Shown here piece after piece: positions 1 to 32,655 of a stretch of DNA of 32,655 nucleotides (positions within the stretch are counted from its first letter, which is position 1; the number at the start of each line of letters is the position of its first letter). Under the pieces are notes generated by a model. It searched no databases. It worked only from the letters and a program-made list of their open reading frames with translations, and had not been told where the DNA came from. A program made the position numbers and the translations under genes. This DNA comes from an uncultured Erysipelotrichaceae bacterium (lineage in GTDB: Bacteria > Bacillota_I > Bacilli_A > RF39 > UBA660): assembly GCA_902783315.1 (NCBI GenBank), contig CACZQK010000009.1, positions 1 to 32,655 on the forward strand, written 5' to 3'.

Positions 1-9
1 ATAAGAAAT

Positions 10-39
10 AATAGGAGTTTACCAACTCTTATTTTTTTT
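10..39 (+). terminator. Rho-independent terminator of an upstream gene
   Basis: A 10-bp stem (10-19 against 24-33, one G-T wobble) has a TACC loop and is followed by a run of T to position 39. It probably ends a gene lying left of the window. A TTG codon at 38 falls in the T-run and is a poor start for the next gene, which supports the ATG at 65. Confidence 0.75.
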
Positions 40-64
40 GTATAATTATATAGTAGGTGATAGG

Positions 65-847
65 ATGAATAATAAAATATTATTTATGATTCTTGATAAT
101 CAAGTTGTTTATTTGCCCAATGGTAGTATGGATCATCGTGAATGGTATGTTTCCTTAGGAAGAAATTCAGAAGATTTTGATAATGTTATTCGTGGTTTTA
201 TTATAGATGGAAAAATTGTTTTTTTTAAAGGGATGAATTTTAATTACGATCAAGAAGTAATTAATGCTGCCACCATATTTGCTCCTAATATAAGAAGTCT
301 TTTACAAAATCCTAATTTAGAAGTTTATTGTGGAATTGTTGTTAATTCTTATGGAGAAAAGTGGGAGCCTGTTTTAAAAATCAATGAAGAAGAGTTAGTT
401 GGCTATTTACCAAAACAAGAAGAAAAGAAGGAGATTATTCCTCCTTCTAATTCGGAATTAGATAATGGTCCTATTTTGGAACTTAAAAATAATTATGAAG
501 ATAAGAATTTTGTTAAAACAGCAATTAAAATGACGACAGTTGTATTAATATTGTTTATTGGGTATGTTTTATTATCAATTGCTTTTCGTAAGGATTCAAT
601 ACCAAGATTTGATTATTTTTTATGGTTTGTGGAATTTCTTTTACTTATTTTTATTATTTATGGATATACGAGAAAAATCTCTTTAGTAAAATATGTTGGA
701 ATTGGTGCTAGTATATTACTCCTTTTAATGTTTCATCCATTTTCTATTATACTTGGAATTTTTTACTTACTTTTTAATGTTGATCAGACTTATATTCTTT
801 CAATTCTTTCTTTTTTTAAGAAATTGGGAAAGAAGAAATCTTTATAA
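65..847 (+). CDS. Hypothetical membrane protein, C-terminal transmembrane segments
   Basis: I do not recognise this protein (260 residues from this start). The first 165 or so residues are soluble and mixed polar, ending in a Glu/Lys-rich linker. The rest holds about three or four hydrophobic segments (near residues 165-185, 200-215, 220-240 and 240-252) and a basic tail KKLGKKKSL. This suggests a soluble N-terminal domain tethered to the membrane by the C-terminal half. The ATG at 65 is chosen because an AGGTGAT ribosome site lies just before it; the in-frame TTG at 38 sits in a terminator T-run. It lies 25 bases upstream of nfnA and may be read with it, but nothing in the protein suggests a redox role. 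Confidence 0.7.
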   Translation: MNNKILFMILDNQVVYLPNGSMDHREWYVSLGRNSEDFDNVIRGFIIDGKIVFFKGMNFNYDQEVINAATIFAPNIRSLLQNPNLEVYCGIVVNSYGEKWEPVLKINEEELVGYLPKQEEKKEIIPPSNSELDNGPILELKNNYEDKNFVKTAIKMTTVVLILFIGYVLLSIAFRKDSIPRFDYFLWFVEFLLLIFIIYGYTRKISLVKYVGIGASILLLLMFHPFSIILGIFYLLFNVDQTYILSILSFFKKLGKKKSL

Positions 848-872
848 AATATAGTGTAAAGGTGTGATGTTT

Positions 873-1715
873 ATGTATAAAATAATTTATAATAAAATGA
901 TTTGTAATAATACTTTTGAGTTATTAGTAGAGGCTCCTTTTGTTGTTGAAAAATGTATGCCTGGACAATTTGTTATTGTAATGGCTAAAGAAGATAGTGA
1001 GAGAATTCCTCTAACGATTTATGATTATGATAAAGAAAAGGGTCTTTTATATTTAATTTATCAAGTAATAGGAGCTTCTACAGAGGAATTAAGTACAATG
1101 CGTGGGGAAATATTTAGTGTAGTTGGTCCTTTAGGAAATGCTAATGAAATATGTGCTAATGTTGCTGAATTTAAGGGTAGGAGAATTTGTTATGTTGCTG
1201 GAGGTGTTGGGATTGCTCCTGTTTATCCACAAGTAAAATTTTTAAAAGAAAAAGGGTTTGATGTCGATGTTATTTATGGAGCACGTGAGGCTAACCTACT
1301 TCTTATTCGTGATAAAATAGAAAATGTTGCTCATAAAATTAGCTATGCTACCGATGATGGCTCCTTTGGCATTAAGGGCTTTGTTACAGACGTTTTAAAG
1401 AAAAATATTGATAAATATGATATTGTTGTGGCAATTGGTCCGGTAATAATGATGAAGAATGTTGTTTTAGTGACAAAAAAAGCTGGTATAAAAACAATTG
1501 TTAGTATGAATCCTTTAATGGTTGATGGTAGTGGAATGTGTGGAGCTTGTCGTTGCGAAGTTGCTGGTAAACCTAAATTTGCTTGTATTCATGGACCTGA
1601 ATTTGATGGATTTGAAGTGGATTTTGATTTAGCTTTAAAGAGATTAAATGTCTATAAAAATGAAGAAAAAGAAAAATGGGAACAAATGAAAAAAATACTA
1701 GAAGGGGGAAAGTAA
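873..1715 (+). CDS. nfnA: NfnA: ferredoxin-NADP reductase subunit alpha (FAD/NAD and [2Fe-2S] subunit)
   Basis: Sulfide/dihydroorotate dehydrogenase-like FAD/NAD-binding protein, 280 residues. With the next gene it should form the cytosolic NADH-dependent reduced ferredoxin:NADP+ oxidoreductase, which couples NADPH formation to NADH and ferredoxin oxidation by flavin bifurcation. Visible motifs: the FAD site RIPLTIYD (44-51), GPLGNA (85-90), the NAD site around VAGGVGIAP (108-116), and a C-terminal [2Fe-2S] site with C223, C226 and C238, with D218 just before, matching the family's DGxGMCGxC pattern. The ATG at 873 is chosen for its spacing from the AAAGGTG site at 858-864; GTG 864 overlaps that site. 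The stop lies one base before nfnB, so the two are coupled. SudB/HydG-type sulfide dehydrogenase subunits are close relatives, so the electron acceptor is inferred from pairing with NfnB. Confidence 0.88.
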   Translation: MYKIIYNKMICNNTFELLVEAPFVVEKCMPGQFVIVMAKEDSERIPLTIYDYDKEKGLLYLIYQVIGASTEELSTMRGEIFSVVGPLGNANEICANVAEFKGRRICYVAGGVGIAPVYPQVKFLKEKGFDVDVIYGAREANLLLIRDKIENVAHKISYATDDGSFGIKGFVTDVLKKNIDKYDIVVAIGPVIMMKNVVLVTKKAGIKTIVSMNPLMVDGSGMCGACRCEVAGKPKFACIHGPEFDGFEVDFDLALKRLNVYKNEEKEKWEQMKKILEGGK

Positions 1716-1716
1716 G

Positions 1717-3078
1717 ATGAATGATTCTAAAGTAAAAGGAAGAGTTCAATCAGTAAAAGAGAGAATTCATAATTTTGAGGAAGTTGAATTTGGTTATAAT
1801 GATCGTGAAGCTTTTCAAGAAGCTAGTCGTTGCCTACATTGTTTAAATCCTCGTTGTGTACAAGGTTGTCCTGTTCATATTATGATACCAGAATTTATTA
1901 AATGTATTAAAGAAAAAGATATGAAAAAAGCATATGAAATTATTTCTGCATCATCATCTTTACCGGCTGTTTGTGGAAGAGTATGTCCTCAAGAAAAGCA
2001 ATGTGAGGCTATGTGTATAAAGGGATTAAAGGGAGATGCTATTTCAATTGGGGCTTTAGAACGCTATGTAGCAGATTATGCTCTGCAAAATAATCTTTTC
2101 TCTTCTATTTCAAAAAAGAAAAATGGTAAAAAGGTGGCAATCGTAGGTAGTGGTCCCGCTGGTCTTTCTTGTGCTGGAGAACTGGCTAGAGCTGGCTTTG
2201 AAGTTACTATTTATGAGGTGCTACATAAGCCAGGTGGTGTTTTAGTTTATGGAATTCCAGAGTTTCGTTTGCCAAAATCAATTGTTCAAAAAGAAATTGA
2301 TAGTTTAAAAAAGTTAGGGGTAAAAATAATATGTGATGTTTTTATTGGTAAGTCTTTAACAATAGATGATCTAAGAGGAAAATATGATGCTGTATTTTTA
2401 GGTACTGGTGCTGGACTTCCTAAATTTATGGGAATTCCAGGTGAAAATGCGAATCAGGTTTTTGCTGCTAATGAGATTTTAACACGCATTAATTTAATGG
2501 GTGCTTATAAGAGTGATTCTAAAACACCCATAAAAAAGGGAAAAATTGCTTATGTTATTGGTGGAGGAAATGTAGCTATTGATGCTGTTCGTTCTTTAAA
2601 AAGACTTGGAGTGGATGCTCGAATTATGTATCGTCGTAGTTTAGAGGAACTACCTGCTCGAAAAATGGAAGTAGAGCATGCAATGGATGAAGGAATTCCT
2701 TTTGAATTCTTAAAGAATCCTAAAAAGATATTAACAGATGAAAATAATAATGTTATTGGTATGGAAGTTGTTCATATGAAGTTAGGAGAAAAAGGTGAAG
2801 ATGGGCGAGCATCTGTAGAAGAAGATTTAAAATCTTTGCATGTTGTTGATTGTGATATGGTAGTGATGGCTCTTGGAACAAGTCCAAATCATGAGGCTTT
2901 GAGAGATAGTAATATAAAACTTACGGAGCGCGGTTTAATTGAGGTGGATGGTGGAAAAACATCTAAAGAGTCTGTTTATGCAGGCGGGGATGCTGTTACA
3001 GGTGCTGCTACTGTTATTTTAGCGATGGAAGCTGGAAAAAATGCTGCAAAAGAGATAATAGAACAATTTAAAAAATAA
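1717..3078 (+). CDS. nfnB: NfnB: glutamate synthase small-subunit-like FAD/NADPH and [4Fe-4S] subunit
   Basis: 453 residues, close to the usual NfnB length. The N-terminal iron-sulfur region has C39, C42, C47 and C51 and a second set C86, C90, C96 and C100, enough for two [4Fe-4S] clusters. A dinucleotide fold follows with GSGPAG at 144-149 for FAD, a second fold with VIGGGNVAIDAV for NADPH, and the C-terminal GGDAVTGAATVILAMEAG that closes the FAD site. Partner of NfnA, one base downstream of it. Family members are often annotated as GltD-like homotetrameric glutamate synthase; the adjacent NfnA makes the bifurcating transhydrogenase the better reading. No GltB large subunit is present. The ribosome site GGGGGA (1704-1709) lies in the end of nfnA. 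Confidence 0.88.
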   Translation: MNDSKVKGRVQSVKERIHNFEEVEFGYNDREAFQEASRCLHCLNPRCVQGCPVHIMIPEFIKCIKEKDMKKAYEIISASSSLPAVCGRVCPQEKQCEAMCIKGLKGDAISIGALERYVADYALQNNLFSSISKKKNGKKVAIVGSGPAGLSCAGELARAGFEVTIYEVLHKPGGVLVYGIPEFRLPKSIVQKEIDSLKKLGVKIICDVFIGKSLTIDDLRGKYDAVFLGTGAGLPKFMGIPGENANQVFAANEILTRINLMGAYKSDSKTPIKKGKIAYVIGGGNVAIDAVRSLKRLGVDARIMYRRSLEELPARKMEVEHAMDEGIPFEFLKNPKKILTDENNNVIGMEVVHMKLGEKGEDGRASVEEDLKSLHVVDCDMVVMALGTSPNHEALRDSNIKLTERGLIEVDGGKTSKESVYAGGDAVTGAATVILAMEAGKNAAKEIIEQFKK

Positions 3079-3102
3079 TATGCGATTGTTAGGAGGTAAC
3101 GG

Positions 3103-4389
3103 ATGAACGAAATAAAGTGTCCTAAGTGTGGAACCGTTTTTAAAATTAATGAACTTGATTATGATTCAATCGTAAAACAAGTACGAGACGCTGAATTTTC
3201 TAAGGAGTTAGAAATTCATGAGAAGCAGCATAAATTAAATGAGGCTAATGCTGTAAAAATTGCTGTTTCTGATGTGCAAAAAAAATTTCAAATAGAAATT
3301 AGTGATAAAGAACTAGAAATTCAGAAATTACGTGGCGAATTAAAAACAAAAGAAGAAACAACTAAAAACAAAGTAGAAAAAGAATTTAATAATCAAGTAA
3401 ATCAAAAAGACTTTGAAATACAAGATTTAAAAAATCAATTAAAAGTTATTAAAACAAAAAATGAGTTGGATATAAAAAATAAAGTTTCAGAAAAAGAAAA
3501 GGAAATAGATAATTTAACAAATCAGTTAGAACTTCAAAAAAGTGAATATTTGATAAAAGAAAAGAATTTAAAAGAGTCTTATAATGAAAAATTAAAGGCT
3601 AAGGATGAGCAAATTGATTATTATAAGGATTTTAAAGCTAGACAATCTACGAAAATGATAGGAGAAAGTTTAGAAAAACATTGTAGTGATGAATTTAATA
3701 AACTTCGTCCATTGTTTAAGAGTGCTTTTTTTGAGAAAGATAATGATATTAAGACTGGTTCTAAGGGGGACTTTATTTATCGTGATTATGAAGATGGAAT
3801 TGAGTTTGTTTCAATTATGTTTGAAATGAAAAATGAAGCAGATGAAACGGCTACTAAACATAAAAATGAGGATTTCTTTAAGGAACTTGACAAAGATCGT
3901 AGGGAAAAGAAATGCGAATATGCGGTTTTGGTTTCTTTACTTGAGATTGATAATGATTATTATAATAGTGGAATTGTTGATGTTAGTTATAAATATGATA
4001 AAATGTATGTTATAAGGCCTCAGTTTTTTATACCATTAATTACTTTAATAAGAGGATTGGCTCTTAACTCTTTAGAATATAGAAAGGAATTGAGGTTAGT
4101 TCAAAATCAAAACATTGATATTAAAAACTTTGAAGATAATATTAATTCTTTTAAAAATGCTTTTGGAAGAAATTATCGTTTGGCTTCGGAAAAATTTAAA
4201 AAGGCAATTGATGAAATTGATAAGACGATTGATCATTTGCAAAAAACAAAAGAGGCTTTACTGTCTAGTGAGAATAATTTAAGACTTGCGAATAATAAGA
4301 TTGATGATTTAACTATAAAAAAATTAACTCATAATAATGAGACAATGGCTCAATTATTTGCTGATTTAAAAGAAGACAAAGTCGCATAG
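3103..4389 (+). CDS. DUF2130 family protein: zinc-ribbon start, long coiled coil, nuclease-like C-terminal domain
   Basis: 428 residues. It starts with a half zinc ribbon (C6-x2-C9), followed by a highly charged coiled coil from about residue 30 to 190, then the conserved DUF2130 block. That block contains GDFIYRDY, FEMKNEAD and KCEYAVLVSLLE, and a final helical region rich in Lys and Glu. The GD followed by E-x-K in FEMK resembles the active-site spacing of PD-(D/E)xK nucleases; this is inference from the motif only. Family function is not established. The strong ribosome site AGGAGGTAACGG directly precedes the ATG. The gene sits 24 bases after nfnB and 20 before the NUDIX gene, so all may be read together, though their functions look unrelated. 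Confidence 0.8.
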   Translation: MNEIKCPKCGTVFKINELDYDSIVKQVRDAEFSKELEIHEKQHKLNEANAVKIAVSDVQKKFQIEISDKELEIQKLRGELKTKEETTKNKVEKEFNNQVNQKDFEIQDLKNQLKVIKTKNELDIKNKVSEKEKEIDNLTNQLELQKSEYLIKEKNLKESYNEKLKAKDEQIDYYKDFKARQSTKMIGESLEKHCSDEFNKLRPLFKSAFFEKDNDIKTGSKGDFIYRDYEDGIEFVSIMFEMKNEADETATKHKNEDFFKELDKDRREKKCEYAVLVSLLEIDNDYYNSGIVDVSYKYDKMYVIRPQFFIPLITLIRGLALNSLEYRKELRLVQNQNIDIKNFEDNINSFKNAFGRNYRLASEKFKKAIDEIDKTIDHLQKTKEALLSSENNLRLANNKIDDLTIKKLTHNNETMAQLFADLKEDKVA

Positions 4390-4409
4390 TTTAGTAAGGA
4401 GGATTGTGT

Positions 4410-4874
4410 ATGAAACGGAGTGCAGGTATTGCAGTTTATAAAATGGAAGATAATAAGTTAAAGGTTTTACTTTGCCATTTTGGAGGACCATATCGTGAAA
4501 ATAAAATGGGATCATGGTCTTTCCCTAAAGGTGAAGCTGATTTTAAAGAGTCAATACTAGAAACTGCTCATAGGGAATTTACAGAGGAAACAAATTTAAA
4601 AGTTTCGACACCTATTGCTTATCTTGGAGCAAGAAAAACAAGTCATAATAAGCTTACTATTATGTTTTATACAGAAGCTGATTTTGATCTTAGTAATTGT
4701 AAGAGTAATACTTTTACAATGGAGTTTCCAAAAGATTCTGGAAAAATACAAGAATTTCCGGAAATGGATAAGTATGCTTGGATGGATATTAATGAAGCAA
4801 AGGATAAAATTATTGGAAATCAATTATATTTTTTAAATAAGTTGGAAGATAAATTGCATAATTTTACTTTTTGA
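4410..4874 (+). CDS. NUDIX hydrolase, COG4119-like predicted NTP pyrophosphohydrolase
   Basis: 154 residues. The complete Nudix box is present: G, then five residues, E, then seven, then REFTEE (the GEADFKE...REFTEETNL block), which binds the metal that cleaves nucleoside diphosphate-linked substrates. The start SAGIAVYK, then GGPYREN, WSFPKGE, and the C-terminal FPEMDKYAWMDINEAKDKI pattern match the COG4119 group, whose substrate is not firmly known. ATG 4410 is preferred over TTG 4404 because AAGGAGGA at 4396-4403 gives proper spacing to it and overlaps or abuts the TTG. Its TGA stop lies inside a TTGACA -35 element for a transcript reading into the next gap. Confidence 0.82.
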   Translation: MKRSAGIAVYKMEDNKLKVLLCHFGGPYRENKMGSWSFPKGEADFKESILETAHREFTEETNLKVSTPIAYLGARKTSHNKLTIMFYTEADFDLSNCKSNTFTMEFPKDSGKIQEFPEMDKYAWMDINEAKDKIIGNQLYFLNKLEDKLHNFTF

Positions 4875-4899
4875 CAAAAAGTGTATGCTAGTATATAGA
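4871..4899 (+). promoter_or_regulatory. Consensus-like sigma-A promoter overlapping the end of the NUDIX gene
   Basis: TTGACA at 4871-4876 and TATAGA at 4894-4899 are separated by 17 bases. The -35 overlaps the NUDIX stop codon. It would start a transcript near 4906 reading into a stretch with no recognisable large gene. Confidence 0.5.
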
Positions 4900-4917
4900 A
4901 AATTGTGTTAGGGAAAT

Positions 4918-5031
4918 ATGAATACATTTTATATAGTTAAAATAATCATGGATATTGATTTGATAAAACAAGAAAGTGCATATTGGATGATGGAATGGTT
5001 TAGAATTTTATGTTTGCTGTTGAACGTTTAG
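4918..5031 (+). CDS. Possible 37-residue small protein, uncertain
   Basis: An ATG frame of 37 codons begins a dozen bases after the predicted start site of the promoter at 4871-4899. A weak ribosome site (AGGGA) lies before it. The peptide starts MNTFYIVKIIMDIDL and ends in a hydrophobic stretch, FRILCLLLNV. I do not recognise it. Beyond the TAG stop the same frame stays open and hydrophobic for a further stretch, so it could equally be the remnant of a longer membrane protein. Chance occurrence in AT-rich DNA cannot be excluded. Confidence 0.25.
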   Translation: MNTFYIVKIIMDIDLIKQESAYWMMEWFRILCLLLNV

Positions 5032-5244
5032 CTTTCAATATTTTTAATATTTATAAAAAAAAGAGAAAGGTTCTGTATAATAATAGCTTATTTTAAACAT
5101 TATTCTTTTATAATTTTTTAGTTAATATTTCATTTGCTTACTTAAAGTAATATGCTATATAAAACATATTGAATAAAATTGAAAATTTCTATGGAAAATG
5201 AAGATATCAATTATATAGGTAAAGTCACGATTTTAGAAAAATTG

Positions 5245-5272
5245 TTGTAAAAAAAAGAAAAAGTGATATAAT
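5245..5272 (+). promoter_or_regulatory. Promoter of the HAD-like gene (extended -10)
   Basis: TTGTAA at 5245-5250, a 16-base spacer and TATAAT at 5267-5272, with TG at 5264-5265 making a TGnTATAAT extended -10. It lies 60 bases before the start codon. Confidence 0.65.
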
Positions 5273-5331
5273 ATGTGTGTTACTTACTTTAGTTAAGTAG
5301 TTTTAAATATTTATTTTTATAGGGGGAAAAA

Positions 5332-6336
5332 ATGGAAAATAAAAGAATTTATGTTTATTTTGATGCTAGTGTTCTTTATCGCAAGAAGAATTTGCCATTA
5401 GAGGTAGCTCTCAGAGGTCCAGATTGTTTTAAAAATGAAGATAACCGTAAGGATGCTCGTTTTTTGTTTAATCTCATAAATCATTTGCATGAATTACCTG
5501 AATCAAAGTATTATGGTTCTATGGAAAGCAAGTGGGACCGTTTGGAAGACTTAACTGATTCAATTAAGCCTTTTATAGGAGAGACGGAAGTAAATCAAAT
5601 TGTGGGAAAGACTTCTGTTAGTAAACGTTCTGATTTTAGCACAATGCCAATTTTTTATAAGCGTATTGATATGATTTCTGATGTTGTTGCTTCTTATGTT
5701 GATAATATTCGAAAACAAGAGTTGGCAGACTTGGCATATTTTATTGATACTACTCTTGTGGGACCACTTTCATATGATGATTGTTATATAGACTTAGCTG
5801 GATATTATAAGGAATGTAGTAAGAATATTAATACTAGAAAGGAACTGCTTGAACATCTTTATACGAGTAATTGCAATTTAGACCGACTTGCTGGGTTTGC
5901 TAAAAACTATGGAATATCCATTGGTATACTTACGCAAGATGATCCTGTTATGAAAGAAGTATTAGAAGATTTATATCCAAATACTGAAATAATAGTTGTT
6001 CCAGATGCAAAATATGACTTCAAAAGAAAGAATGATCCAGCGTTGTATCAAAAGCTTGGATATGCTTTTAAGAGAGAAGAAGGTCGTGTTAATGAGCAAC
6101 TTGTTTTGGTTGATGACAAAGAAGCAAATGTTAAGGCGGCTGGAGAAGGAAAATATTATAATTGGGAACCACATCTTTTTGAAAGAAATAATGATATTTC
6201 TTTAGATGACCAATTGGCTGGTATTATTTTGGATTTAATTGTGAAGCATGAATTGTCACCTAAATCTAAGGTAAAGGAACTTGTAGATAGAAATTTTGTA
6301 TATCCAAAAGTTTTAAAGAAAAGAATTTCAGCATAG
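5332..6336 (+). CDS. HAD-superfamily-like protein with altered motif I
   Basis: 334 residues, cytosolic. The HAD fold is suggested by a hydrophobic strand ending in FDAS (motif I, D11), GILTQDD with T201 (motif II), KRKNDPALYQKLG with K231/K233 (motif III) and LVLVDDKEANVKAA with D261 and D262 (motif IV). Between motifs I and II lies a helical cap of about 180 residues, much as in subfamily I hydrolases. The usual second acid of motif I (DxD) is Ser13, so ordinary phosphatase chemistry is doubtful; it could be a non-phosphatase HAD, a binding protein or an inactive relative. ATG 5332 follows an AGGGGG site by about six bases. It has its own promoter and terminator, so it is monocistronic. Substrate unknown. 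Confidence 0.7.
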   Translation: MENKRIYVYFDASVLYRKKNLPLEVALRGPDCFKNEDNRKDARFLFNLINHLHELPESKYYGSMESKWDRLEDLTDSIKPFIGETEVNQIVGKTSVSKRSDFSTMPIFYKRIDMISDVVASYVDNIRKQELADLAYFIDTTLVGPLSYDDCYIDLAGYYKECSKNINTRKELLEHLYTSNCNLDRLAGFAKNYGISIGILTQDDPVMKEVLEDLYPNTEIIVVPDAKYDFKRKNDPALYQKLGYAFKREEGRVNEQLVLVDDKEANVKAAGEGKYYNWEPHLFERNNDISLDDQLAGIILDLIVKHELSPKSKVKELVDRNFVYPKVLKKRISA

Positions 6337-6350
6337 ACTGAAATTTTTTT
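6324..6350 (+). terminator. Terminator containing the stop codon of the HAD-like gene
   Basis: 8-bp stem (6324-6331 with 6338-6345), six-base loop CATAGA that contains the TAG stop, then a T-run. It may also help to end the convergent gene on the minus strand. Confidence 0.8.
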
Positions 6351-6351
6351 G

Positions 6352-8154
6352 CTAATTAATTATAGTAATTGTTCCATTATCTGAATCTAATTCTACTATC
6401 ATGCCATCTTTTAAGACTTTAGTAGCGTTTTTGCAACCTATAAGACATGGCTTTTTTAATTCTCTGGCGACGATTGATGCATGGCAAGTAACTCCACCTT
6501 CATCTGTTATGATACCACCTGCTTCTTTCATAATACTTGTAAATTTAGGGGTGGTCATGGGAGATACAATAATATCTCCTTTATTGAATTTTATAAAATC
6601 ATCTTTTGAATAGATTATTTTAACAGTCCCTTTACATTTTCCTGGATAGGCTGTAGTCCCATGAATTATTCCATCTGTATTGGTATCATAGTCTTCTACA
6701 TATAAATCTCTTTTTTGGCAGAATTCTTTCATGTTTGGTTCATACATTTTTCCTTGATAATAAATAAAACCCTTAAGTCTTTCTTCTAAGATATTGGTGT
6801 TGATATTATCAATATTCATAATGTCCTCAAGACTTAGGACTGATATATACTTTTGTAGATTATCTGGTAATGTTTTCTCAAGAAAAATATCAATAGTATC
6901 TAAGATTTCATATAAAACGTAATCATATTTATTTCGATAAGTATATATTTTTTCTCTTACTCTTTCCGTAATAATCCAGTCTCTTCCTGCTATATTTGAT
7001 ATCGTATTGAATGGTTGAATATAAAGTAGGTCATTAGTTAATTTTAACAAGTCAATTTTTTCTTTTTTAACTAATTCTAGAATTTCTTCACATATTTTTG
7101 AAGCTTTATCTATTTTTTTAGAAAAGTCATCAAAATTATCATCAAGAGCTCTAAAAATAAGTCCAGGACTTTCTTCTAAAGAGACAATATTATAATATAT
7201 TTCTGTTTTATGTGGTGATATAAAATAAATAACAGGATTTTGATAATATAAATCATTTGTTAAGTTTTTAATACCAAAATACTCGCCTTTACAATATATT
7301 TCAATTTGCCATAGTCTTTTTTGTCTTGTAAGCATATTTTTTATAGGCTCTTTTCTTGGAGTGAAAGCAGTAATTGGTCTTGCTTGAAGTATATATAGTT
7401 TATCTTTATAGCACCATTCTATATCTACTGGTTCTTGATATATTTTTTCGATTTTAAGAAGATATTCTTCTAATTCTGTTATTATTTCATTACTTAGCAA
7501 ATTCTCTCCATCTTGAAAATCTATTTGTTTTGTTTGACGTCTTACTAGATACGTTGAAGGCGTTATTTTTCCTGATACTAAGTTTTCTGCTGTTCCTTTA
7601 CAGGTTTCTATATAGCTATAGTTTTTACTTATCGAAATGGGGTTTATCGAAAATGCTACTCCAGAGAATGAAGCATTAATCATTTTTTGAATAATTACGT
7701 TCATACCAAAAAAGTTTATATCTTGTGTATCTGAATAGTTGAGTACATTATCATCATAAAGAGAGCACCAACACTTTTTAATTGATTCTAATATATTTTC
7801 TTTTGTTACATTGAGAAAAGAATTATATTGGCCAGCAAATGATTTTTTCTTACCATCTTCATTTTCTGCAGAAGATCTTACTGCAACCATATTTGTTTTT
7901 AATTTATCAAACTCTCGATATATGTTTTCTTTTAGTTTTTCACTGAAGGTTGCATTTATAATTTCTTGTTTAATTTTTAGAAAATCTTTTTTTATAATAT
8001 CTTTATTTATTTTTTCTATGATATTATTTTCTTTTAAAAATTGTTTAAAAGTACTACTTTTGATAATAAAGAAATCAGGTACTGGTAAAAGATTTTCTTT
8101 TAAAAATATTAATGAATCTGCTTTTCTTCCTAAATTTATTTTTTCTTCTTTCAT
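6352..8154 (-). CDS. Small-molecule dikinase: PEP/pyruvate-binding ATP-grasp plus phosphohistidine domain
   Basis: 600 residues. The N-terminal PPDK/PEP-synthase ATP-grasp domain (about 1-265) shows VAVRSSAENEDG, SFAGQYNSFL, FSGVAFSINP and PVDIEW...LQARPI. A middle region of about 230 residues has no motif I recognise. The C-terminal phosphohistidine swivel domain (about 510-600) has TTPKFTSIM, GGVTCHASIVAREL with catalytic His558, and a final Gly/Asp-rich strand. The PEP-binding TIM barrel of true PEP synthase is absent. ATP-grasp, middle, swivel is the layout of rifampin phosphotransferase (Rph), which moves the beta-phosphate of ATP onto a small molecule, but Rph is about 200 residues longer in the middle, so the substrate probably differs. 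An AAAGGGA site precedes the ATG. It is divergent from the NRPS operon. Confidence 0.8.
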   Translation of the reverse strand: MKEEKINLGRKADSLIFLKENLLPVPDFFIIKSSTFKQFLKENNIIEKINKDIIKKDFLKIKQEIINATFSEKLKENIYREFDKLKTNMVAVRSSAENEDGKKKSFAGQYNSFLNVTKENILESIKKCWCSLYDDNVLNYSDTQDINFFGMNVIIQKMINASFSGVAFSINPISISKNYSYIETCKGTAENLVSGKITPSTYLVRRQTKQIDFQDGENLLSNEIITELEEYLLKIEKIYQEPVDIEWCYKDKLYILQARPITAFTPRKEPIKNMLTRQKRLWQIEIYCKGEYFGIKNLTNDLYYQNPVIYFISPHKTEIYYNIVSLEESPGLIFRALDDNFDDFSKKIDKASKICEEILELVKKEKIDLLKLTNDLLYIQPFNTISNIAGRDWIITERVREKIYTYRNKYDYVLYEILDTIDIFLEKTLPDNLQKYISVLSLEDIMNIDNINTNILEERLKGFIYYQGKMYEPNMKEFCQKRDLYVEDYDTNTDGIIHGTTAYPGKCKGTVKIIYSKDDFIKFNKGDIIVSPMTTPKFTSIMKEAGGIITDEGGVTCHASIVARELKKPCLIGCKNATKVLKDGMIVELDSDNGTITIIN

Positions 8155-8339
8155 ATAGAGTCCCTTTTATATATTAAATCCTTTCTTTTTACTAATATTA
8201 TAGTACAACATTTCAATAATAATAGCATTAAATACTTCTTAAATTTTACAATTTCTTGTTAAAATATTATTTCCTTGACTGCATTTTATAGATTTTAGTA
8301 TTATAATGATGTAAGGGGAGTGTAAAAGGTGGTAGTAAT
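8155..8339. promoter_or_regulatory. Divergent promoter region between dikinase and NRPS operon
   Basis: On +, TTGACT at 8275-8280, an 18-base spacer and TATTAT at 8299-8304 form a likely promoter for the operon; TATAAT at 8302-8307 overlaps it. On the minus strand, TATAAT lies at 8202-8197 with only a poor -35, so the dikinase promoter is weak or activator-dependent. No clear dyad operator was found. Confidence 0.55.
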
Positions 8340-10385
8340 GTGAGGAGTTTGTGGAATAAAATTAATCATTTTATAAATAGTATTATGTTTAGAGTTATAG
8401 GATCTATTATAATATTAATACTCATTGTTACTTTTGTTATTGAAATATTAAGTTTTACAATCTTTTCAAGGTCAATTATTGGAATGTATAAGAAAGATGG
8501 GGAACAAGTTGCGAAAGAGATACTAACTAAAATCAATACAAATAATTTTGACAACTATTTAAAGGAAGAAAAAGAAGAAGAGTATTATAATGATTATATG
8601 AAATTAATTTTGTTAGGACAAATGAAAGAGGTTTCTCGTATTTATATTATACAAGTTGATGATAAATTTGAAGAATGTACTTATATATTTGATGCGGTTA
8701 ATATTGATACGGCTGTCTATGATATTGGAGAAAAAGCAAAAATTAATAGTAAGAGATATAAAAGAAAGTTGAAAAATTTGTATTCGATGAAAAGGCCAAA
8801 AGAAAATTATATGAAAAGAAGTTCTAAAAATGCAGAGTCTTCTTATTTTACAACATTAGTTCCTGTAAAAAAAGCTGATGGTGAGATAGTAGGAATATTA
8901 GGCATACAGTATTCTATCAAAAAATTAGTTGTTTCTGGAGTTTCTTTTTCAATTTGGGCTAGTGTAATTACTATTTTAATTATTATTGTTATATCTATTC
9001 TTGTATATCGCTTTTTTAGAAAGAATATAGTATTACCAATTATTGATATTTGTGATGAATCTAAAAGATTTGCTAGTGAAAATACTATTGTTAAGGAAAA
9101 AATGTTGGAAGAAAAGTTAATAGAAGAGAATAGCAAAATAACAGAAATTAGAGAATTAGCACAATCTATTGATAAAATGGAATGTGATACAATTAAATAT
9201 ATTGATAATTTAACTATTGCTACTAAAGAAAGAGAGAGAGTAGGTACTGAATTAAAACTTGCTAGTGCTATTCAAAAAAGTATGTTGGCTAATGATTTAC
9301 CGAATTCTTCAAGTTTTAATATAAGTGCTACAATGATGCCTGCTAAAGAAGTAGGGGGAGATTTTTATGATTTCTATATGATTGATGATAATCATTTGGC
9401 GTTAGTTATTGCTGATGTTGCCGGAAAAGGAATACCTGCTGCTTTGTTTATGATGATTACTAAGGTTTTATTAAAAACAAGAATGTCTATTTCTTTAACT
9501 CCTGCCGAGGTTTTAACTGTTGTTAATAAAGAAATTTATAAAAATAATCAAACCAATATGTTTATTACAGTTTGGTTAGGAGTTTTAGAACTATCAACAG
9601 GTATGTTAACATTTTCTAATGCGGGACATGAAGATATTGCTATTTATAGAGAAAAGAAAAAGTTTACTATTCATAAGAAAAAACATGGAATAGTGTTAGG
9701 AGCATTTGAAGATTATGAATATAAGAATTATCATTTGAGGCTAAATGGTGGAGACAAGCTATTTCTTTATACAGATGGGGTAGTTGAAGCAATGAATAAA
9801 GATGGTACTATGTTTGGAATTGAACGAATGCTTGAGGCACTTAATAAATCAAAGGATGATAAAGTGAGTGAGATTTTAACTAATGTGCAATCTGATGTGG
9901 ACAAATTTGTAGGAGAAGCTACTCAATTTGATGATTTAACTATGTTAGCTATTGAATATATAGGAGTGGATAAAGAAATGAAGAAAACATTTAAGGCTAA
10001 AAAAGAAGAATTAGATACGGTCTTATCTTTTGTAAATAAGGCTTCAGCTGAATATTTAAATCCTAAATTTATGTCAAAGATTGATTTGGTCGTAGAGGAA
10101 ATATTTATAAATATTGTTAAGTATGCTTATGGTGATGAAGTTGGTGATGTCGATATTGAGGTTAAAGCAACTGATAATAAAGTTGTTATTTCGTTTGAAG
10201 ATACTGGGGTTGCTTTTAACCCATTAGAAATAGAAGAAGCTGATGTAACGTTACCGATTGAAGAGAGAGAGATAGGTGGTCTTGGTATATATATGGTAAG
10301 AAAAATTATGGATAATGTTGAATATATGCATAAAGAAAATAAGAATGTATTAGTTATTGAAAAAAATATTGATGTGGAGGGTTAG
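8340..10385 (+). CDS. Membrane PP2C (SpoIIE/RsbU-type) phosphatase fused to RsbW-like ATPase
   Basis: 681 residues. Transmembrane segment near 17-40, an outside sensor region about 42-195 that ends like a Cache-type domain (VGILGIQYSIKK), a second transmembrane segment near 203-224, then a HAMP-like linker. The PP2C domain (about 300-540) keeps its metal acids: GGDFYDF (D341), DVAGKG (D359), YTDG (D479) and FDDLT (D531, D532). The C-terminal GHKL ATPase (about 550-680) has the N box EEIFINIVKYAY (N591), DTG (621-623) and GGLGIYM (646-652). In partner switching, RsbU/SpoIIE-type phosphatases dephosphorylate a STAS antagonist and RsbW-type kinases phosphorylate it; here both sit in one chain, with a STAS gene in the same operon. 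GTG 8340 follows AAAGGTGG; the overlapping ATG 8338 is followed at once by TGA. Confidence 0.9.
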   Translation: MRSLWNKINHFINSIMFRVIGSIIILILIVTFVIEILSFTIFSRSIIGMYKKDGEQVAKEILTKINTNNFDNYLKEEKEEEYYNDYMKLILLGQMKEVSRIYIIQVDDKFEECTYIFDAVNIDTAVYDIGEKAKINSKRYKRKLKNLYSMKRPKENYMKRSSKNAESSYFTTLVPVKKADGEIVGILGIQYSIKKLVVSGVSFSIWASVITILIIIVISILVYRFFRKNIVLPIIDICDESKRFASENTIVKEKMLEEKLIEENSKITEIRELAQSIDKMECDTIKYIDNLTIATKERERVGTELKLASAIQKSMLANDLPNSSSFNISATMMPAKEVGGDFYDFYMIDDNHLALVIADVAGKGIPAALFMMITKVLLKTRMSISLTPAEVLTVVNKEIYKNNQTNMFITVWLGVLELSTGMLTFSNAGHEDIAIYREKKKFTIHKKKHGIVLGAFEDYEYKNYHLRLNGGDKLFLYTDGVVEAMNKDGTMFGIERMLEALNKSKDDKVSEILTNVQSDVDKFVGEATQFDDLTMLAIEYIGVDKEMKKTFKAKKEELDTVLSFVNKASAEYLNPKFMSKIDLVVEEIFINIVKYAYGDEVGDVDIEVKATDNKVVISFEDTGVAFNPLEIEEADVTLPIEEREIGGLGIYMVRKIMDNVEYMHKENKNVLVIEKNIDVEG

Positions 10386-10388
10386 AAT

Positions 10389-13300
10389 ATGTTATCATTT
10401 GTAAAAAAGTTTAGTGAAAACGTTAAGAAATGTCCTAATGTGCCTTTGTTCTTTGATGATATTAATACAAAGGGAATCAGTTATGCTAAAATAGATGAAA
10501 TATCTGCTAAAGTATACAATTATTTATCTTCTAAAGGAATTGGAAAAGAAGATTTTGTTTTGATTAAATTACCTCGTGGGGTACAACCAATACTAGCTTT
10601 AGTTGGGGTTTGGAAAGCTGGTGCAGCTTGTACGATTGTTGAGGATAATTATGCTGAAGAAAGAGTTAAATTTATTAAAGAAGATTGTAATTGTAAAATA
10701 GAGATTAATACAAAAGTGTGGGATGAAATATTAAAATTGGAGCCAAAAGAAGGATTTGTGGAAGCAGATCCACATGATGCATGTTTTGCTATTTATACTA
10801 GTGGAACAACAGGAAATCCAAAAGGGGTTTTACACGAATATGGAGATATTCCAAGGTGTGTTCAATCCGTTATGATTTCTAAGAATGAAGCTTTAGTTAG
10901 TAAAAATGAACATGCTGCATTGGTAGCTCCGCTTAATTTTATTGCTTCTATGTTATTTATTATTTATGTTCTATATAATGGAGTAGAACTTGATAAAGCT
11001 AAATTATATATTGTTTCTTATGCGGTATTAAAGAATCCAGTTGCTTTAAAGAAATTTATGTTAGAAAAGACAATATCTTTAACCTTTTTAACTCCATCTT
11101 ATTTAAGAATGTTAAAGGGGTCAACTGGGCCTTTCTTAAAAACAATTATTGTTGGAAGTGAACCAGCTAATAATGTTTATATTAAGAATGTTAAAGCTGT
11201 TAATACTTATACAATGAGTGAAACTTGTTTCTTAGTTAGTATGTTTAAAATAGATAAGTCTTATGAAACTTGTCCTATTGGAAAGCCTCCATTTGATTTA
11301 GAAGTAAAATTACTTGATGAAGATGGTAATGAAGTAAAGGATGGAGAAGTTGGCGAAATCTGTGTTGATAATCCTTACTTTAGAGGTTATATTAATCTAG
11401 AAGAAGAAACTAAGAAAGCGAAAGCTTATGGTTTATATCATACGGGCGATTTAGCAAGAGTTGATTCTAATGGTAACTATGTTTTATTAGGACGTAATAA
11501 TGACATGATAAAGATTAATGGTAACAGAATTGAGCCTGCAGAGATTGAAGCGGCAGTTAAACAAGTTTTGGGTGTTAGTTGGGTTGCTGCTCGTGGCTTT
11601 AATGAAGTAAACCAATCTTATATCTGTGCTTATTATAAAGACGATGTTACTTTTGATATTGATAAAGTTCGTGAAGAATTATTGAAGAGACTTCCTTATT
11701 ATATGTTACCAGCTTACTTTATGAAGATTGATGAAATACCATTAAAGGCAACTGGTAAATTAGATCGAAAGGCTTTACCTGTCCCAGATACGAAAGATTT
11801 TAAAAGTAATTATGTTGAACCAACAAATGAACTTGAAAAAGTATTGTGTGATTCTTTTGAAAAAGTCTTAGGAATTGATAGAGTTGGAATTAAAGATGAT
11901 TTTTATGAAATGGGAGGAGATTCTCTAAAGGCAATTGAAGTAGTTGTTGAAACAAAACTTCCTGGTATTAATGTTTCTCATATTTTTCGTGGAAGATGTG
12001 CTGAAGAAATTGCTAAGCTTTATGATGAATCGGTTGTTAACGATGATGGAATATCTATTGATCAAAAAAATGAAGAGTCGATGAAATTATCTCATCCTTT
12101 AACAACTGAACAGTTATATATGGTTGACTATCAATTATATACCCCTAAGTCTACAATGTATAATTTATTTACAATGTTAAAGGTTGATACTTCACTTTAT
12201 GATATGAATGAGTTAGTTGAGGCTATTTATAAAGTGTTTAAAAACCATCCAGCACTACTTACAACTTTCCATTTTAATGAAGATGGTGATTTAGTTCAGA
12301 AATATAGTCCTGAAGTTTTAGAAGAAATTAGAGTAGAGCATGTTTCTGAATTTGAATTTTCACAAATAAAAGATAATTTGGTAATGCCATTTAAACTTAT
12401 TAACTCTAAATTGTATCGCTGTCGTGTTTTTCAAACAGAAAAGGCTGGGTATGTCTTTATTGATATTCATCATTCTTTATTTGATGGAACATCTTTTAAA
12501 ATATTGATGGCTAATATGGTTAAAGCTTATATGGGAATGGAACTTGATAAAGATTATTATTATTACATATTAGATAAAAGAGAAAAAGAAAAAGATTCCG
12601 ATTTCTATAATGAGGCTCGTAAATATTATGAAAATAAATATGATGATGTTGAATGGTCTATTAAACCTAAAATTGATTTTGAATCTAGAGAAAATGAAAT
12701 GGGAGAATTATTCTCTAAATTAAATATTGAAGATATGGAAATGTCCTTAATTGAGAAGAATTTTAAGATTAGCCGAAATGAGTTTTTTATAACGGTAGCT
12801 TTACTAGCAATAGCAGAATATAATAAAAAAGATAATGTAAAAATAACCTGGATTTATAATGGTCGTGATGATATGAATGCGATGAATAGTGTAGGGTTAT
12901 TATTTAGAGATTTACCCGTTGCTTTGAAATTAAATAATAAATTAACAATTCGTGAATTATATCAAGATGTTCATAAACAAGTACAAAATGCAATTAAATA
13001 TAGTTGTTATCCATATGAAGATTTAGATGCTGAAGTTGTTTCTGAAGATGGTGCCTGTTTACTTTATCAACAGGATATTAGAGATGGTGGAGATTTAGAG
13101 GATATGAATATTGAAATGATTCATGTTCGTCAAAATCAAGCTGCTTCACAAGCACTTCTTGATATTCAAATTCTTGATGGAGAAGATGGACTTGAAACAA
13201 TGATAGACTATGCTGCTAGTCGATATAAAAAGGAAAGCGTAGAGAAATTTAAAGATATCTTTGTTCGAATTACACAATTGTTGTTACATCATACAACACA

Positions 13301-13394
13301 GGATGATATCACTGTTAAGGATATCAGAGAAAAAATTAATGGTAATAATAATATCTTTAAAATTGTTACAAGTATCTTTAGGAGAAAGGAATAA
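10389..13394 (+). CDS. Single-module NRPS: adenylation, carrier, condensation (A-T-C)
   Basis: 1001 residues. The adenylation domain (about 1-470) has YTSGTTGNPKGV (136-147), NTYTMSE, YHTGDLARVD, NDMIKINGNRIEPAEIE and the closing ATGKLDRKALP with its catalytic Lys. The carrier domain carries GGDSLKA with Ser512 as the phosphopantetheine site. The condensation domain (about 565-1001) has the HHSLFDG active site (694-700). There is no thioesterase or reductase. At the place where amino-acid-activating domains carry Asp235 (GrsA numbering), this one has Ile185 (LNFIAS), so the substrate may lack an alpha-amino group. With the C domain last, the loaded acyl group is probably joined to a free amine or a partner protein outside this window. 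It starts three bases after the phosphatase gene; GGAGGG site. Confidence 0.9.
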   Translation: MLSFVKKFSENVKKCPNVPLFFDDINTKGISYAKIDEISAKVYNYLSSKGIGKEDFVLIKLPRGVQPILALVGVWKAGAACTIVEDNYAEERVKFIKEDCNCKIEINTKVWDEILKLEPKEGFVEADPHDACFAIYTSGTTGNPKGVLHEYGDIPRCVQSVMISKNEALVSKNEHAALVAPLNFIASMLFIIYVLYNGVELDKAKLYIVSYAVLKNPVALKKFMLEKTISLTFLTPSYLRMLKGSTGPFLKTIIVGSEPANNVYIKNVKAVNTYTMSETCFLVSMFKIDKSYETCPIGKPPFDLEVKLLDEDGNEVKDGEVGEICVDNPYFRGYINLEEETKKAKAYGLYHTGDLARVDSNGNYVLLGRNNDMIKINGNRIEPAEIEAAVKQVLGVSWVAARGFNEVNQSYICAYYKDDVTFDIDKVREELLKRLPYYMLPAYFMKIDEIPLKATGKLDRKALPVPDTKDFKSNYVEPTNELEKVLCDSFEKVLGIDRVGIKDDFYEMGGDSLKAIEVVVETKLPGINVSHIFRGRCAEEIAKLYDESVVNDDGISIDQKNEESMKLSHPLTTEQLYMVDYQLYTPKSTMYNLFTMLKVDTSLYDMNELVEAIYKVFKNHPALLTTFHFNEDGDLVQKYSPEVLEEIRVEHVSEFEFSQIKDNLVMPFKLINSKLYRCRVFQTEKAGYVFIDIHHSLFDGTSFKILMANMVKAYMGMELDKDYYYYILDKREKEKDSDFYNEARKYYENKYDDVEWSIKPKIDFESRENEMGELFSKLNIEDMEMSLIEKNFKISRNEFFITVALLAIAEYNKKDNVKITWIYNGRDDMNAMNSVGLLFRDLPVALKLNNKLTIRELYQDVHKQVQNAIKYSCYPYEDLDAEVVSEDGACLLYQQDIRDGGDLEDMNIEMIHVRQNQAASQALLDIQILDGEDGLETMIDYAASRYKKESVEKFKDIFVRITQLLLHHTTQDDITVKDIREKINGNNNIFKIVTSIFRRKE

Positions 13395-13396
13395 TT

Positions 13397-14752
13397 ATGA
13401 CTGAAGAAGATAAATTGGTAGAAGATAGTGAGTTAAGTCAAGACTTTAACTTTTTCTCTTTAATGAAATTTGTTTTTCCTAGTATTTTTGCTTTTGTATT
13501 TATTGCTTTATATCAAATGGTAGATGGCTACTTTATTCAAAAGTTTGTTGGAGATTTAGCAATATCAACGGTTAATTTATATTTACCAATTTTATATCTA
13601 TTTATTGCAATAGGGGTTATGCTAGGAACTGGAGCAAATGCTATTATTGTTAAAAAAGTTGGTGAAGGCGATTTAAAAGCAGCGGGAAAGTCTTTTTCAA
13701 ATGTTCTCTTATTTACCCTTATTATTTCTGTTATACTTACTGTTATTTGTTTAATATTTCATGAGCCAATTATGTCTTTTTGTGGAGCGACTTCTGGAAA
13801 TGTTGGATATTTAAGACCGTATTATATGATTATGACTACTTTTTCAATAGCGATTATTTTGCAATCTCTATTAGGAATTTTGATTATTGGAGAGGGAAAG
13901 TCTGTAACAGCAGCCGTTGTTATTATCGTTGGTGGAGTTCTTAATTGTGTTCTTGATTATATTTTTATGAAGCATTTTAAATGGGGAATTAGAGGGGCTG
14001 CAATAGCTACAACAATAGGGTATACTAGTACAATTGTATTTGCTTTTTATTATTATATAATTGCTAAAAAAAGTGCTTATAAGATTGAGTTTAGTAAATT
14101 GGATTTAAGGCAAATAGGTGAGATATCTTTTAATGGTTCATCTGATATGATTACTAATTTAGCTGGAGCTGTTACTTCAATGATTATGAATCATTTAGCC
14201 TTTAAATATTATAAAGAGATTGGGGTTAGTTCTTTATCTGTTGTTTTTTATTTTCAATTTATTATGGAATCAATTTTTTTGGGGTTTACTTCAGCACTAG
14301 AACCTGTTTTTAGTTATCATTATGGTAGTGGTGATATAGAGATGAGAAAGAAAGTCTTTTCTCTTTCTAATAAATGGATTTTATTAATTTCAGTAATTAT
14401 TATTATACTTGCTTTTGTTTTCTGTGATAATATAGTATCTATATTCTTTGAACCTGGTTCAGAAATATATCAGATAACTCAATTAGGATTTAGAGTTTCT
14501 GTTTTAGCAACTTTGTTCTGTGGTTATAATACATTTTATTCTGGACTTTTTACAGCGTTTTCTAATGGATTAATATCAGCTGTTTTATCTATTACAAGAA
14601 CATTTGTTGTTTTAGTTATTTGTTTATATTTATTATCATATTTATTTCAAGGTATGGGACTATGGGCAGCCTGGCCAGTAGCAGAGGTAGTAGCATTTAT
14701 TGTAAGTGTTGTATTTATTTTAAAATATAAAAGTCAATATGAATATTTATAG
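13397..14752 (+). CDS. MATE family multidrug/metabolite efflux transporter
   Basis: 451 residues with about twelve membrane segments in two halves, as expected for MATE (NorM/DinF-type) antiporters that use a Na+ or H+ gradient. Typical features are the first helix with FPSIFAFVFIALYQMVDGYFIQKFVG, the GTGANAIIVKKVGEGD loop, and the second-half repeat starting near ISFNGSSDMITNLAGAV. It starts two bases after the NRPS stop with an AGGAGAAAGGA site inside the NRPS end. Placed between the NRPS and the STAS gene, it is the natural exporter of the product, or a self-protection pump; this is inference from position. Confidence 0.9.
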   Translation: MTEEDKLVEDSELSQDFNFFSLMKFVFPSIFAFVFIALYQMVDGYFIQKFVGDLAISTVNLYLPILYLFIAIGVMLGTGANAIIVKKVGEGDLKAAGKSFSNVLLFTLIISVILTVICLIFHEPIMSFCGATSGNVGYLRPYYMIMTTFSIAIILQSLLGILIIGEGKSVTAAVVIIVGGVLNCVLDYIFMKHFKWGIRGAAIATTIGYTSTIVFAFYYYIIAKKSAYKIEFSKLDLRQIGEISFNGSSDMITNLAGAVTSMIMNHLAFKYYKEIGVSSLSVVFYFQFIMESIFLGFTSALEPVFSYHYGSGDIEMRKKVFSLSNKWILLISVIIIILAFVFCDNIVSIFFEPGSEIYQITQLGFRVSVLATLFCGYNTFYSGLFTAFSNGLISAVLSITRTFVVLVICLYLLSYLFQGMGLWAAWPVAEVVAFIVSVVFILKYKSQYEYL

Positions 14753-14764
14753 GAGGTAATGTAT

Positions 14765-15061
14765 ATGAAAATGAATATTGAAAAGAAAGATAAAGAGTTA
14801 TTAATTAAATTAGAGGGAAAGTTGGATACAAATACATCTGCAGATTTGGATGCTAAAATGTCTGAGTTAGATGGAATGGAAAAAGTTGTTATTGATATGG
14901 AAAAACTTGATTATATTTCATCAGCAGGACTTAGAGTTTTACTTTCTATGCAAAAAATTATGAATAAACAAGGTAAAATGACTTTAAAAAATGTATGTGA
15001 AAATGTTATGGATATTTTTGAAGTAACAGGTTTTTCAGAAATATTAAATATTGAAGATTAA
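14765..15061 (+). CDS. STAS-domain anti-sigma-factor antagonist (SpoIIAA/RsbV-like)
   Basis: 98 residues, the size of a free-standing STAS protein. The site DYISSAGLRVLL (49-60) carries the Ser that RsbW-type kinases phosphorylate (S52 or S53) and PP2C phosphatases restore. ATG 14765 is preferred over ATG 14759 because AGGAGG at 14751-14756, overlapping the MATE stop, gives eight bases to the former and only two to the latter. The likely kinase and phosphatase are both in the fused protein encoded first in this operon. No sigma factor or separate anti-sigma factor is visible, so the output of the switch is unknown; it could act on the enzyme, the exporter, or the fused kinase itself. Confidence 0.9.
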   Translation: MKMNIEKKDKELLIKLEGKLDTNTSADLDAKMSELDGMEKVVIDMEKLDYISSAGLRVLLSMQKIMNKQGKMTLKNVCENVMDIFEVTGFSEILNIED

Positions 15062-15062
15062 T

Positions 15063-15578
15063 ATGATATATGTAAGCATAAGAAAAAAAGATGAAATTTC
15101 AATCGATGAAGATATTTCTTTTTCCAAAAACATTACAAGGGAGGAGAGTCGAAAAGCTTATTCTTTATTAAAGAAAATGATGGATTTTGTTGGGGTTGAT
15201 TTTGATATTTCTAAAGTAAGAATATCTAAAAATGGAAAACCTTACTTTATTGATAATCGAATCAAGTTTAATTATTCTCATTCCACTCATTATATTGCTT
15301 GTATTTTATCTGATTGTGAAGTAGGAATTGATATTGAAGATGATTTTAAAATTTCAAAAGAGGCAGCTTTTCTTTATTTAAATCAAGCCTCTTTCAATTT
15401 GAGATATCAATGGGTTATGAAGGAGGCTTATTTTAAATTTAAGGGAGATTTTTCAGAAGATGAATTTAAAAAGCTAAGAGTAGAAGATATTGATTCATTT
15501 CATCATATTATTGAAAACGATAGATATCTTTGTGTTGCTTTTTGTGAAAAAGAGGATGATATTGTATTTTTTAGTTAA
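15063..15578 (+). CDS. 4'-phosphopantetheinyl transferase, Sfp type (short)
   Basis: 171 residues, shorter than Sfp (about 224). It moves phosphopantetheine from CoA to a carrier-protein Ser, here most likely Ser512 of the NRPS. Motifs: GKPYF, FNYSHSTHYIACIL, EVGIDIED with the metal acids, and WVMKEAYFKFKG (the W-x-x-KEAxxK signature). ATG 15063 lies one base after the STAS stop and so is probably translated by coupling; a TTG at 15051 inside the STAS gene has no ribosome site. The C-terminal region is short, which may reflect narrow specificity for one partner. It is the last gene of the operon and is followed by a strong terminator. Confidence 0.88.
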   Translation: MIYVSIRKKDEISIDEDISFSKNITREESRKAYSLLKKMMDFVGVDFDISKVRISKNGKPYFIDNRIKFNYSHSTHYIACILSDCEVGIDIEDDFKISKEAAFLYLNQASFNLRYQWVMKEAYFKFKGDFSEDEFKKLRVEDIDSFHHIIENDRYLCVAFCEKEDDIVFFS

Positions 15579-15582
15579 TATA

Positions 15583-15614
15583 AAAAACTGATTAAATTTC
15601 TTTAACCAGTTTTT
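15583..15614. terminator. Bidirectional terminator between PPTase and mgtE
   Basis: AAAAACTG (15583-15590) pairs with CAGTTTTT (15607-15614). An inner TTAAA/TTTAA pair extends the stem, and A- and T-runs on the two sides serve both convergent genes. Confidence 0.85.
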
Positions 15615-16947
15615 ATATTGATAAAATTGATGTTGCTATTTGAAAATAAATTAGTAGTGCACAGGCATCAACGATAGTTGTAATAAAAGGACTAGCCATT
15701 ACAGCTGGATCAAATCCTAACTTTTTTGCTACCATTGGTAAAGTACAACCAATTAGTTTAGCAAGAATAATAGTAAAGGCTAAAGTCGCACATACAACGA
15801 TTGCTACAGGGGTTGTGACTTTGTCAATTAGTAATATTTTTATAAAATTACAAATAGCTAAAACAATTGCACAGCAAATTGATACTCTAAGTTCTTTCCA
15901 GATTACCTTCCATATGTCTTTAAATTCTACCTCATTTAATGATAAGGCTCTAATAATTGATACTGATGCTTGACCACCTGCATTTCCTCCTGTATCCATT
16001 ATCATAGGGATGAATGCTGTAAGGATAGCACAAGCTGCTAGTTTATCTTCAAAACTTTGAATAATCTTTCCTGTAAATGTTGCAGATACCATTAATAATA
16101 ATAACCATGGAATTCTTGATCTAAAAGTTTCAAAAATTGATACCTTGTTGTATGGTTTATCTACAGGAATAATAGCTGCCATTTTTTTCATATCTTCTGT
16201 TGCTTCTTCTTCTAAAACATCTACAACATCATCAATTGTAATAATTCCGACAAGTCTTTTTTCAGAATCTACTACAGGCATTATAGTAATATCATACTTT
16301 TTAAATATATTTGCTACTTCTTCTTGATCCATTGAGGTTGTAACATAATTTTCAATTGGATGTATTAGCTTTTTTATAATATCTGTTTTTTCGGCAAATA
16401 ACAAATCTTGTATTTTAATAATTCCTTGAAGCTTTCTTTTGTTGTCTACAATAAATACATTATCAATTGTTTCATATTCATTTACTTTCTTTTTTAATGT
16501 TTTAATGGCATTTTCTACTGTTAAGTCTGATTTTAGTTCTGCATATTCTACAGTCATTAATGATCCGGCAGAATCTTCTTTATAGTTTAATAATTTATTT
16601 ATATCTTTTCTTGTGTTCTCAGAGCACTTTTTTAATAGTTTATCAACGATATTAGCAGGCATTTCTTCTAATATATCAGCTGCATCATCAGATGCCATTT
16701 CTTCAATTAATTGTACTGCTTCTTTATCTGATAAATAATTTAATACATCTTTTGAAATTGTTGTGTTAAGTAGTCCAAAAACATCAACTGCAACATCTTT
16801 TTTTAATAATCGAAATAGAGTAACTATTTCTTTTGTAGTGAACTCACTAAGAATTTCTGCAATATCACTTGAGTTCATTTCTGATAATTCTGCTTTTAAT
16901 ATTTTATAACTTTTTTCTTCTAAAAGTCTTTTAATTCTTTCTTCCAT
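15613..16947 (-). CDS. mgtE: MgtE magnesium channel/transporter
   Basis: 444 residues, usual family length. The N-terminal helical domain (about 1-125) includes the EEMASDDAADILEEMP repeat. Two CBS domains (about 130-255) show FIVDNKRKLQGI and MPVVDSEKRLVGIITIDDVVDVLEEE. Five membrane helices (about 275-444) include the pore-lining MDTGGNAGGQAS stretch and FDPAVMASPFITTIVDAC. It imports Mg2+; in characterised members the cytosolic domains bind Mg2+ and close the pore when the ion is plentiful. ATG 16947 is preceded by GGAGGT at good spacing. The leader is long and contains a GC-rich island and a long hairpin, hinting at RNA-level control. Confidence 0.93.
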   Translation of the reverse strand: MEERIKRLLEEKSYKILKAELSEMNSSDIAEILSEFTTKEIVTLFRLLKKDVAVDVFGLLNTTISKDVLNYLSDKEAVQLIEEMASDDAADILEEMPANIVDKLLKKCSENTRKDINKLLNYKEDSAGSLMTVEYAELKSDLTVENAIKTLKKKVNEYETIDNVFIVDNKRKLQGIIKIQDLLFAEKTDIIKKLIHPIENYVTTSMDQEEVANIFKKYDITIMPVVDSEKRLVGIITIDDVVDVLEEEATEDMKKMAAIIPVDKPYNKVSIFETFRSRIPWLLLLMVSATFTGKIIQSFEDKLAACAILTAFIPMIMDTGGNAGGQASVSIIRALSLNEVEFKDIWKVIWKELRVSICCAIVLAICNFIKILLIDKVTTPVAIVVCATLAFTIILAKLIGCTLPMVAKKLGFDPAVMASPFITTIVDACALLIYFQIATSILSI

Positions 16948-17347
16948 AAATAACCTCCAAAAATGATAATTTTAATTTTCGACGAATATTCACACGGCTC
17001 CATATAAAATATCACTCCCTTCGGTTTTTTTTTCGTTATAGAATATACTCTAAAACTTAAAAAAAATCAACTTTTTTTTAAGTTTTTTTGCATTTTATGC
17101 CTAATTATTCTATATTAGACATAAGATATCTATATTATTTTGGAGTTTCTTATCCTATTTTAAAAATAAGTGGACTTAAATTTGTCTTATTGTTGGAAAG
17201 GATATATATGAGGTAGTTGCAATAGTCTATGAGGTTCATTTATGGGCGGTTGATGAAAAAATATGAAGGGTGTATTCCCTTAATATGTCAGGAATGATTG
17301 TAAATTTTTTTGATATGATATTAAAATTATTAGGAGGGGAGTATTTT
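16948..17347. promoter_or_regulatory. Long intergenic region: mgtE leader with a GC-rich island and A/T hairpin
   Basis: No convincing gene. On the minus strand, as mgtE leader, positions 17024-16980 form a 45-base island with about 44% G+C in otherwise very AT-rich DNA, with closing CGAA/TTCG pairs and a GAUAUU/AAUAUU helix possible inside. Before it is a run of nine A. Further upstream, 17052-17066 pairs perfectly with 17072-17086. A short TATATGGAG motif recalls part of the M-box Mg2+ riboswitch, but the rest of that consensus is not visible. On + the last part leads to the small membrane gene; a 14-codon frame at about 17252 is too short to call. Confidence 0.45.
17052..17086. repeat. Perfect 15-bp inverted repeat (A/T hairpin) upstream of mgtE
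   Basis: The arms 17052-17066 and 17072-17086 are exact complements around the loop TCAAC and are almost all A/T with one G-C pair. On + a further T-run follows, so it could act as a weak terminator; on the minus strand it lies in the putative mgtE leader. Confidence 0.7.
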
Positions 17348-17632
17348 ATGGAGTATTTTTCTATATTAATGACTATTTTTTCTTTCTGTATCTTTTTATA
17401 TGGATTTTACATTTTTAAAAGTAAAAATCCATCTTTACCATATACTTATCATGGTAAAAGAACAAAAGTGTATTATGAATACTTAGGTAAAATAACTATG
17501 GTTGTTTCACTAGTACCATTATTTAGTGGTATTAGTGGAATAATAACAAATAGTATCTTGATTTCTATGAGTGCTTTTGTAGGTGGTTTTATTTTAACTT
17601 TCTATTTATGTATTAAATATTTTCATGAATAA
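17348..17632 (+). CDS. Small three-helix membrane protein, unknown function
   Basis: 94 residues. Hydrophobic segments lie near residues 4-23, 48-66 and 68-88, with a short polar loop between the first two holding KSKNPSLPYTYHGKRTK. I cannot place it in a family; the shape is like several small DUF membrane proteins of Firmicutes. ATG 17348 is chosen because AGGAGGGGAG lies ten bases before it. The same frame is open upstream to GTG 17270, but that start has no spaced ribosome site. It stands alone between mgtE (divergent) and an unrecognised minus-strand gene (convergent). Confidence 0.6.
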   Translation: MEYFSILMTIFSFCIFLYGFYIFKSKNPSLPYTYHGKRTKVYYEYLGKITMVVSLVPLFSGISGIITNSILISMSAFVGGFILTFYLCIKYFHE

Positions 17633-17740
17633 GAAAGTTTTTTAAATCTATGATATATTCTTATCTCTTGGATATAATATTTGTTTTTTTTATAAAAAGT
17701 GTATAAGTGATTGTACTAATTAGTATGGTTGTGATAAAAA

Positions 17741-17773
17741 AAGATAGTCCCAGTAATTTATAGGAACTATCTT
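17741..17773 (-). terminator. Terminator of the minus-strand gene ending at 17767
   Basis: AAGATAGTTCC (17773-17763 on the minus strand) pairs with GGGACTATCTT (17751-17741) with one G-T wobble, then a run of T. The TAG stop lies inside the first arm. The + strand side also ends T-rich, so it may serve the small membrane gene too. Confidence 0.85.
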
Positions 17774-18795
17774 CTTTTGTGTAGAGTTGAATTCTCTGCT
17801 AAGTTTTTCATTAATTCTTTATATCGCATATGTCCTTCGTATAATTCTTTACTATAAAATACTTTTCCTTCTTCCTCGTCATAGCAATCCTCAAAAGTAT
17901 AATCTGCATCTAGAAATGGTTTAAAATCTTTTAGGTATTCATCTGCTGTTTTTAGTCGAATAAATTGTGAATTATTTGCAACATGTTTTTTTATATCGTT
18001 AATGTAGTCTTCAAAATTATCATAGTTTTCTTCTTTTGGTTCCATATTACGAACCCACTCTGGTGCATCCTCTGTATATTTTATTCTTTCTTTCATGTCT
18101 TGAATATATTTTTGATAACCGCTTTTAGTTTCTAAATCATACCTAGATGGATTTGCTAAATTTTCATCTCCAATAAATACTGCAATACGATTATTTGTAG
18201 CAGGGCGATGGATCGAAGTATATTGGCGTTGGGCATCTAAATACCGCTGAAATCCTTCTAGAGTATAATCGCCATCAAAATCAGGATTTTCATCTTGATT
18301 TATTGTTTTTGTTAAGCCTGGCTTATACTTGGAAAGAAATTCATCTAGTGTCATATAGCCTTCACGTGGAATATCTTGCATTGTAAGTTTAAATAACAAA
18401 TTAGTAATTTCTTTCGAATTTTTGTTATTGGGGGATAATTTACTCCAAGGTGGAATTCTAATTACATTACTGCATGCAAGATAACTTGTATTCCTTGAAA
18501 AATTAATTTTATTTTGTCTTGTATCAGCTTCTTCTGCTGTAAGATTCCTAATCTCCTCTTGAATTTCGCTTAAAACTTTAGTATTTTTGTCGGATAAAGT
18601 ACCTAAACTTATTGTTAATTCAGAATCAGTACGACTAATTTTATCTGGTCTTGCTAGAATATTCATACTCCATAAATACTTAATTATAGATGAAATATCC
18701 TGGCGGATGAATTCTTTTGGGTTAGCCATCATTTCTGCTATGGTTGCGAAATTATCATCGAAATTATCATTATAAGTGAATTCTTGTACTTCCAT
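17767..18795 (-). CDS. Unrecognised cytosolic protein
   Basis: 342 residues from ATG 18795. I do not recognise it. There are no signal peptide or membrane helices. It is acidic and helical, with several Asp/Glu and aromatic-rich patches (FDGDYTLEGF, DADYTFEDCYDEEEG, YDNFEDYINDIKK) that look loosely repetitive, and a basic end LHKRR. The pattern of F/Y-x-x-Y-L-D/K-x-F-K-P occurs twice (near residues 150 and 290), which may reflect an internal duplication. Start choice: AAGGTG lies five bases before ATG 18795, while the longer frame from 18840 has no ribosome site and would add a Lys-rich stretch. Divergent from the MEMO-AMMECR1 gene. Function unknown. Confidence 0.55.
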   Translation of the reverse strand: MEVQEFTYNDNFDDNFATIAEMMANPKEFIRQDISSIIKYLWSMNILARPDKISRTDSELTISLGTLSDKNTKVLSEIQEEIRNLTAEEADTRQNKINFSRNTSYLACSNVIRIPPWSKLSPNNKNSKEITNLLFKLTMQDIPREGYMTLDEFLSKYKPGLTKTINQDENPDFDGDYTLEGFQRYLDAQRQYTSIHRPATNNRIAVFIGDENLANPSRYDLETKSGYQKYIQDMKERIKYTEDAPEWVRNMEPKEENYDNFEDYINDIKKHVANNSQFIRLKTADEYLKDFKPFLDADYTFEDCYDEEEGKVFYSKELYEGHMRYKELMKNLAENSTLHKRR

Positions 18796-18893
18796 TTTTT
18801 CACCTTCTTTTTTTTTATCTTTGTTCTTCTTTAGTACCATTATATAATTTTTTTGACTCTATGTGAATCTTTTTTTTTATTTGTTTACATTTA

Positions 18894-18902
18894 TGTTATA
18901 CT
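18894..18902 (+). promoter_or_regulatory. Extended -10 promoter of the MEMO-AMMECR1 gene
   Basis: TGTTATACT at 18894-18902 matches TGnTATAAT with one change. TTTACA at 18884-18889 is too close to be a -35, so the extended -10 would carry recognition. It lies 40 bases before the start codon. Confidence 0.45.
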
Positions 18903-18941
18903 TGTATTAAAGTATGAATGTAAGTTTTTGGAGGTTTTAAA

Positions 18942-20246
18942 ATGTCAATTGTTGCTAGTTTTGCGGTTCCTCATCCACCACTTATTATTCCAGAAGTTGG
19001 AAGAGGGAGTGAAAAGCAAATTCAGAATACTATTAATTCTTATGAAAAGGTTGCGAAAGAAATTGCAGAAATAAAGCCAGATACTATTATTATTTCTTCA
19101 CCACATACTATTTTTTTAAGAGATTATTTTTATTTATCAGCAGCGTCTATCTTAGAAGGTGATTTTTCAAAATTTGGAGCAGGTACTGTTTCTTTTCAAG
19201 AAGAAATTGATGTAGAATTAGTAGAGCAAATAAAAAAAATATCAGAAGAAGAGTCTTTTCCTGTTATAAATTCAGCAAAAGCCATTGAGCTTGATCATGG
19301 GACAATGGTTCCTTTATATTTTATTCGAAAAGTTTTAAAAAAATGTAAGATTATCGTAGTAGGGTTATCTCAATTATCTTTAGAAGAACATTATCACTTA
19401 GGGGAGATTATTTGCCGTGCTGTTGATAAATTAAATCGCAAAGTGGTATTTGTGGCGAGTGGTGATTTGTCTCATGTGTTGCAAGAATATGGTCCATATG
19501 GCTTTTCAAAAGAGGGCCCTATTTATGAGAAAAAAATTATTAATACAATGACATCTGCTAATTTTTCTGAATTGTTAAATTACGATACAAAATTATTAGA
19601 TTTAGCAAAGGAGTGTGGACATCCTTCTTTTACTATAATGGGTGGTATATGGTCTAAAACAGAAGTAATTCCTAAGTTTTTTTCTCATGAAGATGTAACA
19701 GGGGTAGGATATGGTATTTGGTCTTATTATCCAAAAGAAGATTTATATGTATCACTAGCTAAGAGAACAATTGAGACTTATATTAAGGAACATAAGAAAA
19801 TTGAAGTACCAAGAAGTTTACCAAAAGATATGTTAGAAAAAAGGAGTGGAGTATTTGTATCTATCCATAAGCTAGGACAATTAAGAGGTTGTATTGGGAC
19901 TTTTCTTCCAATACAAGACTCTATTGCGAAAGAGATTATCGAAAATGCTATATCTGCTAGTACAAGAGATCCTCGATTTCCGGCTATCACAGATGATGAA
20001 TTAAAGGATTTAGAAATTAATGTGGATGTCTTAACTACTCCTGAAAAGATTGATTCAAAGGATAAATTGGATCCTAAAAAATATGGAGTAATTGTTTCTA
20101 AAGATTATAAAAGGGGATTATTATTACCTGATTTAGATGGAATAGATACAGTGGATGAGCAAATTAGAATAGCCAAAGAAAAAGCTGGAATTGCAGCCAG
20201 CGAGGAGGTATCTTTAGAAAGATTTGAGGTTGTAAGGCATATATAA
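18942..20246 (+). CDS. MEMO-AMMECR1 fusion (AmmeMemoRadiSam system B and A domains)
   Basis: 434 residues in two domains. The N-terminal half (about 1-265) is the MEMO/LigB-like fold related to class III extradiol dioxygenases, with PHPPLI (H11), SSPHTIF (H55), ELDHGTMVPL (H119) and SGDLSH (D175, H178). The C-terminal AMMECR1 domain (about 270-434) has GVFVSIHKLGQLRGCIGT, SASTRDPRFPAI and a VxVLTTPEKI strand. In many bacteria these two are encoded with a radical SAM enzyme as the AmmeMemoRadiSam trio; that partner is not in this window. The biochemical role is not settled; by homology it may bind a metal and act on a protein or small molecule. A GGAGGTT site is well placed. It lies between two unrecognised minus-strand genes. 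Confidence 0.9.
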   Translation: MSIVASFAVPHPPLIIPEVGRGSEKQIQNTINSYEKVAKEIAEIKPDTIIISSPHTIFLRDYFYLSAASILEGDFSKFGAGTVSFQEEIDVELVEQIKKISEEESFPVINSAKAIELDHGTMVPLYFIRKVLKKCKIIVVGLSQLSLEEHYHLGEIICRAVDKLNRKVVFVASGDLSHVLQEYGPYGFSKEGPIYEKKIINTMTSANFSELLNYDTKLLDLAKECGHPSFTIMGGIWSKTEVIPKFFSHEDVTGVGYGIWSYYPKEDLYVSLAKRTIETYIKEHKKIEVPRSLPKDMLEKRSGVFVSIHKLGQLRGCIGTFLPIQDSIAKEIIENAISASTRDPRFPAITDDELKDLEINVDVLTTPEKIDSKDKLDPKKYGVIVSKDYKRGLLLPDLDGIDTVDEQIRIAKEKAGIAASEEVSLERFEVVRHI

Positions 20247-20279
20247 AAAATGTACAATTATTTTCTAGTTGCATTTTTT
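20245..20279. terminator. Bidirectional terminator after MEMO-AMMECR1
   Basis: AAAAAATG (20245-20252) pairs with CATTTTTT (20272-20279), and inner CAA/TTG pairs follow after a two-base bulge. The + gene's stop overlaps the left arm, and the convergent minus-strand gene stops inside the loop region. Confidence 0.75.
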
Positions 20280-21566
20280 TTTGTTTGGAGCTAAGTAGTT
20301 TTGAATCCACTGTGCACATTCTACTTGTTCTGCAACTGTTGGTAATATAAAGAACTGAATGCATTTCTTTGTTAACTCATCAGCAGCAACTTGAAAATTC
20401 AAATTATGTGATTCTTGTTTTATTAGTTTAACAGTGTCTTTAAATAAATTACTTATTTCAGGAGTTATATTTTCTCTGTCTTTTTTATATTTTTCTTTAT
20501 TTTCTTCTATATAATCCTTTGTTCTATTATTAAACGTTTCTAACATATTTTTAAATTTTTCGATTCCAATAGTTTTAATATATTGGTTCCATTCAATGTT
20601 GGATGGATTATTATTAGCTATTAAAGAAACACCTAATTCATTATTAATATAAGCAATAAAATTCTTCATAAGATTTTCCTCACTTTTTTCACATTGCTCT
20701 ATATAGCCAGAAAAGTGACCGCCATGGTGAAAAGTACCGTATTCTAAATCATATTTGTCACAGAGTTCTAAGAAAGATTTTTTAATAATATCTTGAGTTT
20801 CTTGATCATGACTATTATCTTTTGTTTTTGTTGGTAGTGCTCCTTTTTCTGTTAAAAGCATATTGATTGCTAGTGTAAGGTCTCCTTTATAAACGATTAA
20901 TCTTCTTTTGCTGGATATCCACTTTTTAATTGATTCTGTATCTTTTATTTTGTTATATTCATCTACAGATATTAACAGAATCGCATTTTTAGATATTTCT
21001 AGTGGTTCGTGAGCAACATCTAAATAGGCATCTCTTCCAGCTATACTAAAACCATATCCTGATTGTAAAAAGTTATCAATATCATCTATGATTGTAAATG
21101 GTCTATTAGGATCAACACCAGGATTATCACTTAGTTCTAATCCTAAAGCGGTATTTATGGTGAAATGTTTAGTAATCCGGAATTTTACTGGAAAGTATAA
21201 AGAGAACTTTTCTATTTTACTTGTACTTTGTGATTTAGGAGGTTTTTTTTCAAAAAAAAGTGAAATTACTGATCGAAATCCATGGGTAGATTTTTCTTTT
21301 GGTTCTTCTTCGATGGATACGTATGCAAGGTTTCGATATTCTCCATTAGTATCTTTTGAGTTTATTTTCCACTTAAATTCATCTGGAAAAAACGCATCAT
21401 TTCTTATCAAAAAAAATTTAGAAACTTTTTTCTTTTTTTTAGCTTCTGCAATAAGTTTATTCAAATTTCTTTTATATTTTTCTATATTTATAGGATTTGT
21501 TGTATCAATAACATTATCTTCTATAATTGTTTCCAATTCTATAGGTTTCTCTTTTTCTAATTCCAT
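20265..21566 (-). CDS. Unrecognised soluble protein
   Basis: 433 residues, no membrane helices or signal peptide. I do not recognise it. The N-terminal part is charged, with a Lys-rich run (EAKKKKKVSKFF, near 40-52). The central part (about 130-260) looks like an alpha/beta domain with GLELSDNPGVDPNRPFT, SGYGFSIAGRDAYLDVAHEP and ILLISVDEYNKI. A later HHGGHFSGYIEQC stretch (near 290-300) could be a metal or catalytic site. The C-terminal third is helical. A GAGGAG site stands five bases before the ATG. A minus-strand promoter may lie near 21620-21590 (TTGAAA with a TACACT-like -10). It is convergent with the MEMO-AMMECR1 gene and divergent from the methyltransferase. Confidence 0.55.
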   Translation of the reverse strand: MELEKEKPIELETIIEDNVIDTTNPINIEKYKRNLNKLIAEAKKKKKVSKFFLIRNDAFFPDEFKWKINSKDTNGEYRNLAYVSIEEEPKEKSTHGFRSVISLFFEKKPPKSQSTSKIEKFSLYFPVKFRITKHFTINTALGLELSDNPGVDPNRPFTIIDDIDNFLQSGYGFSIAGRDAYLDVAHEPLEISKNAILLISVDEYNKIKDTESIKKWISSKRRLIVYKGDLTLAINMLLTEKGALPTKTKDNSHDQETQDIIKKSFLELCDKYDLEYGTFHHGGHFSGYIEQCEKSEENLMKNFIAYINNELGVSLIANNNPSNIEWNQYIKTIGIEKFKNMLETFNNRTKDYIEENKEKYKKDRENITPEISNLFKDTVKLIKQESHNLNFQVAADELTKKCIQFFILPTVAEQVECAQWIQNYLAPNKKKCN

Positions 21567-21654
21567 AAAAAGCTCCTCATATTATTATCATATTTAGTGT
21601 ATCATTATTTGTTTTTATTTTTCAATGTAAAATTATGATAATTTTGTAGAGATA

Positions 21655-21683
21655 TTGCTTTTTAGATGATTAGAAGATATTAT
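21655..21683 (+). promoter_or_regulatory. Likely promoter of the methyltransferase-NUDIX pair
   Basis: TTGCTT at 21655-21660, 17 bases, TATTAT at 21678-21683. The start codon follows about 33 bases later. Confidence 0.5.
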
Positions 21684-21715
21684 ATTGTTAGTTTGTTGGA
21701 TATGGAGGTGTGATA

Positions 21716-22375
21716 GTGGTTGATATTTCAGATAAAGCAGAAAATGTTAAAAATGTTTTTAATTCAATTGCAGCTGATTATGTTGGTTATTTTGGGGATG
21801 ATTGGGAATTTTTAAACGAGATAGAAGAATTTTCTTTCATGTTTAAGCCTAATTCTACTATTATTGATTTAGGTTGTGGAAGTGGGTATATTACTCATTT
21901 TTTTAAAGATAGGGATTTTAATGCAATAGGAATAGACTTTAGTTCTGAAATGATAAATATTGCTAAGGAGAAATTTCCTGATACTGATTTTAGAGTTTAT
22001 GATTTTCTTAAAATAAGTGATTATTTTGATAATAATTCAGTTGATGGAGTTATTGCCATATATAGTTTGTATTTTGTTCCTAGAGATGGATTCTCTAACT
22101 TTCTGCAATCGTTGTCTAATATTATGAAAGATGGAGGGAAATTTTTGTTTGTAACTCAAGCTGGCAATGGGGAGTGCTATGTTATGACGCCACTTATGGA
22201 AGAGTGTAATTTAAGTGAAAAAATGTATGTAAACTGTTATTCAAAGGAAGATTTAGAACATCTTTTGGAAGAAAATAATTTCGTTGTTGATTATTTTAAA
22301 TATATAAAAGTTATGGATGAAAAAGAGGCAACAGATGAAGGAAGATATCTTGTTTTAGCAACAAATAAAAAGTAA
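21716..22375 (+). CDS. Class I SAM-dependent methyltransferase
   Basis: 219 residues. Rossmann-type methyltransferase with motif I IIDLGCGSGYITHFF (near 48-62), the acidic strand end GIDFSSEMINIAKEKF, the DFLKISDYFDNNSVDGVIAIYSLYFVP motif-IV region and a KDGGKFLFVT strand. It transfers a methyl group from SAM; the acceptor cannot be read from the sequence. GTG 21716 is chosen because GGAGG at 21704-21708 gives seven bases; GTG 21710 overlaps the ribosome site. It is followed by a NUDIX gene 17 bases downstream, so the two probably form one transcript. Confidence 0.8.
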   Translation: MVDISDKAENVKNVFNSIAADYVGYFGDDWEFLNEIEEFSFMFKPNSTIIDLGCGSGYITHFFKDRDFNAIGIDFSSEMINIAKEKFPDTDFRVYDFLKISDYFDNNSVDGVIAIYSLYFVPRDGFSNFLQSLSNIMKDGGKFLFVTQAGNGECYVMTPLMEECNLSEKMYVNCYSKEDLEHLLEENNFVVDYFKYIKVMDEKEATDEGRYLVLATNKK

Positions 22376-22392
22376 GAGTAGGAGGTGATTTT

Positions 22393-22785
22393 GTGATTGA
22401 TAAAGTTGGTGGTATTATACTAAATGATAAGAAAATATTGGTGCAAAGAAAGAAAAATAATCGTGAGGAATGCATTATTCCTGGTGGTAAAAGACACAAT
22501 GAGGAAAGTGATTTTGAAACGTTAAAAAGAGAGTTGTATGAGGAATTATCTGTTAATCTTGTCAAAGCAGAGTTTTTAGGTGGATATGATGATATTGCTG
22601 TTTTCTCTGGTAGACCTATTCATGTTCAAGTTTATCTTGCAATAGTAGAAGGCAGTATAAAAGTCAATAATGAGATAAAAGAAGCTCTTTGGATTGATCG
22701 AAATTATAAGAATGAAGGGATAAAAGTTGGCAGTATACTAGGTGATCATGTTATTCCTATGTTAATTGATAATGGTCTAATGTAA
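22393..22785 (+). CDS. NUDIX hydrolase, MutT-like
   Basis: 130 residues. The complete Nudix box is present: G, five residues, E, seven residues, then RELYEE (within GGKRHNEESDFETLKRELYEEL). The N-terminal VGGIILNDKKILVQRKK strand and the IPGGKRH loop fit the MutT/Nudix fold. It would hydrolyse a nucleoside diphosphate-linked compound; the substrate is unknown and this protein is not closely similar to the other NUDIX gene in the window. The GTG start is supported by GGAGGTGAT at 22381-22389. Co-transcribed with the methyltransferase. Confidence 0.82.
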   Translation: MIDKVGGIILNDKKILVQRKKNNREECIIPGGKRHNEESDFETLKRELYEELSVNLVKAEFLGGYDDIAVFSGRPIHVQVYLAIVEGSIKVNNEIKEALWIDRNYKNEGIKVGSILGDHVIPMLIDNGLM

Positions 22786-22820
22786 TATATTTTTATTATT
22801 TATGAACGAAAAAGTAAAAT

Positions 22821-22863
22821 AAAAAACTGATATTTAGAATTTGTTTCTATTTATCAGTTTTTT
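22821..22863. terminator. Bidirectional terminator
   Basis: A perfect 12-bp stem (22821-22832 with 22852-22863), with A- and T-runs at the ends and a 19-base loop. It serves the NUDIX gene on + and the PnuC-like gene on the minus strand, and shares its AAAAACTG arm with the terminator at 15583. Confidence 0.88.
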
Positions 22864-23921
22864 TAAAATAAAATGTGGAGTTTTTTACCATTAGTAGTAT
22901 TTTCATTTTTATTTATAAATATTTGATAGATAAATAATACTAAAATTAATATATCCAAAAATAGTAAGTTATATAGTCCTATATAAGAATCAAATATGGT
23001 AAAAAGGGTAATGTTTATAAGGCCAATTATTCTAATAAATATATTTCTTTTTAATATTGGAATAAAAGAGTATAAAAATAAATCTAATAGTGGTAAAATA
23101 CTTATCCAAGTCTTTTTGATAGGTGAGAAAATCAAGATAGAGAGAAGTATAAATCCTAAAATACAAATATACTTTTTGTTTTTAATTTTGAAAGAGTCTA
23201 TTAGAGAAATGATAATATCAAATATTGATACAAAAAAGCCTATCCAATTAAAAACAATAAGATAGCAGAGACTGGATATTATATTTGCCATATACGCTAT
23301 TAAGATAATTTGCTTTTTTTCTTGAATTTTTATAATATCGAAGATAATACTTTTGGCATTCCATTTAAAAATTCCATAAAAATTTATTATCAAATAGACT
23401 ATTGATGCCAATAACATTGATAATGAGTAATCTCCTGAAAGATGATGGATACTAGACCAGAGAATAACATCTATAATATTATTTATTAACCAAAGCCACC
23501 AACTCTCATTAAATTTAAGAGCTAATAAAATAACTCCACAAAGATTAATAATATTTGAAAAGGCATCTAGATAAGTGAATTTAGCTCCTGGAATTTTTTC
23601 GAGAATAAAAGCAAGTGATAGGCTTGTAATGATACAAGAGAAAATTAAAATAATTCTATTTTTAAATGAAAAGCTCCGTATTACAATATCTTGGTCTTGC
23701 TTTTTATTTTTTCCCCAATTGATAAACCCATATATTTGTAAAGGTGCAAAAATAAATACATAAAAGAAAAACATCCCATATATTTGATTTTTTAAAGCTA
23801 CTATTCCCATTAAAAGATAGCAAATTAATCCATATATATAGTTTCTTCTTTTAAAGTTACTAGCAAGTAGAGCGTTTAAGATACTACTTGAAATGATTAA
23901 AACATTTATTAGTAGTTTCAA
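22863..23921 (-). CDS. PnuC-like nicotinamide riboside transporter with extra YgjV-like C-terminal half
   Basis: 352 residues from TTG 23921. Residues 1 to about 200 read as PnuC: LICYLLMGIVALKN, PLQIYGFINWGKNK, LALKFNESWWLWLINNIIDVILW and a final INFYGIFKW. PnuC moves vitamin B3-type pyridine nucleosides by facilitated diffusion. The second half (about 205-352) adds at least four membrane segments, and its spacing (FNWIGFFVSIFDIIISLI, then ILPLLDLFLYSFIPIL, then a final LFLDILILVLFIYQIF) resembles the YgjV inner-membrane family. Typical PnuC ends near 220-250 residues, so this is a fusion or long variant. The TTG start is favoured by GAGGTGAT seven bases upstream; the ATG at 23951 precedes that site and lacks one of its own. 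Confidence 0.65.
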   Translation of the reverse strand: MKLLINVLIISSSILNALLASNFKRRNYIYGLICYLLMGIVALKNQIYGMFFFYVFIFAPLQIYGFINWGKNKKQDQDIVIRSFSFKNRIILIFSCIITSLSLAFILEKIPGAKFTYLDAFSNIINLCGVILLALKFNESWWLWLINNIIDVILWSSIHHLSGDYSLSMLLASIVYLIINFYGIFKWNAKSIIFDIIKIQEKKQIILIAYMANIISSLCYLIVFNWIGFFVSIFDIIISLIDSFKIKNKKYICILGFILLSILIFSPIKKTWISILPLLDLFLYSFIPILKRNIFIRIIGLINITLFTIFDSYIGLYNLLFLDILILVLFIYQIFINKNENTTNGKKLHILF

Positions 23922-23997
23922 TCTAATCACCTCTTTATAATAGTATATCATAATGATTAGGGACTTGTAATTTTTTTGTTACTTATATGATAAAGTG

Positions 23998-24006
23998 TGC
24001 TATTAT
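23998..24006 (+). promoter_or_regulatory. Extended -10 promoter ahead of the GNAT remnant
   Basis: TGCTATTAT at 23998-24006 matches the extended -10. TTGTTA at 23976-23981 gives a 19-base spacer. It lies just before the GNAT remnant and could now drive the downstream OCD operon. Confidence 0.45.
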
Positions 24007-24029
24007 ATATAAATAAGAGGCATTACTAT

Positions 24030-24429
24030 ATGGAATATAAATTGTTAAGATTAATAAAAGCTAATGTAAATTGTCGGCTTTAGAAATATCTGAAATAGAT
24101 AATTATGTTGATTTGGAAGTTTCAAAATATGTTGACAATTATTTTAATATAATGATTGATAATTCTGTAGTGGGTGCTTATTATTAATTGATAGCAATGA
24201 TGGTGTATTGTTAGATGAAATATATCTTGAAAGAGATTATAGGAATAGGGGTATTGGAATTAGTATTATAAAGAATATTATGAGTAATAATGATATAATA
24301 TATTTGTAGGTTTATAAAAAGAACAGTAAAGCTATATCTTTGTATAAGAAACTAGGCTTTAAAATTATTGATGAATCTGAGTCTAGGTATTATATGAAAT
24401 ACAATAGTCAAAAGAGAGAATTTATTTAG
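24030..24429 (+). pseudogene. Decayed GNAT-family N-acetyltransferase
   Basis: No single frame is open, but joining frames gives a GNAT protein. It starts MEYKLLRLIKA at 24030, shifts near 24070 into KLSALEISEIDNYVDLEVSKYVDN, and shifts again near 24185 into LLDEIYLERDYRNRGIGISIIKNIM. An in-frame TAG at 24307-24309 then interrupts IIYL-VYKKN before AISLYKKLGFKII. The RNRGIG acetyl-CoA loop and the N..A..LYKKLGF end are diagnostic. Two frameshifts and a nonsense codon in one gene speak against simple sequencing error, though that cannot be excluded. It would have been the first gene of the 24445-29313 run; the final stop lies 15 bases before the OCD start. Confidence 0.82.
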
Positions 24430-24444
24430 AGGGAATGAAAATAT

Positions 24445-25458
24445 ATGAGTAAAATAAAAGTATTAAGTAATGAAGATGTAAAAAAAATAATTAACTTGGA
24501 TATTGCTATTAAGGCAGTAGAACGTGCTTATAAGCAAAAAAGTAACAATAAGGGTAGTGTTTGGCCTATAGTGTTTTATGAGTATGAGCATAATGTTTTT
24601 GATTTGGATATTCGTTCTGGTAATTTAGTGGATAGTAATGCTTATGGCTTAAAAATGATTTCTTATAATGAGAATAATCCTTCTAAAAATCTTCCAGTTG
24701 TTAATGCGACAGCTTTAGTTTTTAATGATAAGACGGGTGAACCATTAGCTTTACTTAATGCTTTATCAATTACTTCATATCGAACAGGGGCGGCGGCAGC
24801 ACTTGCTGCTAAATATTTAGCAAAGAAAAATTCTAAAAATTTATTAATAATAGGCTCTGGTAATATTGCTAAGTATTCTGTGGCAGCCACTTTACATTTA
24901 ATACCAACGATTGAGAATGTTTATATATATAATGCTAGAAGAAAATTGGATGAGAAAGAATTATTAGCATTTAAAGAAGCGGTAAATCAGTTGTTAATTG
25001 CTTCAAATTCAAATTTAACGGCTAACTTTATGCTTGTTGATGATATAAGAAAAATAACGGGTAGTAGTGATATTATTATTACTGCAACGCCATCTGATAA
25101 AGCTATTATTGATAGTAGCTGGGTTTTACCAGGAACTCATTTTAGCTGTATGGGAGCAGGTTTAGTAGGCAAACAAGAGATAGATGAAAAATTATTTTCT
25201 AGAGCAAAAGTTTTTGCTGATGATAAAAAATTGTGCCTCGAGCAAGGAGAAGCGCAGACAGCTTATAAGAAAAAAATAATTTCTTCTTTTGATGGAGAAT
25301 TAGGTGATGTTCTTTTAGGAACCAATGCCGGTAGAAGTAGTGATAATGATATAACAATCTTTGATTCAGTAGGGCTCTTTTTACAAGATTTAGCTACTTC
25401 AATTGAATTAATAGAAGAAGCTAATCGAAAGAAAATAGGAGTAGAAATAGAGTTGTAA
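24445..25458 (+). CDS. Ornithine cyclodeaminase / mu-crystallin family NAD(P)-dependent enzyme
   Basis: 337 residues. Family marks: the substrate loop SYRTGAAAALAAKYL (near 112-126), the dinucleotide site LLIIGSGNIAKY (near 133-144), ITATPSDKAIID, GTHFSCMGAG and the C-terminal FDSVGLFLQDLA. The family includes ornithine cyclodeaminase (ornithine to proline plus ammonia), alanine dehydrogenases, ketimine reductases and siderophore enzymes such as SbnB, so the reaction here cannot be named. ATG 24445 has GAGGGA about nine bases ahead. It leads a run of five genes with gaps of about 25-30 bases; the downstream kinase-like protein suggests a small-molecule pathway. Confidence 0.87.
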   Translation: MSKIKVLSNEDVKKIINLDIAIKAVERAYKQKSNNKGSVWPIVFYEYEHNVFDLDIRSGNLVDSNAYGLKMISYNENNPSKNLPVVNATALVFNDKTGEPLALLNALSITSYRTGAAAALAAKYLAKKNSKNLLIIGSGNIAKYSVAATLHLIPTIENVYIYNARRKLDEKELLAFKEAVNQLLIASNSNLTANFMLVDDIRKITGSSDIIITATPSDKAIIDSSWVLPGTHFSCMGAGLVGKQEIDEKLFSRAKVFADDKKLCLEQGEAQTAYKKKIISSFDGELGDVLLGTNAGRSSDNDITIFDSVGLFLQDLATSIELIEEANRKKIGVEIEL

Positions 25459-25486
25459 ATTGAATTATTATTAATTGGAGGTTTTT

Positions 25487-27214
25487 ATGAATAATTTGTT
25501 TGATTATTTTACTAGAGTAAAATTTAAGTATGATGATTTGAAAAGTATTTTAGATAAAATAGTTGAGAATTATCATTTTACTGAGGTAAAATCATATTAT
25601 GTTATTGAAACTGGTTATGAAGATTTTAATGTATATATGGAAACTTTAAATAGTAAATATGTGGTTAAATTCTTTTCAAATGAAAGGTCTATGGAGAATA
25701 TTCATCATTATATAAAAATAGTTGATTCAATTTCCAAACAAGATTATTTAAATGTTCCTAAAGTATTTAGAAATGGAGATAATCTTTTGGGTAAAGTAGA
25801 CCAGAATAATAATGAAATATATTTTTTTGTAATGGAATACATTAGTGGTACAACCTTATATGATTTAGATAAAAAGATAGACTTAAAAACAATTATTAAA
25901 ATAGTATTTGATGTTTTAAAATATAATTGTGTTAATAAAGACTTAAAAGATTATTTATATACAGATGAAGCTAAAAAGTTTAAGCAATATGATATGTGGG
26001 GTTATGATCATTTTTTAGAAGAATATAAAGAAAAAAGTAAATACTTATCTTTAGAAGATAAGAAAATGATAGAACCAATCGTTTATTATTATAGGGACAT
26101 GGTAAAGCGTTATGAAAAATATGGTAAAAAGTTTAAGAACTTACCAGTTATGCCTCCTTATATGTCTGCTCATAATGATTTTATTTCTACAAATATTGTT
26201 TTAAAAAATAATGTAGAGCCATATTATATTGATTTTTCGGTATCATCTATTGCGCTTAATTTTGTTGATGTTGCGATATTTGGTTGTGATACGGTATTAA
26301 AAGATGGAATTACTGCTTCGGAGTATGCTAAGTATTTGAAAATAATTAGTTATATTTTATATCGAACTCATATTATGGAGTATAATTTATATCCGACAGC
26401 TGTTGCGGTGCAACATGCTATTCATGTGTTAATTGCTAATTACTATAAAGTACATGATGGAATTAATTCTTTGGAAAATGATTATTTTTTAAATCTTGGT
26501 AGAATAGGAATTAAGTATTTACAAGAGCAAGATTTAATTAATAAACCAGTTTTTAATTGGATTAAGAATGGTGATTGGTATGAAAGATCTGAACTTAGTA
26601 GAGTTTCAGAATATTCTAATATAAAGCAAGAAATAGAGGATTTGGGTTTAACTAATTTTATTGAAGATAATATAAAAGAATATTTCAAATTATATAATAG
26701 AAATAATAATGGTGAAGAATATTCTAATATTAAATTGGATGACTTATATCATAAAGGCTATGATTGGTTATATTCTTGTGTTGATAATGTTAAATCTAAT
26801 GAGACTATAATGGCAATTTCTTTTTGTAATGAAAATGAATGGAATGGAAAAAAAGAAGAAAATTTGTGGACTAGGCTTAATATGGAGGCCCTTAAGAGGA
26901 ATGTTTTTATGAAAAGGATATTTGTATATCCAGATAATAAAAAGAATCTAGTTGTTAATAATAAAGATATTCATCGATTTGTATCATATAAAAAGAATAA
27001 TTTGGAACTTGGATTTATTTCTGAGTCTAAAATACGTGAAGTATTGAAAGAAAAATTTGCTAAGATATATCCTGGTGTTTTAGTATTCAATGATAATATA
27101 GCTTTTATTGATAATGTTAATGACCCCGAAAATAGAGGATATAATGTTTTTGAAAAGGACAAAATCAAAGAATACTATGATATTTATGAAATTGTAAGAA
27201 AAAACTGTGACTGA
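25487..27214 (+). CDS. Aminoglycoside-phosphotransferase-fold kinase-like protein with extra C-terminal domain
   Basis: 575 residues. Residues 1 to about 345 look like the APH/choline-kinase fold: a Lys in YVVKFF (near 62), the hinge FFVMEYISG, the catalytic loop AHNDFISTN (H229, D231, N236) and the metal-binding IDF (D249, in place of DFG/DWE). It would phosphorylate a hydroxyl or act on an amino-acid-like substrate. After a linker (about 365-425), residues 430-575 form a further alpha/beta domain with IMAISFCNENEW, MKRIFVYPDNK and VLVFNDNIAFIDNVND; I do not recognise it, though its strand order could fit a phospholipase D-like or response-type fold. The ATG is chosen because GGAGG at 25477-25481 sits before it; TTG 25475 overlaps that site. 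Confidence 0.72.
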   Translation: MNNLFDYFTRVKFKYDDLKSILDKIVENYHFTEVKSYYVIETGYEDFNVYMETLNSKYVVKFFSNERSMENIHHYIKIVDSISKQDYLNVPKVFRNGDNLLGKVDQNNNEIYFFVMEYISGTTLYDLDKKIDLKTIIKIVFDVLKYNCVNKDLKDYLYTDEAKKFKQYDMWGYDHFLEEYKEKSKYLSLEDKKMIEPIVYYYRDMVKRYEKYGKKFKNLPVMPPYMSAHNDFISTNIVLKNNVEPYYIDFSVSSIALNFVDVAIFGCDTVLKDGITASEYAKYLKIISYILYRTHIMEYNLYPTAVAVQHAIHVLIANYYKVHDGINSLENDYFLNLGRIGIKYLQEQDLINKPVFNWIKNGDWYERSELSRVSEYSNIKQEIEDLGLTNFIEDNIKEYFKLYNRNNNGEEYSNIKLDDLYHKGYDWLYSCVDNVKSNETIMAISFCNENEWNGKKEENLWTRLNMEALKRNVFMKRIFVYPDNKKNLVVNNKDIHRFVSYKKNNLELGFISESKIREVLKEKFAKIYPGVLVFNDNIAFIDNVNDPENRGYNVFEKDKIKEYYDIYEIVRKNCD

Positions 27215-27244
27215 TTTTATATGCTTGTTAGGAAGGTAATTTTT

Positions 27245-27697
27245 ATGGGTAAAAAACTGTATTTTCAAAAATTTGAATTTAAGAAGTCAAATTATTTATT
27301 AATAATAATGTTGATGTTCTTCTTTACTTTTTTTCTTTTAGTTGCAATTTTTGGTAATGGAGAAAAAATGTTTTCATTAATTTTATGTGGTATAACATTT
27401 TTATTATTACTTTATTTTATTGTTTATGTTATATTTTCGGTGAAAGGAAATAAAATAGATATTTATGATGATCATATTGAAATAAGTGTTTTTAAGCTAG
27501 GCTTTTTTAGATGTTATAATCTTAGATTGTCAGAAATTGAGAAAGTTGAAATTTCTGATGAACTTGGTTGGTCTATTTGTTTTTATTTAAAAAATAGAAA
27601 GAAAATTAAATTTTTGGGAGTATATTTACCTGAAGGTAAGGGTATTTTTTATGAACAGAGAAAGTTTAGTAATGCTTTGAAAAAGGTTGGGTTGTAG
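27245..27697 (+). CDS. Small membrane protein with two helices and a cytosolic PH-like domain
   Basis: 150 residues. Two membrane segments (about 17-40 and 44-66) are followed by a soluble strand-rich domain, IDIYDDHIEISVFKLGFFRCYNLRLSEI and so on, ending in a helix. That layout is typical of bacterial PH-like (bPH) membrane proteins; no catalytic motif is seen, and the assignment rests on layout. ATG 27245 follows AGGAAGG by eight bases; ATG 27221 lies before that site. Part of the OCD run, with 30 bases to the gene before it. Confidence 0.6.
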   Translation: MGKKLYFQKFEFKKSNYLLIIMLMFFFTFFLLVAIFGNGEKMFSLILCGITFLLLLYFIVYVIFSVKGNKIDIYDDHIEISVFKLGFFRCYNLRLSEIEKVEISDELGWSICFYLKNRKKIKFLGVYLPEGKGIFYEQRKFSNALKKVGL

Positions 27698-27722
27698 AAT
27701 TTATAGATTGGTGGTGATTTAA

Positions 27723-28172
27723 TTGATTGAAGAAATTATAAATAAAAATCTTAAAAGAATAGAACATGATTTAGAGGAAATAGAGGGAATTCAAAAAATA
27801 GATTTTATTGATCTGTTTCCTATTAACCCGGAACATAGAGAGTCATTAGACCATGAGGCTTTGAAAATTGCTAAAATAATAGATAAGACAGATAGAGGAA
27901 ATTATTATTTATTGAATACGCCTTTAAAAACTAAGTATGGTGATTTAAGATTATTTAAAGTTCGTTTTTATGATGAAACAAGAACTAATTGGGAAGCAGC
28001 AGCAGATTTTTTAGTGGAAGATAGAAAAAAGTTAGAAGAGAAAGCTTTAACTGATTCTAGATTTACATATATTACAAGACCAAAGTGGGATGCAATAGAA
28101 TTTAGAACGAATAATACTTTGATTTATTTTTTGAAACCGTTGATTTCGGAATTATATTCAGATGTAATGTGA
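27723..28172 (+). CDS. Unrecognised soluble protein, 149 residues
   Basis: No family recognised. It has a helical start (IEEIINKNLKRIEHDLEEIEGI), a strand pair around YYLLNTPLKTKYGDLRLFKVRFYD, an acidic middle and a C-terminal strand-helix, TLIYFLKPLISELYS. It is compact, cytosolic and without Cys or signal sequence. The TTG start is supported by GGTGGTGAT just upstream. It lies within the OCD run, between the PH-like membrane protein and the Cys-Cys-tailed protein. Its size and position would fit a small partner or immunity-like protein, but there is no direct evidence. Confidence 0.55.
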   Translation: MIEEIINKNLKRIEHDLEEIEGIQKIDFIDLFPINPEHRESLDHEALKIAKIIDKTDRGNYYLLNTPLKTKYGDLRLFKVRFYDETRTNWEAAADFLVEDRKKLEEKALTDSRFTYITRPKWDAIEFRTNNTLIYFLKPLISELYSDVM

Positions 28173-28203
28173 TAGATAGAAAGGTGTTATTTTTGGGGGA
28201 GTT

Positions 28204-29313
28204 ATGGATTTTTTTGATGAATTAAGGAATCTGGAATTTAGACGAGGCTCATATGGGACTTTTGAATTAGGTCGATGGGATGAATTTGGAAAATGGGTAA
28301 TTGATCAATCTATGAGTACTTTACTTGGTTTGAACTCAATGGCATTGACACCAGATAAAGAGCAGATGAAGAATTTAGCTTGTATGTGCTATTTATTTGG
28401 ATTGTTCAATAATTATATTGATCATTTTGTAGCTGTTCCAGCTGGCTATATTGCTAGTTTTTCATACGAAGGTGTTTTTTTATCCTTTTATCCACAATAT
28501 ATAATAGAGCAAGCAAAAGTGCTATGCAGTTTTAAAAAATCCTTTTTAGAACAATGTGAAAGATGGGCAGATTCTAAATTTTATGAAAAAGTTTTAGAAA
28601 TATTGTCTACAGGTGATTCCCTTTTTAATATGGTTTCAGATATAGTTTCCCTTCCAAAATCAGATAATATTTCTAAACGCTTAGATAATGCTTTAGCGAC
28701 ATTTTCTAAAGTGGATTTAGATAATTGTGATAAAAATGATTTTATTTTAGAGAGTATTATTTCAGATGGCGAAGAAGAATTGAGTGAATTGTCTTTGGTT
28801 AACCAAATAGTGAAAAATTCTGATATTAAAACTAACGAAGCATTAAAATTCTTAGAACTTTATGATATGGGTAGTGGCCATTTTGATTGCAATAAAATAA
28901 GGAATTCTAAGAAAGTTTTTGATAATATAATGGAAGACTTTATTTTGAACGGATATTATATTTATAGGGGAAAAGATCGTGATGGTAAACTTATTAATCA
29001 AGATTGGATGATATTAGATCGTTGTAGTAGAATTTTGGAATTAAAAAAGTTGTTAAAAGAAGCGGTTCCTGATAAAACAGAATGGGATTATATTGATGAT
29101 ATTATTGATATATTTAATATATGCTCAACAGATTATACTGGTCCTGTCGTTTCTGAAATTTTAGCTAATTTGATTAATTATGATGTAAAAAAAGTTGATG
29201 AGGTTATTCCTACACAAGACTTGAATGAAAAAAAGAAAATTAATTCAAGAAATTGTCCTTTTGGTGTGGCTTTTAGAGAAGGGAGAACTAGAAAAAAGTC
29301 TCGTTGTTGTTGA
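28204..29313 (+). CDS. Unrecognised protein with a basic C-terminal Cys-Cys tail
   Basis: 369 residues, soluble, helix-rich. I do not recognise it. The N-terminal part has Tyr/Phe/Trp-rich patches (RGSYGTFELGRWDEFGKW). A mid segment (about 60-105) is hydrophobic but not clearly membrane-spanning. A low-complexity acidic patch (EEELSEL) follows. The end is NCPFGVAFREGRTRKKSRCC: a polybasic stretch, then two terminal cysteines. A GGGGGAG site lies just before the ATG. It is the last gene of the 24445-29313 run; I see no strong hairpin after it. Confidence 0.55.
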   Translation: MDFFDELRNLEFRRGSYGTFELGRWDEFGKWVIDQSMSTLLGLNSMALTPDKEQMKNLACMCYLFGLFNNYIDHFVAVPAGYIASFSYEGVFLSFYPQYIIEQAKVLCSFKKSFLEQCERWADSKFYEKVLEILSTGDSLFNMVSDIVSLPKSDNISKRLDNALATFSKVDLDNCDKNDFILESIISDGEEELSELSLVNQIVKNSDIKTNEALKFLELYDMGSGHFDCNKIRNSKKVFDNIMEDFILNGYYIYRGKDRDGKLINQDWMILDRCSRILELKKLLKEAVPDKTEWDYIDDIIDIFNICSTDYTGPVVSEILANLINYDVKKVDEVIPTQDLNEKKKINSRNCPFGVAFREGRTRKKSRCC

Positions 29314-29363
29314 AACTAGAAATGAATTAAATAGTTATTTGTTTGTTGTTTTAGTGATAGGTA

Positions 29364-29391
29364 TTTACTTTTATTTTTAAAATGTTATAAT
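29364..29391 (+). promoter_or_regulatory. Promoter of yitT
   Basis: TTTACT at 29364-29369, 16 bases, TATAAT at 29386-29391, with TG at 29383-29384 making an extended -10. It lies 23 bases before the yitT ATG. Confidence 0.65.
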
Positions 29392-29413
29392 TATCATCGT
29401 TAGAGGTGATACT

Positions 29414-30292
29414 ATGGAAATTATTCGAAAAAATTTTAATTGGAACTATACTGACTTTTGTAAGGCCTTATTAGGTTCATTATTATTTTGTTTTGCAATA
29501 AATTTTTTTGTAGTTCCTAATCATTTATATACAGGTGGAGTACTTGGTTTATCTCAATTGATAAGAAGTATAGTGGTTGATGTTTTCAATTTAGATATTT
29601 CGTTTGATTTTAGTGGTATTTTATATTATTTAATTAATATTCCATTATTTGTTATTGCTTATAAATTTGTTGGAAAAACATTCTTTTTTCGCACACTTTT
29701 TGCAGTATCAATTCAGACGTTGATGCTATCATTATTGCCTAGTGTTAGATTAGTTGATGATCTTTTAGCTAATGTGGTTATTGGTGGACTTCTAGGTGGG
29801 GTCGGAGTTGGAATGATTTTGTCAAGTGGAGCTTCAACTGGTGGGACAGATATTGTTGGGTTAGCTTTAGCTAAAAAAAATAATCATTTTTCAGTTGGTA
29901 AGTTAGGAATGATAGTGAATGCGCTTATTTATATGGTAGCTGGTATTCGGTATGGTTTGGAAATAATGATTTATTCAATAATATATTCAGCAGTAGATAG
30001 TTTAATGCTTGATAAGATGCATGAACAAAATATTTGTTCAACAGCTTTTATTTTTTGTAAAGAAAATCCAAAAGAAATAAATGATTATATTAAAAATGAA
30101 TTAAATAGGGATTTTACATATTGGCATGCAAAAGGTGGGTATGATGATTCAAAAACCTATATTATTTATACAGTATTAACAAAATATGAGTTGATAAAAT
30201 TGGAAAGACATATGAAAGAATTTGATATTCAAACTTTTATGGTAAAAAGTGAAGGTATTGGTGTAAAAGGACAATTTGAAAAGAATTTTTGA
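29414..30292 (+). CDS. YitT family membrane protein (with DUF2179 domain)
   Basis: 292 residues. About six membrane segments in the first 210 residues: FCKALLGSLLFCFAINFFVVPN, a GGVLGLSQLI loop, and VVIGGLLGGVGVGMILSSGASTGGTDIVGLALAKK, the hallmark glycine-rich stretch. The C-terminal soluble DUF2179 domain (about 215-290) reads CSTAFIFCKENPKEINDYI...TYWHAKGGYDDSKTYIIYTVL and resembles a nitrogen-regulatory-type ligand fold. The family (YitT, YpjC, YqfU) is widespread in Firmicutes; transport of an ion or small solute is assumed but not proven. AGAGGTGAT ribosome site; own promoter and terminator. Confidence 0.9.
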   Translation: MEIIRKNFNWNYTDFCKALLGSLLFCFAINFFVVPNHLYTGGVLGLSQLIRSIVVDVFNLDISFDFSGILYYLINIPLFVIAYKFVGKTFFFRTLFAVSIQTLMLSLLPSVRLVDDLLANVVIGGLLGGVGVGMILSSGASTGGTDIVGLALAKKNNHFSVGKLGMIVNALIYMVAGIRYGLEIMIYSIIYSAVDSLMLDKMHEQNICSTAFIFCKENPKEINDYIKNELNRDFTYWHAKGGYDDSKTYIIYTVLTKYELIKLERHMKEFDIQTFMVKSEGIGVKGQFEKNF

Positions 30293-30297
30293 ATTCA

Positions 30298-30334
30298 AAA
30301 AACACAAGATTTAAAGTTGAAGTCTTGTGTTTTT
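30298..30334 (+). terminator. Terminator of yitT
   Basis: A perfect 12-bp stem AAAAACACAAGA/TCTTGTGTTTTT with a 13-base loop, ending in a T-run; the A-run on the other side makes it usable by the convergent minus-strand gene. Confidence 0.88.
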
Positions 30335-30355
30335 ATTTAAAAAATATATTTATTA

Positions 30356-32470
30356 TTATCCAATTACTTGAGTTTTTTCTAATTCTTTTTCTATTTTTTC
30401 TTTTATTTCGGTCGTATAATTACGAACTACTAATCCTAAAATTAATGGGACAATAGTGTGACATAATAACAATGCTATATATCCTAAATAATCCCATCTG
30501 TAGAAGCCTCCAATTGTTTCTCTAGCAGCGTTCATAGCTGGGGCAAATGGCATAAATGGTTGCATTAGTTGGAATCCTTTTGGTAATAATTCAACTGGGA
30601 ATGTACCACCAGAACCAGCTACTTGTAATACCATAATAATTATTATTAAAGCTTGTCCTATTTTGCCGAAAGTGATTGTGAATGAATAAATAATTAGTGA
30701 GAATACTAAGCTTGATAACATTAAAGTTAATAGGAATAAGAACCAGTTTGCTGTTTGGACTTGTAATATGATATCTCCAATTCCGATTATTAATCCTTGT
30801 ATCATCGCAATTGATCCAAATAACATGAATCTACCAAAGAACAGTTGATATGGTTTTGCTTTTGTTGTCTTTTTACTTTTTTTCATGTCTACTTTTAAAA
30901 GTGACGTTAATAAAGTTGCACCAACCCAACAAGCTAAAACTGAATAGAATGGAGTCATTTTTGATCCATAAGTATTAATTGGGTATAAACTAATTTCTTT
31001 TGTATCTATTGGTGAAGAAATAAAATCAGCTATTTCTTCTGGTTTGTTTTTTAATAAATTAACGATATTATTATATAATTGGCTATGCTTTGTATCTTTC
31101 ATAACATCTATTAATTTATCAATATCTGCTTCAAAATCTATTAGAATCTTATCAATATTATTATTTAATTGGCTACCCGTTATTAAGGCATTAATAATGT
31201 ATTGTAGAGAACTATCAACATTATTTAAAGAACCATTGATGTTCATTAATGTATCAGTAGCATTGTTCAGTTTTTCTGATGCTTTTTTATAGATTTTACT
31301 TAATTCTGGTTTTACATCATTTTGAAAAGTTGTTTTTAATGATGTAATATTACTATTCATATCATTTATTTGTTTTTTGATATCATCTAAATCTTTGATT
31401 GCTTGATTTGTGTTAGAAACTTTATTTTGTAGTTCTTCTAATTTCTTTATATGATCTGTTACTTTCTTTTCTAAGTTTTGAATACTTTTTAATTGAATAA
31501 TGCTATTAATAGATGTTAAAGTGTTATCTAGTCTTCTTATAACGACTAATGATTTATCAAGCTTATCAGATATTTTTGCTAAATTGTCTTTGGCATTTGT
31601 GGAATCTGTTTTATTCATAATGTCTAAGGTATCATTAATAATCGTTTCTGCTTCTTCTGTGATTGCTACTAAATCTCTTTCAATATTGTCATAGGTAGAA
31701 TCAAATGATTGAGCAGCATCTTTCATGTCACTGATTCCTTGTTTTGTTGTATCAGAAATATTTGAAAGACTTGGCATAATTGTTCTGATTGCTGCTAAAG
31801 ATTGTTCTGTTGTACCAGCTGCTAAATTTGCAGTTTGTAATAATATTCTTACTTGTTCTACGCCTTCTTTTGTTGTTTGTAATTTGTTAATTAATTCGTC
31901 TGTTGTTTCAACGCTTTTTGTGATAACATCAAGGTTTTCTGCTTTTACCATTGCTTTATAAACAATTGTATTAACAAATGATTGGTTTATGCCATTTTGG
32001 ATTGTGCCAATTGCTTTGTTTACAATTATTGGTGCAATGGCATTTTTCTTGTTATTTACGTAAAAATCAAATTTTGGTTTTGATATTTCTTTTTCATCCA
32101 TAATTGTTACTAATTTTTGGCTGAAATTTTTAGGTATGATAATAGCACCATAATATTTTCCTTGTTCTACTTTTTTCTTAGCGTTTTCTTTATTGGTGAA
32201 AATCCATTTCATATCTTTGTTGTTTTTTAATTTTTTTTCAAGCTGATCACCGATATTTATTTTTTCATCAAGAATTATTGTTCCCTCATCTTGATTAACA
32301 ATAGCTACAGGAATGTTTCCAGTATTATCATAGGGACCCCAGTTTGAGTCGATATTTAGCCAAGCATAAATACCGGAAATAAAAATCATCCCTATAATGA
32401 TAACTATAGCCATTTTACTTTTAGAAATTCTTTTTAAATCATCTAAGAAAAATTCAATTATTTGTTTCAT
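30356..32470 (-). CDS. YhgE/Pip family membrane protein
   Basis: 704 residues. One N-terminal membrane helix (about 19-37) is followed by the outside YhgE/Pip N-terminal domain, with NIPVAIVNQDEGT and KYYGAIIIPKNFS. A long coiled-coil-like, Asn/Lys-rich stretch covers about 180-470, then comes a C-terminal bundle of five or six helices (about 505-690) with FLLTLMLSSLVFSLIIYSFTITFGKIGQA and PVELLPKGFQLMQPFMPF. The C-terminal part is ABC-2-like. Members include Pip, a phage receptor in Lactococcus, and YhgE; related proteins act in export of surface or secretion-linked factors. The length is moderate for the family (700-900). GGAG at six bases supports the ATG. A near-perfect promoter lies upstream. 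Confidence 0.9.
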   Translation of the reverse strand: MKQIIEFFLDDLKRISKSKMAIVIIIGMIFISGIYAWLNIDSNWGPYDNTGNIPVAIVNQDEGTIILDEKINIGDQLEKKLKNNKDMKWIFTNKENAKKKVEQGKYYGAIIIPKNFSQKLVTIMDEKEISKPKFDFYVNNKKNAIAPIIVNKAIGTIQNGINQSFVNTIVYKAMVKAENLDVITKSVETTDELINKLQTTKEGVEQVRILLQTANLAAGTTEQSLAAIRTIMPSLSNISDTTKQGISDMKDAAQSFDSTYDNIERDLVAITEEAETIINDTLDIMNKTDSTNAKDNLAKISDKLDKSLVVIRRLDNTLTSINSIIQLKSIQNLEKKVTDHIKKLEELQNKVSNTNQAIKDLDDIKKQINDMNSNITSLKTTFQNDVKPELSKIYKKASEKLNNATDTLMNINGSLNNVDSSLQYIINALITGSQLNNNIDKILIDFEADIDKLIDVMKDTKHSQLYNNIVNLLKNKPEEIADFISSPIDTKEISLYPINTYGSKMTPFYSVLACWVGATLLTSLLKVDMKKSKKTTKAKPYQLFFGRFMLFGSIAMIQGLIIGIGDIILQVQTANWFLFLLTLMLSSLVFSLIIYSFTITFGKIGQALIIIIMVLQVAGSGGTFPVELLPKGFQLMQPFMPFAPAMNAARETIGGFYRWDYLGYIALLLCHTIVPLILGLVVRNYTTEIKEKIEKELEKTQVIG

Positions 32471-32525
32471 TTTTTTCTCCTTTTTTCTTTTTTTTGCCAG
32501 TTTTTATATCTAGAAATTGGCTGTT

Positions 32526-32554
32526 ATTATACTGCTTTTTTGTTTAATTGTCAA
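32526..32554 (-). promoter_or_regulatory. Consensus sigma-A promoter of the YhgE/Pip gene
   Basis: Reading on the minus strand, TTGACA (32554-32549), 17 bases, TATAAT (32531-32526): both hexamers match the consensus exactly. The start codon follows 55 bases later. Confidence 0.88.
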
Positions 32555-32585
32555 TTAGAGTCTTGACCATTATTACTTTAAAGAG

Positions 32586-32627
32586 TAAATGCAATTTATT
32601 TTAATTTATATTTAAAAGTTGCATTTA
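32586..32627. repeat. Inverted repeat upstream of the YhgE/Pip promoter, possible operator
   Basis: TAAATGCAA (32586-32594) and TTGCATTTA (32619-32627) are exact inverted 9-mers 24 bases apart, ending about 30 bases upstream of the -35 element. They could be half-sites for a regulator, or a shared site for a divergent gene beyond the window. Confidence 0.5.
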
Positions 32628-32655
32628 GTCTAATATTATTTTTTAATATACCTTA

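Follow-up and report, generated by a model that had tools for sequence, protein, structure and literature searches.

Partner switches are known mainly for freeing a sigma factor, as in the RsbU/RsbW/RsbV and SpoIIE/SpoIIAB/SpoIIAA systems of Bacillus subtilis. The operon described here resembles those systems in having a phosphatase, a GHKL kinase and a STAS antagonist with a phosphosite serine, but no sigma factor is linked to it, and biosynthesis and export genes stand in its place. Sigma-free partner switches are already known. In Vibrio fischeri SypE/SypA, as in our locus, a PP2C and RsbW-type kinase protein controls a single-domain STAS protein with no known sigma target; in contrast to our locus, SypE has a receiver domain, the output is biofilm formation, and there is neither an NRPS nor a MATE exporter. 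The SiaA-D system of Pseudomonas aeruginosa likewise uses a membrane PP2C in a non-sigma partner switch, although its output is a diguanylate cyclase. An RsbW-like protein that affects an NRPS product is known as well: TciK/TciR of Vogesella indigofera, in which the output of the indigoidine pathway is influenced by a protein that carries an RsbW-like domain, is a two-component system with a receiver domain, and no STAS-MATE operon is described for it (PMC12826045).

The closest gene combination was reported in 2010 from the archaeon Methanobrevibacter ruminantium M1, where in mru_0066-0071 the genes flanking an NRPS encode a MatE exporter, an anti-sigma factor antagonist and a pair of serine phosphatases, a set for which the authors proposed sensing, regulation and export (PMC2812497). 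The layout and the rumen habitat are the same as ours, so the operon layout is not unprecedented; however, the M. ruminantium cluster is archaeal, has a two-module NRPS and is known from annotation only, with no fusions or direct-control model described. That note was the only one on the gene combination found by our open-access literature search, which, with subscription journals outside it, returned no mechanism for the layout, no RsbW-MATE or STAS-condensation fusions and no account of the system as such.

We consider it probable, on balance, that the operon is a partner switch that works without a sigma factor and is coupled to a small-molecule synthetase with the matching exporter.

Gene content of the operon and its host

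The window, by which we mean the whole 32,655-nucleotide stretch of DNA analysed, is an entire contig (G000:C9) of a 1.4-Mb metagenome-assembled genome (MAG) that is 72% complete. The MAG belongs to a rumen-type Firmicute that forms spores, and its near relatives with names are "Erysipelotrichaceae" RUG MAGs from the rumen. Five co-directional ORFs, overlapping or spaced by a few nucleotides, form one tight operon (Table 1). The original prediction of a five-gene operon that covers synthesis, activation and export in full and brings a partner switch of its own is borne out by the ORFs, by Pfam and by gene content, the transferase being recognised from its motifs and from models below cut-off. 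The promoter-like site upstream is weak, because such matches are not above chance expectation in AT-rich DNA.

Table 1. Features of the window
Feature	Coordinates	Strand	Basis
Divergent PPDK/PEP-synthase-like gene	6352..8154	-	PPDK_N/PEP-utiliser, 600 aa
Promoter-like site upstream of operon	8275..8304	+	10/12 matches
Operon	8340..15578	+	Five ORFs
Sensor phosphatase-kinase	8340..10385	+	Pfam SpoIIE/PP2C (PF07228) E 8e-52; HATPase_c_2 (PF13581) E 3e-21
Single-module NRPS, A-T-C	10389..13394	+	Pfam AMP-binding 3e-48, PP-binding 1e-5, Condensation 1e-36
MATE-family exporter, unfused version	13397..14752	+	Pfam MatE (PF01554) 1e-31, two stretches
STAS protein, SpoIIAA/RsbV type	14759..15061	+	Pfam STAS (PF01740) 7e-15; TIGR00377 above cut-off
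Sfp-type 4'-phosphopantetheinyl transferase (PPTase), overlaps STAS gene	15051..15578	+	No Pfam match; NCBIfam AusB/AcpT E 2e-9 and 2e-6, both below cut-off; hallmark motifs VGIDIE and WVMKEAYFK both read directly
Protein with N-terminal APH-like kinase domain	25475..27214	+	579 aa

Two neighboring genes were rejected as parts of the cluster: the PPDK/PEP-synthase-like gene, which is not matched in L044, a near-identical locus, and a downstream MgtE gene, which is common to L044 only. The product of the former scores below cut-off against PEP synthase, PigC/RedH ligases and rifamycin phosphotransferases. The gene for the protein with the APH-like domain belongs to a run that also includes a gene resembling ornithine cyclodeaminase. 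On another contig of the same MAG, near sigG (L160 423-3642, G000:C95), a second PPTase-like gene is accompanied by genes for a small protein resembling a carrier and for an adenylation enzyme that stands alone.

The switch proteins

The phosphatase-kinase consists of a sensor (residues ~1-240), a PP2C/SpoIIE domain (349-539) and an RsbW/SpoIIAB-type kinase domain (551-674). The metal-binding Asp residues expected of an RsbU/SpoIIE-type phosphatase are intact, with GGDFYD, IADV, YTDG and FDD invariant or nearly so in the alignment across loci, and the GHKL kinase domain retains its N box and ATP lid (VVEEIFINI, EDTGVAF and GGLGIYMV). An AF2 model (mean pLDDT 74, low pTM) has an N-terminal membrane part in which a long helix accompanies a PAS-like sheet, and suggests a Cache-like fold for the putative membrane/extracytoplasmic sensor; its Foldseek matches are the RsbU-RsbW part of Rv1364c, SiaA (whose PP2C is among the closest solved structures), SpoIIE, SpoIIAB and RsbW. 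Receptors of the dCache type for AI-2 joined to serine phosphatases have been reported from the rumen, which gives a lead only for the sensor. The phosphatase is kept while sensors vary, with other membrane parts in L049, L052 and L053. The phosphatase-ATPase fusion, part of the original prediction, is present in the window but is not obligatory, the kinase being a separate gene adjoining the phosphatase in L044, L048, L049 and L052.

The STAS protein carries the phosphorylatable serine of a SpoIIAA/RsbV antagonist within YISSAGLR; the predicted phosphosite is Ser55, set by eye against SpoIIAA/RsbV. In the MAG, a single gene each was found for a SpoIIE-type phosphatase, an RsbW-type ATPase and a STAS protein, all in the operon, and the absence of others is provisional because of the incompleteness of the MAG.

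The synthetase, its transferase and its exporter

The NRPS is an A-T-C module with GGDS and HHxxxDG core motifs intact and with no thioesterase, reductase or other release domain. In an alignment to LgrA, the A domain has FIAS at LgrA's FDGS, which places Ile at the position of GrsA Asp235, the Asp expected in an NRPS for alpha-amino acids; this column holds Ile or Val in all cassette orthologs and Asn in L057. The other pocket positions, mapped by eye onto GrsA, appear mostly hydrophobic. Because the Asp that binds the alpha-amino group is absent, the substrate is probably an acid other than an ordinary alpha-amino acid. The acylated product proposed at the outset gains some support from this.

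The best curated model for the A-T-C protein is AusA, and the PPTase is AusB-like, a resemblance to the aureusimine system and the gut pyrazinone NRPSs. AusA, however, is a two-module enzyme with a reductase, whereas the window NRPS is one module that ends in C and is accompanied by a partner switch. The exporter has the two MatE repeats of its family. Carriage of the NRPS on plasmids was considered and rejected, as tblastn against plasmids returned generic NRPSs only (best ~27% identity).

Conservation of the linkage

The linkage between switch and synthetase is conserved across Firmicutes orders. A scan of 85,000 species genomes gave 18 loci, and 17 of these are Firmicute loci. The order of phosphatase, kinase, NRPS, MATE and STAS is kept in seven (L044, L045, L046, L047, L048, L049 and L056, the last from Lachnospiraceae bacterium NC2004); a search of this kind had been proposed in the original prediction. 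One locus is rearranged, with STAS-kinase-phosphatase divergent from the NRPS (L052); another holds MATE, phosphatase, STAS and NRPS (L053), and a third STAS plus NRPS (L051). In L057, L058, L059 and L060, the NRPS has no switch in the surrounding DNA examined, and none lies within reach of the related NRPS genes in L057, L058, L266-L268, L271 and L277. The separation of switch from NRPS that would have counted against the idea is therefore found in some relatives (L057, L058, L266-L268), while the linkage is kept in others. Among 392 genomes sampled from the phylum, seven besides the window's own gave a strong NRPS match, five of these with readable surroundings, and STAS plus PP2C-RsbW occurs in four of the five.

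Distances for NRPS, MATE, STAS and PP2C correlate (Spearman 0.61-0.95), in part through shared ancestry. The NRPS is 71% identical to that of Lachnospiraceae strain NC2004, about the same as RpoD (70%), and only approximately five genomes of the genus carry the cassette, which hints at horizontal transfer of the cassette without proving it.

The family of strain NC2004 comprises 397 genomes in our Lachnospiraceae set, with an NRPS match in 36, and PP2C, RsbW or STAS domains occur in 21 of the 35 NRPS surroundings fetched. There were 42 switch genes in 362 kb of non-NRPS DNA around NRPS genes versus 2, both in one locus, in 287 kb of control DNA made up of 20 arbitrary stretches of the same genomes. 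This is a density ~16 times higher around NRPS genes, to be read with a small control, some stretches that are short contigs, and detection HMMs built from the system's own members.

Switch domains fused to exporters and synthetases

In some relatives, domains of the switch are joined physically to the exporter or the synthetase. A C-terminal RsbW-like domain on a MATE protein scores above the Pfam cut-off in 15 proteins at distinct loci (L194, L195, L197, L234, L235, L280, L281, L283, L284, L285, L287, L289, L290, L291 and L295). Among the matches listed by a family-wide search, those of MATE-RsbW fusion length come from 43 of the 397 genomes of the NC2004 family (two counted as split matches), and they are concentrated in the genomes with an NRPS (18 of 36, against 25 of the remaining 361; Fisher p 3e-10). 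The RsbW domains fused to MATE are without the GGLGI ATP lid, and some are without the Mg-binding Asn, whereas those fused to PP2C mostly keep both. This difference fits a division into receivers and kinases, with the MATE-fused domains as putative receivers.

On the synthetase side, one protein of L300 combines STAS with a condensation domain (Pfam 2e-14 and 3e-38, respectively), and the genes for A-T-C and MATE come next. The STAS-condensation fusion occurs in three species, the two further proteins being 89% and 50% identical to that of L300, and the order STAS-C, A-T-C, MATE is kept in L300 and L324. In L274, STAS is fused to an LPG-synthase-like enzyme encoded between A-T-C and MATE.

These fusions, which involve the exporter as well as the synthetase, are the strongest evidence we have, and they favor control at the post-translational level, acting on synthesis or on export, which is the direct control of synthesis or release originally suggested. 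The window's own parts are separate proteins, its MATE and NRPS both being without a fused switch domain, so direct contact here is extrapolated from the fused relatives, and in most of these the MATE belongs to another subgroup and the NRPS has several modules.

MATE-RsbW fusions are found away from NRPS genes too, and 12 of 20 such non-NRPS surroundings hold another PP2C, RsbW or STAS gene. Two loci without an NRPS combine a MATE-RsbW-type exporter with a GH3-family adenylating ligase and an ATP-grasp enzyme, together with a PP2C sensor in L320 and with PP2C, RsbW and STAS in L336; here the same wiring serves another conjugate-making enzyme. In the window's own family, MATE proteins of ~660 aa with an extra C-terminal part were observed (L240 5076-7055 and L241 5252-7228).

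A possible mechanism and its implications

If the operon is such a switch, its topology suggests that the Cache-like sensor, facing the outside, would set the balance between the PP2C and the RsbW-type kinase within one protein. The intact motifs of both domains are consistent with dephosphorylation or phosphorylation of STAS at Ser55. By analogy with the fused relatives, STAS would then act directly on the synthetase/exporter pair with no release of a sigma factor, and what is switched could be the activity of the NRPS, that of MATE, or docking between the two. The PPTase would prime the carrier domain, the A domain would load a probably hydrophobic acid rather than an ordinary alpha-amino acid, the C domain would join the acid to a soluble acceptor, an amine or alcohol, and the product would be exported by MATE.

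A more specific form of this mechanism is a docking switch, which we put forward tentatively. STAS would lie on the synthetase side and a degenerate RsbW-type receiver on MATE, and dephosphorylated STAS would bring the enzyme to the pump, coupling synthesis to export. Such a switch may be widespread and non-transcriptional, operating in gut Firmicutes and one rumen archaeon and serving GH3/ATP-grasp ligases as well as NRPSs.

What sets these loci apart is that, in bacteria of the gut and rumen, a type of switch associated with sigma factors is found time and again beside, and sometimes joined to, a synthetase for small molecules or its exporter. An outside signal could thereby turn on a secreted metabolite without new transcription. 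Many unstudied gut NRPS clusters would be marked as signal-gated, and STAS locked in the unphosphorylated form would offer a handle for eliciting silent products.

Sigma factors and other explanations

A module of the SypE/SypA type offers another reading, in which the STAS output promotes expression or assembly by a different route and NRPS and MATE are regulated genes with no direct contact to the switch. The V. fischeri system demonstrates that kinase, phosphatase and STAS can work with no known sigma target, and unfused forms dominate the window's own subfamily; nevertheless, in relatives both exporters and synthetases have repeatedly been joined to switch domains, which argues against this explanation, and we consider it unlikely.

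We give about the same weight, and so regard as improbable, to a classical anti-sigma switch, in which a sigma factor whose gene lies outside the operon is kept bound by the RsbW domain and, upon sensing, is set free to transcribe the operon or a wider regulon. No sigma factor gene was found in the scanned parts of the window or among the operon genes, and none was recognised in any relative's cassette, so the absence of a nearby sigma factor noted in the original prediction holds for both; the cognate sigma gene that sigma-B and sigma-F operons contain is likewise missing from the operon. Targets exist in principle, since our survey of Sigma70_r2 in 13 cassette genomes found six such proteins in the host (named by eye as RpoD, sigE beside spoIIGA, sigG, a further sigE/K-like factor, a sigF-like factor beside spoVA, and an ECF-like factor), and no RsbW-type ATPase was found in the MAG beyond the one in the cassette. 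In a survey of 39 genomes of the genus, however, 26 have a sigF-like gene and ~20 of these are without a strong RsbW-type ATPase, a strong match being present in 7 of the 39. SpoIIAB seems to be absent from most of the genus, and sigF seems generally to run without an RsbW-type partner, an argument limited by incomplete MAGs. In two relatives (G432 and G433), a STAS gene adjoins the sigF-like gene, beside recA, as an anti-sigma arrangement might have it, yet the phosphosite serine is absent from both (IDYKGIS and IDCKGIN). The RsbW-MATE and STAS-condensation fusions point elsewhere, as does the archaeal occurrence: archaea have no bacterial sigma factors, so the M. ruminantium case cannot involve one. 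The sigF-like sporulation sigma is itself divergent in the genus and its neighbors (L153 2487-3499, L154 2330-3335 and L152 2117-2734), and its gene is either spoVA-adjacent or, in G432/G433, recA-adjacent.

It is very unlikely that a common Firmicute signaling module was merely inherited next to the NRPS by chance, for although SpoIIE-HATPase-STAS modules without a nearby NRPS exist in the same genus (L167 and L168) and some NRPS orthologs have no switch, conservation across orders, the ~16-fold enrichment, the overlapping genes of a tight operon and the fusions all speak against a neighborhood without function.

Switch domains also occur in further combinations. A recurrent protein of 381-389 aa combines STAS at its N terminus with a part resembling APH kinases (L279 3867-5036, L045 15582-16727 and L196 6772-7938; Pfam-confirmed for L279 only), and in L045 it is encoded ~2.5 kb downstream of the cassette. 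L334 encodes STAS and RsbW domains in one 526-aa protein, whose gene adjoins one for PP2C and a pair for MATE, the latter including an RsbW-fused member.

Follow-up and report, generated by a model that had tools for sequence, protein, structure and literature searches.

A single-chain A–T–C NRPS without the amino-group-binding aspartate as a candidate activator of a non-amino carboxylic acid

The A–T–C NRPS encoded in the analysed stretch of DNA (the window, 32,655 nucleotides, contig C9 of a 1.40 Mb genome that is 72% complete) is best read as an initiation-type module for the activation of a non-amino carboxylic acid and the synthesis of a conjugate that is exported. This reading proceeds from the residues of the adenylation (A) domain, its clade, the operon and gene counts in related genomes; substrate, acceptor, export and regulation are predictions drawn from them. 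A non-amino carboxylic acid is considered the probable substrate, and its combination with a freely diffusing acceptor is favoured with less confidence.

Operon and domain layout

Five genes run head to tail on the plus strand from 8340 to 15578 (Table 1). Since the intergenic gaps amount to 2–6 bases or are replaced by overlaps, the genes for SpoIIE–HATPase, NRPS, MATE, STAS and PPTase look like one operon. The SpoIIE–HATPase gene is the first of them and ends 3 bases before the start of the NRPS gene. In the promoter and terminator scan, promoter-like sites were rarer than in shuffles (38 compared to 50.3), and the scan yielded no informative site. Elsewhere in the window, at 24445-29313, a same-strand gene run was noticed that starts with an ornithine-cyclodeaminase-family-like protein and a phosphotransferase-like protein (both assigned by eye).

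Table 1. Features of the studied operon, given as positions of the window
Feature	Position	Strand	Basis
SpoIIE PP2C with C-terminal HATPase_c_2 (RsbW-like kinase), sensor-type phosphatase	8340..10385	+	Pfam SpoIIE 7.7e-52, HATPase_c_2 2.7e-21
A–T–C NRPS, 1001 aa, single chain	10389–13394	+	Pfam AMP-binding, PP-binding, Condensation; no further domain
Adenylation domain, residues 1-470	10389..11798	+	Pfam AMP-binding residues 9–334, E 3e-48
Ile185 codon, GrsA Asp235 position	10941..10943	+	Alignments
Met276 codon in A5 NTYTMSE, YGPTE proline position (LgrA Pro483, StsA Met415)	11214..11216	+	LgrA alignment (9be3 numbering), multiple alignments; StsA residue from literature
Lys457 codon, A10 catalytic lysine (GrsA Lys517)	11757..11759	+	Alignments
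Thiolation (carrier) domain, GGDS, Ser512	11841..12038 (end approximate)	+	Pfam PP-binding residues 485–521, 1.1e-5
Condensation domain	12096..13307	+	Pfam Condensation residues 570–973, 1.2e-36
HHSLFDG, canonical HHxxxDG of C domain, residues 694-700	12468-12488	+	Motif
MATE-family exporter	13397..14752	+	Pfam MatE 1.1e-31
STAS-domain protein, RsbV/SpoIIAA-like	14759..15061	+	Pfam STAS 6.9e-15; TIGR00377 4.3e-22
Probable 4'-phosphopantetheinyl transferase, AusB-like	15051..15578	+	NCBIfam AusB 2.3e-9 (under model cut-off); no Pfam match

Residues of the adenylation domain

The motif APLNFIASM covers residues 180–188 of the 470-residue A domain, and an earlier note on this DNA had read from it that Ile185 occupies the position of the conserved Asp235. 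This assignment was borne out by phmmer, by multiple alignments and by the whole clade described below, which is devoid of the Asp. In the phmmer alignment to LgrA, NFIASMLFI of the NRPS pairs with SFDGSALDI, placing Ile185 on the Asp. A multiple alignment with the DltA-like protein of the same genome (FSFDLSV; labelled DltA-like from its length and motifs) and with modules 2 and 3 of related NRPSs agrees on Ile185. A second sign, which the earlier note had missed, lies in motif A5, where NTYTMSE is found instead of NxYGPTE and Met276 replaces the Pro. This Pro is conserved in amino-acid-activating A domains.

The catalytic Lys, previously reported as kept, is K457 in PLKATGKLDRK. Since A3 (YTSGTTGNPKG), A7 (HTGD), the A10 Lys, the A5 Glu, GGDS and the HHxxxDG motif (HHSLFDG) are intact, the A–T–C protein looks active.

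The earlier note had also named an Asp elsewhere in contact with the substrate amine as evidence that would speak against its reading. The mapped pocket shell appears to hold no such replacement acid: E258 and E278 are its sole acids, and both positions are Glu in all ten comparators (see below) too. The shell was mapped by motif offsets from GrsA positions 210, 213, 214, 230–243, 278–279, 299–304 and 320–334, which we take to surround the pocket, and represents a sequence test rather than an overlay. In the other clade members pocket acids occur sporadically, in at most 5/32 at any other position. From the pocket code IALFIVTFL + K no safe substrate call was obtained.

The AlphaFold model of the protein showed a mean pLDDT of 75 and a pTM of 0.48, with segment 137–149 below a pLDDT of 50. 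Its comparison with GrsA (1amu) gave a Z of 35.8 over 436 residues at an rmsd of 11.4, with the LgrA P483M mutant (6ulz) a Z of 35.0 over 354 residues at 2.8, and with DltA (3e7w) a Z of 34.5 over 440 residues at 5.6. The high rmsd to 1amu is presumably due to the C-terminal subdomain being placed differently in the model. StsA was absent among the 50 structure matches listed and, by name, among the sequence matches listed, which is uninformative on kinship.

A clade of first-position A domains

When the species genomes collection was scanned with a pattern, 18 loci were obtained. All but L029, which matches at 23%, are close (17 loci, with 37–94% identity in the best segment). A profile search at E ≤ 1e-120, whose matches include multimodular proteins, found 23/397 genomes of the family of NC2004 and 5/395 of the class of the source genome, the source genome counted. 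From the loci of the pattern scan and 20 flank stretches, which do not represent all matches, 49 A domains were extracted. Seven were dropped before the tree was built, namely L079_2500 and L080 as unrelated AMP-binding proteins, L014 and L016 as near-copies, and three L028 modules copying L027.

In the tree of the remaining 42 A domains, 32 first-position domains, drawn from several Bacillota families and including that of the studied gene, lie on one side of a branch with a support of 100/99. At position 235 these domains carry Val (21), Ile (9), Asn (1) or Thr (1), and none carries Asp. The position of the A5 Pro is taken by Met in 14, Cys in 7, Ser in 5, Gln in 3 and Ala in 2 of them, so that 31/32 are without the Pro and L077 is the sole clade member to keep it. 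By comparison, all ten comparators show Asp at 235 and Pro in A5 (YGPTE). Among these ten are modules 2 and 3 of L027, L081 and L082 as well as module 2 of L083; judged by these residues, the starter module alone lacks the amino-acid hallmarks in such mixed proteins. Since modules 2–3 of the same NRPSs keep both Asp and Pro, the first domains would be starters ahead of ordinary amino-acid modules.

With Asp in 0/32 first-position relatives compared to 10/10 comparators, the missing residue is not a matter of chance or of a sequencing error. The corresponding Fisher P of 7e-10 overstates independence, because the 32 domains form one clade, and the loss of the Asp may be one evolutionary change instead of 32 independent ones. 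Since the pocket residues vary across the 32 members, a single substrate common to the whole clade is unlikely.

The A–T–C enzymes belong to a widespread, uncharacterised family in gut bacteria. The nearest named records to the studied locus are rumen MAGs called Erysipelotrichaceae, while the record names of relatives comprise Erysipelotrichaceae, Lachnospiraceae (including NC2004, whose record carries no MAG label), Ruminococcus, Saccharofermentans, Parasporobacterium, Clostridiales and Bacillales. Horizontal transfer is suggested by identities of 54–75% between records bearing these different names and by the mixed placement in the tree, with the caution that most of the records are MAGs.

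Substrate and acceptor

That the substrate is not an alpha-amino acid, as the earlier note had suggested, remains the best reading; it is favoured by the change of the A5 Pro to Met, the loss confined to first modules, the absence of a substitute acid and one 2-hydroxyacid dehydrogenase gene. The beta-amino and the typical aryl options, which the note had also listed, were not supported. Its statement that the Asp is lost in beta-amino-acid domains is wrong according to PMC11253843, in whose description VinN and others keep this residue (D230 in the VinN-type domain corresponds to GrsA D235 and is conserved). A beta-amino-acid substrate was set aside, since those domains keep the Asp and Ile185 is found here.

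The same pair of changes is described for StsA, which PMC11253843 presents as the sole crystallised A domain for alpha-keto acids, with Ile306 in place of the Asp and Met415 in place of the Pro. Ile185 and Met276 match this pair, with the StsA residues taken from that description and the numbering transferred via the LgrA alignment. The exchange M415P abolished the activity of StsA, and in LgrA either P483M or P483A led to a gain of some keto-acid activation (PMC11253843). However, the match is not clade-wide, as sister domains show Cys, Ser, Gln or Ala at the Pro position and L077 keeps the Pro. By Pfam no ketoreductase was found in the NRPS protein. Since the ketoreductase of depsipeptide modules is absent from it, the keto acid is left as one option among the non-amino acids and not drawn as a conclusion. 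Among the individual substrate classes, an alpha-keto or alpha-hydroxy acid is the leading candidate but a tentative one; a plain acyl acid is possible and is put forward yet more tentatively; an alpha-amino acid is unlikely, and any other substrate very improbable.

No biosynthetic gene that would provide the substrate or the acceptor was found to recur with the NRPS in the neighbourhoods. At one locus only, a D-2-hydroxyacid dehydrogenase is encoded directly upstream of the A–T–C gene (L026:4953-5945), a hint at a keto or hydroxy acid substrate there. At L018, L019, L065 and L066, which form part of the Val235 subclade, the gene next after the NRPS encodes a carboxylesterase-family protein, at the place that MATE holds in the studied operon; it was assigned by Pfam for L019 and by clustering for the other three.

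Loss of the Asp alone is no proof of a non-amino substrate. By analogy, the strongest counter-example is McyG, which carries Val at this position and was nevertheless crystallised with L-Phe-AMP (PMC11253843). Accordingly, the A domain could still activate a hydrophobic alpha-amino acid without the Asp clamp, giving a dipeptide-like product or an aminoacyl conjugate, and both in sequence and in fold it is closest to the amino-acid-activating LgrA, GrsA and TycA. We nevertheless regard this explanation as unlikely, as the A5 Pro was lost along with the Asp in 31/32 domains, a change which the crystallised keto domain links to non-amino substrates (PMC11253843), and the second and third modules of the same proteins keep both residues.

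For the condensation step, the earlier note had proposed that the C domain acylates an amine. Acylation of a free acceptor is indirectly supported by the gene content of the genus, which is consistent with it: the source genome and four congeneric genomes each contain exactly one C domain and one PP-binding match, which is the NRPS itself, in a search that showed neither AcpP nor DltC and may miss carriers. A single C domain was also found in 5/12 further genomes with relatives. With a single C domain and a single carrier detected in each of these five genomes, of which the source genome is 72% complete, a free small molecule is the most likely acceptor.

The same five genomes (G000, the source genome, G006, G030, G036 and G037) showed no AcpP-type carrier by Pfam PP-binding, and long AMP-binding proteins are present in them. 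The genus may be without its own fatty-acid synthesis, or divergent carriers may have been missed by the search.

Alternatively, the acceptor could be carrier-bound, with the C domain joining units on two copies of the protein, for example to a hydroxy-acid ester, or using another carrier such as DltC. The HHxxxDG motif is canonical for carrier-dependent C domains, the nearest solved relatives of the C domain in sequence are the C domains of bacitracin, tyrocidine and gramicidin synthetases, and a DltA-like gene is present in the genome. A bound acceptor is nevertheless doubtful, given that a single C domain and a single carrier were detected in each of the five genomes of this genus and that the source genome lacks any other NRPS-like A domain. 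The three other AMP-binding matches in that genome are the DltA-like protein and two proteins with A4 and A5 motifs unlike those of NRPSs.

An aryl acid of the DhbE type would also be compatible with a missing Asp (PMC11253843) and is nonetheless highly improbable as substrate, since such domains are described there with Asn235 and an A5 of the type QQVxFMAEGL instead of Ile185 and NTYTMSET, and no aryl-acid biosynthesis genes were seen by eye among the window ORFs. A degenerate A domain, with a different enzyme loading the T domain in its stead, can hardly be credited either: A5 and A8 do depart from the NRPS consensus, but an alignment of 13 rows shows no variation in the catalytic Lys, the A3 loop, the GD of A7 or the Glu of A5, and relatives carry the deviating A8 (GRNNDMIKINGNRIEPAEIE) with hardly a change, which fits constraint and not decay.

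Partner-switch genes and export

The operon encodes together the three parts of an RsbU/RsbW/RsbV-type switch, namely a phosphatase (PP2C), a kinase (HATPase) and a STAS protein. The source genome shows no STAS, SpoIIE or HATPase_c_2 match outside this operon. The same holds true for G037, while G006 contains one extra weak SpoIIE and one extra weak HATPase match. At least 17/36 loci showed parts of a partner switch close to the NRPS, as did L081 by Pfam in addition; these counts were obtained with single-sequence profiles and are lower bounds, and L079 is counted although it holds no clade member. No sigma gene was seen by eye in the ORF list of the window. Elsewhere in the source genome six Sigma70_r2 matches were found, and a Sigma-G-like protein (label given by eye) and other short sigma factors are present there.

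Several relatives differ in how these domains are joined. Beside NRPS genes, a MATE protein fused to a C-terminal HATPase_c_2 domain (RsbW-like) was observed at L079:5080-6849, L081:2831-4567, L082:2675-4510 and L083:12182-13909, suggesting that export could be directly controlled by the partner switch. Also beside NRPS genes, STAS is fused to an LPG_synthase_C-like domain (L069:5229-6521(-)) or to an APH-like domain (L078:2870-4036(-)). SpoIIE and HATPase, fused in the studied operon, are separate adjacent ORFs at L012, L016, L017 and L020.

Proposed pathway

In the favoured reading, the A domain would activate a carboxylic acid without an alpha-amino group, most likely a hydrophobic one from ordinary metabolism, and would load it on its own T domain, primed by the PPTase of the operon. 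From there the C domain would pass the acyl group on to a nucleophile that diffuses freely, most probably an amine or an amino acid, and the resulting product would leave the cell through the MATE protein. Together with the STAS protein, the SpoIIE–HATPase sensor would form a partner switch that controls the operon or its proteins.

A more far-reaching and rather unlikely version would be that one-protein A–T–C amide synthases across the gut join a common keto, hydroxy or acyl acid with a free amine to an exported signal, and that the partner switch gates synthesis or export directly and not only by transcription. If such direct gating were true, the fusions of MATE with the HATPase kinase in relatives would be its physical link. 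Since the A–T–C gene is small, should need a PPTase only and seems to work independently of a partner NRPS, one in vitro experiment could identify substrate and product.

Comparison with known systems

Over the whole A–T–C length, the best solved relative is A1-T1-C2 of LgrA, the initiation module of linear gramicidin. Contrary to the studied protein, LgrA keeps the Asp and YGPTE and continues into further modules. LgrA also carries a formylation domain.

StsA and other alpha-keto-acid domains share with the A–T–C protein an aliphatic residue for Asp235, which is Ile in both StsA and the A–T–C protein, and the Met for the A5 Pro (PMC11253843), whereas the residue before the Met is Gly in StsA and Thr here. 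In depsipeptide modules an embedded ketoreductase reduces the keto acid; the A–T–C protein has none. McyG resembles it in the aliphatic residue at the Asp position and differs by the L-Phe-AMP in its crystal (PMC11253843).

As for gene company, Methanobrevibacter ruminantium M1 encodes NRPSs beside serine phosphatases, an anti-sigma factor antagonist and a MatE exporter (mru0066-0071 and mru0513-0516), and at another place these regulators accompany a PPTase, as reported in PMC2812497. The association of NRPS, regulators and MatE was thus described in 2010 and is itself not new. The likeness lies in the gene company; those NRPSs are multimodular, the one at mru0068 starting with a C domain (PMC2812497), and the A–T–C protein is a single module. 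In titles, abstract openings and passages of the literature searched, including the rumen BGC survey PMC8241843, no description of the A–T–C cassette was found, the nearest being the M. ruminantium clusters and the gut fatty-acid-amide (FAA) systems.

A domains without the Asp were already known, so that by itself the missing residue is no surprise. The significance lies in its loss being the mark of an entire clade of first modules from Bacillota of rumen and gut. In its logic this clade comes close to the gut FAA systems (OaaA/OaaACP/OaaC of Coprococcus eutactus), in which carrier-bound acyl groups are joined to free amines (PMC13142362) and whose products act on human receptors. Both occur in gut Bacillota; in FAA systems a carrier receives a non-amino acid from the A domain, and the C domain forms an amide without an acceptor carrier (PMC13142362), and by analogy the same is proposed for the A–T–C protein. 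While the FAA C domains mostly show (D/H)HxxxDS/A and only 17% of them have Gly, as given in PMC13142362, the A–T–C protein carries HHSLFDG. By its fusion and its HHxxxDG motif it is not a member of the FAA systems, but it may work like them, built as a single chain where FAA uses three free-standing proteins (PMC13142362).
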